NCBI GenBank assembly: GCA_020631545.1
Contig: JAHDHB010000008.1
Location: 1-35,736 of the forward strand
Reading direction: 5' to 3'
Length of the DNA: 35,736 nt
Source: Saprospiraceae bacterium
Lineage (GTDB): Bacteria > Bacteroidota > Bacteroidia > Chitinophagales > Saprospiraceae
Shown: positions 1-35,736 of the stretch, piece after piece
Layout: each line of letters opens with the position of its first letter
Position numbering within the stretch: the first letter of the stretch is position 1
Program-made: the position numbers and the translations under genes
Notes under the pieces: generated by a model
Seen by the model: the letters and a program-made list of their open reading frames with translations, nothing else
The model's database searches: none
What the model was told of the DNA's origin: nothing

Positions 1-1104
1 AAAGAAAGTGATCCTCCTGCTGAAGCATTCATTCTATTAGCAAGATTGAGTGTTTTTGAAAAGGACTTCGCTAGAGCTTTAGAACATTATAATAGAGCTA
101 TAGGTATTAATCCTGAGTTGAATGATGAAGAGTTGGCTTTCAGTATCTCTAATCAAGGGAAAACGCTTGAAGCTGATAGTGCTGAAGAAGAAGAAGCATT
201 TTTTGATGAAGATTCGGAAGACATAGAAAGTATAGCTGAATTTCTCCGAAAACCTGATATCGATTTTTCCCACGTTGGAGGAATGGAAGATGTTAAGGAG
301 GAAATTCGAGTGAAAATTATTCATCCTATCAAACATGCAGAGTTGTATGAAGCTTATGGGAAAAAAGCGGGAGGAGGTATTCTGTTATACGGCCCGCCAG
401 GGTGTGGAAAAACGCTTATAGCTAAGGCTATAGCAGGAGAAGCAGAAGCAGATTTTCTGGCTGTTGGAATTCATGAGATTCTAGACATGTATAAAGGAAA
501 TAGTGAAAAAAATCTTAATGAGATTTTTGAGTTGGCGCGAAGAAGAACTCCTTGTGTTTTGTTTTTTGATGAAGTGGATGCTATCGGAGCAAGCCGTAGG
601 GATCTTAAGAAGAGTGGCTCTAGTCACCTCAGCAATCAATTTCTCTCTGAAATGGATGGAATTGATAGCGACAATGAAGGTCTATTAGCTTTAGCCGCAA
701 CGAATGCTCCTTGGAATCTTGATCCTGCGTTGATAAGACCAGGACGTTTTGAAAGAATGATGTTTGTGCCTCCTCCTGATTTTTCGGCGAGGAAGTATAT
801 TTTTAATATTTTACTTAGTGACAAGCCTTTAGGTGAAATCAACTATGACCAAATCTGTGAGGAAACGGAGGAGTTTTCAGGTGCAGATATTAAATCAGTT
901 GTTGAAATAGCCACCGATATATGCTTGAAACTGTCTCTTGAGACAAAACAAGAACAACTGATTTCGCAAAATCATCTTCTTGAGGCACTGAAAAAAGTCA
1001 AACCCTCTACTAAAGAATGGTTTAAAACAGCAAAAAATTATGCTGTTTATGCGAATGATGGCGGTCAATATGATGATATTCTTAATTACTTGAATGACCG
1101 TTAA
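1..1104 (+). CDS. TPR-AAA+ ATPase, 5' end outside window
   Basis: The reading frame is open to base 1, so the gene begins upstream; a TTG at 46 is in frame but lies inside a TPR helix and is not the true start. The first ~40 codons form a tetratricopeptide repeat (ending AIGINPEL), followed by an acidic linker (about 130-250) and one AAA+ module. Walker A GPPGCGKT is encoded at 391-414, Walker B (LFFDEVDAIG) near 556-588, a sensor-1 Asn in AATNAPW, and two arginine-finger candidates in IRPGRFER. The module resembles the p97/SpoVK-type classical AAA clade, which remodels or unfolds proteins. The TPR part probably recruits clients or partners. Substrate unknown; AAA assignment is sure, biological role is not. 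Confidence 0.9.
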   Translation, partial: KESDPPAEAFILLARLSVFEKDFARALEHYNRAIGINPELNDEELAFSISNQGKTLEADSAEEEEAFFDEDSEDIESIAEFLRKPDIDFSHVGGMEDVKEEIRVKIIHPIKHAELYEAYGKKAGGGILLYGPPGCGKTLIAKAIAGEAEADFLAVGIHEILDMYKGNSEKNLNEIFELARRRTPCVLFFDEVDAIGASRRDLKKSGSSHLSNQFLSEMDGIDSDNEGLLALAATNAPWNLDPALIRPGRFERMMFVPPPDFSARKYIFNILLSDKPLGEINYDQICEETEEFSGADIKSVVEIATDICLKLSLETKQEQLISQNHLLEALKKVKPSTKEWFKTAKNYAVYANDGGQYDDILNYLNDR

Positions 1105-1509
1105 GTATTTTTTTACACGAAAAGCGATTTTTGTCATGTAGGCATTAGGATTGATGGAGTACCATACTTTATTTTTCCTTTATTGACAAAAAAACTCCGT
1201 GCTGACAATTATGTTTGTTGATTTTCTTCGTTCTTTTTACGGTAAATGGTAAGGTAGTCGGCCCAGCAATACCGATGACCGCCGCTTCTTAAGCTATCAA
1301 ATCTCCCATTTTTTTGATGACTTAGGCCGTATTAGAATGCTTGTTAGTTAACTTTTTTATCAGCATATACCTCAGGTTAAATTGTAGAAAAGGCAAATAT
1401 TTTGAGTTCCCTGAATGTGAAATTGGAATTCAATTTGTATAGTTTACCTGAACAAAACCCATAATCCATTATTTATTATTCTTTTTTGTTAACCAATAAA
1501 CAAAAAGAT
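1105..1509. other. Intergenic region with a decayed reverse-strand coding stretch
   Basis: About 400 bases without an intact gene. The left half holds a GC-richer patch (about 1255-1300) that reads as protein only on the minus strand (separate entry). The right half is AT-rich leader sequence for the TPR gene. No tRNA, strong hairpin or insertion-sequence end was seen. Confidence 0.5.
1209..1331 (-). pseudogene. Remnant of an unidentified gene (40 codons)
   Basis: On the minus strand there is a 40-codon stretch between two in-frame stops that looks protein-like (it contains RSGGHRYCWADYLTIYRKK and ends ENQQT before TAA). It has no ATG, GTG or TTG start, so it cannot be an intact gene as it stands. 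It sits in a locally GC-richer patch inside an AT-rich spacer. I do not recognise the family. It may be the 3' end of a lost gene or of a mobile element; chance cannot be excluded for a stretch this short. Confidence 0.3.
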
Positions 1510-2166
1510 ATGAACAAGGATTATGAAAACTTAAGTGAGGTACGGTTCCTTATAAACCGAAAACGTTACCAGTTAGCTGAAAATGAGCTAAGGAAGACCA
1601 TTGTACGTGAGTATAACAATGCTGATGCACATGCACTTCTTAGTTTTTGTTTCCTAAGGCAGAATCGTCTTGGTGAAGCTTTTGATGAAGCTCGACTCGC
1701 AATTCAGTTCGACCCAGAAGATGCGTATTGTTTTTATACGCTTTCTCAGGTTTTGCTACGCAATGAAAAATTTTGTGAAGCAGAAATGGCGATCAAAGAA
1801 AGCATTCGATTAGAACCCGAAAACCCTTCATTTTTTAAAATGTTGGGAAAGGTCTTCTTTATCCAAAAGAATTACGAAAAAGCCATAGAAATCCTAAACT
1901 TAGGATTAAGATTCGATCCCTTATCGGTAGGTTTATTAAACCTAAAAGCTAGTTGTTTTTTGGGAAAAAATGAAGTCGAACAAGCTCGTTCCATTTTGGA
2001 ATTAGCTATTAAGCTCGATCCCTTAGAGTCCAAAACTTTTGAAAATTTTGGTTGGTTATATCTCCAAGAGAATTATCAAACGAAATCTAAAACTTTTTTC
2101 TTGGAAGCTTTAAGGTTGAATCCTGAATCCCAAACCGCTGCAAATGGACTTATGCGTATAGCTTAG
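1510..2166 (+). CDS. Tetratricopeptide-repeat protein
   Basis: A 218-residue protein made almost entirely of TPR units. Five consecutive 34-residue repeats are visible, each ending in the usual acidic/Pro signature (FDPED, LEPEN, FDPLS, LDPLE, LNPES). There is no signal peptide or membrane segment, so it is predicted cytoplasmic and to act as a protein-binding scaffold. I chose the ATG at 1510, preceded by an A-rich leader typical of Bacteroidota, over an in-frame TTG at 1486. The fructosamine-kinase-like gene starts 30 bp downstream on the same strand, so the two may be co-transcribed. The AAA+ protein upstream also carries a TPR, but sequence alone does not link them. Confidence 0.85.
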   Translation: MNKDYENLSEVRFLINRKRYQLAENELRKTIVREYNNADAHALLSFCFLRQNRLGEAFDEARLAIQFDPEDAYCFYTLSQVLLRNEKFCEAEMAIKESIRLEPENPSFFKMLGKVFFIQKNYEKAIEILNLGLRFDPLSVGLLNLKASCFLGKNEVEQARSILELAIKLDPLESKTFENFGWLYLQENYQTKSKTFFLEALRLNPESQTAANGLMRIA

Positions 2167-2196
2167 TTATACGCATATTTTCCAATACAAAATGAT

Positions 2197-3060
2197 ATGC
2201 AAAATCAGCTAAAGGAAGCCCTTGAAGCTGTTTTGAAGCTCAAGATCCTGCAAGTGAAACCCCTATCTGGTGGTTCTATTAATACAGCATATGAACTACA
2301 CACGGAAAGGGGGAAATACTTCACCAAAAGTAATTCGGCTGCTCAATTTCCTAGGTTATTTTCCTTGGAAGCAAAGGGACTGAAGCTTTTGTCAATGTCG
2401 CGTACAATTCGCACTCCTTATATAATAGGAACAGCGGATTGTCATAGCTTTGCTTTTCTTTTGCTAGAGTTCATAGCTACAAAAAAGACAGGCAATCGAG
2501 TATTTTGGGAAACCTTTGGGACGCTACTAGCTCAATTGCATCGTACTTCTAATCCAAAATTTGGTTTAGACTGCGATAACTATATAGGTTCTTTGTCGCA
2601 ATCAAATAAAGAACATGCAAAATTTGTCCATTTCTTTAGAGAGGAACGATTAAGACCTTTGGTTAAGTTGGCACGTTCAAACAACTATTTCAATCTAGTT
2701 GAGGAAAGAGCCTTTGAGGTCTTGTACAAAAAACTTCCTAGTTTAATTCCTGAGGAACGACCAGCATTAATTCATGGCGACCTTTGGAGTGGAAATTTTT
2801 TAATTGATGCAAATAATCAACCTGTATTGATCGATCCTGCTGTTTGTTTTGCTCATCGCGAAATGGATCTGGCTATGTCTACCCTATTTGGAGGATTTCA
2901 TACTATTTTTTATGAAGCTTATCAAAACGCCTTCCCCACCGCACCGAATTTAAGTGAGCGATTGGAGGTTTACCAATTGTATTACCTACTCGTACACGTC
3001 AACCTATTTGGCGAAAGCTACGTTTCTTCTGTACGAAACATCCTAAACAAATATTGTTGA
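2197..3060 (+). CDS. Fructosamine kinase family protein (protein-deglycating kinase-like)
   Basis: This 287-residue protein has the layout of the fructosamine-3-kinase / ketosamine-3-kinase family, in the APH/choline-kinase fold. Visible landmarks are a Gly-rich N-lobe loop (LSGGSINTAY, ~23-32), a candidate ATP-binding Lys44, Glu58 in the LEAKGL helix, the catalytic HGDLWSGN at 193-200, the metal-binding IDPA at 212-215, and the family-typical HREMDLAMSTLFGGF at 220-234. Family members phosphorylate sugar adducts on protein lysines, which makes them decompose, so it would act as a cytoplasmic repair enzyme. Length matches the family. It begins 30 bp after the TPR gene. Confidence 0.88.
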   Translation: MQNQLKEALEAVLKLKILQVKPLSGGSINTAYELHTERGKYFTKSNSAAQFPRLFSLEAKGLKLLSMSRTIRTPYIIGTADCHSFAFLLLEFIATKKTGNRVFWETFGTLLAQLHRTSNPKFGLDCDNYIGSLSQSNKEHAKFVHFFREERLRPLVKLARSNNYFNLVEERAFEVLYKKLPSLIPEERPALIHGDLWSGNFLIDANNQPVLIDPAVCFAHREMDLAMSTLFGGFHTIFYEAYQNAFPTAPNLSERLEVYQLYYLLVHVNLFGESYVSSVRNILNKYC

Positions 3061-3086
3061 AATGACAAGGAGAACGAAAAAATTAC

Positions 3087-3614
3087 TTATATTCTAATCG
3101 ACTTCTTTTCCTTAGTATCCTGAGGAGTACCCTTTGGATTGTCGCCATTAGGCGGATATTGATAATAGAAAAATTGCCCGTCTTCCCCTAGCTGTTTTTT
3201 CATTTCTTCAAATAACTGTTCCATATCTTCAGCCTTGAATAACTCTGCACTTCTAAGTAACAAATCAGGTAACATTTTTGAATTTTCTTCCAATCCTTCA
3301 AAATATTCCTCTGAAGGACGCATACCTTCTGGTAATTGTTCAAAACCTTGAGGGAAAAAATCAAAAAAGCTACTGATATTCAAGGAGTCACCATCAATAC
3401 TCATCCATCCTTGTTCATCCAATTTCTTTAAGTCAAGCCCTTCCATTTGCATGCGAGAATCTTCAAAAGCTTGATTAAAAGAACGCATCATCTCCTCCAT
3501 CATCTGTTCCATGTCAATAAAAGGAGTCCCTAAGTCTTCGGAATTATTTTGAGCAAAAGCAGAATTTGTCCCTATAACTGCAAGTAAAAGAACTAAGTGT
3601 ACAATATTTTTCAT
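3087..3614 (-). CDS. Secreted acidic Met/Glu-rich protein, unknown function
   Basis: A 175-residue protein with a clear signal peptide (hydrophobic core LVLLLAVIG, likely cut after NSAFA at residue 21). The mature part is acidic and rich in Met, Glu, Phe and Gln, with helical segments such as MEQMMEEMMRSFNQAF, and ends in a basic tail (KEKKSIRI). No Cys follows the signal, so it is probably periplasmic and soluble. I do not recognise the family. It is convergent with the fructosamine kinase gene and divergent from ychF, with which it shares a ~137-bp promoter region. Confidence 0.7.
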   Translation of the reverse strand: MKNIVHLVLLLAVIGTNSAFAQNNSEDLGTPFIDMEQMMEEMMRSFNQAFEDSRMQMEGLDLKKLDEQGWMSIDGDSLNISSFFDFFPQGFEQLPEGMRPSEEYFEGLEENSKMLPDLLLRSAELFKAEDMEQLFEEMKKQLGEDGQFFYYQYPPNGDNPKGTPQDTKEKKSIRI

Positions 3615-3695
3615 TTGATGTCAACGTTTTTAGTGACTACCGATATTTTTCTATAAAGTTATCAAATTTTAAACCAATTTCTAAGACAATAGCGC

Positions 3696-3703
3696 TATCT
3701 TTG
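3696..3703 (+). promoter_or_regulatory. Probable -7 promoter element of ychF
   Basis: TATCTTTG matches the Bacteroidota housekeeping -7 consensus TAnnTTTG exactly and lies 48 bases before the ychF ATG. No good TTTG -33 box was found at the expected distance, so this is a half-match. Confidence 0.45.
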
Positions 3704-3751
3704 CACCCGCTTAGTGTATACTAATAATAAACAAGCAAATTAATTAAAGAT

Positions 3752-4849
3752 ATGGCTCTTAAATGCGGCATCGTCGGCCTTCCAAATGTAGGCAAATCAA
3801 CTCTTTTTAATGCACTGTCTTCTGCAAAGGCTCAATCGGCAAACTTTCCCTTTTGCACGGTAGAACCTAATGTGGGAACAATAACAGTTCCCGATACTCG
3901 CTTGGAAGAGTTAGAAAAGCTCGTCAATCCCCAACGCGTTCTTCCCACCACTATTGAAATTGTGGATATTGCTGGGCTTATCAAAGGCGCTAGCCAAGGA
4001 GAAGGGCTTGGAAATCAGTTTCTTGCTAATATTCGTGAAGTTGATGCTATCATCCATGTTGTCCGCTGCTTTGATAATGATAATGTTATTCATGTAGATG
4101 GCAAAGTAAATCCTGTAGATGATAAGGATGTTATCGATACAGAGCTGCAATTAAAGGATTTAGAAACACTAGACAAACGCATTGATAAGCTAAGAAGACA
4201 AGCAAAGAGTAACGATAAAGCTGCTGTAAAAGCACTAGATTTTTCGGAGCGTATCAAAGCGCATATTGAAGCTGGGAACTCTGCTCGTTCATTTGAGTAT
4301 GAGGAGGAAGAAGCGCCCTTGATGGAAGAACTCTTGTTACTGACTAGTAAGCCTGTGCTTTATGTCTGCAATGTAGATGAAGATTCTGTGATAAGTGGAA
4401 ATGCTTATACGAAACAACTTACAGAAGCTGTAGCAGGAGAAAACGCTCAAGTGATTCTTATCAGTGCAGAAATCGAAGCAGAAATTTCGGAATTGGATAC
4501 TTACGAGGAACGCCTTGAGTTTCTTTCTGAATTAGGACTCAAAGAACCTGGTGTAAACAAGCTAATAACTTCTTGTTATGCGTTACTCAACTTGATTACG
4601 TACTTCACTGCTGGAGAAAAAGAGGTGCGGGCTTGGACAATTGAAGTTGGAACCTTAGCTCCTCAAGCAGCGGGTGTCATACACTCTGATTTTGAAAAAG
4701 GATTTATCCGTGCTGAGGTCATCAAATACGAGGACTATATCACATATGGTTCCGAACAAGCCGTTAAAGAGGCTGGTAAGCTAGGTGTAGAGGGGAAAGA
4801 ATATGAGGTTATTGATGGTGATGTGATGCACTTCCGTTTTAATGTTTAA
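3752..4849 (+). CDS. ychF: Redox-responsive ATPase YchF (Obg/OLA1 family)
   Basis: This 365-residue protein matches universal YchF/OLA1 throughout. The P-loop is at G9-T17 (GLPNVGKST), switch-II DIAGL at 72-76, and NVDE at 207-210 replaces the NKxD of true GTPases; that change is the reason the family prefers ATP. A helical insertion occupies about 130-195 and a C-terminal TGS domain about 280-365 (FTAGEKEVRAWTI). Family members bind ribosomes and influence translation and oxidative-stress responses. The ATG at 3752 follows an A-rich leader and a TATCTTTG promoter element. A strong terminator follows the stop codon. Confidence 0.97.
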   Translation: MALKCGIVGLPNVGKSTLFNALSSAKAQSANFPFCTVEPNVGTITVPDTRLEELEKLVNPQRVLPTTIEIVDIAGLIKGASQGEGLGNQFLANIREVDAIIHVVRCFDNDNVIHVDGKVNPVDDKDVIDTELQLKDLETLDKRIDKLRRQAKSNDKAAVKALDFSERIKAHIEAGNSARSFEYEEEEAPLMEELLLLTSKPVLYVCNVDEDSVISGNAYTKQLTEAVAGENAQVILISAEIEAEISELDTYEERLEFLSELGLKEPGVNKLITSCYALLNLITYFTAGEKEVRAWTIEVGTLAPQAAGVIHSDFEKGFIRAEVIKYEDYITYGSEQAVKEAGKLGVEGKEYEVIDGDVMHFRFNV

Positions 4850-4871
4850 ATGAACGGCAATGTGTTTGTCG

Positions 4872-4921
4872 AAAAAGAAAAAGGGAATTCATCAAAACTG
4901 ATGAATTCCCTTTTTCTTTTT
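4872..4921. terminator. Bidirectional Rho-independent terminator after ychF
   Basis: A perfect 23-bp stem (4872-4894 with 4899-4921) closes a 4-base AAAC loop, with A-rich and T-rich outer ends, so it would end transcription from either side. It lies between the convergent ychF and lipoprotein genes. Confidence 0.9.
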
Positions 4922-4935
4922 TAAGCGAAATTGCT

Positions 4936-5514
4936 CTATTCCGTTATCTCTAGTTTTCCTCGAATATTCCAGTTAATATTAATTCCAGGGTATACGCTGA
5001 CTAAAGGATTCCAAGTTCCTACCGAATTATCATAGAACCAATCTCCATTGGTCGCCGCAGGGCCTGGGTCGCATCCCAAAATGGCTCCATCACCTGTATA
5101 TTCAATAGCTAACCACAAATCATCTGTATCTACGGTTACTGGCGTTGTCAATGTATGCGTATTCCAGCTATCGGCACTTACGTTTTCGACACTTTGCTCA
5201 TAAACCATTTCCATACTCAAGTCAGATTTTTTATAAACCTTGACTTTACAACTAGTCGGTAAATTACGGATGTAAAAATCAATTTCTTTCAGTTTTGCGC
5301 CTTCATATTCAGTCAATAAATTCGCAGGGAATTTGGCCGCTCCTTGGTAAGTACCTGCTGCAAGACTTGGAGCAGCTAGGTTAGCACCATCGTAATTAAT
5401 GATCTCGTAAGAGATTTTATCTTTTTTGCAAGAAGTGGATACCATTAGGCAAATAGCAAAGAAGAAAACACCTAAGGTTCGAGGCAAAGCGGAGGTAAAA
5501 TAGTTTCTAAGCAT
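4936..5514 (-). CDS. Predicted outer-membrane/periplasmic lipoprotein, beta-rich
   Basis: A 192-residue protein with a lipoprotein signal: hydrophobic stretch VFFFAICLMVSTS, then Cys29 and KKDK. I take the ATG at 5514; a TTG two codons upstream (5520) is possible. The mature part alternates short polar beta strands and ends RGKLEITE, in the style of beta-sandwich domains (for instance ITYYDNANLSAPSLPAGTYEAA-like secreted proteins of this phylum), but no named family is claimed. It is convergent with ychF across the terminator, and a separate terminator precedes it, so it is probably transcribed alone. Confidence 0.7.
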   Translation of the reverse strand: MLRNYFTSALPRTLGVFFFAICLMVSTSCKKDKISYEIINYDGANLAAPSLAAGTYQGAAKFPANLLTEYEGAKLKEIDFYIRNLPTSCKVKVYKKSDLSMEMVYEQSVENVSADSWNTHTLTTPVTVDTDDLWLAIEYTGDGAILGCDPGPAATNGDWFYDNSVGTWNPLVSVYPGININWNIRGKLEITE

Positions 5515-5617
5515 GTTCAACTGTTTTTATTGTTAATAATCAGGTTTTTCAAAAGTATATCTATTCACCTGCAACTTTTATACCAAGGGAGATTTTTATA
5601 AACACTAGATAAAAATA

Positions 5618-5653
5618 AATAAGGCGTACCATCTCAAAATGATACGCCTTATT
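5618..5653 (-). terminator. Rho-independent terminator of the coiled-coil gene
   Basis: Arms AATAAGGCGTA (5618-5628) and TACGCCTTATT (5643-5653) form an 11-bp stem, extendable past one mismatch. Read on the minus strand it is followed by a T-rich run (TTATTTTTATC), so it should end transcripts of the 5704-6681 gene. Confidence 0.75.
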
Positions 5654-5703
5654 CTTTCATAAAAATCCTCGAATTTCAATACTCCATTTCCTTTAGATGC
5701 TGT

Positions 5704-6681
5704 TTACTTCAATAAAAACTCACCAGAGCCAATTAAGTTCGCATCCCAGAAGACCTCCGCCTTGTAGTTACCACGTTCTAAACCGTCAGGTTCCTTCCAC
5801 TCCATACAGACATTTTGAGAGAGTTTGTCGTAGTCTATGGTTTCCGAATTGGTATAACGGATTTCTTCTCCTGTTTTAGAATCTTCGATAAATCCAGAAC
5901 CCTCGCTTTCGATAGCTAATGTTTCACCTTGAGGATTGACAATTTTGAGGTATAGAATTTCTTGCCCCATTTTAGCGATTTTATTTTCTGCTACAACAAA
6001 GCAAATCTTCATTTTATCTGATTTCTTAGCAATAGTTGTTTCGATGTCCCCCTTTTTCTTTTCCATGACACCAACGCCTTTCAAACTGTGAATAGAAAGC
6101 ATGGAGCCAAGCTTAATGGTTTTATCCTTCTTCTCATTTTTTTCTTCTAACTCCTCCTTGGCCTCTTCTAGGGCTTTATTTTCCTCTTCCTTTTCTTCGA
6201 CGGTTCCCTCCAAGGCTACTTTTGCTTCTTCTAACTGCGAATTAGAAGCTTTCAGCGTCTCATTTTCAGCTTTTAATGTTTCTATCTGCCCCATAGAGCT
6301 ATCTCGCTGCGTTGTAAATTCGCTGATGGCTAAACGTGCTTGGGCTAATTCTTCCTCCGTAGCCTTACCACTAGAGGTTAATTCACGAATCTTAGCTTTA
6401 GCTCTACGCAATTCACTGCCTAATTTTTGTTTTTGTTCCTCAATACTAGCACGTAGATCTTCATTTTCGGCAGAGATTTGATCGAGTTGAGCAATCGCCT
6501 CATCATATTGAGTTTGCAATTCTTGTTGCATCTCTTCCGCTTGAGTCAATTTCTGCTCTTGCTGAACAATAACCTTACTTTGCTTAGCCTTGCTTGTCAA
6601 TAACCAAGCATTCAAGCCTAATAAAAGAGCTATAATAACTCCAAGTACAATCGGTAAAACATTATTCGAACTTCCGCTCAT
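5704..6681 (-). CDS. Membrane-anchored coiled-coil protein
   Basis: A 325-residue protein with an N-terminal membrane anchor (residues ~8-29, VLPIVLGVIIALLLGLNAWL), a long charged coiled coil (~33-192, Glu/Lys/Gln-rich with heptad Leu/Ile), and a C-terminal globular domain (~195-325) that looks beta-rich (KICFVVAENKIAKMGQEILYLKI and a later VCMEWKEP strand). The short N-terminus and single anchor suggest that the coiled coil spans the periplasm and positions the C-terminal domain. Function unknown; a structural or envelope-spacing role is only inferred. The ATG at 6681 is the first possible start and its own terminator lies downstream. Confidence 0.8.
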   Translation of the reverse strand: MSGSSNNVLPIVLGVIIALLLGLNAWLLTSKAKQSKVIVQQEQKLTQAEEMQQELQTQYDEAIAQLDQISAENEDLRASIEEQKQKLGSELRRAKAKIRELTSSGKATEEELAQARLAISEFTTQRDSSMGQIETLKAENETLKASNSQLEEAKVALEGTVEEKEEENKALEEAKEELEEKNEKKDKTIKLGSMLSIHSLKGVGVMEKKKGDIETTIAKKSDKMKICFVVAENKIAKMGQEILYLKIVNPQGETLAIESEGSGFIEDSKTGEEIRYTNSETIDYDKLSQNVCMEWKEPDGLERGNYKAEVFWDANLIGSGEFLLK

Positions 6682-6987
6682 GGATATTCAAGTTTTATTA
6701 TGGGTTAAACAAAAATAGGCTTGTAATACGAATGACCTTCTATATCAAATGCCAAGCTACAAAGGTATTAGAATTTTGACAATTATCCATCATGAAAGAA
6801 GAGAAAAGAATAAGTAAAAAGAAATTTCTGTTGGTGTTTATTTAGAAAATTACTAATACAAACTACATTATACCTCCTTATCAAGGAGTTATTTGTCAAA
6901 TTCATAATTTACAACAAATAATTTCCTATTTTGCAAGCTAAGTGGGTGGTGGTGAATAAACAACACTTTTGACGAGGCTATTTTTTT

Positions 6988-7101
6988 ATGACTTTTAGTA
7001 AAAAAGATGCCGTCAAAATTATTGTCGATTTAGTAATGCTTACTTTTATTGCTTTCCTAATTATCAAAGATTTATATAGCTTATGGCAAAATACAACTTA
7101 A
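6988..7101 (+). CDS. Small single-pass membrane peptide (37 aa) overlapping the exonuclease gene
   Basis: ATG at 6988 opens a 37-codon frame ending in TAA at 7099-7101. The peptide starts MTFSKKDAVKII, has one hydrophobic segment (LVMLTFIAFLII) and a polar C-terminus (KDLYSLWQNTT). Its last 19 bases overlap the start of the exonuclease gene (ATG at 7083) in another frame, an arrangement often seen in translational coupling. It could be a real microprotein or a leader ORF tuning the exonuclease. No homolog recognised; conservation cannot be judged from one sequence. Confidence 0.5.
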   Translation: MTFSKKDAVKIIVDLVMLTFIAFLIIKDLYSLWQNTT

Positions 7102-7808
7102 ATCAAATCCTCTTTATTGATATTGAAACGGTATCTGGGAAGGCTTCCTATGAGGAATTGGATGAGCGTATGCAGCACCTTTGGGGACTCAAGGCTAAAA
7201 TTATTTATCGTAACCAAGAGCCGCCTGAACCAAAAGAGTCCTATACCGAAAAAGCAGGAATCTACGCCGAATTTGGTAAAATTGTTTGCATTTCAGTAGG
7301 TATTTTCTCGGTTGACGCCGAAGGAAATCGACAATTGAGGATGAAATCCTTTGCTAGTGAGGACGAAGCAGAATTACTTCGGGATTTTACTGAATTATTG
7401 ATAAAAAATCCGAAATTCCGTTATTTTTGTGGCCATAATATAAAGGAGTTTGATATTCCCTACATCTGTCGCAGGATGATGGTCAATAGTTTGCCCCTGC
7501 CGCATATCCTAGATATTTCAGGGAAAAAACCGTGGGAGTTGGATTACCTCTTGGATACGATGTTAATGTGGAAGTTTGGGGATTATAAAAATTATACTTC
7601 CTTATCTTTGTTGACAGCTATCTTTGATATTCCTTCTCCAAAAGACGATATTGATGGTAGTGATGTTGGACGTGTATTCTGGGAAGAAAAGGATCTTGAT
7701 CGCATAGCGATTTATTGCGAAAAAGATGTCATCGCAGTAGCACAATTATTGTTACGGTTTGAACGTGAACCTCTTGTGGAAGAAGCTTCTGTTTTTTCCG
7801 CTAGGTAA
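7083..7808 (+). CDS. Predicted 3'-5' exonuclease, PolB-exonuclease-like (DnaQ fold)
   Basis: The 241-residue protein carries the three motifs of DEDDy exonucleases: ExoI FIDIETV with Asp13 and Glu15; ExoII FCGHNIKEFDIPYICRR with Asp124; ExoIII IAIYCEKDV with Tyr211 and Asp215. It is a stand-alone protein with no polymerase domain, matching the family annotated as predicted PolB-related 3'-5' exonuclease, which is common in Bacteroidota. It should degrade 3' DNA ends with two metal ions; its pathway is unknown. It overlaps the 37-aa membrane ORF upstream, and rpe follows 93 bp later on the same strand. Confidence 0.9.
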   Translation: MAKYNLNQILFIDIETVSGKASYEELDERMQHLWGLKAKIIYRNQEPPEPKESYTEKAGIYAEFGKIVCISVGIFSVDAEGNRQLRMKSFASEDEAELLRDFTELLIKNPKFRYFCGHNIKEFDIPYICRRMMVNSLPLPHILDISGKKPWELDYLLDTMLMWKFGDYKNYTSLSLLTAIFDIPSPKDDIDGSDVGRVFWEEKDLDRIAIYCEKDVIAVAQLLLRFEREPLVEEASVFSAR

Positions 7809-7901
7809 GAGGTGGTGAGGAAGATTCGTTGACTCACCAACACCGAATAAAGATGTTCTATAAAAACTTAGGGCTTTATCCCTAAAAAAACATATAAATC
7901 A

Positions 7902-8576
7902 ATGAAACAGCATTTAATTGCACCATCCCTTTTAGCAGCTGACTTTACCAAGCTAGGGGAAGATATAGAAATGGTTAACAACAGCGAAGCCGATTGGTTT
8001 CACTTGGATGTAATGGATGGGAATTTTGTTCCAAATATATCCTATGGCATGTCGATAATCAAAGCCATTAAAGGCATGGCAAAGAAACCTTTAGATGTCC
8101 ATCTAATGATCGAAGAGCCTGAAAGGTATATTGAGCAATTTCGAGAGGCAGGAGCTGATATTATCACTGTTCACTATGAGGCATGCCCACATATTCACCG
8201 TACTATCCAACAGATTAAAGAAACAGGAGCTAAAGCAGGGGTAGCGATTAACCCTGGAACCCCCGTCTCTGTTTTAGATGATATTTTAGAAGATTTAGAC
8301 ATGGTGTTGGTCATGTCCGTAAATCCTGGCTTTGGTGGTCAAAAATTCATCTATAGAACACTTCAAAAAATAAAAGATTTGAGAGAACGAATGGATATTC
8401 GCAACCTTTCTAAACTAATTGAAGTAGACGGAGGTGTAGGCTTACAAAACGCAGAAGTCGTGGTGAAATCAGGAGCAGATGTGCTTGTAGCAGGAAGCAG
8501 TGTTTTTAAATCAAAAAATCCAACAAATTCCATACATTTGCTCAAGCAAGTCGTGAAAAATACAAGCATCGTTTAG
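7902..8576 (+). CDS. rpe: Ribulose-phosphate 3-epimerase
   Basis: A TIM-barrel enzyme of 224 residues that interconverts ribulose 5-phosphate and xylulose 5-phosphate in the pentose phosphate pathway. The active-site residues are in place: Ser9 (APSLLAADF), His34 and Asp36 with Met38 (HLDVMDGNFVPN), His67 (DVHLMIEEP), the phosphate-loop region NPGFGGQKF at 141-149, and Asp176 in EVDGGV. Length and motifs are standard. The ATG at 7902 follows an A-rich leader. Probably cytoplasmic housekeeping, possibly on one transcript with the exonuclease. Confidence 0.97.
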   Translation: MKQHLIAPSLLAADFTKLGEDIEMVNNSEADWFHLDVMDGNFVPNISYGMSIIKAIKGMAKKPLDVHLMIEEPERYIEQFREAGADIITVHYEACPHIHRTIQQIKETGAKAGVAINPGTPVSVLDDILEDLDMVLVMSVNPGFGGQKFIYRTLQKIKDLRERMDIRNLSKLIEVDGGVGLQNAEVVVKSGADVLVAGSSVFKSKNPTNSIHLLKQVVKNTSIV

Positions 8577-8814
8577 TAAGATGAAGAATTATTTTTATTT
8601 GAAAGGTCGTACATAAGCCCTTGCTTAGTATGCTCTCTCATATAATTCGTCAAAATAATTCTTATATGAAACCCTTGTAATTTCTTATATGTCTTATATG
8701 GTTCAAAGCCCGTTATGAGAGAAATTTGCTATTTCACATAATATTAACACTTACTTACCGTTTTACTAAAATGAAGTTCCTTTACCCAAACAAAATTGGG
8801 ACAATTTGAAGAAT

Positions 8815-11328
8815 ATGAAACAACTTACTTTGGTTATTTTTGTCTTGCTTTTTATCAGTTTTAGCCTTTCGGCTCAAGATAAAGCCACGATTTCGGGAAA
8901 GGTGACAAATGAAAAAAGCGAACCACTTTTTGGCGTTAATGTTGGGATTCCTACCTTGGGTTTGGGAACTTCTACAGATGAGAAGGGAAAATATTCCTTA
9001 AAAGTACCTGCTAATGAAACCGTAACAATAGAATTTAGCTATTTAGGTTATGAAATTACACCTAGGAATGGTTATTTCTCAGCAGGAGAAAAGAAAACTA
9101 TAAATGTAGTACTGAAGAAAAAAGACATCGATATAGAACAGATCGAAGTCACGGCAGAACGAGAAGACGACTTTGTAGAAAATGTAGAATCCATTTCCGT
9201 CAAACAGATAGAGATGATGGTTAATCCTAGTCAAAACTTGGATATTTCTAGAATTGCCGTTGGTGTAACGGGGAGTGCAGATGAGTTAAGTTCTCAATAT
9301 TCCGTTCGAGGAGGAAATTATGATGAGAATCTTGTTTATGTCAATGATTTTGAAATCTATAGACCCTTTTTAGTTCGTTCTGGACGCCAAGAAGGGTTGA
9401 CGTTTCCAAATACTGATTTGATTCGTTCCATCGCCTTTTCTGCTGGTGGGTTTCAAGCAAAATACGGTGATCGTTTGTCCTCTGTACTAGATGTTCAGTA
9501 CAAGCGGCCTGATTCCGTTCGTGCTTCTGTTGGCTTGAGTTTACTAGGAGGTTCTACGCATGTGGAAGGAAGTATCAAGAAGAAAAACAAAGAAAATCAG
9601 AAGTTTACCTACCTTTTTGGTGCTAGATACAAGACCACAAAATACATCCTAGGAAGTTTGGAAACCACTGGAGAATACACACCCAATTTCCTAGATCTTC
9701 AATCCTATCTCAGTTATGATCTAAGTGAAACATGGCAATTAGGATTAATCGGAAATGTCAATCGCTCCGTCTATGAGTTTGTGCCAAATTCTAGAAGTAC
9801 AACCCTAGGTTTAGTCAATTTGGCCTTGCGTTTTGATGTTTTCTTCGAAGGACAAGAGGTTGATGATTTTAATACCTACATGGGCGGTATTTCCTTAAGT
9901 CACTTACCCAAAAATAGAAATTATTATTTCAAATGGTTAGCATCTAGCTACCAAAGTCGAGAAAATGAACGTATCGACATCCTAGGCTTTTACCGACTTG
10001 GCGTTTTAGAAACCGATCTTGGAGATGAAGATGCTGGAGAGGTGATTGCTACAATCGGAGCAGGTCTTCAACATAACTATGTTCGAAATTTTTTGACAAC
10101 TAATGTAACGAATACAGCTTTTAAAGGAGGCTGGGAAAAAACTAAGGTTGATTCTGTGGCTTTTCGTTCTAAAAGCAACCATATTCGTTATGGTTTAAAA
10201 TACCAACGTGAAGATATTTTTGATCGCTTGAATGAGTGGGAACGCCTTGACTCTGCGGGCTACACGCTCCCCTACTCTCCTTCCAATGTCAATCTTTGGG
10301 AATCCTTAAAAACGAATATTGATTTACAATCTAATCGTTATAGTGGTTATTTTCAAAATACTTGGAAATTGACCAAAGATACAACAAGAGAATTCGGAAT
10401 TACAGCAGGTGTTCGAGCTTCTTATTGGGATTTAAATGACGAATGGATTATTACGCCACGTTTCCAATTTTACTACAAACCACTGGCTAAAAAGAACGAC
10501 TTATTGTTCAAAGCTTCCGTTGGAATGTACTACCAACCTCCATTCTACCGAGAATTACGTTCCTTGGATGGTACGGTCAATAATGCGCTTCAATCTCAAA
10601 AATCGATTCATTCTGTACTAGGATTTGCTTATGATTTTAAGATGGGAGGACGTGATTTCCGCTTTATTAGTGAAGCCTACTACAAGCACCTCATGGACTT
10701 AGTTGCTTATGACGTCGATAATGTGCGAATCCGTTATTATGGAAATAATAATGCTAGTGGTTATGCTGCTGGTTTGGATTTGCGTATCAATGGTGAATTT
10801 GCCGAAGGACAAGAATCATGGGTAAATTTCTCTTTGCTTCGTACTAGAGAAAGCTTTGATGGTGTGGATCATATGCGCCGTGAAGTTGGAGACTCTACAG
10901 GAACCATAGTCAACGATGTCCCAAGACCAACCGACCAATTGGCCAGTGTTTCCGTCTTTTTCCAAGATTACTTGCCAAAAATGGATCGCTTCAAAGTGAA
11001 TCTTAATATGGTTTTAGGTACAGGACTTCCATTTGGTATACCAAAAGACAATGAGATCTATCGAAATACTTACCGTTATTCTCCCTATTACCGTGTCGAT
11101 ATAGGATTTAGTTATATGCTTTGGGATGCGATGGGCAATAAAAAACGAGCGAGTAATCCTTTCCGAAATTTCCGAAAGGCATGGATCAGTGCTGAGGTCT
11201 TTAACCTACTTCAAGTAGCGAATGCCGCATCGAATACTTGGGTGAAAACAGTTGGCAATCAGTTTTTTGCTGTACCCAATTATTTGACCTCAAGAAGGAT
11301 TAATATCCGATTTAAGATTAATTTCTAA
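8815..11328 (+). CDS. TonB-dependent receptor with carboxypeptidase-regulatory-like N-domain
   Basis: An 837-residue outer-membrane receptor. The ATG at 8815 gives a textbook signal peptide (MKQLTLVIFVLLFISFSLSAQ); the in-frame TTG at 8806 is less likely. Residues ~22-105 form the CarboxypepD-regulatory-like beta domain (ISGKVTNEKSEPLFGVNV); the plug follows (about 120-220, with YSVRGGNYDENLVYVNDFE and AGGFQAKYGDRLSSVLDV), then the beta-barrel ending in NIRFKINF with a C-terminal Phe. It imports an unknown ligand using TonB energy. No SusD-like lipoprotein is adjacent, so it is not a glycan-uptake pair. It converges with the anti-sigma gene, but that partner lacks an obvious FecR-type receptor interface. 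Confidence 0.93.
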   Translation: MKQLTLVIFVLLFISFSLSAQDKATISGKVTNEKSEPLFGVNVGIPTLGLGTSTDEKGKYSLKVPANETVTIEFSYLGYEITPRNGYFSAGEKKTINVVLKKKDIDIEQIEVTAEREDDFVENVESISVKQIEMMVNPSQNLDISRIAVGVTGSADELSSQYSVRGGNYDENLVYVNDFEIYRPFLVRSGRQEGLTFPNTDLIRSIAFSAGGFQAKYGDRLSSVLDVQYKRPDSVRASVGLSLLGGSTHVEGSIKKKNKENQKFTYLFGARYKTTKYILGSLETTGEYTPNFLDLQSYLSYDLSETWQLGLIGNVNRSVYEFVPNSRSTTLGLVNLALRFDVFFEGQEVDDFNTYMGGISLSHLPKNRNYYFKWLASSYQSRENERIDILGFYRLGVLETDLGDEDAGEVIATIGAGLQHNYVRNFLTTNVTNTAFKGGWEKTKVDSVAFRSKSNHIRYGLKYQREDIFDRLNEWERLDSAGYTLPYSPSNVNLWESLKTNIDLQSNRYSGYFQNTWKLTKDTTREFGITAGVRASYWDLNDEWIITPRFQFYYKPLAKKNDLLFKASVGMYYQPPFYRELRSLDGTVNNALQSQKSIHSVLGFAYDFKMGGRDFRFISEAYYKHLMDLVAYDVDNVRIRYYGNNNASGYAAGLDLRINGEFAEGQESWVNFSLLRTRESFDGVDHMRREVGDSTGTIVNDVPRPTDQLASVSVFFQDYLPKMDRFKVNLNMVLGTGLPFGIPKDNEIYRNTYRYSPYYRVDIGFSYMLWDAMGNKKRASNPFRNFRKAWISAEVFNLLQVANAASNTWVKTVGNQFFAVPNYLTSRRINIRFKINF

Positions 11329-11372
11329 TTTTTTTCGTGGGGACGGATTGCATTCCGTCCCCACGAAAAAAA
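11329..11372. terminator. Palindromic bidirectional terminator between two stop codons
   Basis: A perfect 19-bp stem (11329-11347 with 11354-11372) with a 6-base loop and T/A runs at both ends. It starts on the base after the receptor's TAA and ends one base before the TAG of the opposing anti-sigma gene. Its core GACGGATTGCATTCCGTC resembles that of the palindrome at 26033-26068. Confidence 0.9.
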
Positions 11373-11373
11373 T

Positions 11374-12150
11374 CTACATCTTTCCTAATAGTTCAATCGC
11401 CATTTTTTTATATTTTCCTTGTCCTTTCCCTTTCAAAAACGATAATTCATCCACTGCGGCTTCCTTGTTTCCCTTCTTTAGCAGAGCTAATGCCTTGTAC
11501 CATCTTGCGCCATAGACATAGCTACTTTGTCCATCTTGAATGATTCTGTCTAACTGTTCGATAGCCTTTTCCTCATGTCCATTTTCGATAGAAAGATTGC
11601 TGACCGCAGCAAAGTAATACATTTCCATCTTTCCGGTATTCGAACCTAGAATTTGATTCAGCAATTCAGCAGAACGATGGAAATTTTTATTCTCATAAGC
11701 TTGATAAGCTATGGCTTTCTGTTTATCTAGGGAAGAAGTTGTAGAGCGATCTTGTATTAGAAGGACGGGTTGTTCAAAATATTGAGCAAATAAAGCTTCG
11801 CTGGAATTATTTTGTCCTAGCAGCACATCTCGCATCAACCATGCTCCTAACAATAACAAAATGGATGCCGCTGCTGCAAACCAAATTTTTCCAAATCGCC
11901 CTTTTTTTAAGGTAGCCTCTCCCCTACTCTGCGTGTATTTTTGGCCTTCTTGCTTCAATAATTTCCTGAAATTCAATTCATCAGGCTCGCTGGTGACGGC
12001 TGATTGTAATTGACGATGAAACTCGACTTGTGCTGCCAAATCAGCATCCTGATTCAATCGTTCTTTGAATTGTACCAAGGCTTCTCCCGTCAAATTTCCA
12101 CTAAGGAAACGCTCTATCGTATCATACACGATCTGTTTATCTTCGCTCAT
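11374..12150 (-). CDS. Membrane anti-sigma-like protein with TPR-like periplasmic domain
   Basis: A 258-residue protein with a cytoplasmic helical N-terminus (~1-75; IERFLSGNLTGEALVQFKERL resembles the zinc-free anti-sigma helices of this phylum), one membrane span (~89-106, WFAAAASILLLLGAWLM), and a periplasmic helical domain (~125-258) with TPR-like repeats (AELLNQILG, AIEQLDRII). Its start overlaps the sigma-factor stop by ATGA, so the two are translationally coupled. Such pairs usually work as regulator and regulated: the membrane protein holds the sigma factor until an envelope signal. That function is inferred from position and topology. Confidence 0.82.
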   Translation of the reverse strand: MSEDKQIVYDTIERFLSGNLTGEALVQFKERLNQDADLAAQVEFHRQLQSAVTSEPDELNFRKLLKQEGQKYTQSRGEATLKKGRFGKIWFAAAASILLLLGAWLMRDVLLGQNNSSEALFAQYFEQPVLLIQDRSTTSSLDKQKAIAYQAYENKNFHRSAELLNQILGSNTGKMEMYYFAAVSNLSIENGHEEKAIEQLDRIIQDGQSSYVYGARWYKALALLKKGNKEAAVDELSFLKGKGQGKYKKMAIELLGKM

Positions 12151-12722
12151 GAGTTAAGTTCTTTAAATTTGGGATCTGCCTGAATTTTTTCAATCAATTT
12201 CTCCTTGCAATCAAATTTACGCTTACGCGCATATTTCTCACTGATGTTTAGCTTTTCTGCAATTTCACGCATTGAAATGCCTTCAAAAAACAAGCGTAAG
12301 ATGGATTGGCAACTCTCCTTAAGTAAGTGGAATTTTTCTCGAAAAAGCTGCTTTTTTGCATAATTTTCCATAGCTTCTACTACGCCACTTTCCTCACTTA
12401 ATAGCTCTGGAGCAAGAGTTGTTACCCCAATTGACTTCTTTTTTTTGAGTTGATTGCGCCAAAGATTCCGACAAATAGCATAGAGAAAGGTGTAAAAGGA
12501 ACTTGTCAAACGAAAATCATTCGAGCGCACCTTATTGTAAATAATAACTAGAGCTTCTTGGAAAATATCCATTGCCTCCTGCTTATTACCATTATTCTGC
12601 TCAATAAAACGAGTGATACGGGGCATAAAAGCAAGGTACAATTCCTGAATGACTTTAGAATTACCTTCGTTTATTCCTTTGATATAGTATTCGTCCTTAT
12701 GTTTAGTGTTCACTTGTGTCAT
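12147..12722 (-). CDS. ECF-type RNA polymerase sigma factor
   Basis: A 191-residue sigma-70 family protein. Region 2 spans ~25-95 (EAMDIFQEALVIIYNKV and SSFYTFLYAICRNLWRNQL, the -10 recognition helix area). Region 4 spans ~135-182 with a helix-turn-helix (ISMREIAEKLNISEKYARKRK). Regions 1.1 and 3 are absent, as in ECF sigma factors. I use the ATG at 12722 instead of a TTG at 12731. It overlaps the anti-sigma-like gene by 4 bp and diverges from the large secreted protein gene at 12946 across 223 bp; either direction could be autoregulated, but I cannot identify a target promoter by eye. Confidence 0.92.
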   Translation of the reverse strand: MTQVNTKHKDEYYIKGINEGNSKVIQELYLAFMPRITRFIEQNNGNKQEAMDIFQEALVIIYNKVRSNDFRLTSSFYTFLYAICRNLWRNQLKKKKSIGVTTLAPELLSEESGVVEAMENYAKKQLFREKFHLLKESCQSILRLFFEGISMREIAEKLNISEKYARKRKFDCKEKLIEKIQADPKFKELNS

Positions 12723-12945
12723 TGAGAACAAGTTACGAAAAATTTATTATAGAGAAACTCTAGTGGAATAAAAATAGGAAGCTCCCTCAGACCTGCTTAA
12801 TTTTTCTTAGGAAGCAAAAATAAAAAATCTAAAAAAATTAAAAAAATAGGGTAACAACTACCCACTCCAATCTATTAAGAGGCGAAATGAGAAGGTAAAT
12901 CCCCTCTTTCCATTCCTATTTCGTCACTACAACAATATAACTGTA

Positions 12946-15900
12946 ATGAATTTAAAACTATTTAATCCAAGAACGTTTGGAAGTCCTTTCGTTTTTCTAG
13001 TGGTTGTCATGAGTTTTATATCAAGTACAACTTGGGCAGAGCCAAAAGAAGATGCTCTAGTAGCCTGTCTCAAACTTTGCAAAAATTTTGTCTGGCCACT
13101 AGATGCCGCTTGCCAAACGGGCTGTTCTCTAGCCTATCTAGCGGATAAAGCTACCTGTCCTTCCCCTAAAACAGCACGATTTGATAACAGTAACGGAACA
13201 GAAGCAGGCAGTGAGATTATGGCCTACCAGCCTGGAGTCCCTTTTCAAATGAGAGCAGGTGTTTGGGATTACAATTTAGAAACTTTTGTACCCGAAGACC
13301 CAGCGTTTAACAATATCAATTTTTTCATTGTTCCTTTGGAGCAATTTGATGCAGCAGAAAACTTTGATGATATACCTTGGCAATCCATTCCTATCTCGGC
13401 GTATGATGGTTTCTTCTGGGAGATAACCGTTGATCCAAATCTATTACCGACGAATGAAGGTTATGCATTTTTTGTAGAAATGAACCACCTCCAGTTCGGT
13501 ACTCAGCACGGATTTACCATAGCGAATAAGCAAACAGCACAAGCAGGAGCATATTTTTATGGAAATTTTCATGCCCCGATGGGCAATGCCAGCTTGGGAG
13601 TGTCGCCAAACGGTCATTTGCAAGTATCAAATATTGGCTCTTCAGGTTTAGATGGCGTGTCTATTGACTTGGGAGAAGCTGACGGCCTAGGTGTTTCTTT
13701 TGAAACGATGCCAGATTTTTCAAATCCGGGTGCTGCTTTACAAATTGAACAAATCGCTACCACTGGTAATAATGTAGGCTCTCAGAGCACCGCATTTACA
13801 CAAAACTTAGGCAATGGTCAGTATGAAACTACGGTGGATTTTCCTAATGCTAACCTACAAGATGTACGGCTGAATGCTTACCAAAATGGGCAATTAGTTT
13901 ATACCGCAGATAGTATTAATTCCTTTCAATCGCTTACTTATTGGCCTTATTGTGGTTGGCGATATCGGATTAAGTGCGTCCAATTTCTTTGGTGGAGATG
14001 GTATTATAAGGAATGGTACTGGCGCAGTTGGTGGGCGAATACAAATTACCTCATTAATGGCGAAACGGTTCAAGCTGATGAAATTACCATTTATGTAGAA
14101 ACACAAAATGAAGTAGATGGCAACCAACAAACCGTTATTTCTACCAATGGAATTAGTGATTTTGTCATCAATGACGAAACGTTACGTTCCTTTGATCTTG
14201 ACCACCAAACTCCAAGCGTGCATTTTGATAATACAAATGGAGGATTAATCGTTAGCAACATTGGTTCTAGTGGACAGGATGGCGTTTCTATTGATTTAGG
14301 CGAAGAAGCCAAGGAATTCAGCTTAGTTCAGGAGTTCGACCAGCCTCTTTCTGATGGTGCTACCTTGAATTATTCTTCCTATGGCACTTTCAATGGTCAG
14401 TCTAACCAATTATTAGGCATAACGAATTTGACTATGAATGGTGGAAATATGGTTATTTCGTCAGATTTTTCAAGTATTGGTACGACTAACTTCACCGTAT
14501 CGGTTTTAAACAATGGTACGGAAGTTTGTACCCTTAGCAGTCAAAATGGTGTAGCAGCGGAAGTGCAAGCAACCAATAAGACAAGGATAGAAAAATACGA
14601 CCGTGTCACCGAATTACCTGATGGGACGGTGGTGAAAGAAGGGTGCGTAATTTATGAAACTGCTGCTTCCATCCAATTGCCTGATGGCAGTTCTTGTATG
14701 GGGAATGTGGTGATGATTCGACCCGATTCGCCTAGTGCTGATGTAGCAGTTTTGGAAGTATTACAGCTAGATATGTCGAATACGCCTGCTTTTACGATAA
14801 GCAATGAGCAAAAAGGAAATGCAAACAAACAAAAGAGAAGAGCCTACATCAATTGCTTGAGATTATGTCAGAATGCTGTTACGAATTTAGCGCGTTTTTT
14901 GTGTATTCGTCTTTGTAAAATGACCTATCAATCCGCAAAAATCCTGTGTCAATCTAGCAATGCGAGATTCAATTTTGATCCTTCAAGTGATGAAAGTGGA
15001 ACCATTCAATATATTGAAGACCAACCTTTTTCTCTTAGTGCTGGACTTTATGATAGTGATACACAACTTTTCATGGATGATCCTACAGCTATTCTTCATG
15101 TTGGCTTTTACGCTGTTCCTTTGGAAGATGTCTATAATACTCCAGATGCGGATATGCTTCAATGGATGCCTTTGGGAGAAGGAATTTATGCTGGAGACGG
15201 GCAATATACTTTTCCCTTTGATCCTAGAATGCTTCCTGCACAAGAAGGGTATCTGTTTCGTGCAGAAATTATTGATAGAGAATTGAATGTAGAGGAAGAT
15301 TATACCGTCGCTTTGCAACGTCTTCCAGGGTTTCAAGCTACACTTTTCCTACACGGGCCTTATGATGCGGCATCTAGCCTAATGCATGACGACTTGCGCG
15401 CACAAAATTTCCTTCCTTTGGATGAGCCTTACAGTGATTTAGGCTACAGCTATAATCCTCCCCTACCCACTAGTGGCTATTCACTAGCACCCGAAGTACT
15501 TGAAATTGATGATAGTACCGCTATTGTTGATTGGCTGATCCTTGAATTAAGGGATGCCGTTGACCCAACTATTATTTTGGGCTCAAGGCCAGGTTTGCTT
15601 CGTAGAGACGGCCAAATCGTAGATATTGACGGTCGTTCTACGCCTACGTTTGAAGCAGTAGAAGGAGGAATGTACTACATCGCTATACAACATCGAAACC
15701 ACCTACCAGCTATGACCGCGAATCCTGTACTAGTAGATGGTTCACTTCCTAGTTATGATTTTTCAGAGGCTTCGCTACATTTTTCAACACAAGCCCTCAA
15801 AGAAATCAATACTGGAATTTATGGGATGACAAGTGGCGATACGGATGGCAATCAGCAAATAACGGCTAGTGATCGTGCAAATGCTTGGAACGAACGAAAT

Positions 15901-16005
15901 CAAACGGGCTACTTAAGTTCAGACGTAGATATGACCGGAAGTACAAGTGCTAGTGATCGAGCAATTACTTGGAATCATCGGAATTCTACTTTCCTGCTGC
16001 CCTAG
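12946..16005 (+). CDS. Large secreted modular protein with twin Cx3C motifs, Trp-rich segment and dockerin-like C-terminus
   Basis: A 1019-residue exported protein (signal peptide ending near STTWA, residue 31). Order of parts: Cys motif A1 (Cys41, 45, 56, 60, 71) and beta domain (~75-200); beta domain B1 (~225-330, VSNIGSSGLDGVSIDLGE); a segment with nine Trp in residues 333-363; beta domain B2 (~434-545, a second VSNIGSSGQDGVSIDLGE); Cys motif A2 (Cys637, 641, 653, 657, 668) and beta domain (~670-795); then a C-terminal cassette (~797-1019) shared with the protease at 17542. The cassette ends in two calcium-loop-like motifs: D965-x-D967-x-N969 to D976, and D993-x-D995 to D1004. There is no T9SS type A domain and no catalytic motif. 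Export route and function are unknown; a structural or adhesive role is inferred. Confidence 0.85.
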   Translation: MNLKLFNPRTFGSPFVFLVVVMSFISSTTWAEPKEDALVACLKLCKNFVWPLDAACQTGCSLAYLADKATCPSPKTARFDNSNGTEAGSEIMAYQPGVPFQMRAGVWDYNLETFVPEDPAFNNINFFIVPLEQFDAAENFDDIPWQSIPISAYDGFFWEITVDPNLLPTNEGYAFFVEMNHLQFGTQHGFTIANKQTAQAGAYFYGNFHAPMGNASLGVSPNGHLQVSNIGSSGLDGVSIDLGEADGLGVSFETMPDFSNPGAALQIEQIATTGNNVGSQSTAFTQNLGNGQYETTVDFPNANLQDVRLNAYQNGQLVYTADSINSFQSLTYWPYCGWRYRIKCVQFLWWRWYYKEWYWRSWWANTNYLINGETVQADEITIYVETQNEVDGNQQTVISTNGISDFVINDETLRSFDLDHQTPSVHFDNTNGGLIVSNIGSSGQDGVSIDLGEEAKEFSLVQEFDQPLSDGATLNYSSYGTFNGQSNQLLGITNLTMNGGNMVISSDFSSIGTTNFTVSVLNNGTEVCTLSSQNGVAAEVQATNKTRIEKYDRVTELPDGTVVKEGCVIYETAASIQLPDGSSCMGNVVMIRPDSPSADVAVLEVLQLDMSNTPAFTISNEQKGNANKQKRRAYINCLRLCQNAVTNLARFLCIRLCKMTYQSAKILCQSSNARFNFDPSSDESGTIQYIEDQPFSLSAGLYDSDTQLFMDDPTAILHVGFYAVPLEDVYNTPDADMLQWMPLGEGIYAGDGQYTFPFDPRMLPAQEGYLFRAEIIDRELNVEEDYTVALQRLPGFQATLFLHGPYDAASSLMHDDLRAQNFLPLDEPYSDLGYSYNPPLPTSGYSLAPEVLEIDDSTAIVDWLILELRDAVDPTIILGSRPGLLRRDGQIVDIDGRSTPTFEAVEGGMYYIAIQHRNHLPAMTANPVLVDGSLPSYDFSEASLHFSTQALKEINTGIYGMTSGDTDGNQQITASDRANAWNERNQTGYLSSDVDMTGSTSASDRAITWNHRNSTFLLP

Positions 16006-16013
16006 CGTGGCAA

Positions 16014-16102
16014 GTAGAAAGTAGAGGGTATAGCGTAGAAATACCCTAACGCATTGACCTTTAGTAAGAAAATCGAAAAAACTTCTGCTTTCTACCCTCT
16101 AC
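16014..16102. repeat. 7-bp phased repeats in facing orientation
   Basis: Four in-phase heptamers (GTAGAAA, GTAGAGG, GTATAGC, GTAGAAA) fill 16014-16041. The complementary strand of 16082-16102 carries three more (GTAGAGG, GTAGAAA, GCAGAAG). The two blocks face each other and could pair in RNA. The same heptamers recur at 30359-30379. Confidence 0.65.
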
Positions 16103-16151
16103 AAAGTTTTGCCAAACCCTAACAGACCTTTATTTTTTGAAATGTGTGGGA

Positions 16152-16183
16152 GTTATCGGTTAATTTTTAAGTTAACTGATAAC
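16152..16183 (+). promoter_or_regulatory. Hairpin in the leader of the T9SS protein gene
   Basis: A 12-bp stem, GTTATCGGTTAA (16152-16163) with TTAACTGATAAC (16172-16183), containing one G-U pair that forms only in a plus-strand transcript. It ends 24 bases before the ATG at 16208, so it could affect translation or be a dyad operator. No T-run follows. Confidence 0.4.
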
Positions 16184-16207
16184 AGCACCACTTAAAATCA
16201 ATTTATT

Positions 16208-17428
16208 ATGAACAATATACGACTTCATACACTCCTTTTTCTAGTAACAATATTACTAGGATACAATACTTCTTTTGCACAAGCATTGACGACAGTAAGC
16301 GTTGAAAATCAAGCAGTCATTGGGACTGATTTATATTTCGATGTTTATTTAAGAACTACAGCAGGAAGTAGTGATGATTTGTACTTAGGAGATTCAGATT
16401 TTCTATTCAATTTTAATCATGGGAATTTCACTTCACCAACATTGACAAAAGTGCCCAATCCTAGTCCTATAGCTCCTTTTGCACAAAATGGATATTGTAC
16501 GTTTACTTCAAGAACTTATACTAGTATTATTGATCTATCGACAGCAGCAGTTGTGCAGAAAGGTTATTATGACAAGACTAGTACAACCATTAGTGATAAC
16601 AAACTGATCATTAGTGTCAGCTCGCCAACGCCTTCTGACGGGACAGCTTTCAATGAAATGTTGGCTAAGATTGATGGTACATTGTTAACTCATCGACTTG
16701 GACGATTCAAAGTGAGTGGAATTAGTAATCCAACAGGTACTGCGGGATTAGCTTGGATTGGTTGTGTAGCTGGTTCGAGTACAGAATTGCATACGATGGT
16801 TGATAGTGCCCCATTCCTCCAGACCAAAATCGCCTGTGGAGACTTAACCACCATTAACAGTATCAATCTTCTTTTACCTGTTGAATTATCGAATTTTGAA
16901 GTAAAGAAATTAGGTCGAAACCAAAGCAAGCTGAATTGGGTGACTGCCTCCGAAATGAATGTCGATTATTTTACAATTCAACGTAGCCAAAATGGTGAAG
17001 ATTGGAAAAAACTTGGCCAAGTGGCTGCTAAAGGAAATAGCACGACAAGTCAAGCTTATGAATTCATCGATGCCCATCCTATTTCAGGAATCAATTATTA
17101 CCGATTGCGTATCGTAGATGAAGATGGTGTATTTGAAAATTCAGAAATTGTTGCTCTTCGCTTTTCGGAAGAAGGAAGCCATTCAACCATAAATCTATTT
17201 CCAAATCCTGTTTCCAATACCTTGACTATTGATTATTCAAAAATAGAATCGACCATTTCCTTCGTTCGTATCTTGGATGTAAACGGACAAGTGATAAAAG
17301 AGCGCAATGTAGAAACCAATACCAATCAGCAGCTTTTAATAAACGTTCATGATTTATCCGCTGGAATTTACTTCGTATCTTTAATAGGCCAAGAGGCAAT
17401 CATTTCGCAGAAATTTGTGAAGCGATAG
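16208..17428 (+). CDS. Surface protein with cohesin-like beta domain and T9SS type A sorting domain
   Basis: A 406-residue exported protein (signal peptide cut near TSFA, residue 24). Residues ~27-205 form a beta domain whose opening (GTDLYFDVYLRTTAGSSDD, then LGDSDFLFNFNHGNF) and later strand GRFKVSGIS resemble the layout of cohesin modules. Residues ~220-320 are the fibronectin-III-like domain (LPVELSNFEV, WVTASEMNVDYFTIQRS) that often precedes a T9SS tail. Residues 329-406 are a T9SS type A C-terminal domain (LFPNPVSNTLTID ... LSAGIYFVSL ... QKFVKR), which directs outer-membrane transport and surface attachment. It lies between two genes whose products end in dockerin-like motifs. The sorting domain is sure; the cohesin resemblance is by eye only. 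Confidence 0.88.
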   Translation: MNNIRLHTLLFLVTILLGYNTSFAQALTTVSVENQAVIGTDLYFDVYLRTTAGSSDDLYLGDSDFLFNFNHGNFTSPTLTKVPNPSPIAPFAQNGYCTFTSRTYTSIIDLSTAAVVQKGYYDKTSTTISDNKLIISVSSPTPSDGTAFNEMLAKIDGTLLTHRLGRFKVSGISNPTGTAGLAWIGCVAGSSTELHTMVDSAPFLQTKIACGDLTTINSINLLLPVELSNFEVKKLGRNQSKLNWVTASEMNVDYFTIQRSQNGEDWKKLGQVAAKGNSTTSQAYEFIDAHPISGINYYRLRIVDEDGVFENSEIVALRFSEEGSHSTINLFPNPVSNTLTIDYSKIESTISFVRILDVNGQVIKERNVETNTNQQLLINVHDLSAGIYFVSLIGQEAIISQKFVKR

Positions 17429-17455
17429 CTTTTTTACTGCCTAATGTGTAGTGGT

Positions 17456-17508
17456 AGCATTTCTGTTTCTTTTGTCCAACTTTTGTAGGGGGAAGAAACG
17501 GAAATGCT
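17456..17508 (+). terminator. Hairpin between the T9SS protein and protease genes
   Basis: A 16-bp stem (17456-17471 with 17493-17508) encloses a 21-base loop. The only non-Watson-Crick pair is a U-G that forms in plus-strand RNA but would be A-C in the opposite RNA, hinting that the structure works in the plus transcript. The following T-run is short, so it may be a partial terminator, attenuator or mRNA-stability element. Confidence 0.5.
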
Positions 17509-17541
17509 TTCCCAAATTTATCCAAAAAAAGATTTTGCCCT

Positions 17542-20139
17542 ATGAACATTATTATAACTTACTATCAACGTATTTTTCTAGCTATCACACTAGTAATGAG
17601 TGTTTTTTCAAGTAGCGCACAGGTAAATGTCCAAGACTCCTTGGCTCTAGTGGATTTTTATAACAGCACGAATGGTGATGAATGGAATGATAATTCCAAT
17701 TGGCTTAATGGCCCAGTGGATACTTGGATTGGAGTTGTTTTAGATCAGCCTAATAGTGGGGATAGGGTAATCGGTATTGCTTTGCCTGAAAACAATCTAT
17801 CGGGAAGCATTCCAAATTCCATCCTTATGTTGGACATGCTATTTTTTTTAGAAATTCCTTTTAATAATATCACTACCCTACCAGATTTGTCGTCCTTGAA
17901 TGCTACTTTAAATGTATTAGATGTAGCTGGTAATAGATTGAGAATTAACGATATTGCTCAGAATCAATTTCCTCAAAATTACAACTATTCACCTCAGTTT
18001 GTAGGCATGGAACAAGATACCTTGGTTTGTGAAGGCGAATCGATTTTAATTCCATCTTTGCTAGAAGCTACCCAAGGACAACCTACTTGGTTTTACAATA
18101 ATAATCCCATTACCAACACTTCCAACGTAACATCGAATGGGGGATTGTACTTTGAGTTTTTCGAAAAAGAGAATCAAGGATTTTATCATTGTGAAATAGC
18201 AGATAATTCCATTTTTCCACCCTTGGATATCATCCGTTTGCCCTTGGAAATCATTAGTTGTTGTCGGGATTCTCTTGGAGCACCTTTTTATTGCAATCAA
18301 TTAATTGTTAAATTTCAAGATGGTGTAACGCCATTTACGAAGGAAGTCGTTCGAAATCAATATAAGGCCAGTTTGTTAGACTCTGTATTGTGTTTGGATA
18401 TTGAGCTGTGGAGTGTGCCTGACAGTGTTTTTCTACAAGGAGATACCTTATCGACAATTGAGGAAATCAAGGACAGAACAAGGACACAAACCGAAATCGA
18501 AGAAGTCGATTTTAACCATTTTACTGAATTTGAGGAAAAGAAAAAAGCATTCAAAAAACGTAAACGGGCTAATTCTTCTTTAAAAAGAAGAATAAAGAAG
18601 GTGAAGGAAGGCCATAAAACGACTAGTGATAGTCTCCTAGTAGCGATTATCGATACGGGAGTAGATTATGACCATTTGGAGCTAACAGATTTAATGCATT
18701 ACAATGATTTAGAAGTATTTGATGGAACAGATACCGATGGAAATTGCATTGTTGATGATGTTATAGGATTTAATTATGTCGATCCGATGTCTTCTGATCC
18801 GATGGATGATCACAGCCACGGTACACATATCGCAGGAATAATCGCAGATAGCTTGCCGGTGGGAACTAGCACTAGGATTTTACCATTAAAAACACATGAT
18901 TATCATGGCCGAAGTTCGACATTTAATTTGATAAGTTCGATTTACTACGCTTGCCATAAGGGCGCACGGGTGCTTAATATTAGTAGTGGGTATGCTGGAA
19001 TTGAATCGACTATTTTGAAAGGAGCGATAGCAATGGTAGGAGATAGCTGTGATGCCGTAGTAGTGACTTCTTCTGGAAATAAAGGCGTTGATAATGATAT
19101 GCTTGCACATTATCCTTCTAGTTTCGACCTCCCCAATATCGTTTCTGTTGCTGCCTTAGATTCCGACTTAGATGAGCTGGCTTTCTATTCCAATTTGGGG
19201 TTGATTTCTGTGGATTTGGCTGCTCCAGGGACTTTTATTTCAAGCACACTGCCTGATAATGCTTATGGCGTGAAAAGCGGTACTTCCATGTCGGCAGGTT
19301 TTGTTTCTAGTGCTGCGGCCATTTTGTTGGAAGAATATCCTGAGATTCGTTCTGATGAATTGATTACTTGCCTATTTTCTTCTGTAGATCCTTTAGTTGA
19401 TTTAGCAGGAAAGATGAGCACGGGAGGCAAATTGAACATTCCTGCTACTAGGACTTGCCTAGAGAATTTGGAGCCTGCATTACGTATTCGTTTTTTCCTA
19501 GAGGGGTCTTATATCGATGGATTGATGAAGGATGACTTGAAAACGGAAGGAGTTTTATCCACTGTTGAACCTTATACCGCGCTTGGTCATTCCCTCTCGA
19601 ATACAGGCGCTGCTATTGCCCCAGATTTATTAGCAGCAGGAGGCGATTCTTCGATTGTAGATTGGGTTTTGGTGCAATTGCATGATAAAACGGATCGTTC
19701 CATTGTACTTGCTAGTCAAGCAGTAGTAGTGCTGGCAGATGGTCGATGCATTGGCCTTGATGGCCGCGAAGTTTTATCTTTTCCAAGTCTATCTTACGAT
19801 GACTATTATGTGTCCATCATTCATCGAAATCATCTTCCACTAATGACACAAGATCCTATTCTAGTAGATCGATCTTATTCGCTAATAGACTTTACGAATG
19901 GAAGTGTGAGTTTGTATAAAGATAGTGCGCAAAAATCTTTCGGAGATGGAAATTGGGGAGCAGTAGCTGGTGATGCTGATGGGAATAGCAGCGTGAGTGC
20001 TAGTGATCGAGCAGCGACATGGAATGATAGAAATCAAACAGGCTATAAACGAAGCGATGTGAATTTGGATGGCAGCGTGAGTGCTGCGGATCGAGCCATT
20101 ACTTGGAATAATAGGAATCGGGAGGGGGCATTACCATGA
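17542..20139 (+). CDS. Secreted subtilisin-like protease with LRR, Ig-like and dockerin-like domains
   Basis: An 865-residue exported protease (signal peptide ending near SSSAQ, residue 27). Domains: plant-type leucine-rich repeat cap and repeats (~31-140; NGDEWNDNSNWL, LPENNLSGSIPNSI); Ig-like domain with paired Cys163 and Cys217 (~155-240); a propeptide-like region (~250-330); a strongly basic linker (~332-355); and a peptidase S8 domain (~364-640) with catalytic Asp371 (IIDTG), His426 (HSHGTHIAG), oxyanion Asn513 (SSGN) and Ser582 (SGTSMSAG). The C-terminal cassette (~645-865) is shared with the 12946 protein and ends in calcium loops D811-x-D813-x-N815 to D822 and D839-x-N841-x-D843 to D850. 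The full triad predicts activity. Substrate unknown. No type A sorting domain is present. Confidence 0.92.
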   Translation: MNIIITYYQRIFLAITLVMSVFSSSAQVNVQDSLALVDFYNSTNGDEWNDNSNWLNGPVDTWIGVVLDQPNSGDRVIGIALPENNLSGSIPNSILMLDMLFFLEIPFNNITTLPDLSSLNATLNVLDVAGNRLRINDIAQNQFPQNYNYSPQFVGMEQDTLVCEGESILIPSLLEATQGQPTWFYNNNPITNTSNVTSNGGLYFEFFEKENQGFYHCEIADNSIFPPLDIIRLPLEIISCCRDSLGAPFYCNQLIVKFQDGVTPFTKEVVRNQYKASLLDSVLCLDIELWSVPDSVFLQGDTLSTIEEIKDRTRTQTEIEEVDFNHFTEFEEKKKAFKKRKRANSSLKRRIKKVKEGHKTTSDSLLVAIIDTGVDYDHLELTDLMHYNDLEVFDGTDTDGNCIVDDVIGFNYVDPMSSDPMDDHSHGTHIAGIIADSLPVGTSTRILPLKTHDYHGRSSTFNLISSIYYACHKGARVLNISSGYAGIESTILKGAIAMVGDSCDAVVVTSSGNKGVDNDMLAHYPSSFDLPNIVSVAALDSDLDELAFYSNLGLISVDLAAPGTFISSTLPDNAYGVKSGTSMSAGFVSSAAAILLEEYPEIRSDELITCLFSSVDPLVDLAGKMSTGGKLNIPATRTCLENLEPALRIRFFLEGSYIDGLMKDDLKTEGVLSTVEPYTALGHSLSNTGAAIAPDLLAAGGDSSIVDWVLVQLHDKTDRSIVLASQAVVVLADGRCIGLDGREVLSFPSLSYDDYYVSIIHRNHLPLMTQDPILVDRSYSLIDFTNGSVSLYKDSAQKSFGDGNWGAVAGDADGNSSVSASDRAATWNDRNQTGYKRSDVNLDGSVSAADRAITWNNRNREGALP

Positions 20140-20145
20140 GAATGA

Positions 20146-20198
20146 GGAGAAAGAAGCGTGGGAAGAAGAATTTTTCTCACTCCGCGCTTCTTTTCTCC
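20146..20198. terminator. Imperfect bidirectional terminator after the protease gene
   Basis: GGAGAAAGAAGCG (20146-20158) pairs with CGCTTCTTTTCTCC (20185-20198) with a one-base bulge. It lies between the converging protease gene and the small repeat-protein gene. Confidence 0.55.
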
Positions 20199-20206
20199 CA
20201 CCTCAA

Positions 20207-20671
20207 TTATCCTCTGCTAATTTCTTGCAGTTTTTGTGCATAAGCTTCGCGTAGACGTTGGCGGTCGTTGTTAAACGCTTGTTCTACTTTATCCAATATA
20301 CCTTGATCGATAGCTTCATCATTGATACCAAACTCTTCGATTAAACCATCAAATTCGTCTTTTTGATTTTGGTTTTTGAACTGATCAACACCATTCTTAA
20401 TCGCATCAAAAATAGCTCCTGGAGCGTTTTTTTGATCAGGATCATTTTGGTTTTGGATACGAGCTTTGTCGATTCCACCTTTTATTAGATCTAGAATAGG
20501 TGTAGTTCCGCCTTTTCCACGATTTAAATTCGCCTTTACGATTTGATCTTTTATAAGGTCAAAAACCTTCGGTGAAGCCGTTTCTTCATTCGGGTTATCA
20601 CGGTTGTTAGCTTGTGCTTGTTGAACAGTATTCATCAAGAAATCTAATAATGGACGTTTTCTACGAGCCAT
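20207..20671 (-). CDS. Small basic repeat protein, unknown function
   Basis: A 154-residue protein without a signal peptide or membrane span. It starts with a basic patch (MARRKRP) and then shows about four degenerate repeats of 24-27 residues beginning near residues 7, 34, 58 and 84, with the pattern P-x-[LVI]-[FL]-D-x-[IL]-x4-[IV]-x-[KQ]-[AF] (examples: PILDLIKGGIDKARIQ, PGAIFDAIKNGVDQFK). Each repeat is an amphipathic helix followed by an Asn/Gln/Asp-rich linker. The C-terminus is a charged helix (RQRLREAYAQKLQEI). I do not recognise the family. It is convergent with the protease gene and has a long spacer upstream. Confidence 0.7.
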   Translation of the reverse strand: MARRKRPLLDFLMNTVQQAQANNRDNPNEETASPKVFDLIKDQIVKANLNRGKGGTTPILDLIKGGIDKARIQNQNDPDQKNAPGAIFDAIKNGVDQFKNQNQKDEFDGLIEEFGINDEAIDQGILDKVEQAFNNDRQRLREAYAQKLQEISRG

Positions 20672-21554
20672 GAAAATAATTTTTATGAGTTAAGAGTTAG
20701 GAATTAACCGTGTAAGGTAGCTAATAAAATACTACAAGTATCCACGACTTCAATTTCCAAATTTAAGACGAGGTGATGGGGATTAAGTAACGCGATTAGC
20801 CCCATGTTTTATGCACCTCAGCGCCCAAAAATAAACAAAACTGAGTAATAATGTTTGCTGGAAATTGGAATTGGAAATTTTGGAGAAACTATTCATTTGG
20901 TGTTCTTGAAGGTATTTTATAGTTGATAGCATTTGCTTCAAGAACTTACAATGTTGGGATTAATTTTATGGCTTATTTTCTTGTTAAGATAATTTTTACA
21001 TTTGGGGGCAAAAAAATAATTTATGGAGAGAAGTGGGAACACAACTATATTTTCAATTCTTGATCCTTATCAAAGGTTATTTCTACCATTCAAGAGCGAA
21101 CAATTAGCATTTAAGGGTGAAGGATACATTTGACCTAGTAAATAAAGTACTAATGTCCAAGGTTTCTCCGTTTAAAAAGTGAAAAAAAGTTGTTGAATTT
21201 ATTGTAAACCAAATTCTTGCTAAACAGGTTCAATTTGTGCCAAAAACGCCTAATTTTAAGAAAAGATGGCTGTAGTAAAAAAAAGCCTAGCAATTTTTTA
21301 TCACAATTGGGAGAAAAATGGTATAATTGCGGATAAACAAGAAAAAAGTGACTTTCTAAGGGGAAAAGAAGAGCGAAGGACAGAAAACCATAAAACACTA
21401 TTGGCCAAAAAGTAAAACTTTATTTGGCTAAATGCTGCGTTTTTATTCGACCTTTGAGCGATGCAACTTATATCTTGAGAAGAATGGTTAGATTTTTTTC
21501 TTGTTTTGATTCACGCTCTTTCCCACTGAAGTTACAAAAAAGAACGTTTTATTT
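20672..21554. other. Long AT-rich spacer with one hairpin, short repeats and a doubtful mini-ORF
   Basis: About 880 bases without a convincing gene. It holds two heptamers of the GTTAAGA/GTTAGGA type (20689-20702), a compound hairpin at 20770-20819 (GAGGTG with CACCTC outside, GGGG with CCCC inside) with a GC content above its surroundings, and a 36-codon ORF at 21023-21133 (MERSGNTTIFSILDPYQRLF...) that may be a remnant or chance. A Phe/Leu-rich reverse frame at 21150-21398 is judged spurious. The right end is the leader of the 21555 gene. Confidence 0.5.
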
Positions 21555-22130
21555 ATGAAACTTATCATCAACGTAGTATTGGCTTTAGCCGTCATTGGAT
21601 TAGCCGCTTTTCTTATTAAAGACATTAATGAGCCTATTGATTTTAAAGCTCAGAAGGATATGCGAGAAGCTGCGGTCGTAAATCAATTAAAGGAAATTAG
21701 AAAAGCGCAGTTGGCTTATCGTGGTATAACTGGTGCTTACGCTCCTACCTTCGATACCTTACGCCAGGTTTTAACGACTGATTCTTTTGAGATTGTAAAG
21801 ATTTTTGGTAATCCTGATGACGAAAATGCAGAAATTACTCGAGAAATCGTTTTTGTTCCTGCTCTTGACTCTATTCAAAAGATGGGGTTAGTGCTGGATG
21901 ACATAGAGAAAGTGCCTTATGGAGAAGGAAAAGATTTTCAATTAGAAGCTATGGTTATTGAGTACAAAAGTACTAATGTTCCTGTAGTAGAAGTGAAAAT
22001 TCCTATCCGAGACTATATGGGCAAATATGCTGATGCTCGTTACATGCGTTACGATAACAAATATGAGCCTAATAATGCTCGTAAATTTGGTGATTTAACC
22101 AAACCTTCAACTGCTGGAAATTGGGAGTAA
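21555..22130 (+). CDS. Single-pass membrane protein, pseudopilin-like, first gene of the rsmD operon
   Basis: A 191-residue protein with an N-terminal hydrophobic helix (~3-21, LIINVVLALAVIGLAAFLI) continuing into a charged helix (~28-52), then LAYRGITGAYAPTFDTL. The latter recalls the region after the long helix of type II/IV pseudopilins, but there is no prepilin-peptidase site, so a plain inner-membrane anchor is as likely. The rest (~75-191) looks alpha/beta and ends NARKFGDLTKPSTAGNWE. Its last 10 bases overlap the start of the DUF3822 gene, which implies co-translation. Exact function unknown. Confidence 0.75.
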   Translation: MKLIINVVLALAVIGLAAFLIKDINEPIDFKAQKDMREAAVVNQLKEIRKAQLAYRGITGAYAPTFDTLRQVLTTDSFEIVKIFGNPDDENAEITREIVFVPALDSIQKMGLVLDDIEKVPYGEGKDFQLEAMVIEYKSTNVPVVEVKIPIRDYMGKYADARYMRYDNKYEPNNARKFGDLTKPSTAGNWE

Positions 22131-22975
22131 AAACTTACGATATACTGGAGGAAGGCTTTAGTAAGCATTCTTCATCAACTTATGACCTGTCTATCCTTGT
22201 CGGGATGGACAGGTTTTTTTATAGTATAAGTGATCGACAGCAAAATGTACTCGTCTTACGGTCATATACTTATCCGCCTCAAAACAATTATATCCAACTA
22301 AAATCGGATTTACAAAAGACTTTGTTGGATGATAGCTTGCTACGTTTGTCTTTTCGAAGTACCAAAATTGCTTTGGTTAGTTTGGAATCAACCCTTGTAC
22401 CCTCATCTCTTTTTGATGAAGAAAAGACATCTTTATATTTAGAGCAGACGGTAGGGCAAGATCCCTTGAATACCATCAACACGGAATTCATTGAAGGGCT
22501 TGGAGCCAATAATATTTATGCTTTTAATTCCGCGATTCTTTCTTTGCTGAGAACCTATTTTCCGCAAGCCAAGTTTTACCACATTGCTACTAGTTTGATC
22601 AAAGCCTATCGAAGTTTGGCAGAGCATTCGAATGGGGCTCAGGTATACATCAATGTTTTGCAAGAAACATTTCAAGTAGCCGTTTTTGATGGCAAAGATT
22701 TATTGTATTACAACTCTTTTAATTATCGTTCTACTAAGGATTTTATTTATTTTGTTCAGTTGGTTTATAGCCAATTGAAACTAAAACAGGAGAAAACACC
22801 TATAAATATTTCTGGTGAATTAGTAGAAGAATCTGAGATCTATAAATTATTGTACCGTTACATTCGTAACATCCACTTTGTGCAATTACCTCCATTCTAT
22901 CGTTTTGGAGAACGTTTCAATGCATTATCTAAGCATTTTTTCTATGATCTCTATAGTTTGAAACTATGCGAATAA
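22121..22975 (+). CDS. DUF3822 family protein (actin-like/ASKHA fold predicted)
   Basis: A 284-residue protein resembling DUF3822, a family commonly found beside rsmD in Bacteroidota. Signs include the opening YDLSILVGMDRFFYSISD, the central IALVSLESTLVPSSLFDEE, a second half starting VYINVLQETFQVAVFDGKDLLYYNSF, and the end NIHFVQLPPFYRFGERFNALSKHFFYDLYSLKLCE. The two-lobed beta-hairpin pattern is compatible with an ASKHA fold like PilM/GspL, but I see no clear nucleotide-binding motif. The start is uncertain: TTG at 22121 overlaps the previous gene by 10 bp, and the first ATG (codon 29) would cut into the first conserved strand. It overlaps rsmD by 10 bp. Confidence 0.82.
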   Translation: MGVKTYDILEEGFSKHSSSTYDLSILVGMDRFFYSISDRQQNVLVLRSYTYPPQNNYIQLKSDLQKTLLDDSLLRLSFRSTKIALVSLESTLVPSSLFDEEKTSLYLEQTVGQDPLNTINTEFIEGLGANNIYAFNSAILSLLRTYFPQAKFYHIATSLIKAYRSLAEHSNGAQVYINVLQETFQVAVFDGKDLLYYNSFNYRSTKDFIYFVQLVYSQLKLKQEKTPINISGELVEESEIYKLLYRYIRNIHFVQLPPFYRFGERFNALSKHFFYDLYSLKLCE

Positions 22976-23511
22976 TTTCTGGGAAATTTGGAGGAAGAAG
23001 GTTTACACCACCTGCAAAAAACTGGCCTACCCGACCGACGACCGACATCTCTAAAGAAGGTCTTTTCAATATAATCAGTAACAATTTTGATTTTGAAAAC
23101 CTTAAGGTCTTGGACTTGTTTTGCGGAACAGGAAATCATACCTATGAGTTTGTTTCGAGAGGTTGTACCGATGTAACATGCGTCGATAAATTTAATGGTT
23201 GTATTCAGTTTATAAAAAAAACAACCAAAGAACTAGGTATTGAAGACGAAGTGCAGATTGTAAGAGGAGATATTTTTAAATTTATCCCTAGGGCACAAGT
23301 ACAATACGACTACATTTTCGCCGGTCCTCCTTATGGCTTAAAAACCATGGATATGATTCCTGATCTGATTTTCAAACATAATTTACTAAAACCCGAAGGT
23401 TGGTTTGTGATGGAACACAACCCAAATCATAACTACGAGAAGCATCCTAATTTTGATTTTTCAAGGAATTATGGTCAGACCATTTTTAGTGTATTCGTCA
23501 TAAAAGGATAA
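22966..23511 (+). CDS. rsmD: RsmD-type 16S rRNA (guanine-N2)-methyltransferase with altered motif IV
   Basis: This 181-residue protein matches the RsmD family, which methylates G966 of 16S rRNA using S-adenosylmethionine. Family features: the start MRIISGKFGGRR, RPTTDISKEGLFNII (~23-37), SAM motif I VLDLFCGTGN (48-57), and the acidic VDKFNG (73-78). The catalytic motif IV, normally DPPY or NPPY, is read here as GPPY (Gly120-Tyr123, codon GGT). One base change from GAT would explain it. Whether the enzyme is weakened, compensated, or the base is a sequencing error cannot be told. It overlaps the DUF3822 gene by 10 bp at its 5' end. Confidence 0.92.
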   Translation: MRIISGKFGGRRFTPPAKNWPTRPTTDISKEGLFNIISNNFDFENLKVLDLFCGTGNHTYEFVSRGCTDVTCVDKFNGCIQFIKKTTKELGIEDEVQIVRGDIFKFIPRAQVQYDYIFAGPPYGLKTMDMIPDLIFKHNLLKPEGWFVMEHNPNHNYEKHPNFDFSRNYGQTIFSVFVIKG

Positions 23512-23685
23512 AGCTAAATGTGAAAACCCAATATCAACAATGGACAACTCTTAACGATGTCTATTTCAAAACCCTAAAAAACAAAGAGTTAAATTGTTGC
23601 AAAAAATGCTAAATGATTAACTAATTTGGGGCGATTACTGCATTAGACATCGTTTAATTTTTTTGGGGCTCAAGCCACTGGTCTC

Positions 23686-23720
23686 CTCTTAACTCTTAAC
23701 TACTCACTCTTAACTCTTAA
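23686..23720. repeat. Five in-phase heptamers upstream of coaD
   Basis: CTCTTAA, CTCTTAA, CTACTCA, CTCTTAA, CTCTTAA run without a gap and end 13 bases before the coaD ATG. Isolated relatives of the unit occur at 23546-23553. The block forms part of the coaD leader, so it may also affect translation. Confidence 0.75.
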
Positions 23721-23733
23721 CTATCATCCTCTT

Positions 23734-24192
23734 ATGGGTAATATCGCTGTTTTTCCAGGTTCTTTTAATCCACTTACGCTAGGGCATGTTGAAATTGTAA
23801 AGCGAGCATTGCCTATTTTTGATAAAGTCATTATAGCGATTGGCGTGAACAGTTCAAAGAAATACTTGTTTTCCTTAGAACAGCGTCTTCATTGGATTGA
23901 AGAAACTTTCAAGGAGGAACCTAAGGTCGTTGTCAAACATTATTCAAATCTTACTGCCGATTTTTGTAAAGCCGAAAATGCTCGTTATCTGATTCGTGGC
24001 TTGCGAAATACAACGGATTTTGAGTACGAAAAAACCATTTCTCAATTAAATGCAGTAATTGGGAATGACTTAGAGACTATCTTTTTTATCTGTAGTCCAG
24101 AACATTCCCTCATTAGTTCTTCTGTTGTTCGAGAAATCATCCGAGGAGGAGGAAATGCAGCCCAATTTCTGCCGGATGCTGTAAAATTGTAA
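23734..24192 (+). CDS. coaD: Phosphopantetheine adenylyltransferase (PPAT)
   Basis: A 152-residue nucleotidyltransferase of the HxGH family that adds AMP to 4'-phosphopantetheine, the penultimate step of coenzyme A synthesis. Visible motifs are GSFNPLTLGHVEI (residues 9-21, with His18; most homologs have D/N-P-x-T-N-G-H), Lys42-Lys43 (SSKKYLF), RYLIRGLRNTTDFEYE, and the C-terminal SSSVVREIIRGGG, matching the ISSS nucleotide-binding signature. Length is slightly short of the usual ~160, with a short tail. The gene follows rsmD after a spacer of heptamer repeats; the rsmD-coaD neighbourhood is common in bacteria. Confidence 0.95.
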   Translation: MGNIAVFPGSFNPLTLGHVEIVKRALPIFDKVIIAIGVNSSKKYLFSLEQRLHWIEETFKEEPKVVVKHYSNLTADFCKAENARYLIRGLRNTTDFEYEKTISQLNAVIGNDLETIFFICSPEHSLISSSVVREIIRGGGNAAQFLPDAVKL

Positions 24193-24288
24193 GGAGGCGG
24201 TAGTGAGAAAACAAAATTTTCTTGTAATTTAATCTTTTCATTTACATATTTTTCCACTAAGATTTTTTATTTTCGGCCTTAAATTATT

Positions 24289-24351
24289 AAGCGATTAAAA
24301 CGTGAATGTCTGATCAACGTTTACAAAAGCTACAAACTTTTTTAATCGCTT
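24289..24351 (+). promoter_or_regulatory. Nested hairpin in the pruA leader
   Basis: AAGCGATTAAAA (24289-24300) can pair with TTTTAATCGCTT (24340-24351), and inside it AAACGT with ACGTTT (24297-24302 and 24316-24321) offers an alternative stem. The overlapping choices could switch, but no ligand or terminator is evident. It ends 46 bases before the ATG. Confidence 0.35.
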
Positions 24352-24397
24352 CATTATTAGTGATTAGCCATAAAATATATCAACAAATATCTTCATC

Positions 24398-26029
24398 ATG
24401 TCAAACGCTTTTTTTCAAGTACCTATACCTTCCAATGAACCTGTATTGAGTTATGCGCCAGGCAGCGCTGAGCGTGCCGAATTAAAAGCTACACTCAAAT
24501 CGATGAAGTCCTCTCAGATTGACATTCCTATGTTTATTGGGGGCAAAGAAGTTCGAACAAAAGAATTGGTGGCTATACGTCCACCTCATGAGATAGATCA
24601 TGTGTTGGGGCATTACCACAAAGGTGATTCCAAGCATGTAAAAATGGCGATTAAAGCAGCTATGGAGGCTCGTGATGCTTGGGAAAACATGCCTTGGCAA
24701 GATAGAGCAGCTATTTTTCTCAAAGCTGCCGACTTATTGGCTGGCCCCTATCGGGCAAGAATGAATGCAGCAACTATGCTTGGCCAGTCAAAGAATGCTT
24801 ACCAAGCAGAAATTGATGCTGCTTGTGAGATGATCGACTTTTTCCGATTTAATGTTCAATACATGACGGACATTTACTTGGATCAACCAGAAAGTAATCC
24901 TGGTGTTTGGAATCGTTTAGAATATCGTGGGTTAGAAGGTTTTGTCTTTGCTATTTCTCCTTTCAATTTTACCTCTATTGCGGCCAATCTTTGTGCAGCA
25001 CCTGCTATGATGGGCAATGTGGTTTTATGGAAACCTGCTGAAACTGAAATCTATTCGGCTAAAGTTATCATGGATTTATTCCGCGAAGCGGGTTTACCTG
25101 CTGGTGTTATCAATTTAATTTTGACCGATGGTCCTGTGGCTGGAGATATTGTTTTTGAGCATCCTGATTTCGCGGGCTTGCACTTCACTGGTAGTACGAA
25201 TGTCTTCCAGTTTATGTGGAAAACAATTGGCAATAATATCCATAAATACCGCAATTACCCTAGAATCGTAGGTGAAACAGGTGGTAAAGATTTTGTGATG
25301 GCGCATCCATCAGCCGATGTTGATGCTTTAGTAACGGCGCTTTCTCGTGGTGCTTTCGAATACCAAGGGCAAAAATGTTCTGCTGCTTCTAGAGCCTACA
25401 TCCCGAAGAGTTTATGGCAGGAAGTGAAGAAGAAATTATGTGCAGATTTGGAGGGAATGAGCATGGGAACACCTGAGGATTTTACCAATTTCATCAATGC
25501 TGTTATTGATGAAAGGGCTTTCGATAAAATCAGCTCTTACATCGCAAACGCTAAGCGTAGCAAAGATGCAGAGATTATTGCTGGAGGAAATTATGATAAA
25601 ACCAAAGGTTACTTCATCGAGCCAACGGTAATTCTAGCAAAAGACCCGAAGTATGTTACCATTTGCGAAGAGATTTTTGGACCAGTGTTGACGATTTATG
25701 TGTATGAGGATAAAAAGTTTGATGAAACACTAGAATTAGTCGATACGAGTTCTCCCTATGCACTGACAGGGGCTCTATTTGCTAAAGATCGCACCGTTAT
25801 CAATCATGCATCTGCCAAATTGCGTCATGCGGCTGGTAATTTCTATATTAATGATAAACCAACAGGCGCGGTAGTCGGGCAGCAGCCATTTGGAGGTGCA
25901 AGAGCCTCAGGTACAAATGATAAAGCAGGCTCCGCCTTGAATTTATACCGCTGGATATCTCCTAGAACGATAAAGGAAACCTTTGTTGCTCCTAAGAATT
26001 ACCGCTACCCATTTATGTTGGAAGATTAA
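24398..26029 (+). CDS. pruA: L-glutamate gamma-semialdehyde (1-pyrroline-5-carboxylate) dehydrogenase
   Basis: A 543-residue aldehyde dehydrogenase of the P5CDH type that resembles the mitochondrial ALDH4A1 form more than the bifunctional PutA. It oxidises glutamate semialdehyde from proline breakdown to glutamate with NAD+. Visible are the Asn of SPFNFTSIA, the NAD-binding LWKPAETE and FTGSTNVF, Glu293 in VGETGGKD, and the nucleophile Cys327 in QGQKCSAASRAY. The C-terminal GQQPFGGARASGTNDKAG and the ending RTIKETFV are family-typical. No proline dehydrogenase is in the window. A perfect palindrome follows within 4 bp of the stop codon. Confidence 0.95.
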   Translation: MSNAFFQVPIPSNEPVLSYAPGSAERAELKATLKSMKSSQIDIPMFIGGKEVRTKELVAIRPPHEIDHVLGHYHKGDSKHVKMAIKAAMEARDAWENMPWQDRAAIFLKAADLLAGPYRARMNAATMLGQSKNAYQAEIDAACEMIDFFRFNVQYMTDIYLDQPESNPGVWNRLEYRGLEGFVFAISPFNFTSIAANLCAAPAMMGNVVLWKPAETEIYSAKVIMDLFREAGLPAGVINLILTDGPVAGDIVFEHPDFAGLHFTGSTNVFQFMWKTIGNNIHKYRNYPRIVGETGGKDFVMAHPSADVDALVTALSRGAFEYQGQKCSAASRAYIPKSLWQEVKKKLCADLEGMSMGTPEDFTNFINAVIDERAFDKISSYIANAKRSKDAEIIAGGNYDKTKGYFIEPTVILAKDPKYVTICEEIFGPVLTIYVYEDKKFDETLELVDTSSPYALTGALFAKDRTVINHASAKLRHAAGNFYINDKPTGAVVGQQPFGGARASGTNDKAGSALNLYRWISPRTIKETFVAPKNYRYPFMLED

Positions 26030-26032
26030 TTT

Positions 26033-26068
26033 ATTTGATGGGACGCAATGCATTGCGTCCCATCAAAT
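26033..26068. terminator. Perfect 36-bp palindrome between converging genes
   Basis: The two 18-base halves (26033-26050, 26051-26068) are exact reverse complements; in RNA the centre would open into a small loop. It starts 4 bases after the pruA stop codon and ends 2 bases before the opposing stop codon. Core GACGCAATGCATTGCGTC. Terminator function is inferred from position; no long T-run is present. Confidence 0.75.
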
Positions 26069-26069
26069 A

Positions 26070-26351
26070 TCAAATAATGACGTCAAATTCATCATCATCT
26101 TCATCTACGACATTGCGCTCCATTGCTCGTCCAATAGAATTGCTCATTTCCTCAAAACGTTGGACAACTTCTTGAAGAAAAATTTCATCGACAATCGTTT
26201 TAACATCCTGAAAGTTGCTTATCGCAATGCTTTCCCTTAATTTGTACGTTTGTTCCAAGAGGTTATTCTCTAGCTTAATGGCTAGTTTATTGCCCATTTT
26301 GAAAATGGTGATTTTACATCTTGGATCATTGATTTCGCCAATAATACGCAT
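26070..26351 (-). CDS. Small conserved-looking protein (93 aa), unknown function
   Basis: A 93-residue protein beginning MRIIGEINDPRCKITIFKMGNK, then a strand KLAIKLENNLLEQTYKLRES, a helix (VKTIVDEIFLQEVVQRFEEM) and an acidic tail (VDEDDDEFDVII). The N-terminal half looks like a small beta sheet and the acidic tail may bind a partner or ions. There is no signal peptide. I have an impression of similar short proteins in other Bacteroidota, without a name. It converges with pruA across the palindrome, and its stop codon is 2 bp from it. Confidence 0.75.
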   Translation of the reverse strand: MRIIGEINDPRCKITIFKMGNKLAIKLENNLLEQTYKLRESIAISNFQDVKTIVDEIFLQEVVQRFEEMSNSIGRAMERNVVDEDDDEFDVII

Positions 26352-26443
26352 ATAGTTCTGATTTTGATTGCAAAAATAGTAAATTAATTATGGCAGAACT
26401 TATATGCCCCCCATGATGTTTAAAATACACAAAGAATAAGACA

Positions 26444-27379
26444 ATGAATCGCTTCTATATACTTTCCCTACTAGGAATCCTTTCCCTTTTCCTAGCATGC
26501 GAAACAGAATACATCCCTGATATTCCCAACGATGAACCAGATATCGTGGTAGAGGGGTATATCGAAGCTGGTCCTAATGCTCGCCCCCCCTACGTTTTAT
26601 TAACGCAAAGCACGCCTTTCTTTTCTACGATTAATGCAGAAGCGTTGAATGATTTATTCGTCCATGATGCCGTGGTCACTATCTCTGACGGGACGAACAC
26701 CATTCCGCTTACCGAAGTTTGTTATAATGACCTATCCCCTGCCCAACAAGAACTTGTTGGAGAAGCACTTGGCCTAGGAGAGGCGGACAGTATTGGGTTG
26801 AATATCTGTGTCTATATTGAAGCCAATTTGGCTCCTGCCCTAGGCGAAGTTGGGAAAAGCTATGATTTACGTATAGAATTGGAAGACAAAGTATTAACGG
26901 CTACAACGACGATACCACAGATCGTACCAGTTGATTCTGTTCGCTATGTGAAATTGCCTGAAGAAGCCGATCCCACTCTACGAGAATTACGTGGTTTTTT
27001 GACAGACATTCCTGGTGTTGCGAGTTATTACCGTTATTTCACTCAACGAAATGCCGAGCCACTTTATCCTGGCCTTAATTCTGTCATCGACGACGTATTC
27101 TTTGATGGTCAATCTTTTGAATTTCCTATTACTAGAGGACAAGGAAGAACAGACATCATAGATTTTGATACCTTCGGTTATTTTTGGCTTGGTGATACGG
27201 TTACCGTAAAATTTTGTACCATCGATCAAAAACACTACGATTTTTGGAATACCTTAGAATTTAACACGGCTAGTGATGGTCCTTTTTCTTCCTTCACCAA
27301 GGTACAAAGCAATGTGGACGGTGGCCTTGGTGTTTGGGGAGGTTATGGCGTTTCTACTAAAACGATTGTGATTGAATAA
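26444..27379 (+). CDS. DUF4249-like lipoprotein
   Basis: A 311-residue lipoprotein: signal LLGILSLFLAC with Cys19, then ETEYIPDIPNDEPDIVVEGYIEAG, which is the usual start of DUF4249 proteins. Later DUF4249-style pieces are VTISDGTNTIPLTE, YDLRIELEDKVLTATTTIPQIVPVDS and the end YGVSTKTIVIE. In many Bacteroidota DUF4249 genes sit beside a TonB-dependent receptor; here the nearest receptor is 15 kb away. Role unknown, presumably outer-membrane or periplasmic. mnmA follows 112 bp later with its own promoter element. Confidence 0.85.
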   Translation: MNRFYILSLLGILSLFLACETEYIPDIPNDEPDIVVEGYIEAGPNARPPYVLLTQSTPFFSTINAEALNDLFVHDAVVTISDGTNTIPLTEVCYNDLSPAQQELVGEALGLGEADSIGLNICVYIEANLAPALGEVGKSYDLRIELEDKVLTATTTIPQIVPVDSVRYVKLPEEADPTLRELRGFLTDIPGVASYYRYFTQRNAEPLYPGLNSVIDDVFFDGQSFEFPITRGQGRTDIIDFDTFGYFWLGDTVTVKFCTIDQKHYDFWNTLEFNTASDGPFSSFTKVQSNVDGGLGVWGGYGVSTKTIVIE

Positions 27380-27395
27380 GGCTAATTAAAAAGCC

Positions 27396-27425
27396 TTTAT
27401 ATAAGGAACGAATTTTGTATTTTTG
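27396..27425 (+). promoter_or_regulatory. Probable promoter of mnmA
   Basis: TATTTTTG at 27418-27425 is an exact TAnnTTTG -7 element; a weak -33 (TTTA, 27396-27399) lies 18 bases upstream. The start codon is 66 bases downstream. Confidence 0.5.
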
Positions 27426-27491
27426 CCGTTCAAACTAAGGAACTCCTTAGAGTCTTCCAACAAGTTTAGCTAATAATTAAATTTCAGGATA

Positions 27492-28592
27492 ATGAGTAAG
27501 CACGGACGGGTATTAGTGGCCATGAGTGGAGGTATAGATAGCACAGTTACAGCCATGCTTTTGCACGAGCAAGGCTATGAGGTTGTGGGAATTACCATGA
27601 AAACATGGGATTACGCGAATTCTGGCGGGAATAAGAAGGAAACAGGCTGCTGTAGCTTGGATTCCATCAATGATGCGCGTCAAGTAGCGGTAGATCGAGG
27701 TTTTCACCACTTTATAGTTGATATTCGGGAAGAGTTTGGCAATTATGTCATTGACAACTTTGTGGATGAATATATGGCTGGCCGTACCCCCAATCCTTGT
27801 GTTTTATGTAATACACATATCAAGTGGGAAGCTTTATTGAAACGTGCTGATTCCTTGGATTGTGAGTTTATTGCTACAGGCCATTACGCTCAAATTCGTC
27901 AAGAAAATGACCGTTATTATGTAACGAAATCCGTAGATGAGCAAAAAGATCAGTCCTATGTACTTTGGGGCTTGAGTCAAGCTTGCTTGGAGCGCAGTCG
28001 TTTTCCTATTGGTCATATGAAAAAGCCAGAAGTTCGCCAATTGGCCTATGATTGGGGATATACTGATCTAGCAAAGAAGGGGGAAAGCTACGAAATATGC
28101 TTCGTTCCTGATAACGACTATAGAGGATTTTTAAAACGACAAGTAGCAGGATTAGAAGAAAAGGTAGCGGGTGGAAGTTTCGTGACCACTGAAGGAAAAA
28201 CGGTAGGGACGCACAAGGGGTATCCTTTTTATACCGTAGGCCAACGAAAAGGCTTAGGCATTGCTTTGGGAGAACCTGTTTACGTTACTAAAATCATCCC
28301 TGAAACCAATACTGTTGTCCTAGGGAAATTAGAAGATCTTATTCGAAATGGGATGACGGTAGGTCAACTCAATTCCATGAAATATGCAGAACTACCAGAA
28401 AACATGGATCTACTAACCAAAATTCGCTACCACGACAAGGGAACGATGGCGAATTTGACGAATAAGGGAGAGACGGTAGAAGTCAACTTCCTAGCCAATG
28501 TAAAAGGTGTAGCCCCTGGGCAATCTGCTGTCTTTTATGAAGGTGATGACGTCGTAGGCGGCGGAATTATCCGAAGAAATGTAACCGCATAA
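27492..28592 (+). CDS. mnmA: tRNA-specific 2-thiouridylase MnmA
   Basis: A 366-residue PP-loop enzyme that thiolates uridine 34 of tRNAs for Lys, Glu and Gln. It activates the base with ATP through SGGIDS (12-17) and uses two catalytic cysteines: Cys103 (TPNPCVLCN) and Cys203 (SYEICFVPD). GHYAQI (131-136), KDQSYVLWGL and VGQRKGLGIALGEP are also family landmarks. Length and order are standard. It acts in the cytoplasm with a sulfur relay that is not encoded nearby. A hairpin follows the stop codon by 4 bases. Confidence 0.97.
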   Translation: MSKHGRVLVAMSGGIDSTVTAMLLHEQGYEVVGITMKTWDYANSGGNKKETGCCSLDSINDARQVAVDRGFHHFIVDIREEFGNYVIDNFVDEYMAGRTPNPCVLCNTHIKWEALLKRADSLDCEFIATGHYAQIRQENDRYYVTKSVDEQKDQSYVLWGLSQACLERSRFPIGHMKKPEVRQLAYDWGYTDLAKKGESYEICFVPDNDYRGFLKRQVAGLEEKVAGGSFVTTEGKTVGTHKGYPFYTVGQRKGLGIALGEPVYVTKIIPETNTVVLGKLEDLIRNGMTVGQLNSMKYAELPENMDLLTKIRYHDKGTMANLTNKGETVEVNFLANVKGVAPGQSAVFYEGDDVVGGGIIRRNVTA

Positions 28593-28596
28593 CGGT

Positions 28597-28628
28597 GTTA
28601 GCTGGTAATTTCAAAATTACCAGCTAAC
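28597..28628 (+). terminator. Hairpin after mnmA
   Basis: GTTAGCTGGTAATTT (28597-28611) and AAATTACCAGCTAAC (28614-28628) are exact complements, so a long stem forms with a small loop. No T-run follows, so it may be a weak terminator or mRNA 3'-end protector. A shorter relative, GTTCACAG with CTGTGAAC, follows preA at 34434-34465. Confidence 0.55.
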
Positions 28629-28973
28629 TACCTCTTCCTAAATGTTCAATCCATCTCCACCCTATACCTAGAATTTATAGAACTTCAATTTCATAATTCT
28701 GCTGTTATTTCCTACCATTCTTATTCCAATTTGAAATAGTAACACCACACGTTGATTAAAACCAACGGTATGCCCTCTCCTTCCCCCTTTTTTCAAAATT
28801 AATTCGCTTTATTTACAGATAATTAGCAAATTTTTCTTAGAATAGATCAAAATCTACTATTTTAACGCCCAAATTTGACTTTAGAACATAAGTGTATGTT
28901 TAAATTACGTTTTTAGGATAAAGAAAATGCTTTTAAACATGCTTTTGAACACAAGCAAAACAACGGTTATTAT
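28629..28973. other. Spacer and leader before the pyrimidine cluster
   Basis: About 345 bases without a gene. Besides the promoter entry, I see only AT-rich sequence and a pair of near-identical ATGCTTTTAAACA/ATGCTTTTGAACA units at about 28927-28952, just before the dihydropyrimidinase start. Confidence 0.5.
28874..28902 (+). promoter_or_regulatory. Probable promoter of the dihydropyrimidinase gene
   Basis: TTTG (28874-28877), a 17-base spacer and TATGTTTA (28895-28902; consensus TAnnTTTG with one mismatch) match the Bacteroidota housekeeping promoter, 71 bases before the ATG. Confidence 0.55.
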
Positions 28974-30356
28974 ATGTCCATTCTTATTAAAAACGGCAGA
29001 GTAATCACGGGATCGGATGATTACATTGCAGATGTGTATATTGAAGGAGAAAAAATTGCCGCTATCGGTAAAGGTTTAAAAATCAATGCTGAACGGACGA
29101 TTGATGCTACAGGAAAGTTAGTTTTTCCTGGAGCGATTGATCCACACGTTCACTTGGATATGCCATTTATGGGGACTTTTTCCAGTGATAGCTATGAAAC
29201 GGGAACACTAGCTGCGCTTCATGGTGGGACAACGATGGTTATCGATTTTATCCTTCAAACACAAGGAAAATCATTACACCATGCACTAGAAGAATGGCAA
29301 GGCCGTTCAAATGGGAATTGCTATGGAGATTATTCTTTCCATATGGCAGTGACGGATTATAACGACGAGACGAGGAAGGAGATAAAAGAAATGATAAATG
29401 AGGAAGGGATTACTTCTTTTAAAACCTTTATGGCTTACAAAGGTGCTTTGATGATCGATGATGGTCAAATGGTGCAATTGATGAAAGAGGTGAAAGCCCA
29501 AGGAGGGATGGTCACTGTTCATGCAACTAATGGGGATGTGATTGATTCCTTGATAGCCAAGCATAAAGCGGAGGGTAAACTGTCTCCTTTATATCACTAC
29601 CTTTCTCAGCCCGAGATCACCGAATCTGAGGCTTCTGGTCGTTTTGCGGATATGGCGCACTATACAGGGGTTCCTGCCTATATAGTCCATATGACTTGTG
29701 AAGGCGCTTTGAATGCTATTCGTCATGCTACGACGCGCAATCAAAAGGTATATGCAGAGACGTGTATTCAGTACCTTATTTTGGATGCTTCTTTATATGA
29801 AAAAGACTTTGAAGGTGCCAAATGGGTGATGAGTCCCCCGCTTCGTGAAAAGAAAGATCAAGAAGCCCTTTGGGCTGGTATCAATCAAGGCTTGGTACAA
29901 GTAGTCGCCACCGATCATTGTCCATTTAAGTGGGAACAAAAACTGATGGGGAAAGATGATTTCTCCAAGATTCCAAATGGTCATCCAGCTATTGAAAACC
30001 GAGTAGAATTATTGTTTTCTGAAGGTGTAAATAAGGGACGAATTAGCCTCAATAAATTTGTAGAGGTGCTTTCTACAAATCCTGCCAAAATCTTTGGTAT
30101 GTATCCGCAAAAAGGCACTATTGGTATCGGTTCTGATGCAGATATTGTCATTTTTGATCCCAATGAAGAACATAAAATCTCTGCCAAAACACACCACATG
30201 AATGTCGATTATTCTGGTTATGAGGGTTGGAAACTGAAAGGCAAATGCAAGACGGTTTTACTTCGTGGCCAAGTAGCCATCGACAATGGAGAAGTGTGTA
30301 TTCAAAAAGGATACGGCAACTTCATTAAGCGAGGAAAATCAAGAGGTTTTATATAA
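28974..30356 (+). CDS. hydA: Dihydropyrimidinase (D-hydantoinase family)
   Basis: A 460-residue amidohydrolase that opens dihydrouracil and dihydrothymine to N-carbamoyl-beta-amino acids, the second step of reductive pyrimidine degradation. All metal ligands of the binuclear zinc site can be placed: His58 and His60 (DPHVHLDMPF), carboxylated Lys150 (SFKTFMAYKG), His183 (VTVHATN), His239 (IVHMTCE) and Asp314 (ATDHCPF). Substrate-loop motifs TTMVIDF and NGHPAIENR fit dihydropyrimidinase better than dihydroorotase or allantoinase. It heads a same-strand cluster with the enzymes of steps 3 and 1 and has its own promoter match. Confidence 0.95.
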   Translation: MSILIKNGRVITGSDDYIADVYIEGEKIAAIGKGLKINAERTIDATGKLVFPGAIDPHVHLDMPFMGTFSSDSYETGTLAALHGGTTMVIDFILQTQGKSLHHALEEWQGRSNGNCYGDYSFHMAVTDYNDETRKEIKEMINEEGITSFKTFMAYKGALMIDDGQMVQLMKEVKAQGGMVTVHATNGDVIDSLIAKHKAEGKLSPLYHYLSQPEITESEASGRFADMAHYTGVPAYIVHMTCEGALNAIRHATTRNQKVYAETCIQYLILDASLYEKDFEGAKWVMSPPLREKKDQEALWAGINQGLVQVVATDHCPFKWEQKLMGKDDFSKIPNGHPAIENRVELLFSEGVNKGRISLNKFVEVLSTNPAKIFGMYPQKGTIGIGSDADIVIFDPNEEHKISAKTHHMNVDYSGYEGWKLKGKCKTVLLRGQVAIDNGEVCIQKGYGNFIKRGKSRGFI

Positions 30357-30358
30357 TT

Positions 30359-30418
30359 GTAGAGGGTAGAAAGTAGAGTGTATTTTGACTTTGTAGATTT
30401 TCCTTTGGAAAATCTACA
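30359..30418. repeat. Three heptamers plus a 12-bp hairpin
   Basis: GTAGAGG, GTAGAAA and GTAGAGT run in phase at 30359-30379, starting two bases after the dihydropyrimidinase stop codon. A perfect hairpin follows: TGTAGATTTTCC (30392-30403) with GGAAAATCTACA (30407-30418) around TTT. Without a T-run it is not a classic terminator. Confidence 0.65.
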
Positions 30419-30552
30419 GACAATGACGATAGGCTGCTCTTCTATCTTTCTCTAGTAAAAACAAACCCAAGCATCGAATTAAAATCAAGATATATTGTTT
30501 GATTTCAGTGCCTTAATTGTTTTTAAGCACTAAATTGTAAAATTTGACAACT

Positions 30553-31419
30553 ATGCCTAGAAAAGTAAAATCAGGTCTTATACAAATGAGTCTTCCAATT
30601 TCGGAAGGAGAAGGAACGATGAAGGAAATCATCGACGCGATGTATGACAAACACATCCCTTATATAGAAGAAGCGGGGAAAAAAGGCGTTCAGATTCTTT
30701 GTTTGCAAGAAATTTTTAACACTCCATATTTCTGCCCAGGACAAGATCGTGCTTGGTATGCATCAGCAGAGGCGGTGCCTGGTCCAACAACAGAAAAATT
30801 GGCGCATTATGCCAAAAAATATGAAATGGTCATCGTTGTACCTATTTATGAAAAGGAACAACCAGGTGTATTATACAACACCGCTGCGGTAATCGATGCA
30901 GATGGGAAGTACTTGGGCAAGTACCGCAAAAATCATATCCCACACACTTCAGGTTTCTGGGAAAAATTCTTTTTCAAACCAGGCAATTTAGGCTACCCTG
31001 TATTCGAAACCAAGTACGCCAAAGTTGGAGTTTATATCTGTTACGATAGGCATTTCCCTGACGGTGCTAGAGCTTTAGGCTTGAATGGCGCTGAAATCGT
31101 TTACAATCCCTCCGCTACGGTAGCTGGGCTTTCGCAATATCTATGGAAACTAGAGCAACCTGCGCATGCTGCTGCGAACGGCTATTTTATGGGCTGCATT
31201 AATCGTGTTGGAGAAGAGAAACCTTGGAATTTAGGCCGTTTTTATGGCACATCTTATTTTGTGGATCCAAGAGGACAGATTTTCTCGCAAGCATCTGAGT
31301 ATGATGATGAATTGCTTATTGCCGAGTTTGACTTAGATATGATAGATGAAGTACGATCTACTTGGCAGTTCTTTAGAGATCGCAGGCCAGAAACTTATGG
31401 GAAGTTGGTCGAGTTATAA
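30553..31419 (+). CDS. Beta-ureidopropionase-like N-carbamoyl amidohydrolase (nitrilase superfamily)
   Basis: A 288-residue nitrilase-fold enzyme. The Glu-Lys-Cys triad is Glu53 (CLQEIFN), Lys126 (YRKNHIPH) and Cys163 (VYICYDRHFPD). The motif HTSGFWEKFFFKPGN (131-145) is typical of N-carbamoyl-amide hydrolases such as beta-ureidopropionase and N-carbamoylputrescine amidase. Between dihydropyrimidinase and preTA the natural reading is beta-ureidopropionase, which releases beta-alanine, CO2 and ammonia. Start: ATG at 30553; a TTG three codons upstream would add MTT. Substrate choice is inferred from context. Confidence 0.93.
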   Translation: MPRKVKSGLIQMSLPISEGEGTMKEIIDAMYDKHIPYIEEAGKKGVQILCLQEIFNTPYFCPGQDRAWYASAEAVPGPTTEKLAHYAKKYEMVIVVPIYEKEQPGVLYNTAAVIDADGKYLGKYRKNHIPHTSGFWEKFFFKPGNLGYPVFETKYAKVGVYICYDRHFPDGARALGLNGAEIVYNPSATVAGLSQYLWKLEQPAHAAANGYFMGCINRVGEEKPWNLGRFYGTSYFVDPRGQIFSQASEYDDELLIAEFDLDMIDEVRSTWQFFRDRRPETYGKLVEL

Positions 31420-31619
31420 GCGATAATTGCAAATAAAATGGTGGATTGAAAATGCTTTCAGTTCATCATTTTAGAGTTAGATGGACAAGGATAATTTGGA
31501 GTTAAGCCTTCTTTTCGTATCAAATAAATTTTGATTTGGTTAAATAACGAGCCTTTTTATCATTTTTTTGCTTTTTTTTGAAATAAAATGGCTTACTTCA
31601 TTGGTTTAGGTAATATTTT

Positions 31620-31651
31620 TTTGTCCTTCTACATTTTTCATTATACTTTTG
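31620..31651 (+). promoter_or_regulatory. Strong match to a Bacteroidota promoter before preT
   Basis: TTTG (31620-31623), a 20-base spacer and TACTTTTG (31644-31651) fit both consensus boxes (TTTG and TAnnTTTG). The preT ATG is 43 bases downstream, so preTA probably has its own promoter inside the cluster. Confidence 0.65.
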
Positions 31652-31694
31652 CAATAGATAGTTTATATTATTTAGATAGAAAACAACCATTTAT

Positions 31695-33053
31695 ATGCCT
31701 GAATATAATAGACCGACGACGGAGGAGGAATTGAAAGCCAATTTCGGTCAACTGAAACCTTTGATGAACGCAACGATGGCGTATTATGAGAGCTCCCGTT
31801 GTTTATATTGTTATGATGCGCCTTGTGTGCAAGCTTGTCCTACTGGAATTGATATCCCTTTGTTTATTCGCCAAATTAATAATGGTAATGTAGATGGAGC
31901 GGCAAAAACCATTTACGATTCCAATTATTTTGGGAATGCCTGTGGGAAAGTATGTCCTACTTCCGAGCTTTGTGAAGGTGCTTGTGTTTATAACAAACAA
32001 GACGTTAAACCTATTGAGATTGGCAGACTTCAAAGTTTCGCTACTCAACAAGCAATGGCTTCCAACAAGCAATTTTTTAAACCTGGAAGACCAAATGGGA
32101 AAAAGATTGGTATTATTGGGGCGGGGCCTGCCGGCATTTCTTGTGCCTGTGAGTTGAGATTATTGGGGTATGAAGTCGATATTTTTGAAGCCAAATCAAA
32201 ACCTTCGGGCCTTGCAGTTTATGGTTGTGCTCCCTATAAAATAACCAATAAAGAGATCTTTGAAGAGATGGACTATCTTCAAGGGCAATTTGGTTACACC
32301 ATTCATTTCAACCATCCTATTACGACTAGAGAGCAATTGGATGAAATGGAAATTACCTATGATGCTATCTTCTTAGCTATCGGTCTTGGGGCTACCAATA
32401 CCTACAACCTTGCTGGTGTAGATTTGAAAAATTGTATCGGTGCAACCGAATTTATTGCTCAACTCAAGATTGACCCATTAAATACCATAGTTGGAAAAAA
32501 AGTAGTAGTGATTGGAGGAGGAAACACTGCAATGGATGCCGCTTCGGAATCGGCTAGATTAGGTGCAGAAGAGGTCATTCTTGCCTACCGACGTAGCAAG
32601 GAAGGAATGGGCGCGTATCCTTTTGAGTATGTACTAGCAAAAGGTGCGGGGGTAAAAGGAGTGTTCAGCGTTTCTCCTGTCTCTGTAGAAGGAAAAAGCA
32701 CCGTGAAAGGCATTAAGCTTATTCGTACCGAAGAGGATGAAAAAGGATATCTTTCCAATATCGAGGGCAGCGAATTTGTTGTAGATTGTGATATGGTCAT
32801 TTTGGCTACAGGGCAATCTAAGAAAACCAAGTTCCTCTCCATGATCGAAGGTTTGAAGATCGATAAACGTGGACGAATTAAAATTAATTCAAATACGGGA
32901 CAAACGAACAATCCAATGTATTTTGCCTCAGGAGATGCTGTAAATGGCGGTGCAGAAGTCGTCAATGCTTGTGGAGAAGCCAAAAATTCAGCACGCTCAA
33001 TTCATCGCATCTTACTCAAGCACGGAACGATGAAGAAAAAAGATCAAGAGTAG
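31695..33053 (+). CDS. preT: NAD-dependent dihydropyrimidine dehydrogenase, PreT subunit
   Basis: A 452-residue flavoprotein of the glutamate-synthase-small-subunit type. The N-terminus carries eight cysteines for two [4Fe-4S] clusters: C36, C39, C44, C48 (CLYCYDAPCVQACP) and C83, C87, C93, C97. The FAD-binding GAGPAG is at 142-147 and the second nucleotide fold has VVVIGGGNTAMDAA. It takes electrons from NADH and passes them to PreA, which reduces uracil or thymine. preA starts 51 bp downstream. Its tail ends in KHGTMKKKDQE. Start ATG at 31695 follows the promoter match. Confidence 0.95.
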   Translation: MPEYNRPTTEEELKANFGQLKPLMNATMAYYESSRCLYCYDAPCVQACPTGIDIPLFIRQINNGNVDGAAKTIYDSNYFGNACGKVCPTSELCEGACVYNKQDVKPIEIGRLQSFATQQAMASNKQFFKPGRPNGKKIGIIGAGPAGISCACELRLLGYEVDIFEAKSKPSGLAVYGCAPYKITNKEIFEEMDYLQGQFGYTIHFNHPITTREQLDEMEITYDAIFLAIGLGATNTYNLAGVDLKNCIGATEFIAQLKIDPLNTIVGKKVVVIGGGNTAMDAASESARLGAEEVILAYRRSKEGMGAYPFEYVLAKGAGVKGVFSVSPVSVEGKSTVKGIKLIRTEEDEKGYLSNIEGSEFVVDCDMVILATGQSKKTKFLSMIEGLKIDKRGRIKINSNTGQTNNPMYFASGDAVNGGAEVVNACGEAKNSARSIHRILLKHGTMKKKDQE

Positions 33054-33104
33054 TCTTTAACTCCTGACGCCTTATTTAATCAACAATTCTCAATCAATAT
33101 ACAC

Positions 33105-34427
33105 ATGGCCGATTTAACGACCAACTTAGCAGGAATAAAATCTCCCAATCCCTTTTGGCTAGCTTCCGCGCCTCCTACGAACTCTGGCTACCAAGTCATG
33201 AAAGCTTTTGATGAAGGCTGGGGAGGTGCAGTATGGAAAACCCTTGGTGTTCCCGTTGTCAATGTTTCGAGTCGATATGGTAGTGTAAATTACCGCGATA
33301 AGCGAATGGTTGGGTTCAACAATATTGAGCTGATTACGGATCGTCCTTTAAAAGATAACCTTCGTGAAATCGAAGAAGTCAAAAAATACTTTCCTAATAA
33401 CGCTGTTGTCGCTTCCTTGATGGTCGAAACCAAAGAGCAATGGCACCAAATCGTCAAAGATGTCCAGAATGCTGGTGCAGATGGCATTGAGTTGAACTTT
33501 GGTTGTCCGCATGGTATGTGTGAACGTGGGATGGGTTCAGCCGTTGGGCAAGAACCTGCTGTATTACAAACCATTGTAGAATGGGTGATGGAAGTGGCCA
33601 AGGTACCTGTTATCGTTAAGCTTACACCGAATATCACTGATATTACGGAGCCTGCCCTCGCAGCGGTGAAAGGAAAGGCCGATGCCATTTCCTTGATCAA
33701 CACCATTCAAAGTCTAATTGGGGTAGACATCGACAACTTCGTCCCCTACCCGATTGTCGATGGGAAAAGTACCAATGGCGGCTATTGTGGCCCTGCCGTG
33801 AAGCCTATTGCCCTCAATATGCTAAAAAATTGTGCGCAAGCGCCTGGCATGAATCTTCCTATCTCAGGAATCGGGGGTATTGAAAACTGGCGAGATACCG
33901 TTGAGTATATGTTGCTTGGTGCAACGAACGTCCAGATTTGCACGGCTGTCATGCACTTCGGTTTTGGCATCATTCGTGACCTGACCTCTGGCCTAGAACG
34001 TTATATGGACGAAAAAGGCTTCAAAACAACCGCCGAAATGGTTGGAAAAGCCTTACCTAACGTCAAAACATGGGAAAATCTTAACCTTAAATATAAAGTA
34101 ACAGCAAGCATTGACAAGGACAAATGCGTTGAATGTCAATTGTGTTATACCGCTTGCGAAGATGGCGCTCACCAAGCTATCGGTTTACCTAAAGATGGTA
34201 GTCGAGTCCCTTACATCATCGAAGATAACTGCGTAGGATGCAATCTTTGCTCCCTAGTTTGCCCTGTAGAGGACTGCATTACTATGGAGCGTAGAGATGA
34301 TGGAAAAGAGCACGAAACATGGAAAGAATGGATGACAGAGGATAAAGCTCCTACCACTTTCGACGATGATCGTGCAGGAGGAAAACACCACTGGGTACCT
34401 AAACCTACAGATGCCCTAAAACATTAA
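33105..34427 (+). CDS. preA: NAD-dependent dihydropyrimidine dehydrogenase, PreA subunit
   Basis: A 440-residue protein combining an FMN TIM barrel of the dihydroorotate-dehydrogenase fold (~1-310) with a C-terminal ferredoxin domain holding two [4Fe-4S] clusters: C341, C344, C347, C351 and C376, C379, C382, C386. NFGCPHGMCERGMG at 131-144 is the active-site loop region. It reduces uracil or thymine to the 5,6-dihydro form, the first step of the pathway completed by the two upstream genes. The position that I align with catalytic Cys671 of mammalian enzyme is Val147, with Cys134 and Cys139 nearby (see findings). A strong terminator follows. Confidence 0.95.
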   Translation: MADLTTNLAGIKSPNPFWLASAPPTNSGYQVMKAFDEGWGGAVWKTLGVPVVNVSSRYGSVNYRDKRMVGFNNIELITDRPLKDNLREIEEVKKYFPNNAVVASLMVETKEQWHQIVKDVQNAGADGIELNFGCPHGMCERGMGSAVGQEPAVLQTIVEWVMEVAKVPVIVKLTPNITDITEPALAAVKGKADAISLINTIQSLIGVDIDNFVPYPIVDGKSTNGGYCGPAVKPIALNMLKNCAQAPGMNLPISGIGGIENWRDTVEYMLLGATNVQICTAVMHFGFGIIRDLTSGLERYMDEKGFKTTAEMVGKALPNVKTWENLNLKYKVTASIDKDKCVECQLCYTACEDGAHQAIGLPKDGSRVPYIIEDNCVGCNLCSLVCPVEDCITMERRDDGKEHETWKEWMTEDKAPTTFDDDRAGGKHHWVPKPTDALKH

Positions 34428-34482
34428 GCTCTGTTCACAGGTAATTTCCAAGTTCTCTGTGAACTAACTACTCCGCCACATA

Positions 34483-34520
34483 AAAAAAATGAATCCTAAA
34501 TTTTTAGGATTCATTTTTTT
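34483..34520. terminator. Terminator after preA
   Basis: Arms 34483-34500 and 34503-34520 (AAAAAAATGAATCCTAAA with TTTAGGATTCATTTTTTT) are fully complementary and end in a run of seven T, a standard Rho-independent terminator that would work in both directions. Confidence 0.88.
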
Positions 34521-34534
34521 AGTATTAAGCGCAA

Positions 34535-34683
34535 GACCTGCGATTTTTGCAAAAAATGGGAGGTCTAAATGAGATTGTCGTACCAAAAGTCGCCTATAGA
34601 TTTAATTGTAAGGTAGTTAAAGAGAGACGAATGTTTCGTTTGCCATCCCTCAGGCCTTCCATTTTTTGCAAAAATCGCAGGTC
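34535..34683. repeat. 149-bp element with 29-bp inverted-repeat ends
   Basis: The left end 34535-34563 and right end 34655-34683 are inverted copies with one mismatch; the first 25 bases, beginning GACCTGCGATTTTTGCAAAA, are identical. They flank 91 bases with no ORF. The right end lies 6 bases from the stop codon of the pyrophosphohydrolase gene. It could be a MITE-like insertion or a very large hairpin ending transcripts of both flanking genes. No target-site duplication is obvious. Confidence 0.75.
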
Positions 34684-34689
34684 GGGCTC

Positions 34690-35157
34690 CTACACCAGCA
34701 TTCCCTTAAGATCGGCAGGAGAATAATTGATCGATTTCAATGTTTTATTATCAGATTTTCGATAGACCAAGTAAAGCCCATCGATTTCCTTATAGTAGCT
34801 TTCCGTTCCATCCTTTTTCTTGTAATGCGCTATAGTCGCTAAAGCCTCTTCTTCAGTTTTACAAGCCTTGCTCATATTTGAGCGCTGAACCTCTTCAAAT
34901 AAATCCTTGAATTTCCCCCCCAATCCAAATTCTAAAACAGCTCCAGAAAGAACATATTGAATATCACAAAGCGCATCAGCTACTTCCACAATATCCTTAT
35001 TTTCAATAGCCTCCTGCAATTCTTTCAATTCCTCTGCAATCAAAGAAACTCTAAGTTCACAGCGTTTAGGAGAAGGAATCGTAGGCTGTTCTAATACAGG
35101 ATGTTTAAACGTTCTATGGAATTCAGCAACTTGATTTAACGGATCGATCTTTTGCAT
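34690..35157 (-). CDS. MazG/HisE-like NTP pyrophosphohydrolase
   Basis: A 155-residue all-alpha NTP-PPase of the phosphoribosyl-ATP-pyrophosphohydrolase-like group. The metal-binding helices are visible: AEELKELQEAI (~42-52) with the EExxE-type acids, and IVEVADALCDIQYVL (~56-70) with the ExxD acids, followed by FEEVQRSNMSK. The C-terminal ~50 residues (YYKEIDGLYLVYRKSD) are an additional strand-rich tail. Such enzymes remove pyrophosphate from (d)NTPs, often damaged ones. Cellular substrate unknown. It converges with preA and is divergent from a doubtful mini-ORF. Confidence 0.88.
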   Translation of the reverse strand: MQKIDPLNQVAEFHRTFKHPVLEQPTIPSPKRCELRVSLIAEELKELQEAIENKDIVEVADALCDIQYVLSGAVLEFGLGGKFKDLFEEVQRSNMSKACKTEEEALATIAHYKKKDGTESYYKEIDGLYLVYRKSDNKTLKSINYSPADLKGMLV

Positions 35158-35175
35158 TTAGCTTATCAATTATAG

Positions 35176-35337
35176 ATGAAAGATATGGTTAAAAGTGTGC
35201 TTGGGCTTAAGCAAGGAATAGATATTCCTAAATTGAATCATTTGAAGTATTCGGAGAACTCAAAATTAGCCAATTTTGTTGAAATGCTTGTTTTTTTAAT
35301 CATTAAATTCGTTTTTTTGTGTTGTATATATGAATAA
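35176..35337 (+). CDS. Doubtful 53-aa ORF with C-terminal hydrophobic segment
   Basis: ATG at 35176 opens 53 codons to TAA. The peptide begins MKDMVKSVLGLKQGIDIP and ends in a hydrophobic stretch (VEMLVFLIIKFVFLCC). It starts 18 bases from the divergent pyrophosphohydrolase start. It may be a small membrane protein, but AT-rich spacer DNA yields such ORFs by chance. No family recognised. Confidence 0.28.
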   Translation: MKDMVKSVLGLKQGIDIPKLNHLKYSENSKLANFVEMLVFLIIKFVFLCCIYE

Positions 35338-35341
35338 AATT

Positions 35342-35498
35342 AGGGCAGCTAATCCCGCCATCCGTTTGTATTCGCTACTGTCTCAGATGGTTCAGCATAA
35401 GCATCTGCCTGTCTTCCTAAACGTCAGCCAGCCACATACCTTGCTTCGCACATCTTCATCAGCACCTTATATCACTACTGTCTGGGCTGCTACAGCAT
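35342..35498. repeat. GC-richer structured intergenic element with internal direct repeat
   Basis: This patch starts GGGCAGCTAATCCCGCCATC and ends near TCTGGGCTGCTACAGCAT, clearly GC-richer than its flanks. Two 24-bp near-copies, 35375-35398 and 35475-35498, share 18 of 24 positions and lie exactly 100 bp apart. A frame of 58 codons (35330-35506) crosses it, but the two copies fall in different frames, so the repeat is nucleic-acid rather than protein. I recall similar GGGC...CCCGC(C/T)ATCCG intergenic repeats in Bacteroidota genomes, of unknown function. Confidence 0.5.
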
Positions 35499-35573
35499 TC
35501 CTTTAAATTAGTTTTTAGTAGTTAAAGCGAGAGAATTAAGTCTCAAGTTGATTATTTTTAGGTTTATTCATGA

Positions 35574-35610
35574 TGTAATATATTCGATTTTAGTCTCGAA
35601 TTATATTACA
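35574..35610. repeat. AT-rich hairpin
   Basis: TGTAATATATTCGA (35574-35587) pairs with TCGAATTATATTACA (35596-35610) with one bulged base. It sits just left of the terminator at 35614 and might be part of the same transcript end. Confidence 0.45.
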
Positions 35611-35613
35611 TAA

Positions 35614-35649
35614 AAAGCCCCGATTCCTCCTAAGAACAATCGGGGCTTT
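35614..35649 (-). terminator. Terminator for a minus-strand gene beyond the right edge
   Basis: AAAGCCCCGATT (35614-35625) and AATCGGGGCTTT (35638-35649) form a 12-bp GC-rich stem. Read on the minus strand it is followed by five T, so it most likely ends a transcript that enters from outside the window. Confidence 0.75.
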
Positions 35650-35715
35650 ATCACTATAAGGCACCTAACTTGATAGGGCTTTTTTGAAAATTAGAATTGA
35701 TTCTCAAAGAAAAAA

Positions 35716-35736
35716 GTCCTTTGTCTTTTGTCCTTT
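35716..35736. repeat. Heptamer repeat at the window edge
   Basis: GTCCTTT, GTCTTTT, GTCCTTT run in phase up to the last base and probably continue beyond it. Confidence 0.55.

Follow-up and report, generated by a model that had tools for sequence, protein, structure and literature searches.

The X-dockerin/cohesin pairs of cellulosomes occur in Firmicutes, where they are anchored by SLH or sortase. For Ruminococcus flavefaciens FD-1, 222 dockerin proteins are described that fall into several sequence groups and include peptidases (PMC2930009), and non-cellulosomal cohesins and dockerins are known from ANME archaea (PMC9012536). One paper notes that neither cohesins nor dockerins were identified, in line with other Bacteroidetes genomes (PMC5831590), and the main text of a cellulosome review mentions no Bacteroidetes, Bacteroidota or type IX (PMC12484212). 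Among the titles and abstract openings of the matches listed in a search of the open-access literature, no Saprospiraceae or T9SS-anchored X-dockerin/cohesin system appeared; the survey of Peer et al. 2009 lay outside this scope and may contain an earlier mention. Here we analyse a stretch of 35,736 nucleotides from a Saprospiraceae bacterium (the window), with a locus of three genes whose products combine X-dockerin-like ends, a predicted cohesin-fold domain and a T9SS tail.

A locus of three exported proteins

The genes starting at 12946, 16208 and 17542 are consecutive and lie on the same (+) strand, and their products all have signal-peptide-like starts, as read by eye from the sequence. 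The locus has the following features:

12946..16005, + strand: Cys/Trp-rich exported protein of 1019 aa with an X-dockerin-like C-terminal end (ORF)
15346..16002, + strand: X-dockerin-like module at the C-terminus of the first protein (own-genome search, E 2.8e-54; 45% identical to the protease copy)
15838..15873, + strand: calcium-loop 1 of the first protein, D965-D976 (canonical pattern)
15922..15957, + strand: calcium-loop 2 of the first protein, D993-D1004, with T at position 5 (relaxed pattern only)
16208..17428, + strand: middle protein of 406 aa with signal peptide, predicted cohesin-fold N-domain, linker region and T9SS type A tail (ORF, profiles, model)
16277..16855, + strand: predicted cohesin-fold N-domain of the middle protein, residues 24-216 (AlphaFold model, PDB realignment, Foldseek)
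17195..17425, + strand: T9SS type A sorting/anchor tail of the middle protein, residues 330-406 (PF18962 and TIGR04183, over cut-off)
17542..20139, + strand: subtilisin-like exported protease of 865 aa with an X-dockerin-like end (ORF, Pfam)
18631..19374, + strand: subtilase catalytic domain of the protease, residues 364-611 (PF00082, E 3.6e-33)
19474..20136, + strand: X-dockerin-like C-terminal module of the protease, predicted as a two-loop dockerin with an X-like beta domain packed against it (AlphaFold, PDB realignment, Foldseek)
19972..20007, + strand: calcium-loop 1 of the protease, D811-D822 (loop pattern)
20056..20091, + strand: calcium-loop 2 of the protease, D839-D850 (loop pattern)

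An initial annotation of this DNA had proposed three consecutive exported proteins, the outer two with paired calcium loops and one of them a subtilisin-like protease, the middle one ending in a T9SS type A anchor. These observations were confirmed: the ORFs follow one another on the + strand, the protease is a subtilase (PF00082, E 3.6e-33), and the tail of the middle protein scored over the cut-offs of both PF18962 (53.8 bits, cut-off 27, E 2.5e-14) and TIGR04183 (49.1 bits, cut-off 23, E 4.2e-13). SprA (TIGR04189), a protein of the T9SS translocon, is present in all eight genomes searched, including the window's own (G000). By its tail and the translocon protein SprA in the genome, the 16208 protein is a T9SS type A cargo.

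The outer proteins end in an X-dockerin-like module

The last ~215 residues of the two outer proteins are one shared module, 45% identical, in which a beta domain, marked by an invariant D-W pair and the motif H-R-N-H, precedes two loop-helix repeats and the stop. The protease module was modelled with AlphaFold (35 sequences; pLDDT 96.2, pTM 0.92), and on realignment of this model against 994 PDB chains the best eight came from X-dockerin or type II cohesin-dockerin complexes (Z 10.9-9.9, 3.2-3.6 Å over 140-145 residues), headed by 4wi0_B (Z 10.9, rmsd 3.6 over 145); the next row was unrelated, at Z 5.4. Two of these eight, 3kcp and 4fl4, presumably hold an X-dockerin. Foldseek returned the same leading entries, with 4u3s_B at E 4.1e-5. 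Because X-dockerin and type II dockerin entries lead both comparisons, the module was named X-dockerin-like (XDoc). As modelled, it is an X-domain plus dockerin dyad fold with two tandem 12-residue calcium-loop repeats. Among the window's proteins, neither the XDoc module nor the N-domain of the middle protein was recognised by Pfam at cut-off; Dockerin_1 scored 18.3 bits on the protease end, below its cut-off of 22.9.

The loops of the protease were found exactly at the residues that had been claimed, D811-A-D-G-N-S-S-V-S-A-S-D822 and D839-V-N-L-D-G-S-V-S-A-A-D850. The same claim stood in the first protein for loop 1 (D965...D976, canonical) and did not stand for loop 2, which reads D993-V-D-M-T-G-S-T-S-A-S-D1004 and has T at position 5. 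Among the 71 distinct module tails of the window's genome, 19 carry the strict double-loop pattern and 40 the relaxed one; because the strict pattern was seen in none of 33 control ORF ends and in only 4 of 7100 shuffled sequences, the paired loops are not due to chance. The loop pairs form the terminal part of the ~215-residue two-domain module, a larger unit that was absent from the initial annotation.

A search of the window's genome (6.38 Mb, 674 contigs) for copies of the protease's terminal 214 residues yielded 74 matches with E values no higher than 1, and 71 distinct XDoc ends on varied cargo. The tail motifs are of the WNxRN type in 45 of 72 cases, of the NNG type in 20 and of other types in 7; one ORF (L082) stops within the beta domain and has no loops. 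In the 29 module loci taken from named genomes, where the closest copies come mostly from Saprospiraceae MAGs, 48 of the 49 module ORFs stop no more than four residues past the module (L188 among them is cut by the contig end), the exception being L168 with 228 residues after the module.

XDoc cargo

Cargo families were assigned by a Pfam scan of 60 of the 64 listed XDoc proteins, the four longest being omitted. Among the best 25 of 77 families, the commonest were Ig, cadherin, LRR, PKD and SprB repeats; the enzymes among these 25 included S8 peptidases, found in four proteins, as well as M36 peptidase, sulfatase and endonuclease, each found in a single protein, and no glycoside hydrolase was found among the 25. 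Among XDoc ORFs preceded by a stop, 45 of 57 passed a simple signal-peptide rule, while 3 of the 19 other proteins of the window did so, more start positions having been tried in the XDoc ORFs. The XDoc cargo is without a T9SS tail and has the XDoc in its place at the C-terminus, and members of the N-domain family end in either a T9SS-like tail or an XDoc. Judging from the sequences, the cargo may be exported either by another route or carried out by its partner.

The middle protein starts with a predicted cohesin fold

The N-domain of the 16208 protein (residues 24-216) was modelled from 10 sequences (pLDDT 81.5, pTM 0.81). On realignment to the PDB, the top 28 rows were cohesins or cohesin-bearing chains (Z 10.6-8.4), of which 6kgf_C was the best (Z 10.6, rmsd 2.9 Å over 134 residues); 3kcp and 4fl4 appear here too, and we take the aligned part to be the cohesin. 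CBM3 structures follow closely from Z 8.3. The top Foldseek match was the ScaC cohesin of Ruminococcus flavefaciens, 5lxv_C (E 1.9e-5, probability 1.00). In the model, the N-domain is a cohesin jelly-roll beta-sandwich fold. The cohesin-like beta domain that had been read into the start of the middle protein is supported by these comparisons, and the structure test proposed along with it predicted a cohesin fold, not a non-cohesin one.

At the sequence level, a possible relationship appeared through intermediates. The N-domain has no Pfam cohesin match, and a genome scan with its sequence found no relatives. Direct profile comparison of the N-domain family with the cohesins of eight relatives was negative (1.8%), as was that of its type 2 relatives alone with the cohesin profile (3.8%); as a positive control, three cohesin domains of the window's genome gave 85.7%. 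The N-domain family matched its type 2 relatives (97.6%, E 2.8e-12), and cluster 0, made up of 15 XDoc-neighbour domains and four type 2 rows, matched both the N-domain (95.5%) and the cohesins of the relatives (89.2%, E 2.2e-6), so that this chain of profiles links the N-domain family to cohesins indirectly. Widened by nine sequences, cluster 0 still matched the relatives' cohesins (86.5% over 33 columns) and missed the cohesins of the window's own genome (1.0%). Other XDoc-neighbour domains, clusters 1, 2 and 4, were considered as cohesins and are not called so, because their profiles do not match cohesin.

Distribution of the module and of cohesin-like domains

Of the 80 relatives, 30 have the module, and so do 36 of 295 genomes taken from the class, a number that includes the window's own. 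A first look gave 225 module candidates in G001 and 214 in G002, and up to 38 were scored per genome. N-domain profiles of rising breadth matched 3, 6 and 23 of the 80 genomes; the narrow profile had 6 rows and was judged too narrow from later loci, and the broadest, A10, gave 31 matches in the window's genome. Across the 80 genomes, 20 had both A10 and XDoc, 10 XDoc only and 3 A10 only (Fisher p 9e-9; p 2e-4 once the 11 genomes contributing profile rows are set aside). In this statistic the genomes do not count as independent, and A10 derives largely from genes located next to XDocs.

Genomes with many dockerin-like ends and no such beta domain had been named as speaking against a cohesin/dockerin pairing. 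They exist as long as the narrow N-domain family is counted (3 of 80 genomes) and are gone once remote relatives are counted, as each module-rich genome among the 80 (G000, G001, G002, G005, G059 and G075) has broad-profile matches. Seven of the ten XDoc-only genomes were sampled and have the variant tails KYQG, KFDNP, KYNG and RATGPP. Among the XDoc-only genomes, a single canonical-looking end was also seen in each of G004 (L305) and G006 (L302); the end L309 of G046 has no loops, and G040 and G050 have no countable end.

XDoc genes are often followed by candidate receptor genes

A search that made no use of the module found 22 N-domain genes in the three genomes of the window's genus. In six of these cases, the gene just before it on the same strand is an XDoc gene, and five of the 22 are fused to an XDoc, so that 10 of 22 are fused or adjoining; the other 12 have no XDoc beside or within them in flanks of ~1.5 kb, some ORFs extending past the stretch. 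Five of the six upstream XDocs (the window's copy being typed from its sequence) are of the WNxRN type, compared with 45 of the genome's 72 tails; these numbers are too few for a specific pairing of XDoc subtype and N-domain type within the genus, which was not retained.

Conversely, the 29 loci from named genomes were located by the module alone, and an N-domain gene lies directly downstream of the module in six (L162, L164, L177, L181, L184 and L190). One of the 22 genus N-domain genes appears to be the L184 locus again. When nine upstream XDoc proteins were compared without the module, L164/L184 was the sole similar pair; by eye, the upstream proteins presumably include LamG-like, amylase-like and sorbosone-dehydrogenase-like ones, and that of L190 itself starts with an N-domain. 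In these loci, a same-strand neighbour with a T9SS tail lies downstream of 6 of 46 XDoc genes and upstream of none of 40, the background being 14 of 223 non-XDoc genes. The T9SS-tail model was built from 11 tails and misses type B tails. Whole genomes hold from 72 to at least 150 T9SS tails (15 genomes).

In XDoc-poor relatives, the next gene downstream often has a signal-peptide-like start and a T9SS tail. We sampled 24 relatives, none with more than 11 module matches, in regions that cover most matches, and obtained countable ends in 22 of them. A same-strand gene starts within 400 nt downstream of 44 of 58 XDoc ends, and 39 of these 44 genes are not XDoc genes; 36 of the 39 have a signal-peptide-like start, and of the 23 that are complete in the region, 16 carry a T9SS type A tail. 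The neighbour rule missed at least one gene, since none was listed for L290, yet a cohesin-like match lies just downstream (G028 C973:2880-3338). At the XDoc-rich G005, G059 and G075 loci (L251-L255, L257 and L258), which were left out of the 58-end count, no receptor gene lies directly downstream.

A second sample took in 20 loci, spread over 15 further genomes of the class, with 22 XDoc ends. Nineteen ends have a close neighbour, and of the 13 neighbours that are complete and non-XDoc, eight carry a T9SS tail; the N-domain or cluster 0 profile matched 10 of the 19. No partner-like neighbour was found at L328, L329, L343 and L344, and the neighbour at L333 is unrelated. Among the XDoc-poor relatives, canonical tails go with cluster 0 partners in 15 of 15 cases and KYQG/KFDNP-like tails with cluster 1 in 8 of 8, as classed by eye post hoc and with kinship ignored. 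A survey of related genomes had been proposed in the initial annotation as a check, and its outcome agrees with the proposal: the gene after a module gene is often cohesin-like, T9SS-tailed or both, and module and broad profile co-occur.

Discussion

Our findings support the cohesin/dockerin interpretation of the locus, with the docking itself as a prediction. The module, the N-domain, the gene order and the co-occurrence together make it fairly probable that T9SS bacteria possess a cohesin/X-dockerin system in which XDoc cargo docks non-covalently on T9SS-anchored receptors with a cohesin fold. In such a system, cargo proteins would carry the C-terminal XDoc module, and their partners would combine an N-terminal cohesin-fold domain with a C-terminal T9SS tail for export and anchoring. 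The calcium-loaded dockerin part of the cargo would bind the cohesin-fold domain at the cell surface, and the cargo would thereby be mounted on the cell non-covalently. Physical binding, its calcium dependence and the surface location of the complex are what we infer from fold and gene data. The position of the 16208 protein suggests it as the receptor of its two neighbours, as opposed to other XDocs of the cell. A picture of two neighbours docking on the middle protein is probably too narrow, because the genome has 71 distinct XDoc ends and 31 broad cohesin-like matches.

The module might instead be a C-terminal sorting or anchoring signal in itself, an alternative T9SS tail that needs no cohesin partner. 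Its place at the extreme C-terminus of many exported proteins (within four residues in 48 of 49 ORFs) and the alternation of T9SS-like tail and XDoc in the N-domain family would fit such a role, and 8qb1_C, which we take to be a T9SS C-terminal domain, does occur in the structure list of the module, though only at Z 3.9 and on the X part. However, the nearest folds are X-dockerin chains, a profile comparison of dockerin with T9SS tail was negative (0.3%), and in XDoc-poor genomes the gene directly downstream often has a T9SS tail of its own; we consider a sorting signal quite improbable. We give similarly little credence to a true dockerin whose receptor is another cohesin of the genome and not the 16208 protein, for which the multi-cohesin T9SS proteins on contigs C499, C596 and C575 would be candidates. 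Pfam-recognisable cohesins are indeed present in the window's genome, in proteins with T9SS-like tails, but they do not clearly track XDoc (present in 23 of the 30 genomes with XDoc and in 27 of the 50 without, p 0.057) and are absent at E 1e-3 from four XDoc-rich genomes (G002, G005, G059 and G075), and on these grounds they are not favoured as the XDoc receptor.

The nature of the N-domain leaves a further reading, by which it is a carbohydrate-binding domain (CBM2/CBM3-like) and the gene order a mere co-expression of exported proteins. CBM3 structures do stand just under the cohesins at Z 8.3, and CBM-bearing cellulases are in the Foldseek list; against this, 28 cohesin rows come ahead of the first CBM, the upstream XDoc proteins are mostly of unrelated cargo, and the T9SS neighbour lies on the downstream side, not upstream. 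This reading seems to us very unlikely.

Docking of XDoc cargo on cohesin-fold receptors could be part of a wider scheme, which we regard as unlikely on present evidence, in which the XDoc acts in trans as a passport for the T9SS. Cargo without a tail would bind a partner with a cohesin-fold domain and a T9SS tail, and would be exported and held at the surface with it. There would then be several separate classes of plug and receptor: canonical-loop XDocs with cohesin-like partners, KYQG/KFDNP ends with the cluster 1 beta domain, and RATGPP ends with the cluster 4 domain. Chaining of proteins that carry an XDoc as well as a cohesin-fold domain could let a coat grow.

The recurrent order of plug gene and socket gene suggests an overlooked mode of mounting proteins on cells. 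If the docking proposal holds, the richest genomes of the group would encode dozens of X-dockerin-like proteins together with matching cohesin-fold receptors that use a different anchor. Retention of exported proteins at the surface in spite of a missing T9SS tail would then have an explanation. It would also give names to large unannotated families and provide new plug/socket pairs for protein display.

The nearest described relatives are the type II cohesin/X-dockerin pairs of cellulosomes (the C. thermocellum CipA XDoc, 2b59 and 5g5d; the Acetivibrio ScaA XDoc, 4wi0 and 4u3s), which likewise place a C-terminal X-like beta domain on a two-loop dockerin and have a cohesin-fold partner on a cell-anchored protein, as is predicted here. 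Unlike those pairs, the window's proteins escape the Pfam models at cut-off, and the hosts are T9SS bacteria with a T9SS tail as the anchor instead of SLH or sortase. In cellulosomes the XDoc sits on the scaffoldin, whereas here it is found directly on many different cargo proteins. The 16208 protein has one cohesin-fold domain and is no multi-cohesin scaffoldin, the multi-cohesin proteins of the genome being of another type. The size of the dockerin set and its several sequence groups recall R. flavefaciens FD-1, described as having a fibre-degrading cellulosome (PMC2930009). Here, among the best 25 of 77 cargo families, adhesin-like repeats are the commonest, alongside a few peptidases and further enzymes. 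The ANME cohesins and dockerins are detected by standard domain libraries and are linked to an S-layer, not to T9SS, and the account of them, as far as considered here, does not describe an X-dockerin or a conserved plug-receptor gene pair (PMC9012536). The 16208 protein resembles known T9SS type A tail proteins; its XDoc cargo differs from them in having an XDoc in place of the tail and, as proposed, in being displayed through a partner. The best reading of these comparisons is that a cohesin/X-dockerin pairing is probably used here outside cellulosomes, in a form apparently rebuilt for T9SS bacteria.

Internal organization and genomic neighborhood of the first protein of the trio

The Cys/Trp-rich exported protein encoded at 12946-16005 contains an internal duplication, detected by self-comparison, in which residues 34-193 align with residues 630-789 with 30% identity (E 2.9e-20). 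The motif VSNIGSSG.DGVSIDLGE is present twice (residues 227 and 436), and a stretch strikingly rich in Trp/Tyr spans residues 332-363. Immediately upstream of its gene, in divergent orientation, lies a gene pair:

11374-12731, - strand: ECF type sigma-70-like sigma factor gene and a gene whose product has one membrane-like stretch

The latter product showed a TPR match below the cut-off, and the two genes possibly constitute a regulator pair.

Occurrence and possible partners of XDoc modules

A Pfam scan of 60 of the 64 listed proteins of this genome carrying the X-dockerin-like C-terminal module (XDoc) identified DUF1501 in three. Two XDoc proteins (L086, L087) begin with a twin-arginine-like MKRRDFLK segment, not an ordinary signal peptide. 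XDoc modules are also contained in MAGs labelled Melioribacteraceae and Sphingobacteriaceae (L187, L188, L190), and secreted proteins of XDoc-poor relatives harbor Pfam-type cohesin domain arrays (L154, L156, L157).

Beta domains are encoded downstream of variant XDoc ends at L243-L248, L298 and L299, and at L242 and L249 (partner-domain clusters 1 and 4). Profile comparison of the beta domains of both clusters with cohesins found no relationship; these proteins may represent additional receptor classes.

A second cohesin/dockerin-like set

Three paralogues of 865-926 amino acids are encoded elsewhere in the genome, identified as cohesin-like by Pfam cohesin matches:

L119 1451-4228, + strand: cohesin-like paralogue
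L120 901-3648, + strand: cohesin-like paralogue
L121 1557-4151, - strand: cohesin-like paralogue

The matches, present in all three, were above the cut-off in two, and inspection by eye revealed a dockerin-like stretch between the cohesin-like domains and a T9SS-like tail. These paralogues are a second cohesin/dockerin-like set, separate from the proposed set of XDoc and the 16208-type protein.
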